NCBI GenBank assembly: GCA_945787445.1 | Contig: CALZHT010000081.1 | Span: 1 to 38,177 of the forward strand | Length of the DNA: 38,177 nt | From: an uncultured Desulfobulbaceae bacterium | GTDB taxonomy: Bacteria; Desulfobacterota; Desulfobulbia; Desulfobulbales; CALZHT01 | Direction of reading: 5' to 3' | Shown: positions 1 through 38,177 of the stretch, piece by piece | Layout of the letters: the number at the start of each line of letters is the position of its first letter | Position numbering within the stretch: position 1 is the stretch's first letter | Position numbers and translations under genes: made by a program | The notes under the pieces: generated by a model | Databases searched by the model: none | What the model saw: only the letters and a program-made list of their open reading frames with translations | What the model was told of the DNA's origin: nothing

Positions 1-3000
1 GTTCCCGGATTAAACACCCCGACATCAAAGGTAATCGTATCCTGGCCGGCATTGCCGTTGGCCCAAATAATACAATCACGCAGTGAACCATAACCGCTAT
101 CCGCCGTTGCAGTGACAATACAAGTATTGGTTACACTGCTGTTTTCATAAGCACCAACATCAGGTCCGGACCCATAATAATTCGGATTGGCTCCATTGGT
201 TAAATCAGGTTGAGCACCATCGTTGGCATCGTCACATGCTGTATCATCACCCGCAGCACCCAGATTACAACCATGGTTGATGGCGGAACTTGCATTCTGC
301 AGAGTATAATCAACATTATATAGTGGATCGGCATTGGCTGTTGTTGCTGATAAAGCAACATTGCACTGGCCCGACGCGTTGGACGGATTGGTGCCGGCAT
401 CGGTGATCAGGTTGTAGGCATCGGTCATGGCACCGCCGTTTACCCAAATACCATATCCTCCACTTCCTGTTATAATGTTGTTTTTTATCATGGCACCGGC
501 TGCATCTAGGCGGATACCATGTCCACCACTGTTACCATGAATGGTATTATGGTAGATTTTAATATCGGTTGCGCCGCCTGAAAGCGTACATCCCTGATTA
601 TTATTCCTGATCAGATTTTTGACAATTTCATTGTTGGGTGAACTGACAGACATTCCAGAAGCACTGTTGTCATGGATAGTGTTACCGATAACTTGGGTGC
701 CGCCATTAATAGAAAGTAGGCTGATACCGTTGCCATTGTTGGCGATCAGATTCGCCTTATCACTCTCGAGACCGCCAATCACGACGTTTGGCACGGCAGC
801 GTTCGATTGGACATCGACACCGGACAAAGTGTTACCAATGTCCTCCAAACCAGTGGGACCGGTACCGATAGAATTCCCATAGATATAGACATTTGTTGCG
901 GAATTGGAAATAATAATACCTCTTTGATTATTTCCGGAAATAATATTGCCGTCATTGGCACCGACACCGCCAATCGTGGTGTTATTCGATGTTGCTATAT
1001 TAACTCCACTCAGTGTATTGCCTAAGTCTTGCGTGCCTGTGCGATCGGTGCCGATATAATTCCCTTTGACCGTGTTATCATTGCTGTTGTCGATAAATAC
1101 CCCATCTCTGCCATTTCCGGAAATAACATTGCCATCTCCAATATTGCTGCCACCGATGGTATTGGCAGATGCACTTCCAGAAAGATAAATTCCATAGTCA
1201 TTTCCTACTGTAATCGTCCCGTCATAGTTTGTCCCAATGTAGGAGGATTTTATAATGTTAGAAGTCGCCCCTGCCCCGTTAATGAAGACACCGGACCTCG
1301 TTACTTGATTAAATCCATTCACTATAAGGGAATTTATCTCAATATTGGCGGAATTGATCGTAAACCCATTAGCAAAGCCTGCCAGGGAACCGTCAATCTC
1401 GATCTCCGGCCCAAAACTGTTGGTATCCCCCTGGTTGGTGGTCTGAGTGGTACCATCAATGATCGTGCCATTGGCCGTAATCGACGGCAAGGCGCCGCCC
1501 CCACCACTATTCGGTTGGATGCGCCACCATCTCCTGCCTGCACCCAGGTCCTGATACCCAAGGTCGGTATTGGGTATATTGAAACTGATGGTGGTACCTG
1601 CATTGCCATTAGCCAAGGTGATGCAGTTTCGTAGAGATCCTGCTCCCGAGTCATTTGTATTGGTAACGGTACAAGTTACAGGTGTTGTCTGATTTGTTGC
1701 AAACTCTGAGGTGCCGTTAGTGCCATCCGTTGCCATAGCCGTAACAATATCGCCACCACTTAAACCACCAGAGGTCAAAGTTACCGTCATTGAGCCATCG
1801 GCAGCTCCGTCAGTACCGCTGATATAGGGGCCGGAACAAACCCCTCCACCGTCGGTGCAACTTCCGAGGAATAGATATCCTTCACCTGAGCCACTTCCAT
1901 CAGCCGTGACAACAGGTGCTGCCGCATTATTAACCCGGAAAAACTCAACGGTATCGCCGGAGGCAGCCGTGACAGTTACATCAAAATCAGAGCCGTTTGA
2001 TGTGATACTTGAAATAGTTGGTGCGACCTTATTACCATTGGCACCACCATCCAAATTGATGCCAAGGCTCGTATTTGAATAAATCTGATTCTGAAGAATA
2101 TCGTTGCCGTTCGAACTGTTGATGTATACACCATCCTGGGCACTGAAGGCGATGCTATTACTTGTAACGGTATTATCACTGCCCAGCGCGATGGAGACAC
2201 CATGCGCATTATTGCCGAAATCTACTGTTCCGGTGGTATCCGTACCGATGTAGTTGCCTTCAACTGTGGTAGTTGAAGATATGACAAGTGCAATTCCCTG
2301 GTTGACGTTGCCCCCTATCACATTGGCATCATCTGCTGCCGGGCCGCCGACCGTATTACCCGTGGAATTACCAATGTAGATGCCGTTGGAACCATTGGCA
2401 ATCTCCGCTGATCCCGTGGAGTCAATCCCAATGTAGTTGCCCTTAATGGTGTTCGAATTGGAAGAACTAACCAGGTTGATTCCCTGCCCCCCATTTCCGG
2501 CAATGATATTCCGGTCTGCTGCTGTTCCACCGCCAATCGTGTTACTGCTGCTCGAGGAAAGTTCGATGCCGTCACCACCATTGCCCAGTTCTGCCGTTCC
2601 ATTGACATCAGTACCGATGTAGTTACCCTTAACGATGTTGCTGTCACTGCCTGCCCCAGTAACAAATACACCATCTCCGGTATTTCCTGAAATGACGTTC
2701 CTATCGGCAAGAACGGTACTGCCAACCGTATTACCATTGGCCCCGTTAAGTATATAAACACCTCTATCATTCCCAATGCCGGTGGCATCGGTTCCCTTGT
2801 AATCGGTACCGATATAATTGGCCAAGATGGTATTTCCTGTGGGCCCTGGAGCTGCGGCAACTCCATCATCGATTCGTATACCGGCATAGCCCGAAGTGGA
2901 AAAACCATTGATGATAAAACCTTTGATCGTATTATTGTCAGAGTTAAGATTAAATCCGTCCATAGTGGCCCCACCACGGATCTCGATCTCCGGCCCCTGG

Positions 3001-6000
3001 CTGTTGGTGTTGCCCTGGTTCGTAGTTTGTGTTGATCCATCGATTATCGTACCGTTGGCGGTGATGGTAGGGAGTGCGCCGGCTGGAGAAATCCTCCACC
3101 AATTATCACCACCGATTGTTTGATAACCCGAATCACTGGTTGGAATATTGAAGCTGATCATTGTGTCGGGATTGCTGTTGGCATAATTTATACATGCACG
3201 CAATGAGCCGTTAGGAGGAATCAGAATATCAGCAGTTGTTGAGACCTGGCAAGTGGTAGTGGCCAGTGCAGCCATGTTGGGGCCGAACTCGGAAGTGCCG
3301 TTTGCGGCATCGGTTGTCGTTGAGGTGATAATATCTCCTGCAGAAAGACCGGTCGCTTTCAGCGTTACCTGAACGGTTCCACCTGCACCGTCTGCATCAT
3401 CTACTGTTGTGTCGATATGGGGGCCGACGCAGTTTGGTGCACCGCCACCGATATTATCCTGACATTGACCAAGGAAAAGATGCCCTTCACCGGCTCCGCT
3501 GCCGTCCGCCATAACTGCCGGAGCGGCAAGGTTATTGACACGGAAAAACTCGATGGTGTCACCCGCTGTGATTGTAGCGGAGACGACGAAATCCGCACCG
3601 CTGGGTGCTATTGTATCGATGGTTGGCGCTGGCTGGTCGTTATTGGAGCCTGCACCATCCAGATCAAGACCAAGCGTTCCATTTTCATATATCGAGTTGC
3701 CGGAGATCTGATTGCCATCGGTGTCAACAGTGGATAGGCTAATACCTTGGAACGTGTTGAATGCAATAGTGTTCCCTTCACCTGAATCTGTCCCCCCGAT
3801 AACATTTGATTGGGCACTATTACCCACAGTTATTCCTTGCTGGTTAGCCAGTGGTACCGTTTTACTCTCATTTGTTCCGATATAGTTTCCCAGAACTACA
3901 TTTGAATCTGTTCCGGAACCTGCTATTGTTAATCCAGTCCACGAATTTCCTGAGATGACGTTTCCTTCATCGGCAGCAGAACCACCAATTATGTTGGATT
4001 TAGCTGAGTTCGAAATATCAATACCATATTGTTGAGGTAAGGCCGCATCAGCATTGACATTAACACCAATGTAGTTGCCTCGGACAATATTTGAGTCTGT
4101 GCCGGCTCCATAGATACGTATGGCCGTACTGGTATTTCCAGATATTATATTTCTGTCACCTGCACTGCTCCCGCCTACTGTATTGGAAATTGCTCCGTTT
4201 GTAATTGAGATACCCATACTGCCATTAGCTAACGGACTGGTCCCGTTCGCATCTGTACCGATGAAATTGCCTTTTATGACATTGGAATCGGGACCGAATA
4301 TACTTACGCCACTAAAGTTGTTTCCGGACACGATATTTCTATCATTTGCGCTACTGCCACCGACTGTATTGTTGTTTGCGCCGGGGCCGATATAGACACC
4401 ATCTGCATTAGGGTTGGCCGCTGTGCCTATGGCATCCGTGCCTATATAATTCCCGGAGATAGTATTGCCGGTAGCCGAAGCGCCACTGATCCTAACGCCA
4501 TAGGCGACCCCGACATTAAATCCACCGATAATCAAGCCTTTGATAGTATTGTCGGCAGAGGTAATCTGAAAACCATGAAAGGCGGCGTTATTGCCATCAA
4601 TCTCAATCTCCGGCCCTAAAGTATTGGTATTCCCCTGGTTTGTGGTTTGAGTGGTACCATCTATGGTTACACCGCTTGCCGCACCTGGAATGACGAGTGA
4701 ACTGGTGAGGGTTATTTTCCACCATGATTGGCCGCCACCGCTGGCGTTGGCGGCAGATGCAATATTGAACTCGATATAGGTATCATTCGTTGCATTTTCT
4801 ATGCAATAACGTAAGGAACCGGGATTTGAATCATCAAGCGTATTCGTTACTGTACAGATAGGAATCGCTGACTGGTTTATTGCAAACTCTGACGTATCAT
4901 TATTTGATGCTATAGCTACAGCCGTCACTCTATCCATATCTGATATTCCAGTACCAAGTATGGTAATATCATAAGTGCCTAAAGTTGCATTCGTATCTGA
5001 CCCTGAGACATAAGGTCCGGTGCAGGCACCATTATCAACACAGGCGCCGAGGAACAGATACCCTTCACCAGCACCACTGCTATCGGGTTGTACAAAGGGA
5101 GAAGCTGCATTATTGACCCGGAAAAATTCAACCGTCCCACTGCTGGGCCCTGTGGCAACAACCGTGTAATCTGCGCCGCTTGGGGTAACTGAGCTAATGG
5201 AGGGTGCAGGCAGGTCGTTGTTGGCGCCATCTCCATTCAGTTTAATACCGAGCCCGTTATTGGAATAGATAGAGTTGCCTGTAATCTTATTGAAATCTGC
5301 AAATGCAAAACTGACCCAGACGCCGGAATCAGTGTTATAAGCGATAAGATTTCCTTCACCGGAAGCTGTTCCTCCAATCGTATTACTTTGTGTATTGCTT
5401 GAAATGTGAATACCATTTGCATTTGGTATTGGCGACGTTCCCGTAACGTCCGTTCCTATGTAGTTCCCTTGAATAGTATTTGAATCTGTGAAATCGCCAC
5501 TAATACTTATCCCTGCTGCAGTATGTCCCGAGATGATATTTCTCTCTTCCGCTGCATTCCCACCTATTTCATTAGAGTCGGACCCTGCCTGAACGGCGAT
5601 TCCATAAGTTGTGGTGCCGACGGCAGCAGTTCCCGAGGCATTTATGCCAATGTAGTTCCCCTGGATAACATTAAAAGATCCGCCAATATCTATCCTGATG
5701 TTATACAGGGTATTTCCGGCGATGATGTTTCGCTGGACAGCTGATGTTCCGCCGACTGTGTTCGAGTTTAGGCCGATGATATGTATTCCATACATGTTCG
5801 GAATGGCTACGGATCCGGCATAGTCGGTTCCGATATAACATGCGATAATCCCATTGCTGCTTCCCGCCACAGCCAACCTGACTCCTGAAGACATTCCGGT
5901 ATTAAAGCCATTAATGATGAATCCTTTTATCACATTGAATGAAGAGTTCAGACTCAGGCCCCATTGAGTGCCCAATGTGACGGCTGAGCCTTCGATCTCG

Positions 6001-8198
6001 ATCTCCGGACCCTGGCTGTTGGTGTTTCCCTGGTTGGTTGTTTGCGATGTTCCGTCAATTATCGTGCCATTGGCGGTAACGGCCGAGAGGACAGAGGCAT
6101 CATCAATAGAGATGCGCCACCAGGAATCGGCGCCTATGGTCTGATAATTAGGATCGGTATTGGGTATATTGAAGAAAATAGCGGTATTTGGGGTGCCGTT
6201 GGCCAACGTAATACAATTTTCCAGCGAACCGGCGCCTGATGTATTGGTGTTGGTAACGGTACAGCTAGAAACAATAGTCAGCGTAGCATCTGCATTGTCA
6301 TTATTGACCAATACACTGCCCACTGGTTCGGTAGTCACCGCTCCCTGCAGTGTATTGCCGAGTACGGCGCCGGCCGCAATGTCGTAAGTAATCAGATACT
6401 GCGTAGCTGTCGTATTGATTGGTTCACTCAACCCGGTGAGGACGGCCTCGCCTGCGCTGAAGGAAACACCACTGCCGATTTGGGTGTCGCCGGCATCCCA
6501 TTCGTTGGCGGTTGACCCGTCATCACGCCACAGCTTGACGCCACCGGCCGCCACATCGCTATCAGCACCGATCCCGCTGCGAGTTACGGTGAGTTTATTC
6601 AGATAATCTGTGCCAGTCCCCATGGCCAGGGTAAAACTACTGACCGCATTATTAGTGCTGTTGGGGATATTGTATTTATCGGCAGGACTGGTTCCATCAC
6701 CGATATTGAAGGACGGCCCATGAGTGGCAAAGACGAACATCTGACTCATACTCACCGAACTCCCGCTGACATGCTGGATACCGACTTCAAGGTTATCGAA
6801 ATCAGTTGGCGTCCAGTTCAGGCCTGTCCAGGTGTAGGTTAATGGAAGCGTACAACACGCCCCGTCAATATCGGCAAAGGTGGTACTGTCAACAGGAGAA
6901 CCATCAGTGCCAATACGTTGATAACTCAGGGTAATATCCGGTCTTGCACCGCCACCGGTCTTCCCGGCCATAACATAGGCAGTAATTTCTGTAACCAAAT
7001 GCCCATTGGGAATCAGGCCGTTATCAAGGGTAAAGGTATTACGGCCACTCGTTCCACTCAGATTGGAGGCGGTATCATTTACCGCCGGCTGGCCGGTGCC
7101 GGCATTTGCAGGTTGATCGTTGACACAATCCCACCGGTTGGCGCAACCATTTGCGGTAAAGGCGGTATTGATGCCATCACCTGTAGGATGAAAAGCTTCG
7201 TCCAGAATTCCCCCGCCATCAGTAGTTTTGAGGATGACACCATCCCAACCGGTAATCCAACCGATATTGGCATCCACTGGAAAATGCATCCCCGTCAGAA
7301 AAAAACCTGATTCGAAGTTTTGCGTGGCCCAAGTAAAACCGCCATTATCAGTACGCAGGATGGTACCGGCATAACCAAGGATGAAACCTGTATTGGCATT
7401 GAGGAATTGAATTTCACGTAATAAGTAACCTGGCCCAGGATCGTCAGCAAACCAGTTCTCACCACCATCCGTCGTTTTATCCAGATTACCAATGTCACCT
7501 GCGGCATACCCGGTCGTATTATCGAAGAAAAATAGGTCCGAATAACTCCGGAAGGCCTCGGTATATTTGACAACCCAGTTGGTTCCCCCATCAGTAGTTT
7601 TAACAATAACACCTTCAAAGCCGGCAACAAATCCGGTGCTGGCATCGACCGGAAAGGTCACGGCCCGCAAATGTTCCGTAGTATTGGAGGTCTGTGGGCT
7701 CCAGTTTTCACCGCCATCAATGGTCTTAAGTATAGTACCGCTGTCACCAACGACATAACCTGTAGTGGTGTCTACTGGGAAATGAATTCCATACAATGGG
7801 GGATACGTTCCGAATGTTTTAACCACCCAGTTGGTGCCGCCATCAGTGGTTTTCAGGATTGTCCCGTTGCCACCGACAGCAAAACCGGTGGAGGCATCGA
7901 CCGGGAAATGAAGAGCATAAATATGTTCCGAAGTGTTACTGGTTTGAGAATTCCAGTTATTGCCGCCGTCGATGGTCTTGAGGATGGTACCATTCGCCCC
8001 AACGACATAACCGGTGTTGTTGTCAACGGGGAATCGTACCCTGTAGAGATTTTCCGAAGTTCCTGAGTTCTGGGTGGACCAAGTGGCCCAAGCTGATGGG
8101 ACTGTGATAAAAAAAAATATTAATAGAAATACAAATCGAATGATATGCTGAGCTCTGTACGTATTACAAATTAGTATTTGTTGATGCAGCGGTTTCAT
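1..8198 (-). CDS. Giant secreted Ycf48-like propeller / right-handed beta-helix protein (partial, C-terminus outside window)
   Basis: The frame is open from the ATG at 8198 to the left edge (over 2,730 codons, no stop seen in the stretches I translated), so the C-terminus and any anchor are missing. Residues 1-38 are a signal peptide with a hydrophobic core ending in PSAWA. Residues ~39-325 hold about seven repeats of the type GY..G..GTILKT.DGG.NW, the Ycf48/BNR-like beta-propeller signature. Residues ~335-645 are a linker domain I cannot name. From residue ~646 there are tandem beta-helix modules rich in GNYIGTD.TGT, NTIGG and RNIISGN motifs. Composition (Gly, Asn, Thr, Ser, Asp) fits extracellular solenoid adhesins or surface-layer-like proteins; no catalytic motif was seen. 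The start has no good Shine-Dalgarno and sits right after a terminator hairpin and a GEMM riboswitch. Adhesion is inference from the architecture; the secreted beta-helix character is clear. Confidence 0.9.
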   Translation of the reverse strand, partial: MKPLHQQILICNTYRAQHIIRFVFLLIFFFITVPSAWATWSTQNSGTSENLYRVRFPVDNNTGYVVGANGTILKTIDGGNNWNSQTSNTSEHIYALHFPVDASTGFAVGGNGTILKTTDGGTNWVVKTFGTYPPLYGIHFPVDTTTGYVVGDSGTILKTIDGGENWSPQTSNTTEHLRAVTFPVDASTGFVAGFEGVIVKTTDGGTNWVVKYTEAFRSYSDLFFFDNTTGYAAGDIGNLDKTTDGGENWFADDPGPGYLLREIQFLNANTGFILGYAGTILRTDNGGFTWATQNFESGFFLTGMHFPVDANIGWITGWDGVILKTTDGGGILDEAFHPTGDGINTAFTANGCANRWDCVNDQPANAGTGQPAVNDTASNLSGTSGRNTFTLDNGLIPNGHLVTEITAYVMAGKTGGGARPDITLSYQRIGTDGSPVDSTTFADIDGACCTLPLTYTWTGLNWTPTDFDNLEVGIQHVSGSSVSMSQMFVFATHGPSFNIGDGTSPADKYNIPNSTNNAVSSFTLAMGTGTDYLNKLTVTRSGIGADSDVAAGGVKLWRDDGSTANEWDAGDTQIGSGVSFSAGEAVLTGLSEPINTTATQYLITYDIAAGAVLGNTLQGAVTTEPVGSVLVNNDNADATLTIVSSCTVTNTNTSGAGSLENCITLANGTPNTAIFFNIPNTDPNYQTIGADSWWRISIDDASVLSAVTANGTIIDGTSQTTNQGNTNSQGPEIEIEGSAVTLGTQWGLSLNSSFNVIKGFIINGFNTGMSSGVRLAVAGSSNGIIACYIGTDYAGSVAIPNMYGIHIIGLNSNTVGGTSAVQRNIIAGNTLYNIRIDIGGSFNVIQGNYIGINASGTAAVGTTTYGIAVQAGSDSNEIGGNAAEERNIISGHTAAGISISGDFTDSNTIQGNYIGTDVTGTSPIPNANGIHISSNTQSNTIGGTASGEGNLIAYNTDSGVWVSFAFADFNKITGNSIYSNNGLGIKLNGDGANNDLPAPSISSVTPSGADYTVVATGPSSGTVEFFRVNNAASPFVQPDSSGAGEGYLFLGACVDNGACTGPYVSGSDTNATLGTYDITILGTGISDMDRVTAVAIASNNDTSEFAINQSAIPICTVTNTLDDSNPGSLRYCIENATNDTYIEFNIASAANASGGGQSWWKITLTSSLVIPGAASGVTIDGTTQTTNQGNTNTLGPEIEIDGNNAAFHGFQITSADNTIKGLIIGGFNVGVAYGVRISGASATGNTISGNYIGTDAIGTAANPNADGVYIGPGANNNTVGGSSANDRNIVSGNNFSGVSIFGPDSNVIKGNFIGTDANGTSPLANGSMGISITNGAISNTVGGSSAGDRNIISGNTSTAIRIYGAGTDSNIVRGNYIGVNVNADAALPQQYGIDISNSAKSNIIGGSAADEGNVISGNSWTGLTIAGSGTDSNVVLGNYIGTNESKTVPLANQQGITVGNSAQSNVIGGTDSGEGNTIAFNTFQGISLSTVDTDGNQISGNSIYENGTLGLDLDGAGSNNDQPAPTIDTIAPSGADFVVSATITAGDTIEFFRVNNLAAPAVMADGSGAGEGHLFLGQCQDNIGGGAPNCVGPHIDTTVDDADGAGGTVQVTLKATGLSAGDIITSTTTDAANGTSEFGPNMAALATTTCQVSTTADILIPPNGSLRACINYANSNPDTMISFNIPTSDSGYQTIGGDNWWRISPAGALPTITANGTIIDGSTQTTNQGNTNSQGPEIEIRGGATMDGFNLNSDNNTIKGFIINGFSTSGYAGIRIDDGVAAAPGPTGNTILANYIGTDYKGTDATGIGNDRGVYILNGANGNTVGSTVLADRNVISGNTGDGVFVTGAGSDSNIVKGNYIGTDVNGTAELGNGGDGIELSSSSSNTIGGGTAADRNIIAGNGGQGINLVSSSNSNTIKGNYIGIDSTGSAEIANGSNGIYIGNSTGNTVGGPAADDANVIGGNVNQGIALVISSTTTVEGNYIGTDTTGTVDFGNNAHGVSIALGSDNTVTSNSIAFSAQDGVYINSSNGNDILQNQIYSNTSLGINLDGGANGNKVAPTISSITSNGSDFDVTVTAASGDTVEFFRVNNAAAPVVTADGSGSGEGYLFLGSCTDGGGVCSGPYISGTDGAADGSMTVTLTSGGLSGGDIVTAMATDGTNGTSEFATNQTTPVTCTVTNTNDSGAGSLRNCITLANGNAGTTISFNIPNTDLGYQDLGAGRRWWRIQPNSGGGGALPSITANGTIIDGTTQTTNQGDTNSFGPEIEIDGSLAGFANGFTINSANIEINSLIVNGFNQVTRSGVFINGAGATSNIIKSSYIGTNYDGTITVGNDYGIYLSGSASANTIGGSNIGDGNVISGNGRDGVFIDNSNDNTVKGNYIGTDRTGTQDLGNTLSGVNIATSNNTTIGGVGANDGNIISGNNQRGIIISNSATNVYIYGNSIGTGPTGLEDIGNTLSGVDVQSNAAVPNVVIGGLESDKANLIANNGNGISLLSINGGTQVIGNTIHDNSASGMSVSSPNNEIVKNLIRNNNQGCTLSGGATDIKIYHNTIHGNSGGHGIRLDAAGAMIKNNIITGSGGYGIWVNGGAMTDAYNLITDAGTNPSNASGQCNVALSATTANADPLYNVDYTLQNASSAINHGCNLGAAGDDTACDDANDGAQPDLTNGANPNYYGSGPDVGAYENSSVTNTCIVTATADSGYGSLRDCIIWANGNAGQDTITFDVGVFNPG
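122..6263 (-). repeat. Four tandem beta-helix modules (plus start of a fifth) inside the giant protein gene
   Basis: Each module opens with a cysteine-led segment (C.VT.T.D..GSLR.CI..AN), continues with a WWRI/WWKI stretch and T.NGTIIDGTTQTTNQG..GPEIEI, runs through many GNYIGTD turns, and usually closes with GDTVEFFRVNN..AP and EGYLFLG. The leading Cys codons start at 6263, 4856, 3251, 1673 and 122, giving periods of 1407, 1605, 1578 and 1551 bases. All are multiples of three. The fourth module ends differently (NHGCNLGAAGDD, then GPDVGAYEN), suggesting it may be the last full helix. The copies have diverged at base level, so they are old duplications. Confidence 0.88.
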
Positions 8199-8205
8199 TT
8201 TGTCA

Positions 8206-8241
8206 TAAAAAAAAGCCTGCCCCGGACGGGTGACAGGCTTT
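8206..8241 (-). terminator. Intrinsic terminator of the riboswitch leader
   Basis: Read on the minus strand, AAAGCCTG pairs with CAGGCTTT around a GC-rich loop, followed by a run of eight T. The T run ends only a few bases before the ATG at 8198, so the terminator controls just the downstream giant gene. Its 5' arm contains GTCACCCG, an exact 8-base complement of CGGGTGAC in the aptamer, a possible antiterminator pairing. Confidence 0.85.
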
Positions 8242-8257
8242 GTCTCCTAACACATGG

Positions 8258-8352
8258 TTTGAAAACTTCGGCAGCCCCACTATCCCGCCGTTGGCAGGAC
8301 TGGTGGCTTTGCGTCACCCGGTTACCCGGGTTTTGCCCTTTTCGGATTAGAT
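8258..8352 (-). promoter_or_regulatory. GEMM-I class cyclic dinucleotide riboswitch aptamer
   Basis: The minus strand shows the conserved GEMM-I blocks in order: GGGCAAAACC, a P2 hairpin closed by a GTAA (GNRA) tetraloop, GACGCAAAGCC, a variable P3 arm, then GGGGCTGCCGA. Short flanking GAAAA and TTTTC segments could form P1. This block order matches the well-known c-di-GMP-I aptamers. The GGGC at the first block resembles c-di-GMP binders; a related subgroup in deltaproteobacteria binds cyclic GMP-AMP, and I cannot exclude it. It precedes an intrinsic terminator and the giant beta-helix gene, so it probably acts by attenuation. Whether the ligand turns the gene on or off is not settled by the sequence. 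Confidence 0.88.
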
Positions 8353-8465
8353 AATATTTTATTAAAGTGCCCTTGCTCTCCTTTTAAATTCAATTACATA
8401 TCACTTTTTATTATATGATATTCCAATACAATTTATAAGCAAAAAACTTCAAAAGGAGTGGCGCC

Positions 8466-8897
8466 ATGATACAAAACAACCTGGTCAGAAAAGGAATTAT
8501 TATAGGTATGCTTTTTATCATGTTCTGCCAGATGTCGGGTTGCGGCTATATTTTGCATCCGGAACGACGGAATCAGTCCGTTGATGGGGGCATTGCCGTG
8601 CTTGATGGCCTGTTGCTCTTCTTTGGTATCCTTCCCGGTGCTGTAGCATTTGCAGTGGATTTCACCACCAACACCATATATCTGCCGCCCAATCAATCTC
8701 TCCTTGAGTCGGAAGGAAAGCAGAACCTCTTAGCAGTGAAACTGCCGCCAGGAAAGCTTGAGCACAAGGAAATTGAAAGATTCGTCAACCAATATTATGA
8801 CACAAGTGTGCGTCTCAATAAGGAACATTTCATAATCAAGCCAGTTGAAAACATAGATGTAGTGCGGAAGGTTCTTTTGGGCAAACCTGTTTCATAA
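8466..8897 (+). CDS. Small predicted lipoprotein, function unknown
   Basis: This 143-residue protein begins with a signal sequence and a lipobox (QMSGC, Cys at residue 26), so it should be lipid-anchored, probably at the outer membrane. After the Cys comes GYILHPERR, then a hydrophobic stretch (VLDGLLLFFGILPGAVAFAV) followed by DFTTNTIYLP. The pattern resembles a family of small lipoproteins in proteobacteria whose database names are unreliable. The start is supported by AAGGAG eight bases upstream. The gene points away from the riboswitch-controlled gene, so the two share a 267-base divergent intergenic region. No function can be assigned. Confidence 0.8.
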   Translation: MIQNNLVRKGIIIGMLFIMFCQMSGCGYILHPERRNQSVDGGIAVLDGLLLFFGILPGAVAFAVDFTTNTIYLPPNQSLLESEGKQNLLAVKLPPGKLEHKEIERFVNQYYDTSVRLNKEHFIIKPVENIDVVRKVLLGKPVS

Positions 8898-9057
8898 CTG
8901 AGATTGAAATTCCTGCTAGCGGAGATTTCTCATGGCATGTTGAAGCATAGTGAAGATTATGTTTGCGCAGGATTGTCGGAGACTACAATTGTGCAATCCA
9001 AAAGATTAGGATTAGGGACTAGGGATCACCCTTGACAAATGGGTACTATCGGATAGA

Positions 9058-9459
9058 TCAGGCAATCCAGACGATTTTCACTTCATCCTTCAGCAATTTA
9101 AACTCAGGGTCTCCGGTCAGCACTGTGGCCTTGCGTTGTTTAGCAAGTGCCGCAGCAAAGCAGTCAGCGTAAGCAATCTTGTATTTTCCTTTGAGTTTTG
9201 CCGCTGCCTTGGTAAGTGAATGGTCAGCTTCAATCAAAGTAAGAGGATAATTGCCTAAGTGTTTTATCACCTCCTCCGCTACAGTTTCGCTCTGCTCCCG
9301 CATAACGGTGTAGTATATTTCTCCCCAGTTGGTGATGCATAATAAGCCCTCCGCCCTGTTGAGCATCACTTCGCGTAGAGCCTTTTCGACCTGGTCAGCA
9401 CCTGGCTCATCCTCCAAAAAGGCGAGGATGGCATAGCTGTCAAAAACATAGCGCTTCAT
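9058..9459 (-). CDS. vapC: VapC-type PIN-domain toxin (ribonuclease)
   Basis: This 133-residue protein has the PIN-domain acidic residues: Asp in VFDSYAIL near the N-terminus, Glu in TNWGEIYY, Asp in IAYADCFAAALA and Asp in LTGDPEF. These coordinate the metal ions of the ribonuclease active site in VapC toxins, which cleave tRNA or rRNA when released from the antitoxin. Length is typical. Its start overlaps the last codons of the upstream AbrB-type antitoxin gene by four bases, the usual sign of translational coupling. The RNA target cannot be told from sequence. Confidence 0.92.
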   Translation of the reverse strand: MKRYVFDSYAILAFLEDEPGADQVEKALREVMLNRAEGLLCITNWGEIYYTVMREQSETVAEEVIKHLGNYPLTLIEADHSLTKAAAKLKGKYKIAYADCFAAALAKQRKATVLTGDPEFKLLKDEVKIVWIA

Positions 9460-9686
9460 TTCCCCGACTCAAATTTACGGTCGGCAAGGAGCCGCTTGAG
9501 GGCTTTTCCTTTGGTTTTCAGTATGCCTCGACCGGCCTTAAGCATGTCATCCGGCAGAGGTTCCATGATGATCTTGCCGTTTTGCTCCTCAACTGAAATC
9601 CGGGTACCTTTGCGGATATTCAATTTCTTCCTCATGGTAGCCGGGATGGTGACTTGGCCTTTTATGGTTGCTGTGGTGGTTGGCAT
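9456..9686 (-). CDS. vapB: AbrB/SpoVT-type antitoxin partner of the downstream PIN toxin
   Basis: The 76-residue protein carries an N-terminal swapped-hairpin DNA-binding domain (IKGQVTIPATMRKKLNI, then GTRISVEEQNGKIIMEPL) of the SpoVT/AbrB fold. The C-terminal tail is basic and likely wraps the toxin. A good ribosome binding site (AGGAGAT) lies just upstream of the ATG. It is the first gene of a two-gene operon and, as is usual for this class, should neutralise the PIN toxin and repress its own promoter. Confidence 0.9.
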   Translation of the reverse strand: MPTTTATIKGQVTIPATMRKKLNIRKGTRISVEEQNGKIIMEPLPDDMLKAGRGILKTKGKALKRLLADRKFESGK

Positions 9687-9720
9687 GGGATATCTCCTGT
9701 ATTACCTTTTTACATAAATA

Positions 9721-9741
9721 ATTATACATTCAATTATGCAT
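9721..9741 (-). promoter_or_regulatory. Candidate promoter/operator of the first vapBC operon
   Basis: Upstream of vapB are two near-identical 9-base direct repeats, ATTATACAT and ATTATGCAT, 12 bases apart (about one helical turn). The minus strand here contains TATAAT, a consensus -10 hexamer. The -35 element is poor (TTGTCA with only about 14 bases of spacing). The repeats could be half-sites for the AbrB-type antitoxin; this is inference from position. Confidence 0.4.
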
Positions 9742-9804
9742 GACAAGTCTAAAACGGCCTCAATATATGGACCTGACAATGCTGAAATACGAGCAACAAA
9801 AAAG

Positions 9805-9851
9805 AAAAGGACTCAAAAAGATACATGAAGCCACCAGAGGAGCCACCAAAT
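9805..9851. repeat. 47-bp dispersed repeat, copy 1
   Basis: This stretch matches 11010-11056 at 44 of 47 positions in the same orientation. Both copies lie in intergenic DNA next to toxin-antitoxin operons. The substitutions do not preserve a common reading frame (a 39-codon ORF at 9779-9898 crosses this copy but is not kept in the other), so it is probably non-coding. Confidence 0.75.
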
Positions 9852-9909
9852 TTCTTTCAGGTTCTTCCCCTGCTATTCTCAACCTCCTATTGAGATAATA
9901 AAAAACTAT

Positions 9910-9955
9910 TTGCATTACGTATTGTTTGTTACTATTATTATCATCAGATGATAAT
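9910..9955 (+). promoter_or_regulatory. Promoter with overlapping perfect palindromic operator for the TumE/TumA-like operon
   Basis: A -35 hexamer TTGCAT (9910-9915) and a -10 hexamer TATTAT (9933-9938) are 17 bases apart. A perfect 19-base palindrome (ATTATCATC-A-GATGATAAT, 9937-9955) overlaps the end of the -10. A ribosome binding site (AAGGATAGGAA) follows directly before the ATG at 9971. The palindrome is a natural binding site for the dimeric HTH antitoxin encoded by the second gene, implying autorepression. Confidence 0.72.
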
Positions 9956-9970
9956 CATTAAGGATAGGAA

Positions 9971-10213
9971 ATGGTCGCAGGTATTAAAATCGAAGACGAA
10001 ACCCTTGAAACATTATTGCAGCTTGATGGTGAAGTTTTTCCCATGGATAACGGCTGTTGGACAAAATTTGAAGCTAAGCGTATCAAACCAAGCCAGTACA
10101 TTCCACATGGGATAAAATACTCACTTTCCCTGCATGATAATAATAACAGGCGTATCGTCGGATTCGATAATGCCCATGCTGAAAGTCGGCATTATGTCAA
10201 AAGAAGAATATAA
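9971..10213 (+). CDS. TumE-like (DUF6516) toxin, apparently C-terminally shortened
   Basis: The 80-residue product carries the core of the TumE/DUF6516 toxin family: an N-terminal segment with ETLLQLDGEVFP, then PHGIKYSLSLHD, RRIVGFDNAHA and HYVKRRI. As I recall the family, members usually continue about 20-25 residues past this point with a YDH.H-type segment and an acidic C-terminal helix. Here translation stops directly after KRRI, and the next gene starts inside the last 20 bases. The toxin may therefore be truncated, possibly inactive, or a short natural variant. It is the first gene of an operon with an HTH-type partner, the expected order for this system. Confidence 0.72.
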   Translation: MVAGIKIEDETLETLLQLDGEVFPMDNGCWTKFEAKRIKPSQYIPHGIKYSLSLHDNNNRRIVGFDNAHAESRHYVKRRI

Positions 10214-10535
10214 AAAAAGAACGATTGCCATCGCCAAGGGTAAATACGTCCCGAGACGGGGTGAACCTAAAATCTGGTTTGAATCCCTCCAGACCATGTC
10301 TCAGGTGCTGTGCAACGAAAACCAACAACTGCTTAAAACCATTATCGAGCAGAAACCAAACTCTCTTAAAGAACTTGAAAACATTACCGGCAGGAAGAGC
10401 AGCAACTTGTCACGTACATTAAAGACAATGGCACGTTATGGAATTGTCGAACTTTCAAAGCAAAAAAAGAATGTCAGACCAACGGTTAAGGTTACTGACT
10501 TTAAAGTGGAGTTTGGGTTGGGTCAGCATGCTTGA
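10194..10535 (+). CDS. HTH antitoxin/regulator, TumA-like partner of the upstream toxin
   Basis: Starting at the ATG at 10194 (MSKEEYKKRTIAIAKG) the protein has 113 residues. Longer in-frame starts at 10134 and 10176 exist but lie deep inside the toxin gene. Residues ~25-113 form a winged helix-turn-helix of the MarR/ArsR-like kind (NSLKELENITGRKSSNLSRT as helix-turn-helix, YGIVELSKQKKNVRPTVKVT as the wing). The 20-base overlap with the toxin gene implies translational coupling. The protein probably binds the palindrome at 9937-9955 and inhibits the toxin. A hairpin terminator follows about 15 bases after the stop. Confidence 0.78.
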   Translation: MSKEEYKKRTIAIAKGKYVPRRGEPKIWFESLQTMSQVLCNENQQLLKTIIEQKPNSLKELENITGRKSSNLSRTLKTMARYGIVELSKQKKNVRPTVKVTDFKVEFGLGQHA

Positions 10536-10546
10536 GTTGGCCATCC

Positions 10547-10610
10547 TAAAAAAAAAGGCCTGTCACCATCTTCAGGCAACAGGCCTTTTTGTCACTTGTG
10601 GCGGGGCCGA
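10547..10610 (-). repeat. tRNA-Asp 3' tip plus terminator, duplicated segment (left copy)
   Basis: Together with 10854-10916 this forms a pair of ~63-base direct repeats with few differences. Read on the minus strand, each consists of the last bases of tRNA-Asp (TCGGCCCCGCCA), the spacer CAAGTGACAAAA, and a hairpin GGCCTGTT...GACAGGCC followed by a T run. The pair brackets the GIY-YIG pseudogene. It looks like duplication of the original downstream flank of a tRNA-Asp gene. Confidence 0.8.
10549..10591 (+). terminator. Bidirectional hairpin terminator after the TumE/TumA-like operon
   Basis: AAGGCCTGT pairs with ACAGGCCTT across a ~20-base loop and is followed by TTTTTG on the plus strand and preceded by a run of nine A, so it can end transcription in both directions. 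The stem is part of the duplicated tRNA-Asp downstream flank and so was probably recruited rather than evolved for this operon. Confidence 0.65.
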
Positions 10611-10663
10611 TCCCGCCAAGAGGCGGAAAACTCACAACCTTCCCGCATTACTTGCGGGACGTT

Positions 10664-10851
10664 CTAATTCAAAGCGCTACTTTTGTCGGACAACTCTTCA
10701 ACATGAACCAACTCCCACGGACCTTTTGACTTAGTATATTTTGATCGACCTTGATTATGTCTCTCAAGGCGGGATTCTACATCCTGGGTTGAGCCTATGT
10801 AATAGCTCCCGTCTTTTTTTGACTTTGCAGAATGTACATGTAATAGGGCAT
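10664..10851 (-). pseudogene. Frameshifted GIY-YIG endonuclease gene
   Basis: The minus strand starts MPYYMYILQSQKK, then needs one extra A in the run of seven (plus-strand T7 at 10814-10820) to continue as DGSYYIGSTQDVESRLERHN and SKYTKSKGPWELVHVEELSD. This has the GIY-YIG core (the GSYYIGST strand), the conserved Arg and the RHN helix. After SDKSSAL another one-base loss leads to a stop. With that base restored, the frame reads ELERPASNAGRL, which is a translation of tRNA-Asp-like sequence. So this is a small GIY-YIG nuclease of ~80-90 residues, broken twice, lying between duplicated tRNA-Asp 3' ends. Homing-type mobility is inference. Confidence 0.8.
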
Positions 10852-10853
10852 GG

Positions 10854-10916
10854 TAAAAAAAAGGCCTGTCACCAATCTCTAGGCAACAGGCCTTTTGTCA
10901 CTTGTGGCGGGGCCGA
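10854..10916 (-). repeat. tRNA-Asp 3' tip plus terminator, duplicated segment (right copy)
   Basis: This is the right-hand partner of 10547-10610. On the minus strand the hairpin GGCCTGTT...GACAGGCC ends in a T run that stops three bases before the ATG of the GIY-YIG pseudogene. It is joined on its right to a longer tRNA-Asp 3' half (10905-10950), so this copy keeps the natural tRNA-to-terminator junction. Confidence 0.8.
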
Positions 10917-10950
10917 CGAGACTCGAACTCGCGACCTCCGGTGTGACAGG
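10905..10950 (-). repeat. Orphan tRNA-Asp 3' half: distal attachment-site-like repeat of the islet
   Basis: These 46 bases equal positions 14851-14896 (the 3' half of the intact tRNA-Asp, from the anticodon loop through CCA) with a single mismatch at 10942. There is no matching 5' half beside it, so it is not a functional tRNA. One intact tRNA at one end and its 3' half as a direct repeat at the other is the classic footprint of site-specific integration at the 3' part of a tRNA gene. The DNA between is about 3.95 kb. Confidence 0.88.
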
Positions 10951-11009
10951 CTCACCAAAATGCATGCCTCCCAATGATTTCAAGCAGTTAGAACATGCTC
11001 AAAATGATT

Positions 11010-11056
11010 AAAAGGGCTCAAAAAGATACAGGAAGCCACCAGAGGAGCCATCAAAT
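11010..11056. repeat. 47-bp dispersed repeat, copy 2
   Basis: This is the same-orientation partner of 9805-9851 (44/47 identical). This copy lies inside the tRNA-bounded islet, just upstream of the second vapBC operon, whereas copy 1 lies outside it. The rest of 10951-11195 is AT-rich; a 12-base palindrome AAGAATATTCTT at 11158-11169 just before the ribosome binding site is a possible but weak antitoxin operator. Confidence 0.75.
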
Positions 11057-11195
11057 ATCCAAAAAACTATCTTTCTTGATAAAAATGCAGGAAAATAATA
11101 TTTTTTTGATAAACTACAAACATTAGAATGGTTCAAGGAAATAGAAATTTTCCAAGGAAGAATATTCTTGATTATCTTTTGCATGGAGGTCAGTC

Positions 11196-11411
11196 TTGAA
11201 AGTAACAAAACAAGGTCAAGTAACAATACCAAGAGAATTGCGGAAGCAGCTTGGTTTCCTGCCGGAAACGGAAGTTGAATTTATTGTTGAAGGAAGTACG
11301 ATTCGTCTGGTCAGAAAACTTAAAAAACCGGCTGATGCGTTAAATGCCATTTACGGCAGAAAATCATTTGTCAAGTCAACTGATGAGCTAATGAGGATGC
11401 TTCGAAAGTGA
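11196..11411 (+). CDS. vapB: AbrB-type antitoxin of the second PIN toxin module
   Basis: The 71-residue protein shows the SpoVT/AbrB DNA-binding hairpin (VTKQGQVTIPRELRKQLGF, then TEVEFIVEGSTIRLVRKL) and a short C-terminal toxin-binding tail. It appears to start with TTG at 11196, supported by a strong GGAGGT five bases upstream. Its stop overlaps the start of the toxin gene. It lies inside the tRNA-Asp-bounded islet, upstream of the TOTE-type gene, and could help retain the islet by addiction (inference). Confidence 0.88.
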   Translation: MKVTKQGQVTIPRELRKQLGFLPETEVEFIVEGSTIRLVRKLKKPADALNAIYGRKSFVKSTDELMRMLRK

Positions 11412-11815
11412 GATCCTGGCTTGTTGATACGAATGTTCTGTTAGATATCATCGGCTCAGACTCGAAATTCGGTGAGCTGTCAAAAAACGCTCTATTAGAT
11501 TGTTCGGAAAAAGGCATATTGGTTATAAATCCTGTTGTATTCGCTGAAGTTGGCGCAATGATCGACACTATTGAGGAGTTAAACGATTTATTGCCTGTTT
11601 CGCTTTTTCACAGGCATGAAATTCCTTGGGAAGCGGCCTATCTTGCCGGGCAAGCTTTAGTGCGCTACAAACGCCAGGGTGGGAAGAAAAAAAGAATCTT
11701 AGCGGATTTCCTGATTGGTGCGCACGCAACGGTTTCCGGTATGGATATTATTAGTCGTGATAGTGGATATAGCAAATATTTTACAGTTAAAGTACTTAAC
11801 CCTGCCGAGAAATAG
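11408..11815 (+). CDS. vapC: VapC-type PIN-domain toxin, second module
   Basis: The 135-residue PIN protein has Asp in WLVDTNVLLDI, Glu in NPVVFAEVG, Asp in RILADFLIGAHA and Asp in ISRDSGYSKYF, the four acidic positions of a metal-dependent ribonuclease. The GTG start at 11408 overlaps the antitoxin gene by four bases. The protein differs clearly from the first VapC (9058-9459), so the modules were acquired independently rather than duplicated. The TOTE gene begins 40 bases after its stop, so the three genes could be one transcription unit. Confidence 0.9.
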   Translation: MRSWLVDTNVLLDIIGSDSKFGELSKNALLDCSEKGILVINPVVFAEVGAMIDTIEELNDLLPVSLFHRHEIPWEAAYLAGQALVRYKRQGGKKKRILADFLIGAHATVSGMDIISRDSGYSKYFTVKVLNPAEK

Positions 11816-11854
11816 AATAAATTTTTATTATTTAATAGGACTCAACAAATCATC

Positions 11855-14704
11855 ATGATTACTGAGTCTTGCCCGAATCACAATTCTCCGCCTGATATCA
11901 AAATTGCTCTGTTCCGTGATCTTTTTCGAGGTCGCAGCGATGTGTACCCACGCCGTTTCGAGAGCAGGAAAACTGGTAAGACAGGTTATGTACCGGCCTC
12001 TGCCAATGAGTGGGTTCGAGGTTTATGCGACAAACGAAAAGTGAAGTGTGCTGAATGTCCGAACAGAAAGTTCTTTCAGGTCACTGATGAAATAATCCAT
12101 TGGCATCTCTCAGGAAACGATAACTCCGGCCGCGATTTTGTCATGGGAGTTTATCCCATGCTCCAGGACGAGACTTGTTTCTTAATTGCTGCAGATTTCG
12201 ACAAAGAAAGCTGGAGGGAGGATACGGGGGCTTTCATGAAAACATGCCGCCGTTTTAATTTACCGGCTGCCCTGGAGCGTTCCCGTTCCGGGAACGGCGG
12301 CCACATCTGGATGTTTTTCGAAGAACCGATACCTGCAGTGCTGGCACGAAAACTGGCTTCACACATACTCACAGAAACGATGGAGCAGCGGCCTGGTATT
12401 GGTCTGGATTCCTATGATCGCTTCATCCCCAATCAAGACACCTTGCCTCAAGGAGGTTTTGGAAGTCTCATTGCTCTGCCGCTTCAAAAGAAACCCCGTT
12501 TAGAAGGAAACAGTCTTTTTATCGACGAGGACTTCGTTCCCTTTATCGACCAATGGGAATTTCTGGCAACAATAAAAAAAATCAGTCTGCATCAGGTGGA
12601 AGAAATTGTACGGAAAGCAGAGGCCAGGGGCCGGGTTGTTGGAGTACGTATATCTCCACAGGATGAAGAAGATGATACACCCTGGTCCGCACCTCCCTCC
12701 CGCCGTCGGAAAGATCCACCTGTGCCGGACCTTCCCGAAAACCTCGAACTGGTAATCGGAGACCAGATATACATCCAAGACAAGAAACTCTCTCCTGGGC
12801 TTCGCAACCGTCTCATTCGGCTGGCAGCGTTTCAAAATCCCGAGTTTTACAAAGCACAAGTCATGCGAATTTCTACTTACGGAAAAGAGAGAATTATCAC
12901 TTGTGCCGAGGAATATCCTTCACATATTGGCTTGCCTCGCGGCTGTCTGGAAGAGGTAATAGCTCTTCTGGAGGATTTAAAAGTCAAGGCAGTCCTCCAA
13001 GACGAACGATTTGCCGGGGCACCTTTGACAGGATCGTTTCAGGGAAAGCTTCGGCCGGATCAACTGGCTGCCGCGAAAGTTATGGAAGCCCATGACACCG
13101 GGGTGTTATCCGCCACAACGGCATTCGGGAAAACAGTAATTGCAGCCTGGTTGATAGCCAGGCGAGGCGTCAATACACTGGTCCTTGTTCATCGGAGGCA
13201 ACTTTTGGAGCAATGGGTTGAACGGTTGTCTGTATTCCTGGATATACCGTTCAACGCCATAGGCCGGATCGGTGGTGGCAAGAAAAACCCAACAGGCAGG
13301 CTGGATGTAGCAATAATACAGAGCCTGACGCATAAAGGTGTGGTGGATGACCGAGTCGGTGATTATGGACATATCGTTGTTGATGAATGCCATCATCTCT
13401 CCGCCCGTAGTTTCGAGCTTGTCGTCCGGCGAGCCAAAGCCAAATTCGTTACCGGACTTTCAGCCACCGTAACTCGAAAAGACGGTCACCATCCTATTAT
13501 TTTCATGCAATGCGGTCCAATACGCTATCGAGTCGAACCGAAAAAAGAAGCAAAAAAACGCCCATTCGTTCATCGCGCTATCGTTCGGCCAACAGGATTT
13601 CAACTTTCAAAAATTATGTCCCAGGACGACCGTCTCAAGCTCCATGAACTGTATCTAGAATTGATTACAGATGAAAACCGAAACCGACTTATCTGTTCAG
13701 ATGTTGTAGCGGCTGTAAAGGAAGGACGTTCCCCCCTGGTATTAACAGAGCGCACCAGCCATCTTGATGTGCTGTCGCAGCAGTTATCCCCCGAGGTAGA
13801 ACATTTGATTGTTTTGCGCGGAGGCATTGGCAAGAAAAAATTGAAAAACATAATGGTCCAACTGGCAACAATTCCTGAAGATGAACAACGAGTGTTGTTG
13901 GCAACTGGCCGGTATATAGGCGAAGGATTTGACGATCCCAGGCTGGACACGCTCTTTCTGACTCTACCTGTCTCTTGGCGGGGAATTATTACTCAGTATG
14001 CCGGACGATTACATCGCTTGCATGACCGCAAGCGCGAAGTCCTGATCTATGATTATGCCGATCTCGACGAGCCTATGCTGGCAAGAATGTTCGAACGCCG
14101 CTGCCGGGGATACGAGTCGATCGGGTATACAATAAAGATTCCCGGGAGCGCAGTCCCCGGATGGCCGGCTGAAGTAACCCTTCCAGATGATCACCAGTGG
14201 AAACAAAACTACATCGGTACTATCAGACGGTTGATTCGTGATGGTGTGGACAGGCCACTTGCAACTTTGTTTCTCAATGCGACCCGGGCACTATCTCCAG
14301 ATGCCGAAGGGGTAGAAAGAGCACGCAGCGCCAGCGAGGCATTCCTGTATAGCCAGTTGCAATCCCTGCCGCAGACTGCAAACAGGTTTAACCTAAATGT
14401 AGAACTGCCAATTCCTTTTGATGGCAGGGGAAAAATGGAAGTCGATCTTCTCGATGCAGATAGCCGTATCGCGATTGAGATCGACGGGGCGCAACACTTA
14501 AGCGATCCAATAGCATATCGTCGTGATCGACGAAAAGATCAGTTATTGCAGGAAAACAGTTATTTTATCCTGCGTTTTCTTGCCGAGGATATCAGTAAGC
14601 ATCTTGATGAGGTCCTCGACGCTATCCAACGCACACTGACTAATCGCGACAGTGTCACTTCGAAAAAAAGTGGGCCATTAAAAGAAAACAAAAATGCTGT
14701 CTGA
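11855..14704 (+). CDS. TOTE-type conflict protein: archaeo-eukaryotic primase + SF2 helicase + DUF559/Vsr-like nuclease
   Basis: The 949-residue protein has three enzymatic parts. Residues ~15-235 match the primase (AEP) domain of TOTE conflict systems: a Cys cluster (C58, C65, C68), catalytic D114 and D116 in IAADFD, H150 in SGNGGH, and D185 in GLDSYD. Residues ~395-760 are a superfamily 2 helicase: AFGKT (423-427) as Walker A, DECH (510-513), GLSAT motif III, GRYIGEGFDDP and QYAGRLHR as motifs V and VI. Residues ~830-930 are a DUF559/Vsr-like nuclease with EVDLLD, RIAIEIDGAQH and a basic YRRDRRKD. All key residues seem intact. Such proteins are thought to act against invading DNA; substrate and trigger are unknown. 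It lies in a tRNA-Asp-bounded islet downstream of a VapBC pair. A plain ResIII restriction helicase is excluded by the primase domain. Confidence 0.9.
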   Translation: MITESCPNHNSPPDIKIALFRDLFRGRSDVYPRRFESRKTGKTGYVPASANEWVRGLCDKRKVKCAECPNRKFFQVTDEIIHWHLSGNDNSGRDFVMGVYPMLQDETCFLIAADFDKESWREDTGAFMKTCRRFNLPAALERSRSGNGGHIWMFFEEPIPAVLARKLASHILTETMEQRPGIGLDSYDRFIPNQDTLPQGGFGSLIALPLQKKPRLEGNSLFIDEDFVPFIDQWEFLATIKKISLHQVEEIVRKAEARGRVVGVRISPQDEEDDTPWSAPPSRRRKDPPVPDLPENLELVIGDQIYIQDKKLSPGLRNRLIRLAAFQNPEFYKAQVMRISTYGKERIITCAEEYPSHIGLPRGCLEEVIALLEDLKVKAVLQDERFAGAPLTGSFQGKLRPDQLAAAKVMEAHDTGVLSATTAFGKTVIAAWLIARRGVNTLVLVHRRQLLEQWVERLSVFLDIPFNAIGRIGGGKKNPTGRLDVAIIQSLTHKGVVDDRVGDYGHIVVDECHHLSARSFELVVRRAKAKFVTGLSATVTRKDGHHPIIFMQCGPIRYRVEPKKEAKKRPFVHRAIVRPTGFQLSKIMSQDDRLKLHELYLELITDENRNRLICSDVVAAVKEGRSPLVLTERTSHLDVLSQQLSPEVEHLIVLRGGIGKKKLKNIMVQLATIPEDEQRVLLATGRYIGEGFDDPRLDTLFLTLPVSWRGIITQYAGRLHRLHDRKREVLIYDYADLDEPMLARMFERRCRGYESIGYTIKIPGSAVPGWPAEVTLPDDHQWKQNYIGTIRRLIRDGVDRPLATLFLNATRALSPDAEGVERARSASEAFLYSQLQSLPQTANRFNLNVELPIPFDGRGKMEVDLLDADSRIAIEIDGAQHLSDPIAYRRDRRKDQLLQENSYFILRFLAEDISKHLDEVLDAIQRTLTNRDSVTSKKSGPLKENKNAV

Positions 14705-14730
14705 TTATAATAATATTCGAACTGAGCTAC

Positions 14731-14765
14731 GACCTCCAGCCTGTTTTTGGAGGCCGTTTTGGTGG
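14731..14765 (+). terminator. Probable terminator of the TOTE-type gene
   Basis: CCTCCA (14733-14738) pairs with TGGAGG (14748-14753), followed by T-rich sequence. The stem is only six pairs and the T tract is interrupted, so efficiency is uncertain. The upstream bases 14720-14736 resemble the 5' end of tRNA-Asp read on the other strand. Confidence 0.45.
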
Positions 14766-14806
14766 CTTTTTAATTTTAATAAAATCAACAGGTTAGAAAA
14801 ACGGCA

Positions 14807-14842
14807 AAAAATAAGGGGTTAGCTGTCACAGGCTAACCCCTT
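14807..14842 (-). terminator. Intrinsic terminator downstream of tRNA-Asp
   Basis: On the minus strand AAGGGGTTAGC pairs perfectly with GCTAACCCCTT, followed by ATTTTTTG. It lies eight bases after the tRNA 3' end. Its sequence is unrelated to the GGCCTGTT-type terminators beside the orphan tRNA halves at 10.5-10.9 kb, as expected if the islet brought a new downstream flank. Confidence 0.85.
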
Positions 14843-14850
14843 GATTTAAC

Positions 14851-14896
14851 TGGCGGGGCCGACGAGACTCGAACTCGCGACCTCCGGCGTGACAGG
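14851..14896 (-). repeat. Proximal attachment-site-like repeat (3' half of the intact tRNA-Asp)
   Basis: These 46 bases pair as a direct repeat with 10905-10950 (45/46 identical). Together they bound the VapBC/TOTE islet. The shared segment runs from the anticodon loop to the CCA end, a common integration core for tyrosine recombinases, but no recombinase gene lies between the repeats. Confidence 0.88.
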
Positions 14897-14928
14897 CCGG
14901 CGTTCTAACCAAACTGAACTACGACCCC
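14851..14928 (-). tRNA. tRNA-Asp (anticodon GUC)
   Basis: The minus strand folds into a complete tRNA: acceptor GGGGTCG/CGGCCCC, D arm with TAGTTCAG, anticodon stem CCGGC/GCCGG with loop CTGTCAC (anticodon GTC), T arm GTTCGAGTC, discriminator G and encoded CCA. It lies downstream of tRNA-Val and is probably cotranscribed with it. Its 3' half is the attachment-like repeat of the islet to its left, and the integration keeps the tRNA intact. Confidence 0.95.
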
Positions 14929-14974
14929 GCAATATATCTTTTGTTGCCTCGAAGGCTTTCTTCTTGGTTGCGGT

Positions 14975-15031
14975 CTCGCGACCTTCCCGCATCACATGCG
15001 GGACGTTCTAACCAAACTGAACTACGAACCC
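14975..15031 (-). pseudogene. Truncated tRNA-Asp copy with a substituted anticodon arm
   Basis: The minus strand repeats the tRNA-Asp 5' part (GGGTTCGTAGTTCAG... to TTAGAACG, one change in the acceptor) including the TATTGC just upstream. The anticodon arm is then TCCCGC-ATGTGAT-GCGGGA, whose loop would present GUG, a histidine anticodon. It resumes as AGGTCGCGAG and breaks off, with no T loop or acceptor 3' strand, so it cannot be a functional tRNA. The same TCCCGC...GCGGGA arm occurs at the tail of the GIY-YIG pseudogene (10640-10665), suggesting a common origin. Confidence 0.75.
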
Positions 15032-15081
15032 GCAATATGTAAGTGTTTAAACGGTTTCAATCGTTTAAACGGTTATTTTTT

Positions 15082-15157
15082 TGGTGGGCGGAACAGGGCT
15101 TGAACCTGTGACCCCCGGCTTGTAAGGCCGATGCTCTCCCAACTGAGCTACCCGCCC
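15082..15157 (-). tRNA. tRNA-Val (anticodon UAC)
   Basis: A complete 76-base tRNA is read on the minus strand: acceptor GGGCGGG pairing with TCCGCCC, D arm GCTCAGTTGGGAGAGC, anticodon loop CTTACAA (anticodon TAC), T arm GGTTCAAGCC and encoded CCA. It is the first tRNA after the promoter at 15173-15201 and precedes the damaged and intact tRNA-Asp copies. Confidence 0.96.
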
Positions 15158-15172
15158 AAACAGGTGGCGTTT

Positions 15173-15201
15173 TACTTACAAAGAACCGAGATATTAGTCA
15201 A
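15173..15201 (-). promoter_or_regulatory. Promoter of the tRNA-Val/tRNA-Asp unit
   Basis: On the minus strand TTGACT (15201-15196) and TAAGTA (15178-15173) are 17 bases apart, with the tRNA-Val 5' end 15 bases further on. The -35 is near consensus and the -10 moderate. No other promoter was found between the lon stop and the tRNA. Confidence 0.55.
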
Positions 15202-15259
15202 GAGAAATTATATAAAATATACAGAAACATTAAAGGAAAATCATCCCGGAATCCAGTAA

Positions 15260-17674
15260 TTAATGTGCCACATTAACCGTATCCAGTAAATCAGGGGACA
15301 ACGTATCAACCGGCACATCCTTGAACAAGGTCTCGCCTTTCTTAAGAATCAACGCTTTTTCAAGAACCTCGTCCACATGTTCAACCAGTTCGATGTGCAA
15401 ACTTTTCCTGATCCGCAGAGGAATCTCCTTAAGGTCCCTTTCGTTCTCCTTGGGAATCAGAACATGGGTTATATTGCCTCTACGAGCTGCCAGCAATTTT
15501 TCGGTAAGGCCGCCGATGGGCAGTACTCTGCCACGCAATGTTATCTCACCAGTCATGGCGATATCTTTGCGTACCGGAATCTTAAGCAGGGCTGAAACCA
15601 GAGAGGTTGCCATGGTGATGCCGGCAGAAGGGCCATCTTTAGGAATAGCGCCTTCCGGCACATGCACATGTATATCAAGCTTCTGATAAAAATCCGGGAC
15701 AAGTCCAAGGTTGAGCGCCCTGGTCCGCACATAGCTCATGGCAGCATGAGCAGATTCCTGCATCACCTCTCCGAGCTTGCCGGTCACGGTGAGCTTGCCC
15801 TTGCCGGGCATTAACGCTGCCTCGATCTGCAATAATTCACCGCCGACCTCCGTCCACGCTAAGCCGGTGGTCAAACCGATCTTGTCCTTTCCTTCCGCCA
15901 AACCGAATCGGTATCGAGGCACGCCAAGGAACTTTGTGACCGATTGGTATGAAATGCGATATTTGTTTTTAGTCCCTGTTTTCAAGCGGTCACGGGCAAC
16001 TTTGCGGCAGATGGAAGCGATACTGCGTTCGAGATTACGCACCCCGGCTTCTCTGGTAAAAAGCCTGATAATGTCAAGGATGGACTTTTCACTGAAAACA
16101 ATATCACCCTTTTCAAAACCGTTGGCTTCCATTTGCTTGGGAATAAGAAATCCCTTGGCAATATGCAGTTTTTCTTCCTCGGTATAGCCGTTGAGTTTAA
16201 TAACCTCCATGCGGTCCTGTAAAGGGGGAGGGATTGCGGGAAGTGTGTTAGCCGTTGTTATAAAGAAAACATTGGAAAGATCAAAATCCAGATCAAGATA
16301 ATGATCATTAAAAGCATTGTTCTGTTCAGGGTCCAGCACTTCCAGGAGAGCAGAGGATGGGTCCCCGCGGAAGTCCATACTCATTTTGTCCACTTCATCA
16401 AGGCAGAATACAGGGTTGTTCACCTTTATTTTTTGTAGAGATTGGATAATCTTGCCGGGCAGGGCGCCGATATATGTGCGGCGGTGGCCGCGTATCTCGG
16501 CCTCGTCACGCACGCCGCCCAGTGACAACCGTACGAATTTCCTGCCCATGGCGCTGGCCACGGACTTGCAAAGAGAAGTCTTGCCGACACCGGGAGGACC
16601 TACAAGACAGAGAATGGGCCCCTTTATTTTTTTGACCTGCGCTTGAACGGCGAGGTATTCAAGGATACGTTCTTTAGGCTTGGCCAGGCCATAGTGATCG
16701 CTCTCTAGGACCGCCTCGGCCTCGTTGATATCGATTTTGCTTTTGCTGCTCTCGAACCAGGGCAAGCTTAAAATACAATCCACATAATTGCGGACAACCG
16801 TTGCCTCAGCGGACATGGCGGGCATCATCTTTAATTTCTTGAATTCCTGCCTTACTTTGGCCTGCACAGGTTTTGGCATTTTTTTCTTATCTATCGCCTT
16901 TTCAAGTTCCTCCAACTCGGAACCGGCCTCATCCTCCCCCCCCATTTCCTTCTGGATTGCGCGCATCTGCTCTGCCAGATAGTAATCCTTCTGGGTCTTT
17001 TCCATCTTTTTCTTGACCTTGAAACGAATACGTTCCTCAAGAGAGGCGATTTCCTTTTCCTTGTGGATCATACTCAGAATTAATTCAAGCCGCTCCAGAA
17101 CAGGAAAGGTATCCAGAATCTTCTGCTTTTCCTCTGTTTTTATGGTCAAATGAGAAGCGAGCACATCGGCAAATTTCGATGGATCTTCTATCTTGGCAAG
17201 CGACCGAGCAACCTCGGCAGGTATCTTTTTGTTGTATCTCACGTATTGCTCAAAAACGGCGTGTATTTCTCGAACATATGCAGTAGCCTGGGGATCTGGC
17301 TGCAGTTTCTCTTGATACTCTTCCACCTCGACCCTGAAGAAATCCTTGCTGGTGAGAAACCTGGCTATCCTTGCCCGCCTCTTCCCCTCAACAAGTGCCT
17401 TTATAGTGCCATCCGGCAGTCGTAAAAGCTGCAGGACATTGGCAACAGTTCCAGTAGTATTTACCTGCTTTTCATCAGGATTATCGACCGCCGCATCTTT
17501 CTGGGTAGTGAGAAAGATCTCTGTACGAGTGGACATCGCCTCTTCAAGGGCCTTGATGGACTTTTCCCGCCCCACCACCAAAGGTGCTACCATGTGGGGA
17601 AACACCACGATATCCCGCAGGGACATCATGGGGTATACTTTTTTCTCTATGTCAAATGCACTCATGGTGTTCAC
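15260..17674 (-). CDS. lon: ATP-dependent protease Lon (LonA type)
   Basis: This 804-residue protein degrades misfolded and regulatory proteins in the cytosol. Residues ~13-205 are the Lon N-terminal substrate-binding domain, followed by a coiled-coil linker. The AAA+ module has Walker A GPPGVGKT at ~359 and Walker [10 protein letters not shown]. The protease domain has catalytic Ser683 (DGPSAG) and Lys726 (GGLTEKLL), 43 residues apart as in E. coli Lon. The start is GTG at 17674 or ATG at 17665; neither has a clear ribosome binding site. It lies downstream of clpX but is separated by a strong terminator and a 260-base gap, so it probably has its own promoter. Confidence 0.97.
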
Positions 17675-17710
17675 ATCATATAGTAAAGTTTTCTGTCATT
17701 TATATCATGC

Positions 17711-17843
17711 TGCATTCAAATTCTAACTTTGTCCCCCTCAAGGGGGGATTGAACTGAATTGGCTGGGTCGTCGGCTTCCTCGACGTATTTCATATACGCC
17801 CCCAGGGCCTCCTCCTTGCCGCCTTGTTACCTCTTTGAATGCA
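17711..17843. repeat. Small inverted-repeat-bounded element between clpX and lon (MITE-like candidate)
   Basis: A 133-base segment is bounded by perfect 10-base inverted repeats (TGCATTCAAA and TTTGAATGCA). Inside are a C5/G6 hairpin (CCCCCTCAAGGGGGG, 17733-17747) and a GC-rich block with a CGTAT/ATACG stem. No coding frame is evident and no target duplication was found. It has the look of a dispersed non-autonomous repeat, but only one copy is in this window. Confidence 0.5.
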
Positions 17844-17869
17844 ACTTGGTATTACACAAATCCCAAAAC

Positions 17870-17910
17870 GAAAAATGACATGGTCATATTGATACAATAT
17901 GCCATGTCAT
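17870..17910 (-). terminator. Strong intrinsic terminator after clpX
   Basis: On the minus strand ATGACATGG and CCATGTCAT pair, and the stem continues with CATATTG/CAATATG around a three-base loop, giving about 16 pairs with one bulge. TTTTTCG follows. It ends the tig-clpP-clpX transcript and separates lon from it. Confidence 0.85.
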
Positions 17911-17934
17911 CCTTTGAATCAATATTAGAAGATA

Positions 17935-19194
17935 TTACGCACTCTTTTTCTTTTCATTATCATAAAGTATTACCGGATAATCACCGCTTACAATCACCTG
18001 TTCGCTGATAACGCACTCGCGCACATTATTCTCCGACGGCAATTCATACATCACATCCAGCATTGACTCTTCCATAACAGCACGCAACCCCCGGGCCCCT
18101 GATTTTCTATTTAAAGCTTCCCGGGCGATGGCGGTCAATGCCCCTTCAGTAAAACGTAAACGGACATTATCATACTCGAAAAGTTTCTGGTATTGCTTGG
18201 TTAACGAATTTTTCGGTTCGCGGAGTATTTTCACCAGATCATTTTCATCTAACTCATCCATGGTGGCAATGACCGGCAAACGTCCCATCAACTCTGGTAT
18301 AAGGCCAAACTGCAGAAGATCTTCGGGTTGCACCTGGGCCAGAATATTGCCAATATTTTTGACATTATCCCCCAGCACCTTGGCTCCGAAACCCATGGAT
18401 TTGGCACCGATCCTGCGCTTGATCACGGTATCAAGGCCCACAAAAGCCCCACCACAGAGAAATAATATATTAGTGGTGTCGATCTTTATATAATCCTGTT
18501 GTGGATGCTTACGTCCGCCTTTGGGCGGTACATTGGCAACCGTGCCTTCTATGATCTTGAGCAGTGCCTGCTGGACTCCCTCTCCTGACACATCTCGTGT
18601 AATTGATGCGCTATCCGACTTTCTGGCAATTTTATCAATCTCGTCAATATAGACAATGCCCCGGCTTGCCCGCTGCACGTCATGTTCTGCAGCCTGCAGG
18701 AGGTTAACCAGGATGTTTTCTACATCCTCACCTACATATCCTGCCTCGGTCAGGGTTGTGGCGTCTGCCATGGCAAAAGGTACGTTAAGGATCTTGGCCA
18801 AGGTCTGCGCCATAAGGGTCTTGCCGGTGCCGGTCGGTCCGATCAGAATGATATTGCTCTTCTGCAGCTCAATTTCATGCTGATCATCATAGCTATTTGC
18901 CTCAATTCGCTTGTAATGATTGTGCACCGCTACGGCAAGAATGCGCTTGGCTTGGTCCTGGCCGATAATGTAATCGTCCAGAAAATTCTTAATCTCCATG
19001 GGTTTGAGGACGGAATTTGCCGCCTCTGCATCAATTTCTTGCTGACGGTCCTCCCGGACGATCTCGTTGCAAAGGTCTATGCATTCATTACATATATATA
19101 CTGTGGGCCCTGCAATGAGCTTTTTCACTTCTTCCTGGGATTTTCCGCAGAAGGAACAGAGAACATCTCCCCCAGGTTGACTCTTTTCACCCAT
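17935..19194 (-). CDS. clpX: ClpX, ATPase subunit of the ClpXP protease
   Basis: The 419-residue protein unfolds substrates and feeds them to ClpP. Residues ~13-40 are the zinc-binding domain (CSFC...CNEC). The AAA+ domain has Walker A GPTGTGKT, Walker [11 protein letters not shown] and sensor 2 GARGLRA. The ClpP-docking IGF loop is replaced by a related sequence near KSMGFGA. The start is two bases after the clpP stop, with the GGAG at the end of clpP as ribosome binding site, so the two are coupled. A strong terminator follows. Confidence 0.97.
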
Positions 19195-19196
19195 GA

Positions 19197-19799
19197 TTAT
19201 GTCTCCTCTTCATGGTTAGTCCGCTGCACTAAAACTTTGTCTATTATACCATACTCTTTTGCTTCTTCAGCAGACATAAAATAATCACGCTCGGTATCTG
19301 CTTCAATTTTTTTGACGCTCTTGCCGGTATGGAAGGATAATATCTTATTGAGATCCTTGCGCATCCGCAAGATTTCTTTAGCGTGAATGTCAATATCAGT
19401 GGCCTGCCCCTGGAACCCGCCCATTGGTTGATGGATCAAAATGCGGGAATTGGGCAATGCGTAACGTTTGTCAGTCGTCCCTGCGGCAAGCAGAACTGCT
19501 CCCATGCTGGCAGCCTGTCCCATGCATAAGGTGGCAATATCACACTTTACATAGCGCATTGTATCATAAATCGCCAAACCGGCGGTCACAACTCCGCCGG
19601 GAGAATTGACATAAAAAGTAATATCCTTGTCAGGATCTTCAGCTTCTAAAAAAAGCAACTGAGCAATAATAAGATTTGCCACCTCATCATTGACAGCAGT
19701 TCCCAAAAAAATGATGCGTTCTTTGAGCAAACGGGAATAAATATCATATGCCCTTTCCCCGCGAGGACTTTGCTCAACTACCATGGGAATTAAACTCAT
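19197..19799 (-). CDS. clpP: ClpP, proteolytic subunit of the ClpXP protease
   Basis: I choose the start [10 protein letters not shown] (ATG at 19799), because the longer in-frame start at 19817 would place the AAGGAG ribosome binding site inside the coding region. The 200-residue serine protease has the catalytic triad Ser98 (GQAASMG), His123 (LIHQP) and Asp near residue 172. The N-terminal residues are probably removed by self-processing. It lies between tig and clpX in the classical order. Confidence 0.97.
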
Positions 19800-19833
19800 A
19801 GGATAATCTCCTTGCACTGCTTCGATTCGTTCA

Positions 19834-21144
19834 TTACGAAGAAGCCTCTTCGGATTGTGGTGATACAGGCTTTATTATGCATTGTTCTGAAAGAAATTTC
19901 AGTATTTTTTCACTGAGCAGTTCGCTCATAAATGGCAAAAGGTCTTCTCTTCTGCGGAAATATTTCTTTACTTCCTCGATGGTCATGCCATACTTTTCGG
20001 CAACCCGGCCAAAGCCCTTATTGATATCTTCATCGGCAAGCTTGACCTCTTCAACTTCACCGATTTTTTTCAGAATGAAATCACCTTTTATTCTTCTTTC
20101 CGCAGATTCCCGGTATTGTTTGACAAGATCATCGGTGTTCATACCGGCAGATTCAAGAGTCATGCCACGGCTCTTCAGGTTTGATTCAAGCTCCTTGATA
20201 AGTTCATTTACTTCATAAGCCACAAGTCGGTTCGGCACCTCAAATTCATGGCTGTCAACCAGTTTCATCATAATCCTGTCGTTAACATCTCCTTTCTGGG
20301 CCTCCTGTCTTTCTTCAAGCTTCTTCGCACGGATATGATTTTTCAAGTCTTCCAGGGTGGTAAACTCTTCACCGGCATCCTTGGCGAATTCATCATCGAT
20401 TTCAGCAAGAATCCGCTCCTTAATGTCTTTAACCTCGATCTTAAATTCGATCTTCTTGTCCGCAAGAACAGGATTAGGAAAATCTGCCGGAAAATCCACT
20501 TCTTTTGTGGTGTTGTCTCCCTTCTCCAAGCCAAGGAGCTGCTCTTCAAATTCCTTACCATTTCTCCCTGAGCCGACATCAACGCTATAATTTTCCGCGG
20601 TCACCTCTTTCAAGGGTGTGCCATCATGAAATCCTTGAAAATTAATGACAACAAGATCGCCGTCTGTAACAGCCCTGTCTTCAACAGTCCGCAGCGGTGC
20701 TATTTCTTGACGCATGGTTTCAAGGGCTTCAACAACCTCTTCATCGGGTATGACGATTTCAGGTTGTTCGATCTCCAGACCCTTGTAAAGGCCTAGCTCG
20801 AACTCAGGCCTGACATCGATCTCAGCTTCATAAATGAACGTACCGTCGTCGGCAAACTCATGGGATTTTATATCAGGATGGACCACTGCATCGAGCTTAA
20901 CCTCTTCAAGGGCATCGAAATATGTTTCTTGAATCAGTTTTTCCCCCACATCCTGTTCAACTTTGTCGCCATAGCTTTTTTTCAATATCTGGAGAGGCAC
21001 CTTCCCTTTTCTGAATCCCTTGATCGAAACTTCTGAATTAAGATTTTTATATGCTTCATTAAGCATCTTGGACACATGGTTTTGCGGTACCACAATCTTC
21101 ATTTTTTTGGTTAATTTACTGACATCTTCAACATTAACTTCCAT
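19834..21144 (-). CDS. tig: Trigger factor, ribosome-associated chaperone and peptidyl-prolyl isomerase
   Basis: This 436-residue protein binds the ribosome exit tunnel and shields nascent chains. The N-terminal domain carries the ribosome-binding signature GFRKGKVPL near residue 43. The FKBP-type isomerase domain (~150-240: [16 protein letters not shown], then [10 protein letters not shown]) follows, and a long helical C-terminal chaperone domain ends the protein. The start has GGAAGG seven bases upstream. It is the first gene of the tig-clpP-clpX operon, behind a consensus-like promoter at 21299-21327. Confidence 0.97.
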
Positions 21145-21298
21145 TAATTACCTTCCTTTTACTATCTATTCAATTTGGTCTTCAATACATGATTTTTATT
21201 TATTAAAGCTCCTCCCGGAAAAACATCGAAAATTCCCATATGAAAGGAATTCTTTAGTACTTTACATGCACCCTGCAGCACCCCGCGAAGCGGATATA

Positions 21299-21327
21299 AA
21301 AGTATTAACGCTCGCGGGTCGTGTCAA
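21299..21327 (-). promoter_or_regulatory. Sigma-70-type promoter of the tig-clpP-clpX operon
   Basis: On the minus strand a perfect -35 TTGACA (21327-21322) is followed after 17 bases by TACTTT (21304-21299). The predicted leader is about 150 bases and contains a short GC hairpin (CCGCTTCGCGG). I see no sigma-32-like heat-shock promoter. The 158 bases between this promoter and the upstream tRNA-Leu hold no recognisable feature. Confidence 0.7.
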
Positions 21328-21485
21328 GTAGTGCAGCATTTTACGCCATAAATACAAACAGTGCTTTAAATATTTCTCTGTTTGGTTTGGAACAATCGGA
21401 ACTGCTTGAAAGTCTTAGTTCAATGAAATTTCTTACAGGTTGATCATTCTGAATATTGACATCAAAGGAGATATGCCTTCCTTCT

Positions 21486-21572
21486 TGGTGCGAGAGGGGG
21501 GAGTTGAACCCCCATCCACCGAAGTGGGCTGGATCCTAAGTCCAGTGCGTCTACCAGTTCCGCCACTCTCGC
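21486..21572 (-). tRNA. tRNA-Leu (anticodon UAG)
   Basis: An 87-base class II tRNA is read on the minus strand: acceptor GCGAGAG/CTCTCGC, D arm with GGCGGAACTGGTAGACGC, anticodon loop CTTAGGA (anticodon TAG), long variable arm CCCACTTCGGTGG, T arm GGTTCAACTCC and encoded CCA. The long variable arm confirms leucine. The ~220 bases between it and the MetE-like gene (21573-21794) show no other recognisable feature. Confidence 0.96.
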
Positions 21573-21794
21573 TCAAGCATTCTTTTGAAAATAATCAACT
21601 TAACCGACGGCGTCAAGTATTGCGGCGGCTGTTTATATCAAAACATGCTACTGTAAACTGAATTGAAAAAAACGGCACAACTATCTCATGTTCTGCCCTC
21701 TGAATTTCATTGACATCTCACTTCATTATTGATAGCTAGTAGGCCTATTCTACCCACAGATATTGATTATAATAATTTATTGCAACCACGTGAC

Positions 21795-22931
21795 ATGACT
21801 ATTTTGGAATCCCCACAAAAACTTGTCCCCTTTAAAGCAGCCGGCATGGCGACTCTCATTGGCAGTCTTCCGGTTGTAGAACACAGTGAAGCTTTGGCGT
21901 GGATTCTCAATCATACCCCTGAGATTCCGCTGTGGCCTCAACTCCCTGCAAATCCGGCTGAAAATATGCTCAACCAGTTTATCGAAGGCTTTCCAGGTAT
22001 TGTCGAAGATGAGGGCAGGACATTTTTCAATACAAGCCTTCCGAACTTTGAAGAAGAATTACTGCACTTTTTTGAAGAGTATCTCCTAATCTCTGAAAAC
22101 CCTGCGCAACTGCTGGACTCACGATTTGCCATCAGTCATACCAGAGCAGAAGGCATTTATCAGCTTAAAGAAAAAGTTGCCGGCCTTCTCAACATCAAAG
22201 CACTCAAGGGGCAACTTACCGGCCCGTTCACCTTTCTTACAGGTCTCTCCGATCAGGATCACCGGCTGGGCTATTATGATCCGACCATTAGAGAAATGGC
22301 AGTGAAAGGACTTGCTTTAAAAGGTGCCTGGCAAGCTTCTTTCCTGAAAGAACAAGGCTATCCCGTCATTGTCTTCATTGATGAACCCGCCCTTGCCGGG
22401 CTGGGCTCGTCGTCGTTCATAAGTATTGCAAAAGAAGATATTGCTCAGGATCTTTCCGAAGTGATTACCGCCATCCACCAGGCCTCGGGCCTTGCTGGCA
22501 TCCATGTTTGCGCCAATACAGACTGGAATTTTCTTCTTTCCCTGAATCTCGACATACTCAGTTTCGACGCCTTTGGCTATTTTGATCGATTTGTTACCAG
22601 CAAAGATCAGATACACCAATTCCTCAATCGAGGCGGCATAATTGCCTGGGGTATTGTCCCCACCACGGACAAGAAAGATATCGAGGAAGCAACACCGGAC
22701 TCCCTGGTTAGGCTCTGGGAAGAACAGGCGGCCAAACTCACGGATTCACATAGGGATTTGGCTGCTGTTCTGAACCAAACGCTTATAACCCCGAGTTGTG
22801 GAACCGGCTCCCTTTCTCCGGAACTCGCCAGCAAGGTGCTCCAACTGACTCGGGATGTTTCCGGTATTCTCAGAAAAAAATATTTTCCACCAAACTGGGA
22901 TGATCCTGCAAAAAGTGGGGAAAGCAGTTAA
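21795..22931 (+). CDS. Cobalamin-independent methionine synthase-like methyltransferase (MetE C-terminal/UROD fold)
   Basis: The protein (378 residues from the ATG at 21795; a TTG start at 21729 would add 22) is only the catalytic barrel of the MetE type, without the N-terminal half of classical MetE. It shows ATLIGSLP at the N-terminus, the zinc ligands His and Cys in GIHVCANTDW, Glu in FIDEPALAGLGS and the final Cys in TPSCGTGSLSPE. Such short 'core' MetE proteins occur in archaea and deltaproteobacteria and are thought to methylate homocysteine with a methyl-corrinoid or other donor, so the true donor is uncertain. It stands alone between tRNA-Leu and lysS. Confidence 0.82.
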   Translation: MTILESPQKLVPFKAAGMATLIGSLPVVEHSEALAWILNHTPEIPLWPQLPANPAENMLNQFIEGFPGIVEDEGRTFFNTSLPNFEEELLHFFEEYLLISENPAQLLDSRFAISHTRAEGIYQLKEKVAGLLNIKALKGQLTGPFTFLTGLSDQDHRLGYYDPTIREMAVKGLALKGAWQASFLKEQGYPVIVFIDEPALAGLGSSSFISIAKEDIAQDLSEVITAIHQASGLAGIHVCANTDWNFLLSLNLDILSFDAFGYFDRFVTSKDQIHQFLNRGGIIAWGIVPTTDKKDIEEATPDSLVRLWEEQAAKLTDSHRDLAAVLNQTLITPSCGTGSLSPELASKVLQLTRDVSGILRKKYFPPNWDDPAKSGESS

Positions 22932-23008
22932 CGTGCCATGCAATTTCATCTCGTTACAACGTTCCCTGAGCGCTAGCGAAGAAATCCCTTTGGGGAATAA
23001 TACATCGG

Positions 23009-23032
23009 TGAAATCGTATTTTTACGATTTCA
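23009..23032. other. Perfect hairpin in the metE-like/lysS intergenic region
   Basis: TGAAATCGTA and TACGATTTCA form a ten-pair stem with a TTTT loop, about 45 bases before the lysS start. No T tract follows on the plus strand, so it is not a clear terminator. It could be an mRNA processing or stability element. No T-box or other known riboswitch is visible before lysS. Confidence 0.4.
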
Positions 23033-23075
23033 TCAAACTAGTCTGCTGATTAAAAAAATTACTTACAATTAAACG

Positions 23076-24563
23076 ATGGATGAAACAAATCAAATTCTCC
23101 TGCAACGAAGACAAAAAGCGGAAGAACTGTCCCAAATGGGCGTTGCTCTGTATGCCAATGATTTCAAACCGACCCATAGTATTGCCGAAATCATATCACA
23201 CCAGGATGAGGTCATACCCGATACCGAACCGAACAGCGAACAACGTTATGGTGTGGCCGGAAGAATCATGGCATTACGCAAGTTCGGCAAGGCTTCATTT
23301 CTGCATATTCAAGACGAAACCGGACGCATGCAGGTGTATGTTAAAAGAGACAATGTTGGCTCTGAAGCCTACTCTATTTTCAAAAAGCTTGATATCGGTG
23401 ATATTGTCGGATTTAAGGGTAACCTTTTCAAAACCAAAACAGGAGAACTGACAATCCTTGCCGGAACAGTCAAGCCGATCACCAAATCCCTGCGTCCTTT
23501 GCCGGAAAAATTCCATGGCCTTACAGATGTGGAAACCCGTTACCGGCAGCGCTATGTGGACCTGATCGTCAATCCTGAGGCCCGGGAAACGTTCAGAAAA
23601 CGTGTAGATATTATCCGTCTTATCAGAGAGTTTCTTGCCAACCGGGGTTTTATGGAAGTTGAAACGCCCATGATGCAACCCATTGCCGGAGGCGCCACCG
23701 CCAAACCGTTTAAGACCCATCATAACGCCCTCAATATGGATCTTTACCTGCGGATCGCACCTGAGCTGTATCTTAAACGGCTTATGGTGGGCGGTTTCGA
23801 AAAGGTTTTTGAAATCAACCGTAACTTCAGAAACGAGGGGCTTTCAACCCGTCACAATCCCGAATTCACCATGCTTGAATTTTATCAGGCCTATGCCACC
23901 TATGACGACCTCATGGACCTTACCGAGGAAATGCTTCCCTGGGTTGCCACTGAAGTTACCGGATCAATGACGGTCTCCTACCAAGGCCAGGAAGTGAACC
24001 TGGCTCCTCCCTGGCAGCGTTACACCCTTGAAGAGGCGCTCATAGAAGTGGCAGGGATCGATCCGGGATTATTGTCGGATCCTGAAAAAGTAAAAAAACT
24101 GGCACATGACCATGACATAGAACTCCCGCAAAATGCCGGGCCCGGGAAAGCCAAGACGGAATTATTTGAGCTGCTGGTTGAAGAAAAACTTATTCATCCG
24201 ACTTTTATCACAGCCTATCCCACTGAAGTTTCGCCCCTTGCCCGCCGAAATGGAAAGAATCCTGAAGTGACAGACCGTTTCGAACTTTTCATCACCGGCA
24301 GGGAAATAGCGAATGCCTTTAGTGAACTCAACGACCCCATAGACCAACGGCTCCGGCTTGAAAAACAAATTGCCGAAAGAGGCGATGACGAAGAAATCTT
24401 TCCAGAACTTGACACGGATTTTCTACGGGCCCTGGAATACGGTATGCCCCCTGCTGCAGGAGAAGGAATCGGCATTGACCGGATCGTTATGTTGTTGACA
24501 GATTCTCCCTCCATCCGCGACGTTATTCTCTTTCCGCACCTAAGACCCGAAAAGAAGTTGTGA
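23076..24563 (+). CDS. lysS: Lysyl-tRNA synthetase, class II
   Basis: The 495-residue enzyme attaches lysine to tRNA-Lys. Residues ~60-160 form the anticodon-binding OB fold (GRIMALRKFGKASFLHIQDE). The class II catalytic core follows: motif 2 FRNEGLSTRHNPEFT near 251-266 with its ATP-binding Arg, and motif 3 GIGIDRIVML near 464-473. RQRYVDLIVNP before the core is typical of LysS. Length is usual. There is no clear ribosome binding site before the ATG. Its stop overlaps the start of the LolC/E gene, so they are cotranscribed. Confidence 0.97.
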   Translation: MDETNQILLQRRQKAEELSQMGVALYANDFKPTHSIAEIISHQDEVIPDTEPNSEQRYGVAGRIMALRKFGKASFLHIQDETGRMQVYVKRDNVGSEAYSIFKKLDIGDIVGFKGNLFKTKTGELTILAGTVKPITKSLRPLPEKFHGLTDVETRYRQRYVDLIVNPEARETFRKRVDIIRLIREFLANRGFMEVETPMMQPIAGGATAKPFKTHHNALNMDLYLRIAPELYLKRLMVGGFEKVFEINRNFRNEGLSTRHNPEFTMLEFYQAYATYDDLMDLTEEMLPWVATEVTGSMTVSYQGQEVNLAPPWQRYTLEEALIEVAGIDPGLLSDPEKVKKLAHDHDIELPQNAGPGKAKTELFELLVEEKLIHPTFITAYPTEVSPLARRNGKNPEVTDRFELFITGREIANAFSELNDPIDQRLRLEKQIAERGDDEEIFPELDTDFLRALEYGMPPAAGEGIGIDRIVMLLTDSPSIRDVILFPHLRPEKKL

Positions 24564-25801
24564 GGAACACCGTGCGGTTTGAATGGTTTATCTGCCTCCG
24601 ATATTTCAAGGCCAAACAAAAACAGCGTTTTATTTCGCTCATTTCGCTAATCTCCATGGCCGGAGTCATGGTTGGGGTCATGGCTCTCATAATCGTACTC
24701 GGAACCATGACCGGATTTACCGATAGTTTCCGGGCCAAGATTCTTGGTATCAATTCCCATATCGTCATTCAAAGAATCGGCGGTGTCATGCGGAATTATA
24801 GCGCTCTCGGTTCAAAGGTCGCAAAAATACCCCATGTTACGGCAACCACCCCCTATGTTTACTCACAAACTATGATCAGCAGCGGTGCAGGCGGTACCGG
24901 CGCCGTGCTACGCGGCATTGATCCACAAACGGCCGGGGCGGTTTTGAACATTGAACAGCATATCACCGAAGGATCTCTTGCCGGCCTGATATCTGCGGCT
25001 GACACCCAGAGGGTTCCCGGCATTCTTTTGGGCAGCGAACTCGCTAAACAGCTTCATGTGGCCATGGATGACAGGGTTCGTCTTATTTCTCCCGCCGGCC
25101 CCCTTACTCCCATGGGGGTAATACCCAAAATGATGGCCTGCAGGGTGATCGGCATCTTTGAAACCGGTATGTATGAATACGATTCAGCCCTGTCTTATGT
25201 CTCCATACCCACTGCCCAAAAATTTCTGGATCTGGAAAATACGGTTCACGGCATTGAAGTTAAGGTGCACGACATTTTCCAGGCGCATAGCATTGCAAAA
25301 GCCATTGAGAAAGAAATCGGCATTACCTATGTGGCCAAGGACTGGATGCGGATGAACAAAAACCTCTTTTCCGCGCTGCAGCTAGAGAAAACCGCCCTCT
25401 TCGTCATCGTCACCCTGGTGGTGCTGGTGGCGGCCTTTAACATTGTCAGCATGCTGATCATGGTGGTCATGGAAAAAAACAAGGACATTGCCATCTTGAA
25501 ATCAATGGGCGCAACAGCCGGTAATATTATGCGCATATTTATTTATGAAGGCCTTATCATCGGCATTACCGGAACGCTGCTGGGCATAGTCGGAGGGCTG
25601 TCGGCATGCGAGCTTCTCAGCCGTTATCAGTTCATCAGGCTCCCTGATGTCTATCCCCTTTCAACATTGCCGGTAAAGGTTCTTCCTCTCGACGTGACCA
25701 TTATCGCTGTTTCAGCAATTCTCATAACGTTTTTAGCAACCATCTATCCTTCCTGGCAGGCCTCGCGGGTGGATCCTGCCGTGGCCTTGCGATATGAATA
25801 G
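24560..25801 (+). CDS. lolC: Lipoprotein-releasing ABC transporter permease (LolC/LolE family)
   Basis: The 413-residue inner membrane protein begins with GTG overlapping the lysS stop. It has one transmembrane helix at ~25-50 (SLISMAGVMVGVMALIIVLG), a large periplasmic domain, and three helices near the C-terminus (~270-300, ~320-345, ~370-400), the LolC/E topology. With LolD it extracts lipoproteins from the inner membrane and passes them to the carrier LolA. Only one permease gene is present here, so the complex may be a homodimer of this subunit, as in many bacteria outside the enterics. No LolA is in the window. Confidence 0.93.
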   Translation: MRNTVRFEWFICLRYFKAKQKQRFISLISLISMAGVMVGVMALIIVLGTMTGFTDSFRAKILGINSHIVIQRIGGVMRNYSALGSKVAKIPHVTATTPYVYSQTMISSGAGGTGAVLRGIDPQTAGAVLNIEQHITEGSLAGLISAADTQRVPGILLGSELAKQLHVAMDDRVRLISPAGPLTPMGVIPKMMACRVIGIFETGMYEYDSALSYVSIPTAQKFLDLENTVHGIEVKVHDIFQAHSIAKAIEKEIGITYVAKDWMRMNKNLFSALQLEKTALFVIVTLVVLVAAFNIVSMLIMVVMEKNKDIAILKSMGATAGNIMRIFIYEGLIIGITGTLLGIVGGLSACELLSRYQFIRLPDVYPLSTLPVKVLPLDVTIIAVSAILITFLATIYPSWQASRVDPAVALRYE

Positions 25802-25840
25802 CCATATCGCCGATAACCTTTCACTCCGGAGCAACATGCG

Positions 25841-26509
25841 ATGACCCAGTTTCATGCCAAGGGCATCACAAAAATTTATAACACCACGCATCATCTCGAG
25901 GTCTTGAAGGGTATTGACCTGCAGATTGAAAAGGGGGAGATGATTGCCATTGTGGGATCATCAGGCACGGGCAAGACCACTTTGCTCCATATCCTCGGCA
26001 CCCTGGACAGGCCTTCCAGCGGCTCCCTGCTGTACAATGATGAGGATATTTTTGTAAAAAACGACGATGAGTTATCGCTTTTCCGCAACAAGACCATCGG
26101 CTTTGTTTTTCAGTTTCATCACCTGCTGCCGGAATTTACCGCCCTTGAAAATGTGATGATGCCAGGATTGATTGCCGGGAAAGACAAAATAGAGCTTGTC
26201 CCTGAATCGCGTGAAATTTTAAGCAAGGTAGGACTATCCGACCGAACCGCACACAAGGTTGGAGAACTATCCGGCGGGGAACAGCAACGGGTTGCTTTGG
26301 CCAGAGCAGTCATTATGAAACCGGTCCTGTTGCTCGCCGATGAACCAACGGGCAACCTTGATCCCAAAACCGGCATGAAGGTATTTGATCTTATTATGGA
26401 ATTGAATGAATCATACTCACTTTCAACCGTAATGGTTACCCACAACTACGAACTCGCCAAGCGCATGGACCGCTGTCTGACTTTACGAGATGGTCATTTC
26501 AACGAATGA
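25841..26509 (+). CDS. lolD: Lipoprotein-releasing ABC transporter ATPase LolD
   Basis: The 222-residue ATPase has Walker [10 protein letters not shown] near residue 39, a Q loop in [20 protein letters not shown], signature [14 protein letters not shown], Walker [12 protein letters not shown] and switch His in VTHNYELA. It drives the LolC/E permease encoded 39 bases upstream. It belongs to the MacB/LolD/FtsE group, and the neighbour identifies it as LolD. A 134-base gap with no obvious terminator separates it from bamA. Confidence 0.95.
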
Positions 26510-26643
26510 TCGTGCACTCCTATCCGAAAAAAATATTGCAAAAATTCACCATATGCAGAACATATCAGCCGCAAACAATTACCATTCAGAACTTTATATT
26601 TTTTCTGTAATGCACCAAGGACAATAATCCTTTAAAATTCCTA

Positions 26644-29433
26644 ATGAATCAGAACAAAGCAGTGGTTCATCATCATAACCGCACTTCCGGGTTCAGAAAA
26701 AAATATGCACAAATTTTCCTTATTGCATGGACTCTGTTTACGATAGTCATCGCCTCCGCCCCTTTTTGCTGGTCCGCCACCACAACCAAAACCCTCTTTT
26801 TACCGCTTAAGATCCATGCTGAAACCGAAATTGAGACCCTTGCGGAAGCGGTTGACAAAGCTATTTCGGACAGCCTTTCACGCCAAGATGAACTTATCTT
26901 TATGGCAAGAAGCTCGGCTGTTGCTAAACTTAATTATCACGGAACCTGGCCTCCTGCTCTGGACGAAATTGAAAAAATTGCAACCACGGCAGGGGTGGAT
27001 TATGTGGCCTGTGGTAGTCTTTCCAAGGTAGGGGGAACTATCAGTATTGACATTTCGGTTTTTGATCTGCTCGACAGCTTTGCCTTAGGGAAGGTACTGC
27101 CTGCAGAAAAACCCTTTGGTGATATAGGTGGTCAGAAACGGATAATATCCCCGGTTTACTTCTTTCGCCATGCCGAATCTACTGACAACCTCCCTCAGAT
27201 AATTGAAAAAATAGTCGATGACATCAAACGTTTCACCCATCGTAAATACAACATCGCCAAGATATCTATTACAGGAAATAAGCGGATAGATACCGGTGCC
27301 ATCATGAGAAATATTAAGAGCAAGGCTGACGATAAATACAACAAAGCAGCTCTCCGCCAGGACTTGAAAAACATTTTCCAAATGGGCTATTTCGATGACG
27401 TACAAATCAAGACCAGTGATACGGACAAGGGCAAAGAAGTTGTTTTTGAAGTGAAGGAAAAGGCTGTAGTCGGCAAGATACTATTTAGCGGTTTGGATAA
27501 ACTGAAAGAAGATGAGATTAAAGAAGTTATAACAGTGCGGCAGAGTTCAATTCTTAATACCAAAGAAGTTAAGACATCGGCCGCCAATATTCGTAAATTA
27601 TATAAGGAAAAAGGATTTTACAACGCGCAGGTGACACCGGACATAACCTTCCAAGGTAAGAAAAAGGACATTGTGCAGGTCAAATTTATAATTGATGAAG
27701 GCAAAAAGATTTTTATCAAAAAAATTAAATTTAGCGGCAACAATTCCTTTAAAAGGCGTAAGCTGAAAAAATTTGTCAGTACCACTGAAAAAGGATTTTT
27801 TTCTTGGTTGACCGATTCCGGTCGGCTCAAACAGGACCTTTTGGATCAGGATGCTGATCGGATCGCCGCCTTTTATCATAATGAAGGCTTTATCGATGCC
27901 ACGGTGGGCAAACCTGAGATCGTCCAGGAAGGGAAATGGTTGTATATTACCTTTAATATCAAGGAAGGCGAACGGTATACGGTGGGGGAAGTTGATATTA
28001 CCGGCGACCTGATTGATCCTAAAGAGGAGCTTGTCAAACTTTTACAGATAACCGAAGAAAAACAATATTTCAGCCGTGATGTCCTGCGCCAAGACATGCT
28101 GACTCTCAGCGACCATTATGCTGAGGATGGATACGCATTTGCGGATATCATGCCACTCACTAAAACCGACACGGAAAATCTCAAGGTAAACCTGGATTTT
28201 AGGATCGATAAAGGCTCGCTGGTCCATGTCAACAGGATACTTATCAAGGGCAATACCACAACCCGGGACAAGGTCATCCGACGTGAGATCGCCCTTGATG
28301 AGGGTGGTCTTTTCAAAACAAGTTCCCTTAGGAAGAGCGTCCAGAGACTTAACCGTTTGGAATATTTCGAAGAAGTAAATGTCATTCCCGAACCCGCGTT
28401 GGGTGAAAACCTCATGGACATAAATGTGGAGGTCAAAGAAAAACGAACCGGTACTTTCAGCATCGGAGCGGGATACAGTTCAGTGGATCAGCTCATGTTC
28501 AACGCCCAGGTCACCAAAGACAATCTGTTCGGCCGGGGCCAGAAACTCTCTTTCTCGGCCGACTTGAGTGCCAATACCACCCGCTTCAACCTCAACTTCA
28601 CCGACCCCTATCTCAATGACTCCAAGCTGCTGGCCGGCATAGACCTCTACAACCAGGAGCGAAACTATACAGACTACACGAGAGACTCGGAAGGTTTCAA
28701 ATTTCGGTTCGGGTATCCCATCTGGGAAAAATGGAAGCTGTTCTGGAGTTACGGCTATGATCATACCATCCTTGAAGATGTAGCTGAAAACGCCTCCTTC
28801 GCCATCCAGGATTCCGAGGATATAAACTATACAAGCTCGGTCACCCTCGGCCTGTCCCGAGATACTCGGGATCGCCGCTACGCTGCATCAGAAGGTTCGG
28901 TCAATTCAATAAACCTCGAGTATGCTGGCGGCCCCCTGGGTGGCGACAGCGGATATACCAAGATTGAAGGCTCAACCAGCTGGTTTTTCCCGTTGTTCTG
29001 GGATACCGTCTTTCATCCCAAGATCGCCGCTGGGTACGTCATGGAAAACCGGGACGGACGACTGCCCATCTTTGAAAAATTCTTCCTGGGCGGCTTGAGA
29101 ACCATCCGTGGGTATGAGTTTGGCACGATCAGTCCAAAGGATCCAGTAACAGGAGAAAGGATCGGCGGCGAAAAGATGTGGTATGCGAATATAGAGTACA
29201 TTTTTCCAATCAAAAAGGATATGGGACTACGGGGCGTGCTCTTCTTTGACGTCGGAAACGTCTATGCAGCAGGCGAAGCATGGGATATGTATGACAACAA
29301 AAGAAGTGTGGGGGCCGGATTCCGCTGGCTTTCCCCCATTGGCCCTCTTCGCCTGGAATGGGGGTACAATCTTGACCGTGAAGAGGACGAAGACCCAAGC
29401 AACTTTGATTTCAGTATAGGAGGTGCTTTTTAA
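26644..29433 (+). CDS. bamA: Outer membrane protein assembly factor BamA with an extra N-terminal domain
   Basis: This 929-residue protein inserts beta-barrel proteins into the outer membrane. After a long signal peptide (ending near SAPFCWSA) comes an extra domain at residues ~48-190 (TLFLPLKIHAETEIETLAEA..., then VDYVACGSLSKVGGTISIDIS), resembling TolB N-terminal or CsgG-like modules. Five POTRA repeats start near residues 204, 276, 354, 443 and 527, each with the GN/SGN/KGN turn. The 16-strand barrel occupies ~610-929, contains the conserved IRGYE motif (~820) and ends in Phe. The total length exceeds the ~800 residues of E. coli BamA by about this extra domain. It is probably cotranscribed with lolCD upstream or mfd downstream. 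Confidence 0.95.
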   Translation: MNQNKAVVHHHNRTSGFRKKYAQIFLIAWTLFTIVIASAPFCWSATTTKTLFLPLKIHAETEIETLAEAVDKAISDSLSRQDELIFMARSSAVAKLNYHGTWPPALDEIEKIATTAGVDYVACGSLSKVGGTISIDISVFDLLDSFALGKVLPAEKPFGDIGGQKRIISPVYFFRHAESTDNLPQIIEKIVDDIKRFTHRKYNIAKISITGNKRIDTGAIMRNIKSKADDKYNKAALRQDLKNIFQMGYFDDVQIKTSDTDKGKEVVFEVKEKAVVGKILFSGLDKLKEDEIKEVITVRQSSILNTKEVKTSAANIRKLYKEKGFYNAQVTPDITFQGKKKDIVQVKFIIDEGKKIFIKKIKFSGNNSFKRRKLKKFVSTTEKGFFSWLTDSGRLKQDLLDQDADRIAAFYHNEGFIDATVGKPEIVQEGKWLYITFNIKEGERYTVGEVDITGDLIDPKEELVKLLQITEEKQYFSRDVLRQDMLTLSDHYAEDGYAFADIMPLTKTDTENLKVNLDFRIDKGSLVHVNRILIKGNTTTRDKVIRREIALDEGGLFKTSSLRKSVQRLNRLEYFEEVNVIPEPALGENLMDINVEVKEKRTGTFSIGAGYSSVDQLMFNAQVTKDNLFGRGQKLSFSADLSANTTRFNLNFTDPYLNDSKLLAGIDLYNQERNYTDYTRDSEGFKFRFGYPIWEKWKLFWSYGYDHTILEDVAENASFAIQDSEDINYTSSVTLGLSRDTRDRRYAASEGSVNSINLEYAGGPLGGDSGYTKIEGSTSWFFPLFWDTVFHPKIAAGYVMENRDGRLPIFEKFFLGGLRTIRGYEFGTISPKDPVTGERIGGEKMWYANIEYIFPIKKDMGLRGVLFFDVGNVYAAGEAWDMYDNKRSVGAGFRWLSPIGPLRLEWGYNLDREEDEDPSNFDFSIGGAF

Positions 29434-29439
29434 ATAAAA

Positions 29440-32400
29440 GTGAAGGATTCAGCGCAAAGCATACATGAGTTCCTGAACACCCTCACCCATGAGACCACCC
29501 CTTCTGTGTCACTGAGCGGCTTACGGGGAAGCTCCGTAGCCCTGGTGATCGCTCGGACAGCAGCTTCCGGTCGGGGCCCGATATTCTGCATCACTGCAAC
29601 GGAGCAGCAGGCCGCCTATCTTGAACAGGATTTGGGACTCTTTACAGACCTGCCGGTTTTTCTCTTTCCAGCCTATGATATTCCACCGTATACACCCCTT
29701 TCACCTGATCCGGCTACTGTGGCTACCAGGGTATCAACCCTCTATCAGGTGGTGACTTGTGACACCCCTTTTATTCTGGTGGCACCGGTGGAAGCGGTGT
29801 TGCGCCGCACACTTCCAAAGGATCCCCTGACAAGCAAGGCGGAACTGGTAATACAAAACGAAGATACTGACCAGAAAGAGCTGGTGAATCGCCTTGTTGC
29901 TGCAGGATACACCTCTGTTTCTTTGGTACAAAATACGGGTGAGTTCAGTGTACGGGGAGGAATCCTGGATATCTTTTCTCCGGGTTTCGACCATCCATTG
30001 CGACTCGACTTTTTCGGTGATACGGTTGAATCGATCCGTCATTTCGATCCCATATCACAACGGTCGGTGGCAGACATGGGAGAAGCCGTCATCCTACCCG
30101 CATGTGACATTCTGTTCCCTTCCCTGCTGTCTTCGGATTTTGCAGAAATTCTGGCAAAATTTCGAAAAAATGCCAGTAAGTTCGCGTGGGACAGGACAGA
30201 AACGAACACGATCCTTGCGAGAATTGAGAACCAAAGCCGCTTTTCCGGCATCGAATTTTTGCTGCCTATCATATATAAAAATCCTTCCACCGTGCTCGAT
30301 TATCTGGCGCCAAACACCACGGCTTTTCTGGTTGATTCCCAAGAGATAAAACGATCCAGCCAACTCACCTGGGAGCGGATTACAGCTAACCATCAAGAAG
30401 CCTTGGACATGGCAAAGCCGGCTTTACCGCCTGAATCTCTTTTTTTGAGCGAGGATGAACTTTATGATAAACTGGCTTCCTTGCAGCTCATCAGAGTGAA
30501 TGATTTTTCAGAATCCATCATGTATGCGGATCAGGACTCGAATAAAAATGTATCACCCAGCACAGCAGCACATGGGCTTCTTTCTTTGACGATACGTGGC
30601 GGCAACCATAAATTGTTGAAACAGGGTTTGGAACTTGAACGAAAAAGACAGGGCATGCTCACCCCCCTTGTCCGGATCATCGAAAAATGGCTTGATCATG
30701 GGGAGTATGTATTTTTTTCCTGCCGTTCCGGACGCCATGCCGGCAACCTTGCAGACCTTCTGAACCAGCACAACCTTCCCATTGTCATCCAGGAACCTCC
30801 TCTCAAAACTCCAGCTGACCAGAAAGAGGTGGTTTTATACACCCATCCTGTTTCGGAAGGCTTTGATCTGCCAAGCGAAAAACTCCATATTCTCTCAGAA
30901 AGTGAACTTTTTGGCGAGAAAAGGCTTAAAAAGGTCAGAAAAACCAGAAAAAGAGACCGGGAAGGCTTGGCTAGCTTCGAAGAACTCAATCTTGGTGACA
31001 TAACAGTTCATCACGATCACGGTCTTGGCACATATCAGGGTCTGGTCCATATGGAAATAGGTGGAATTTCCAATGATTTCTTAAAAATAGAATACCTGGA
31101 GGCCGATAAGCTTTATGTTCCGGTAGATAGAATCAATACAATCTCTAAATATAAGGGAATTTCCGACCGTAAACCCAAACTTGACAGACTGGGCAGTAAA
31201 ACGTGGGCCAACACGAAGAACAAAGTAACCAAAGCCGTATGGAAGGTGGCTTTTGATCTACTCAATCTCTATGCCAAAAGGGAGTTGGCCCAAGGGACGA
31301 ATTTCTCCGTGCCGGACGAGTTATACCATGAGCTTGAGGAGTCCTTCCCTTTTGACGAAACACCAGGCCAGATTAAGGCAATAAATGAAGTCGTATCAGA
31401 CCTCACCTCGGAAAAGCCTATGGACAGGCTGATTTGCGGTGATGTGGGTTTTGGTAAAACCGAAGTAGCCCTGCGGGCCGCCTTTAAAGTCATAGAAGAC
31501 AGTTATCAGGTTGCTGTTCTTGTTCCTACTACTGTTCTTGCCGAACAACACGCCGCTACCTTTAAAGAACGTCTCCAGGGTTTGCCCGTTACAATAAAAA
31601 GCCTCAACAGATTCCGGTCACAAAGTGAACAGCGACAGATCCTCAAAGACCTGGCAACCGGCAAAGTGGATATTATTATTGGCACCCACCGGCTCCTCTC
31701 CAAGGACGTAATTTTCAAAAAGCTGGGATTACTCGTTATTGACGAGGAACATCGTTTCGGTGTTACCCATAAAGAAAAACTTAAAAAACTCCGTTCCCAA
31801 GTCGACGTACTCACCCTGACCGCCACCCCCATTCCCCGGACCTTACAACTCTCCCTTCTGGGGATACGAGATTTGTCGGTGATAAGTTCGCCACCCGAGC
31901 ATAGACGCTCTATCAAAACCTTTGTGGCCCGGCACGATGATCTAGTCATCAAAGAAGCGGTTGTCCGAGAGCTTCAGCGGGGCGGCCAAATTTTTCTTGT
32001 TCACAACCGGGTACGGTCTATCCACGAAATGGCCGCCAATGTACAAAGGCTTGTCCCAGAGGCCAAGATTTCAGTGGCCCACGGGCAGATGCCCGGCAAG
32101 GATCTTGAGGAAATCATGGTGCGTTTTGTCAACAAGGAAATCGATGTCCTGGTCTGCACAACCATTATTGAATCAGGGCTTGATATTCCCAATGCAAATA
32201 CCATTGTTATAACGAGGGCGGACAGACTAGGACTGGCAGAGATCTACCAACTGCGCGGCAGGGTGGGGAGAAGTAGTGAACAGGCCTATGCCTATCTACT
32301 GGTCCCTTCGCTGGACGGCATGTCACGTGACGCCCAACAGCGGCTTCGAGCGTTGCTCGATTATAATGAACTCGGAGGCGGCTTTAAGCTGGCCATGAGT

Positions 32401-32994
32401 GACCTGCAAATCCGTGGCGGTGGCAATATCCTGGGTGAATCACAAAGCGGCAACATTGCTGCGGTGGGATATGACCTCTACCTCGACCTGCTGCAGAAGA
32501 CCGTTGAGGACCTCAAACGCAAAGCAGCTGCAGGGATCGAATCCATTGGCGAGGCTGAAGATATTGAACCGGAAATCAACCTCAACATCTCGGCCTATAT
32601 CCCTGAGCATTATATTTCCCATACGGACCAGCGCTATATTGCCTATCGGAGGATAACCAGCATAAACTCAAGCGAGGAACTGCTTGATCTCCAGGATGAA
32701 ATGAAAGACCGCTATGGACCGCCCCCCCATGAGACCCTGAACCTGTTCCAGGTTGTTGAACTGAAAATAGCCCTGAAAGATTTGAAAATTGTCAAACTGG
32801 AGCAGGGGCCCACAACCCTGGTTTTCACTTTTCATGAAAAAACCTCTGTGGGCCCGGAAAAAATCCTTGCACTCGTTAAGAAGTCTCCCAACATCCGCTT
32901 CACACCGGACTCAAAACTTATAGTCCAGAATAAGAATACCACACCCCAATCAACATTCAACGTGGTCTACGACGTAATGCATCAAATCACCTGA
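29440..32994 (+). CDS. mfd: Transcription-repair coupling factor Mfd
   Basis: The 1,184-residue translocase removes RNA polymerase stalled at DNA lesions and recruits UvrA. The order is a UvrB-like region (~20-350), the RNA polymerase-interacting CarD-like domain (~515-571: LGDITVHHDHGLGTYQGL), an SF2 motor with Walker A GDVGFGKT (~667-674), DEEHRFG (~768) and QLRGRVGR, and the C-terminal TRCF (D7) domain. It starts with GTG at 29440, seven bases after the bamA stop, using the GGAGGT inside the bamA end as ribosome binding site, so it is coupled to bamA. Confidence 0.97.
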   Translation: MKDSAQSIHEFLNTLTHETTPSVSLSGLRGSSVALVIARTAASGRGPIFCITATEQQAAYLEQDLGLFTDLPVFLFPAYDIPPYTPLSPDPATVATRVSTLYQVVTCDTPFILVAPVEAVLRRTLPKDPLTSKAELVIQNEDTDQKELVNRLVAAGYTSVSLVQNTGEFSVRGGILDIFSPGFDHPLRLDFFGDTVESIRHFDPISQRSVADMGEAVILPACDILFPSLLSSDFAEILAKFRKNASKFAWDRTETNTILARIENQSRFSGIEFLLPIIYKNPSTVLDYLAPNTTAFLVDSQEIKRSSQLTWERITANHQEALDMAKPALPPESLFLSEDELYDKLASLQLIRVNDFSESIMYADQDSNKNVSPSTAAHGLLSLTIRGGNHKLLKQGLELERKRQGMLTPLVRIIEKWLDHGEYVFFSCRSGRHAGNLADLLNQHNLPIVIQEPPLKTPADQKEVVLYTHPVSEGFDLPSEKLHILSESELFGEKRLKKVRKTRKRDREGLASFEELNLGDITVHHDHGLGTYQGLVHMEIGGISNDFLKIEYLEADKLYVPVDRINTISKYKGISDRKPKLDRLGSKTWANTKNKVTKAVWKVAFDLLNLYAKRELAQGTNFSVPDELYHELEESFPFDETPGQIKAINEVVSDLTSEKPMDRLICGDVGFGKTEVALRAAFKVIEDSYQVAVLVPTTVLAEQHAATFKERLQGLPVTIKSLNRFRSQSEQRQILKDLATGKVDIIIGTHRLLSKDVIFKKLGLLVIDEEHRFGVTHKEKLKKLRSQVDVLTLTATPIPRTLQLSLLGIRDLSVISSPPEHRRSIKTFVARHDDLVIKEAVVRELQRGGQIFLVHNRVRSIHEMAANVQRLVPEAKISVAHGQMPGKDLEEIMVRFVNKEIDVLVCTTIIESGLDIPNANTIVITRADRLGLAEIYQLRGRVGRSSEQAYAYLLVPSLDGMSRDAQQRLRALLDYNELGGGFKLAMSDLQIRGGGNILGESQSGNIAAVGYDLYLDLLQKTVEDLKRKAAAGIESIGEAEDIEPEINLNISAYIPEHYISHTDQRYIAYRRITSINSSEELLDLQDEMKDRYGPPPHETLNLFQVVELKIALKDLKIVKLEQGPTTLVFTFHEKTSVGPEKILALVKKSPNIRFTPDSKLIVQNKNTTPQSTFNVVYDVMHQIT

Positions 32995-33147
32995 ACGTAA
33001 AAACAACGATTTTGCCATGCAGTTTTTCCTGGAATAAAAATTTGCTTTGATTAGATTTAATTGTTCGATTAATCTACAATGTTAAAAGAATTTTGGACGA
33101 ATATGCAGAAAGAAATGATATTTTTAAAGGATTATACTTTCGCAGCC

Positions 33148-34116
33148 ATGAAATTATTTTTATCAGCCCTTATTGCCCTTTTCCTGCTGCACCCCGGCCC
33201 TCTGCAGGCGGAACTTGTTGATCGGGTTGTGGCGGTGATCAATGACGATATTATTACCCTTTCCGATCTCCATGACGAAGGCAAGAGCATATTTGAAAAA
33301 ATTAAAAAAGAGGCGCCGGCTCATGAAAAAAAGAAGATTCTCGATGATGCTCGGAAAAAAATTCTTGCTGTCCTCATTGAAAAACGATTAATCAGGCAAA
33401 GAGCGGCCGAGCGGAGAATTTCCGTCAAACCTGCAGAAATTGATACTGAACTCAAAAAAATCCTCGAACTCAACAACACCACCCTGGAGCAATTCCAGGA
33501 AGAATTGTCTAAGACCGGTCTTGATGAAGAGCATTATCGGGCATCGCTGGGCGATTCAATTCTCAGGTCAAGGCTGGTGAACTTTGAAATCCGCTCAAAG
33601 CTGGTTCTTACTGAAACCATGACCCAGGAATATTACGAAAAAAAATACCTTGCGAATATCCCTCAGGGCTATCATATCCTGCAAATGGGTTTCAGCTGGG
33701 TTGGTGCTAACAATAAAACAAAACAAGAGGCAGCGCTCAAGGCCGCTGAAGCAAGAAATCTGGCTATTATGAACGGCAAAGATTTCAAGGAGCTTGCCAA
33801 GCTGCACTCTGACCTCCCCTCCGCAAGGGACGGCGGCGACATAGGCGCTTTTTCTGAAAACGAACTGGCCTCATACATGCGCGATACTATTCTCGCTCTC
33901 AAACCAGGAGAGGTCAGCCCCATAGTAGAAACACCTTCCGGGTATCAGTTTTTCAAACTTCTCTCCTACCGCAAGGGCACGGAAATCCTGGGTCCGCCCT
34001 TGGAATCGGTTAAACAGGATATTGAGGAGTCCCTCTTCAAGCAAGAAATTGAAAAGCAATACGAAAAATGGATGCAAGATCTTAAAGATAGGGCTTATAT
34101 TAAAACTATGCTTTAA
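33148..34116 (+). CDS. surA: SurA-like periplasmic chaperone / parvulin peptidyl-prolyl isomerase
   Basis: I choose the ATG at 33148, because it begins directly with a signal peptide (MKLFLSALIALFLLHPGPLQA); an upstream start at 33079 would add 23 unlikely residues. The mature part starts VDRVVAVINDDIITLSDL, the SurA N-terminal signature, then a helical chaperone region. One parvulin domain (~170-290: YHILQMGF, DFKELAKLHSD, GGDIGAF, SGYQFFKLL) follows, so there is one PPIase domain rather than two as in E. coli SurA. It should escort outer membrane proteins to BamA, encoded two genes upstream. Confidence 0.9.
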   Translation: MKLFLSALIALFLLHPGPLQAELVDRVVAVINDDIITLSDLHDEGKSIFEKIKKEAPAHEKKKILDDARKKILAVLIEKRLIRQRAAERRISVKPAEIDTELKKILELNNTTLEQFQEELSKTGLDEEHYRASLGDSILRSRLVNFEIRSKLVLTETMTQEYYEKKYLANIPQGYHILQMGFSWVGANNKTKQEAALKAAEARNLAIMNGKDFKELAKLHSDLPSARDGGDIGAFSENELASYMRDTILALKPGEVSPIVETPSGYQFFKLLSYRKGTEILGPPLESVKQDIEESLFKQEIEKQYEKWMQDLKDRAYIKTML

Positions 34117-34146
34117 ATAAACAGCTTACGGATTCATTAATGCTCT

Positions 34147-35442
34147 ATGCCTATTGAAAAAATGACCAAAAACGAACCCAGCGCACCAAGAGAAACAGGT
34201 GCGGCCGATCAAAGGGTAACCATTGAGACCATCGGCAGGGAGCTTCACGCCAAACGTCTCTCGCTTGGGAAATCCATTGAAGAAGTTGCCATGGATACGC
34301 GTCTCAGTGCGTCCGTTATCGAAGCCATTGAAAGCGGCAACCCAAGGAGACTGCCACCTCCTGCATTTGCAAAGGGTTTTATCAGAATTTATGCGGAATG
34401 CATCAATCTTGATTCGGTCTTTATTGAAAATCTAACCCTTCCTTATGAAAACCAAACAAGTAAAAAGCTTATACACGAATCCGCCAACGGCAAAAAAGTA
34501 TTAACGGGCGAAGCGTTAGCCGTAGCCCCCATTTCAATTACCAGCAGAATGATTTTATCTATCATTCTTGTTGTTCTTATCGGTATTCTTGCAAACCAAA
34601 CCTACCGGACCTTTATCAATCCATTGCCGCCTGAATCCCAGGACTCACAGGACCTTTCAAAAAAAACAACTCCGGATTCCCTACCGGCTCCATCCACGGC
34701 AGCAGAAGCCGCAATATCTGAAAAACCAGCCTTGCTTGGAAAAAACCAAATCGAATCTCTTGTAGAAGAACCAACCGATTCTGCTGCGCAAAAAAAGATT
34801 GTTCCTGATATGCCACCCGAGAGAGAGCCGCCCAAGCCGGCAATAATATCGGAATCCCCGGTCATCACGGATGATGGCTCAAAACCAGCTGTTTTGGAAG
34901 CAAAGACGGAAGCACACCCAGAAATTGATCCTCTCCCAAAAACACCACCCACGCCGATTTCACCAGGTCCAAAAGCTGAGGTCCTGCCTGCAGAAGAAAT
35001 CCAAGAAACGAGCATTCCCTCCCAACTCCCGGAACCGATAGAAAAACCCGAATCTTCTCTATCCACTGCCCAAGCTGACGTCCCTGCCTACCCTATGGAG
35101 GCCGGGGCAGCAATCCAGACCGAACCTCCAGAAGAATCAAGCGATTCAGCACAACACCATGAAGAGGTTCAACCCATACCGCCATCTATCAACTATCTCC
35201 TTAAAATTATTGCTTCCAAGAAGGTTATTATGACCATTGCCATTGATGGCCGCAACCTGAGGAAATTTGTATTTCTACCTGGTGAGCAACGTATCTGGAA
35301 GGCTCAGAATAAGATAGAACTGCATGTTGATAATCCCCAAGGAATCAAGATTATAGTCAATAACAGGGTGCTTCCCATCAGCGGCTCGAATATGCCGATG
35401 CGGATTATTATCCCTGACCATCTAGACCATTTCACTGATTGA
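34147..35442 (+). CDS. rodZ: RodZ-like cytoskeletal/cell-shape membrane protein
   Basis: The 431-residue protein has an N-terminal cytoplasmic helix-turn-helix of the RodZ kind (~27-95: TIGRELHAKRLSLGKSIEEV, then FAKGFIRIYAECI), one transmembrane helix (~139-158), a long Pro/Glu/Ser-rich periplasmic linker (~160-345) and a C-terminal beta domain (DUF4115: LLKIIASKKVIMTIAIDG, EQRIWKAQNKIELHV). RodZ links MreB to the wall synthesis machinery and sets rod shape. The linker is long for the family. No mreB is in the window. The stop overlaps the region just before recO, suggesting cotranscription. Confidence 0.92.
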   Translation: MPIEKMTKNEPSAPRETGAADQRVTIETIGRELHAKRLSLGKSIEEVAMDTRLSASVIEAIESGNPRRLPPPAFAKGFIRIYAECINLDSVFIENLTLPYENQTSKKLIHESANGKKVLTGEALAVAPISITSRMILSIILVVLIGILANQTYRTFINPLPPESQDSQDLSKKTTPDSLPAPSTAAEAAISEKPALLGKNQIESLVEEPTDSAAQKKIVPDMPPEREPPKPAIISESPVITDDGSKPAVLEAKTEAHPEIDPLPKTPPTPISPGPKAEVLPAEEIQETSIPSQLPEPIEKPESSLSTAQADVPAYPMEAGAAIQTEPPEESSDSAQHHEEVQPIPPSINYLLKIIASKKVIMTIAIDGRNLRKFVFLPGEQRIWKAQNKIELHVDNPQGIKIIVNNRVLPISGSNMPMRIIIPDHLDHFTD

Positions 35443-35450
35443 TCCAAGCC

Positions 35451-36233
35451 ATGCCGACTCGTAAAACTCCTGCAGTAGTTATCAATGTCAGGGATTATGG
35501 TGAATCCGACAAGATCGTGACTTTTTACGGTGTTGAAAGCGGTAAAGTCAGCGGCATTGCCAAAGGCGCCAAACGCAGCAAAAAACGTTTTCTCAACAAG
35601 CTCGAACTCTTTTCCCTGCTCAATGTGACGTATAACGCAACAGGCCGCACCAGTCTTGTCCGTATTGATCAAGCTGAGTTGGTCGATTCCTTTTCAGCCT
35701 TGCGAAAAGAATATGAGATGTACGTCACCGGCCATCTTCTATGCGAACTTATCAATAACTGGGCCATGGAGGGCGACAGCGATGAAAATCTCTTCTCCCT
35801 CCTGATCTGGGCCCTTAAAAATTTGAACAAAGGGCAGCCTTGCACGAAAATCCTTATCCTCTTTCATATTAAAATGTTCGATTTTTTAGGATTCAGACCC
35901 CAACTTTCAGCCTGCATGGAATGCAACCGGGTTGATCCACAGGGTACTCCATACCGATTTAAACCGAACCGGAACGGTATTCTTTGTTCCCGTTGCAACA
36001 ACGAAGACTCATCCTTAGACGTACCCCTGTCCATCAACACTGCCAAAATTTTGCGCAAGGCCCAGGAACTGCCGCAAGCCAAGCTGGACCGCCTTAATTT
36101 TTCGCAAATCTCGGCAAAAGAAGCCATGAACCTTCTTAGAAAATACGGCCTGAGTCTGCTGAGGAAGGATATACATTCCTGGAAATATGTGTCAGGGATC
36201 AGAAATCAGAGGGCAGAAGAAAGAATGTTCTGA
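35451..36233 (+). CDS. recO: DNA repair protein RecO
   Basis: The protein (260 residues from the ATG at 35451; an in-frame TTG at 35439 is less likely) helps load RecA on SSB-coated DNA with RecR. Residues ~1-80 are the OB fold (TPAVVINVRDYGESDKIVTF, GIAKGAKRSKKRF). A helical domain follows with a four-Cys zinc site (CMEC...CSRC, ~160-187). It begins eight bases after the rodZ stop. Confidence 0.95.
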   Translation: MPTRKTPAVVINVRDYGESDKIVTFYGVESGKVSGIAKGAKRSKKRFLNKLELFSLLNVTYNATGRTSLVRIDQAELVDSFSALRKEYEMYVTGHLLCELINNWAMEGDSDENLFSLLIWALKNLNKGQPCTKILILFHIKMFDFLGFRPQLSACMECNRVDPQGTPYRFKPNRNGILCSRCNNEDSSLDVPLSINTAKILRKAQELPQAKLDRLNFSQISAKEAMNLLRKYGLSLLRKDIHSWKYVSGIRNQRAEERMF

Positions 36234-36269
36234 TAAACGGCTGTTGCTCTGAATAAAGGTTTAAGAAGA

Positions 36270-37238
36270 ATGCCAAAAGTGCTCATTACCGATGCAAACG
36301 GATTTGTTGGGAAGCCTTTATGCAAAGCTTTGCTGGCTGGAGGCTGGGAGGTGCGCGGCACGGTCCGCAGTACCGAAGGGCTTGTTGATGATGTCGAGGC
36401 ATGGCCAATCGATACAATCGGGCCGCAAACAGACTGGCAGGAGGTCCTCGCGGGCGTCGACCATGTCATCCACCTGGCCGGAAAAGTGCACGATATCAAG
36501 GAAAAGTCGCAGGGAAGCGAAGAAGAATATTTTCAAATCAATGCCCTGGGCACCAAAAAGCTGGCGGAAGGTGCAGTACAATATGGAATCAAGCGGTTCA
36601 TCTTTGTCAGCACTATTAAGGCAATGGCAGACTCAAGTCCCGCCACAGAACCACTTTCAGAACGCTCAGGCTTTCATCCGGTGGATGCTTACGGCCGCAG
36701 CAAGCTGGAGGCGGAAAAAGAGATAGCCAAGGCTGCGGTTGGATCGGGAATGGAGTGGGTGATTTTCCGCCTACCCCTGGTATATGGCCCCACTGTAAGA
36801 GCAAATATGTTGAAATTACTGGACCTTGTGAATAAAGGCTTTCCTCTCCCCTTGGGGTTGGTAAAAAATAAGCGAAGCCTGCTCTTCGTAAACAATCTGG
36901 TGGATGTCCTGATAACTGCCCTCACCCACCCCAGGGCAGGCCGGGAAATCATGCTGGTCAGTGACGGCCAGGACCTTTCCACCCCGGAACTTATCCGTTT
37001 GATTGCAAAGGCGATGGACAAAAGAACGACGCTAGTACCTGTGCCGGTTTTTCTGCTGAAGTGTGGCGGTTACCTTGCAGGGATGCTGGGCAAGAGGAGC
37101 ATACTCCCAGCTCTCAATCGCCTTACCGGCTCGCTTGCCATTGACAATGCGCACGTCAAACGAGCCCTGGACTGGGAGCCTCCGTATTCAATCGAACAAG
37201 GTATTCAGGAAATGGTGGAATGGTATAAAAACCGATGA
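36270..37238 (+). CDS. NAD-dependent epimerase/dehydratase family protein (extended SDR)
   Basis: The 322-residue protein has a Rossmann N-terminus (VLITDANGFVGKPL), the VIHLAGKVHD strand and the YGRSK active site (Tyr and Lys of YxxxK) with a Ser/Thr in FVSTIKAM upstream. The C-terminal part resembles nucleotide-sugar epimerases and dehydratases such as UDP-glucose 4-epimerase relatives acting in polysaccharide synthesis. The usual TGANGFVG nucleotide motif reads TDANGFVG, an Asp in place of the first Gly. No sugar transferase genes flank it, so the substrate is unknown. It follows recO by 36 bases. Confidence 0.88.
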   Translation: MPKVLITDANGFVGKPLCKALLAGGWEVRGTVRSTEGLVDDVEAWPIDTIGPQTDWQEVLAGVDHVIHLAGKVHDIKEKSQGSEEEYFQINALGTKKLAEGAVQYGIKRFIFVSTIKAMADSSPATEPLSERSGFHPVDAYGRSKLEAEKEIAKAAVGSGMEWVIFRLPLVYGPTVRANMLKLLDLVNKGFPLPLGLVKNKRSLLFVNNLVDVLITALTHPRAGREIMLVSDGQDLSTPELIRLIAKAMDKRTTLVPVPVFLLKCGGYLAGMLGKRSILPALNRLTGSLAIDNAHVKRALDWEPPYSIEQGIQEMVEWYKNR

Positions 37239-37316
37239 CTTATAAAAATTTACTGCCTACTGCCTCACAATTGCCCCTGAGATAATTAACCCCGTATGAC
37301 CTGAGGTTGATTTAGA

Positions 37317-37919
37317 TCAAACCTGAGGCATATCCGAATCGGCTTTCTTTTTGGTTTCCGAGCTTACCCGCTGAATATACATATGGGCAGTCTTGATGCC
37401 AAATTTGACTGCCTCTGATTTTTCCCACATGAATATATCAACCCGCCTTTGCCAGCGTTTATTCATGCGATCCTGAAATCGAAAAGTTCCTAATGTCCCA
37501 CCTTCAGGAGTCTTAAGGGTGACAAGATCCCCGAACTTGAGATGGAGGGTCTGCTCCAGGTCACGCGACAAGGCGATAATCCCGTCTTCCACCCGGGTGA
37601 GGCTTGCTGTAATAAAAGGATCAGCATCACATTGTTCTTTCGTAGGGTTGTAGGCCGTCACCTTTACTGGAATGGAGAGCAGATAACTCTTGGTGTAATC
37701 TAATTCCTCCTGCAGAACACCGACCTGGGCTTCAAGCGATTCGATCACCTTGCTTTTTTCATTGGTTTCATAGGTCAACGAGTCTATCAATGAAAACTTA
37801 TTTTGCGTGTTGAGATAGCAAAATGCAGCTACTGATACCAAGGCGCCGGTGGCAATAACCGTGGTGCAACAAATAGCAAAATAATACAGCAACTTGTTCA
37901 TGGTTTGTTTTATCTTCAT
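37317..37919 (-). CDS. Membrane-anchored 3D (Asp-Asp-Asp) domain protein
   Basis: I choose the ATG at 37919, which has GGAGGATT about six bases upstream; an earlier in-frame start at 38018 has no such site. The 200-residue product has a transmembrane segment at ~7-35, a short coiled coil (~50-75), then a 3D double-psi beta-barrel: VTAYNPTKEQCDAD, ITAS, GIIALSRDL, FGDLVTL, FRFQDRMNKRW and RRVDIFM, with the three Asp of the family. Related domains occur in lytic transglycosylases such as MltA and in cell-wall-associated proteins. A role in peptidoglycan turnover is plausible, but no catalytic assignment is certain. Confidence 0.85.
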   Translation of the reverse strand: MKIKQTMNKLLYYFAICCTTVIATGALVSVAAFCYLNTQNKFSLIDSLTYETNEKSKVIESLEAQVGVLQEELDYTKSYLLSIPVKVTAYNPTKEQCDADPFITASLTRVEDGIIALSRDLEQTLHLKFGDLVTLKTPEGGTLGTFRFQDRMNKRWQRRVDIFMWEKSEAVKFGIKTAHMYIQRVSSETKKKADSDMPQV

Positions 37920-38141
37920 GGCTGCAATCCTCCCCCAAGTCCTATTGGAACCAATGTAATAGTAATTATACCATATATCGCCAGTCAAAACATGCTGACT
38001 AACACCTAGTTTTCCCAAAATTATATGCTAATTATATAGCAAATATCATGCCCTAAACTTATAAATTAAAATTTGTAATAAAATTATAAAGTTAAAAATA
38101 TACTCCTTCAGGAAGCTATGAATTTTTTCCGATTTTTTAGA

Positions 38142-38177
38142 TTTTTTGTCCGGACAACCGGAAAAACGGACAAAAAA
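38142..38177. terminator. Hairpin at the right edge of the window, probable bidirectional terminator
   Basis: TTTTTTGTCCG (38142-38152) and CGGACAAAAAA (38167-38177) form a perfect 11-base inverted repeat, giving a GC core flanked by A and T runs on both strands. The AT-rich 38020-38140 before it holds no gene that I can recognise. The gene this hairpin serves lies beyond the window. Confidence 0.6.

Follow-up and report, generated by a model that had tools for sequence, protein, structure and literature searches.

The locus

The window analysed here is a whole contig (C81) of 38,177 nucleotides from the genome of an uncultured Desulfobulbaceae bacterium. On its minus strand, an open reading frame (ORF) of at least 2,732 amino acids runs from position 8198 to position 3 and is still open at the contig end, so that this length is a minimum and the end of the gene is missing. 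It is preceded on the same strand by a leader that contains a c-di-GMP-I (GEMM-I) aptamer (8346-8266), a linker hairpin, GUUUUC...GGAGAC, in the following gap (8266-8242; recognized in minimum free energy (MFE) folds and in the alignment), and an intrinsic terminator (8241-8207) with a tract of eight U residues (8214-8207). The initial annotation, which gave neither strand nor polarity for the leader, had named a GEMM riboswitch and a protein of more than 2,700 residues, and both were borne out. A search of the sequence ahead of the leader revealed no consensus sigma-70 promoter. The upstream region is shared with a divergent ORF on the plus strand (8466-8897), whose lipoprotein-like product of 143 amino acids had no Pfam or NCBIfam match.

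The start codon had been placed directly after the terminator. An ATG does abut the U-tract (8206-8204), but it opens a mini-frame, ATG ACA AAA TGA (8206-8195), that reads M-T-K-stop, and it was rejected as the gene start because of the stop after three codons; the long ORF starts at the ATG at 8198, which is overlapped by the stop codon of the mini-frame and has no clear Shine-Dalgarno sequence. The mini-frame, lying just past the U-tract, might allow translational coupling, with CAGG in the 3' arm of the terminator as a weak ribosome site. A leader peptide from CTG 8236 behind AGGAG (8248-8244) was also considered and dropped: the start is non-standard, comparative support is lacking, and the AGGAG that would serve as its ribosome site lies partly inside the linker hairpin.

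The encoded protein begins with a hydrophobic, signal-peptide-like segment, followed by a YCF48/BNR propeller (Pfam PSII_BNR/YCF48, 4.7e-29) and then by repeated beta-helix blocks (NosD and Beta_helix), which restart at residues 646, 1115, 1650, 2176 and 2693. The description of the product as a giant beta-helix protein thus holds for the blocks further on and not for the N-terminal part, which is the propeller; export and repeats together suggest a surface protein. Relatives of the giant protein were few in the 38 genomes searched and were mostly found through the propeller part, and for this reason synteny could not be used as a test of the leader.

Class and ligand of the aptamer

When the Rfam covariance models for GEMM RNAs were run, the aptamer scored above the gathering score of two families: RF03167 (8346-8266, minus strand; 67 bits against 59, E-value = 7.1e-14, cmscan) and RF01051 (8347-8267, minus strand; 74.3 bits against 35, E-value = 1.6e-14, whole-genome search). 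The latter family (GEMM-I) has 24 matches in the genome, the aptamer in the window being one of them. Clan competition assigned it the label RF03167 (c-di-GMP-I-GGC), whose consensus has a G at the A47 position of the alignment, a base that we take, from the name and consensus of that family, to be the mark of the GGC variant. The RNA in the window has an A there, as in canonical c-di-GMP-I, and on this base it does not belong to the variant in spite of its 67 bits. The other features are also those of c-di-GMP-I: a P2 hairpin with a GUAA tetraloop and core bases (8337-8310, minus strand; RF03167 alignment and sequence), P3, G8337, A8310 and UGCC at 8273-8270. In Vc2 numbering, assigned presumptively with the help of the alignment, G20 corresponds to 8337, G21 (8336) pairs with C46 (8311), and A47 corresponds to 8310, so that G20, A47, C92 and the pair G21-C46 are all canonical; position 20 is a G whatever the register, because 8338-8336 are all G. 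The aptamer lies in a 5' leader and is followed by the terminator and by the ORF at 8198, as expected of a riboswitch with an expression platform. Judged from score, structure and contact bases, the element is a real and fairly ordinary c-di-GMP-I riboswitch, of a class that is already known.

As to the ligand, c-di-GMP and cyclic GMP-AMP (cGAMP) had both been proposed. GEMM-Ib switches, which belong to a homologous aptamer class and respond to 3',3'-cGAMP, are common in Geobacter (PMC6456294), and leaders closely similar to that of the window occur in deltaproteobacterial relatives (Geobacteraceae and Desulfuromonadales), so the same RNA might bind cGAMP. However, Gmet_0970 has A20, and with the change A20G this cGAMP switch becomes selective for c-di-GMP (PMC6456294), whereas the RNA in the window has G8337 flanked by G8338 and G8336. 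The Hypr serine (Ser in place of Asp), characteristic of cGAMP synthases of that type, was found in none of the 17 GGDEF domains detected in the genome, which is about 96% complete (the search covered synthases of the GGDEF type, as distinct from the DncV type). The layout is also unlike that of the published cGAMP switches pilM (Gmet_0970) and GSU1761, which are ON switches (PMC6456294, PMC9262584); the terminator of pilM shares strands with the aptamer (PMC9262584), and that of the window is separate. Because of the G at position 20, with the A20G precedent, and the absence of Hypr-type proteins among the 17 GGDEF domains, c-di-GMP is favoured as the ligand, and cGAMP, decidedly unlikely on these grounds, was rejected as the main reading.

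Terminator and complementary strands

The terminator, CAAAGCCUGUCACCCGUCCGGGGCAGGCUUUUUUUUA (8242-8206, minus strand), has a folding energy of -17.1 kcal/mol (z = -3.7), and none of 200 shuffled sequences was as good. It starts 25 nucleotides past the aptamer and has no base in common with it, so the two can coexist. The arms of the linker hairpin between them occur also in the leader of a paralog in the same genome (L022).

The complementarity of eight bases between 8313-8320 and 8227-8234, which had been put forward as a choice between antiterminator and terminator, proved to be exact when read on the minus strand. The 3' strand of P2, CGGGUGAC (8320-8313), is the predicted antiterminator strand and pairs with a segment of the terminator 5' arm and loop, GUCACCCG (8234-8227), in eight exact pairs, or nine with one terminal G-U pair; this is the strongest contiguous helix in the RNA (-19.6 kcal/mol). 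When the terminator 5' arm was shuffled by mononucleotide or dinucleotide, a helix of the same strength was rarely obtained between it and the aptamer (p = 0.012 and 0.017, respectively), and the complementarity is thus above chance though not overwhelmingly so (p of about 0.015). It is shared by the paralogous leaders L010 (p = 0.013-0.015) and L022 (p = 0.017-0.028). The three copies are nearly identical in sequence and have no compensating changes, so that they provide no covariation for the antiterminator, and in a fourth sister leader, L013, the pairing of P2 with the terminator is absent. Among 24 homologous leaders, cognate pairing of aptamer and terminator was at best weakly better than non-cognate pairing (p = 0.032 and 0.056), and in the OFF-like subset it was not distinguishable from it (p = 0.39).

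A search with the 141-nucleotide leader as a DNA query gave one partial match, confined to the aptamer part, in two other genomes of the family. With GTAACYNGRTGACGCAAAGC, 30 named loci were recovered, mostly from Desulfuromonadales and Geobacteraceae, and separate terminators are the rule among them. The aptamer strand that is complementary to the terminator varies: it is the P1 3' strand in L055 (UGGCAG/CUGCCA) and L065 (UUGCCGAAG/CUUCGGCAA), J2/3 in L067 (GACGCAAA/UUUGCGUC), and the P1 5' side in L052 (CGAAAAGGC/GCCUUUUCG). A single antiterminator conserved across the relatives was therefore rejected, the complementary strand being locus-dependent and the permutation tests marginal or null. 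This variation raises the possibility that the aptamer of the window binds c-di-GMP and that its antiterminator is built from other strands, such as the terminator 3' arm with the AAAGCC of the aptamer, or P1-side sequences; in the predicted rod described below, the terminator 3' arm does pair with the 5' strand of P2 and with the A-rich stretch at the 5' end. However, the helix of the P2 3' strand is the strongest contiguous one, and its partner emerges earlier than the terminator 3' arm, so that the other strands seem rather unlikely to be the ones used. The specific antiterminator based on P2 is plausible rather than proven.

Predicted switching

Folding of the full leader in its ligand-free form gave as the MFE structure an antiterminator rod of -59.7 kcal/mol, in which P2 is open and paired with the terminator; when P2 was constrained to form and the terminator was present, the energy was nearly equal (-59.4 kcal/mol). 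In a transcript of 128 nucleotides, from which the terminator 3' arm has not yet emerged, the antiterminator was favoured by 5.8 kcal/mol. These values, which describe the equilibrium folding of the RNA alone, have the appearance expected of a co-transcriptional OFF switch, and together with the covariance-model matches they support the proposed choice between antiterminator and terminator. The polarity is predicted from the architecture: the terminator is separate, and the complementary strand lies within P2, on which the ligand pocket depends.

From this, we infer the following sequence of events. The aptamer would fold while the leader is transcribed. When c-di-GMP is absent, the emerging terminator 5' arm, GUCACCCG (8234-8227), would pair with the single-stranded UGAC beside P2 and next invade P2 itself (CGGG), so that the aptamer opens, an extended antiterminator rod is made, and RNA polymerase continues into the gene. 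When c-di-GMP is bound, the ligand pocket would hold P2 and its UGACGC strand in place, the hairpin of the terminator (8241-8207) would form, and transcription would end ahead of the gene. We put at roughly 70% the probability that the element is a c-di-GMP riboswitch of class I and that it serves as an OFF switch for transcription of the gene for this very large exported protein with repeats.

The leader might instead be a constitutive, non-switching attenuator, or its terminator 3' arm (CAGG) might mainly affect translation of the mini-frame and the overlapping ORF, the ligand barely altering termination. The missing covariation, the weak Shine-Dalgarno sequence and the overlap of the mini-frame TGA with the ATG of the ORF are consistent with this. 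However, the terminator is strong and has a U-tract of eight, the antiterminator and terminator folds have the near-equal energies expected of a switch, and the layout with a separate terminator is found in all ten G21-C46 aptamers with strong terminators in this genome and order; we thus regard such an element as highly improbable.

The predicted OFF switch resembles Cd1 of the Clostridioides difficile flagellar operon, which is an OFF switch, whereas pilM is an ON switch (PMC9262584). The aptamer fold and the ligand-contact bases are alike; in both, the terminator is separate and compatible with the ligand-bound aptamer, and an aptamer strand can form the antiterminator (PMC9262584), which in the RNA of the window is part of the MFE structure. 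The two differ in that the Cd1 antiterminator pairs G86/C87 on the 3' side of the aptamer and not the P2 3' strand, and in that Cd1 precedes a flagellar operon and not a gene for a giant exported protein. The nearest functional parallel appears to be the Bc2 RNA, a c-di-GMP-I riboswitch of Bacillus thuringiensis that precedes cap, a gene for a collagen adhesion protein (PMC4933901). In both cases, a c-di-GMP-I aptamer and an intrinsic terminator lie directly ahead of a gene for a (putative) surface protein; however, Bc2 is an ON switch (PMC4933901) and that of the window is predicted to be OFF.

Two layouts of GEMM-I aptamers

The 24 aptamers of the genome (L001-L024) fall into two types. Fifteen have the core GCC...GGAAAG with the pair C21-G46 (L021 and L023 are small variants), and the other nine have GGC or GGU...GCAAAG with G21-C46. 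All C21-G46 copies with a strong terminator have it overlapping the 3' strand of the aptamer, which is the ON layout; of the remaining copies, L006 has only a weak, doubtful hairpin, and in L020 and L024 the scan found no terminator. Four G21-C46 copies, namely L004 (the window), L010, L013 and L022, have a separate terminator, the OFF layout, and five have none. When 29 further loci of the order (within L085-L114) were added to those of this genome, the terminator overlapped in 29 of 29 C21-G46 aptamers and was separate in 10 of 10 G21-C46 aptamers that had a strong one. Across the phylum, 14 C21-G46 aptamers had overlapping and seven had separate terminators (most of the seven in family f22), and for G21-C46 the numbers were 26 separate and two overlapping, both doubtful (L040 is weak, and L064 has an over-long hairpin). 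Pair 21-46 thus tracks the layout in this genome and order, and phylum-wide it is only a tendency. The link may record two paralog lineages and not a causal relation, because copies of the same lineage do not count as independent cases.

Several other loci deserve mention. L154, L155 and L157-L160, of family f22, are C21-G46 aptamers with separate terminators; in several of them, CCACGGG in P3 seems to have its complement in the 5' arm (GCCCGUGG), so that these may be OFF switches that use yet another strand. Three G21-C46 aptamers (L003, L015 and L005) lie within about 5 kb of each other in L029 (G000:C41:43900-50627). They have no terminator, at least two of them each precede a gene for an exported protein, and CACCC/GGGTG near the start codon of L003 suggests translational control. 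The sister OFF-type leaders L010 and L022 (in L025 and L027 on contig C21) also lie ahead of exported proteins, the one after L022 having at least about 1,350 amino acids and running off its contig.

In short, the genome seems to use near-identical c-di-GMP sensors in two opposite senses, and this pattern is a more interesting lead than the riboswitch of the window itself. That pair 21-46 co-segregates with polarity in such a way that one messenger governs two opposite regulons through two aptamer subtypes, with the switch of the window in an OFF set for exported proteins, is a tentative reading, to which we give somewhat less than an even chance. The 24 natural variants of one aptamer, in both layouts, provide a compact set for learning what determines ON and OFF. 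If the reading is true, a rise in c-di-GMP would stop the synthesis of an exported repeat protein of extremely high cost as other GEMM switches are turned on in the same cell, and under the control of c-di-GMP one set of surface proteins would give way to another.

Follow-up and report, generated by a model that had tools for sequence, protein, structure and literature searches.

A decayed GIY-YIG nuclease gene lies next to tRNA-Asp in a 38,177-nucleotide stretch of DNA from an uncultured Desulfobulbaceae bacterium (referred to here, as a whole, as the window). This copy is dead and is a decayed member of a tRNA-bound gene family. We consider it about an even bet that the family represents a new class of minimal mobile element, one that consists only of a GIY-YIG nuclease of ~80 amino acids and a palindrome, that has made a copy of the host tRNA into its own end by replacing one tRNA arm, hairpin for hairpin, and that has moved among at least 12 isotypes and several bacterial phyla. 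The location of the genes, the host origin of the repeats, the arm replacement, the tandem arrays, the empty sites and purifying selection on the nuclease are all directly supported.

The tRNA-Asp locus of the window

Read along the minus strand, the locus contains the following parts, with three plus-strand genes inside one insert:

15157-15082, minus strand: tRNA-Val
14960-15033 (3' limit approximate), minus strand: solo arm-swapped copy of tRNA-Asp, placed by alignment (pattern match 14981-15005)
14851-14928, minus strand: intact tRNA-Asp (GTC), the element's host tRNA (T), found by ARAGORN and Rfam RF00005 (69.3 bits)
10952-14850, no strand assigned: separate insert of 3.9 kb that parts tRNA-Asp from its displaced 3' half
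11196-11411, plus strand: MazE/AbrB-like gene in the insert (Pfam, ORFs)
11408-11815, plus strand: PIN gene in the insert (Pfam, ORFs)
11855-14704, plus strand: TOTE primase-helicase-DUF559 gene in the insert (Pfam, ORFs)
10905-10951, minus strand: displaced tRNA-Asp 3' half, from the anticodon loop to CCA (sequence identity)
10853-10904, minus strand: terminator X1, CAAGTGACAAAAGGCCTGTTGCC..GGTGACAGGCCTTTTTTTT
10664-10851, minus strand: decayed GIY-YIG nuclease gene (PF01541; frames; comparison with intact relatives)
10599-10667, minus strand: T', a partial, degenerate tRNA-Asp copy overlapping the 3' end of the GIY-YIG gene (alignment; pattern match 10637-10661)
10544-10598, minus strand: terminator X2, a near-identical copy of X1

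The preliminary description of this locus had recognized a GIY-YIG gene within tRNA-Asp-derived repeats, and the match to PF01541, the displaced 3' half, T' and the X1/X2 pair bear this out. The Pfam model aligns at 10670-10825 on the minus strand (48.8 bits, E 3.3e-12, with a gathering cut-off of 22.6), where relatives score 46.5-68.8 bits, and the conserved Tyr, Tyr, Arg and Glu positions of catalytic type are present, with Y6, Y17, G19, R27 and E63 invariant in the family alignment. Over 47 nt the displaced 3' half shares 98% identity with the intact tRNA-Asp (14851-14897; E 7.8e-16). The alignment of T' to tRNA-Asp extends from the D-loop through CCA, and T' contains two palindromes, one (10659-10641) that replaces the anticodon arm and one (10628-10611) within the T arm.

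The frameshift reported earlier is likewise present. The ORF starts at 10851, its frame is broken in a run of seven A residues near 10820 and tRNA-like sequence begins at ~10667. The last ~20 codons of the relatives have been deleted from the window's gene, and ..SSALN is fused directly to tRNA sequence. The tail ELERPASNAGRL, which had been presented as a tRNA-Asp-encoded C-terminus, is readable only in a third frame, past the deletion junction, and is an artefact of frameshift and deletion. Over the same stretch, intact relatives read ..KSRKYIESLVRTSR followed by a stop codon, where LVRTS is read from the D-loop of the tRNA and the bases that follow it (TTGGTTAGAACGTCC), and their native tails (..SLVRTSR-stop, ..LISSAG) run into the pseudo-tRNA. 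Since the LVRTS of intact relatives is itself encoded by tRNA sequence, the idea of a tRNA-encoded tail was right and its letters were wrong.

Upstream of the intact tRNA-Asp lies the solo arm-swapped copy, which had previously been overlooked. It consists of the 5' half and D arm of tRNA-Asp, after which the palindrome TCCCGCATGTGATGCGGGA (15003-14985) stands where the anticodon arm would be. The copy (15033 to ~14960) has no GIY-YIG gene attached and is so degenerate that it falls below tRNA recognition in an Rfam scan of the window.

The gene had also been described as bracketed by two copies of the tRNA-Asp 3' tip plus terminator. Across the family the terminator is often within the repeat. 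In the window the 47-nt 3' half beside X1 has been parted from its tRNA by the different, 3.9-kb insert with its TOTE primase-helicase and VapBC-like genes. No recombinase or integrase was recognized among the ORFs scanned in this insert. Downstream of X2, two small overlapping minus-strand ORFs (9058-9686) are arranged like an AbrB-PIN toxin-antitoxin pair, by layout only, and look different from the AbrB/MazE-PIN pair in the insert.

tRNA association and arm replacement across the family

In the 84,980 species genomes scanned, from which 80 relatives were kept, the family turned up in Desulfobacterota, Bacteroidota, Cloacimonadota, Ignavibacteria/Melioribacteraceae, Calditrichota, Nitrospirota and Chloroflexi. 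Most of these relatives lie directly downstream of a tRNA gene of the same orientation. A merged set with added Pontibacter, Bacteroidota and members of the window's class contains 155 relatives (at least 80 bits, at least 250 nt of upstream sequence), picked by protein similarity without regard to tRNA context; in 138 of them a tRNA lies within 500 nt on the same strand, and in one the nearby tRNA is antisense. Among family loci, 15 tRNA isotype labels are represented, and 18 of 50 Pontibacter species contain a family match. The contrast with other subfamilies serves as an internal control: a tRNA is nearby in 4 of 32 matches at 55-65 bits, which mostly belong to another GIY-YIG subfamily, and in 0 of 27 other-subfamily GIY-YIG genes of the window's class, which rules out a tRNA affinity general to all GIY-YIG genes. 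Carriage by plasmids or phages found little support, with only one distant match for plasmids and two for phages; a family representative has almost no phage relatives.

The solved structures that best match the family profile are UPF0213/YazA-type proteins (1zg2, 1ywl), followed by SLX1 structure-specific endonucleases. The SLX1 match would be compatible with a hairpin substrate. The UPF0213/YazA-type proteins are the nearest solved structures by sequence, but such host-type GIY-YIG genes are not tRNA-associated in our sample of the window's class.

One unit spans ~320-360 bp and comprises the ~80-codon GIY-YIG gene and the pseudo-tRNA T', inside which the gene usually ends. The tRNA lies 5' of the gene in most loci and 3' of it in a second layout (L202, L204, L212, L289). 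The preliminary description had staked its proposal on other GIY-YIG genes ending in tRNA-like sequence, and these turn out to form a large family. One locus (L303, G193:C34:6282-10463) holds eight GIY-YIG copies in ~2.8 kb, with no tRNA gene detected across the 4.2 kb read. Many metagenome contigs stop within a few hundred bases of an element (L016, L018, L019, L024, L026, L060, L073, L077 and others). The locus is repeat-rich, and such contig ends are to be expected where assembly is broken by repeats; the family is probably under-counted.

The hallmark of these units, which escaped the preliminary description, is that T' is a copy of the neighboring tRNA in which one arm has been exchanged for a palindrome of 15-20 nt. 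With palindrome boundaries mapped without reference to tRNA structure, the anticodon arm proved to be exactly replaced (17-nt stem-loop, positions 28-43/44) in 52 of 77 mapped cases, which span Ala, Asp, Arg, Leu, Met, Val, Pro, Lys, Gln, Gly and Ser tRNAs. Typically the left flank runs to tRNA position 27 and the right flank starts again at 44, and these limits shift where the tRNA is longer or shorter. In another 18 cases (Asp and Gly) the palindrome takes the place of a fixed 8-nt T-arm site, and in one case that of the D arm; six are unclassified. The palindrome core is mostly TCCCG..CGGGA, with the variants TTCCG (the Flagellimonas/Muricauda clade and a few others), TGGCG (tRNA-Pro) and CTCCG (tRNA-Lys), and the pair beside the TCCCG/CGGGA core varies in a compensatory manner (A-T, C-G, T-A, G-C). 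The motif tracks nuclease phylogeny (7 changes, compared to a shuffled minimum of 12), a pattern for which tRNA type and host lineage are confounders.

At 77 of 84 loci, the final 28 nt of T' are closer to the neighboring tRNA than to any different same-type tRNA, and by this comparison T' is a copy of the host's own tRNA. The earlier proposal of an element with a degenerate tRNA 3' half as its tail thus holds in that the tail is tRNA-derived, but the element carries no generic half from place to place: the tail is copied from the tRNA beside it. Similarity between the terminators X1 and X2 exceeds the 95th percentile of X1/X2 pairs drawn from other loci in 54 of 85 cases, and the two are unlike in about one-third of loci, including most of those in Desulfobacterota, so a single insertion event does not fit every copy. 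At one locus (L161) X1 is element-like and X2 resembles the terminator of an empty relative, a mixture that would be expected if units also spread via recombination in the tRNA arms.

Arrays, empty sites and the proposed mode of spread

Perfect tandem arrays occur in one genome, where three 323-bp units end in an intact tRNA-Ser and three 317-bp units end in an intact tRNA-Pro. Both arrays mirror the common layout, with the gene preceded by the palindrome-bearing copy and followed by the intact tRNA. Intact elements and empty tRNA sites, both of which had been suggested as things to look for, were each found. The loci read that have the window's lon-tRNAVal-tRNAAsp order are nearly all empty, including that of the closest relative found to the window; orthologous sites of the Pontibacter tRNA-Ala are empty in sister genomes; and the tRNA-Pro-yajQ site is occupied in some sister genomes and empty in others, with 96.6% identity over the upstream 200 nt. 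Relics of elements are also found (L165, L330). Median dN/dS is 0.10 across 81 pairs, a sign of purifying selection, so the nuclease is maintained in general even though the window's copy is dead. On the nuclease tree, which is poorly resolved, at least 36 changes of tRNA type are counted, compared to 88 or more in shuffles, which indicates that most spread keeps the tRNA type.

We think it rather probable, somewhat beyond an even chance, that these loci are minimal chromosomal tRNA-bound elements, each a nuclease plus a palindrome, that are cut at the palindrome and recombine through tRNA homology. The nuclease would act at the palindrome as single-stranded DNA or as an extruded hairpin, and the broken end would then recombine via the homology between the tRNA and T'. 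Within one chromosome, such recombination would duplicate or delete units, while with incoming DNA the unit would be copied into an empty tRNA locus, the tRNA sequence providing the homology arms. A complete functional tRNA would be left at every step. The palindrome is the one invariant part that is not tRNA, and it is our preferred candidate for the cut site because cutting there would account jointly for arrays, losses, relics and spread.

Comparisons of tRNA alleles bear on this proposal. A single tRNA-Pro allele is shared by the occupied G272 and G375 and by G374, which bears a relic, and the empty genomes G376 and G373 carry another (13/76 differences). G272 and G376 are nearly identical in flank and YajQ and yet differ in this allele, so the tRNA allele changed together with the element there. 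At these tRNA-Pro, yajQ loci (L326-L330) the allele follows element occupancy and not flank phylogeny, possibly reflecting element-linked replacement of the host tRNA. Such replacement was rejected as a general rule, as it is seen at tRNA-Pro, is confounded with phylogeny at tRNA-Ser and is absent at the Pontibacter tRNA-Ala, which is identical in occupied and empty genomes.

These alleles, which go with occupancy despite near-identical flanks, speak for an alternative that we regard as unlikely but worth serious consideration: an ordinary free-standing homing endonuclease that cuts the intact tRNA of element-less cells, with T' being the displaced part of the old tRNA and the supplied tRNA being a cut-resistant allele. 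Occupied and empty alleles do exist at the same site, as for a homing element, and the L161 terminators (X1 element-like, X2 native-like) would fit as well. Phage SegB, which likewise belongs to the GIY-YIG enzymes, has been implicated in the cleavage of tRNA-containing DNA (PMC13096335). The identical Pontibacter tRNA-Ala argues against such homing, since the donor's tRNA would be cut too; cutting of the resident tRNA followed by resistant replacement is therefore not general if the donor survives. The tRNA-Ser difference lends no clear help because of its confounding, and homing leaves the precise, stereotyped palindrome in one arm of T' unaccounted for. Resident-tRNA cutting with resistant replacement is possible in some lineages.

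The genomic distribution of the palindromes bears on a second alternative, which we consider improbable, in which the GIY-YIG gene hitchhikes at tRNA loci, these being hot spots of recombination, and something else produced the palindromes as REP-like debris. Bare TCCCG..CGGGA palindromes are strongly enriched relative to a reversed-pattern control in G000, G001, G002, G004, G005, G010 and G015, with genome-wide counts of 34 versus 2 in G000 and 75 versus 0 in G001. This enrichment would suit debris, as would the existence of CGTC REPs that lack a known mobilizer (PMC3733652). The 21 occurrences of the form CGTCCCG..CGGGAAGGT, however, all lie at or close to GIY loci; they come from 13 of 20 genomes, and the three element-less relatives checked have none. 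REP-like dispersal of the tRNA-flanked palindrome is ruled out by its confinement near the GIY locus in these 20 genomes. Hitchhiking would also predict that palindrome-bearing pseudo-tRNAs without a GIY-YIG gene are common, the reverse of what the 20 genomes showed, and it sits poorly with the 138:1 strand bias, the exactness of arm replacement and the tracking of nuclease by motif. Least probable of all is that T' acts as RNA, either as a tRNA-like 3' end that stabilizes or regulates the nuclease mRNA or as a decoy tRNA within a host-beneficial cassette: the arm-for-arm exchange keeps a hairpin at a tRNA hairpin position and T' at many loci retains its T loop and 3' terminus, but its 5' acceptor strand is usually missing, the copy in one layout is cut after the anticodon arm (L289) and the distribution is patchy and rich in relics.

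Comparison with known systems

tRNA genes are classic landing sites of bacterial mobile DNA, which reaches them via integrases. As in tyrosine-recombinase islands at tRNA 3' ends, a tRNA repeat brackets the insert of the present family and a functional tRNA is kept. The family differs from these islands in its ~320-bp unit, in the palindrome within one repeat, in its perfect tandem arrays and in its gene content, as the 317-323 bp units contain only the GIY-YIG gene and no integrase.

The Ssn protein of Neisseria is a small GIY-YIG nuclease that reportedly cuts single-stranded DNA at palindromic repeats of the TTCCCG..CGGGAA type. The two systems would be alike in pairing a small GIY-YIG protein with a similar palindrome, whereas the Neisseria targets are dispersed repeats and the family's palindrome lies in a tRNA arm beside the gene. 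CGTC REPs (for example, Neisseria dRS3) are found in Bacteroidetes, Chlorobi and Proteobacteria, among others, have no known transposase and are defined by dispersed copies, a CGTC tag and an AT-first stem (PMC3733652). They resemble the family's palindromes in being short and having a similar core, but the latter are locus-bound with tRNA flanks and have stems that start with TCCCG.

Free-standing GIY-YIG homing genes near tRNAs are already known from phages. The closest published precedent for the family is SegB, a free-standing GIY-YIG homing endonuclease of T-even phages: segB genes cluster with tRNA genes of many isotypes, the segB 3' end shares microhomology with the 5' end of tRNA-Tyr and SegB drives tandem amplification of tRNA plus segB (PMC13096335). 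A GIY-YIG enzyme, tRNA clustering, tRNA homology at the 3' end and tandem amplification are thus features that SegB shares with the family. The family protein differs in being a bare ~80-amino-acid domain encoded in bacterial chromosomes, and the 3' end of its gene lies in a host-copied pseudo-tRNA with a palindrome-swapped arm; arm replacement and terminator duplication are not mentioned for SegB in the parts of its report consulted (PMC13096335).

A literature search of openly licensed papers yielded no account of GIY-YIG units that are bound to bacterial tRNA genes and bear an arm-swapped pseudo-tRNA. The family appears to represent an undescribed means by which a minimal element can occupy tRNA genes and spread between them, across at least 12 tRNA kinds and several phyla. 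It suggests that a lone domain-sized nuclease plus a palindrome can occupy tRNA genes, with the host tRNA copied as the element's end, and it offers a reason for the many small chromosomal genes annotated as 'GIY-YIG nuclease family' and for their odd tRNA-like C-termini. The family may also connect GIY-YIG enzymes with TCCCG palindromes of no known mobilizer and makes a direct question testable, namely whether each enzyme cuts its own palindrome.
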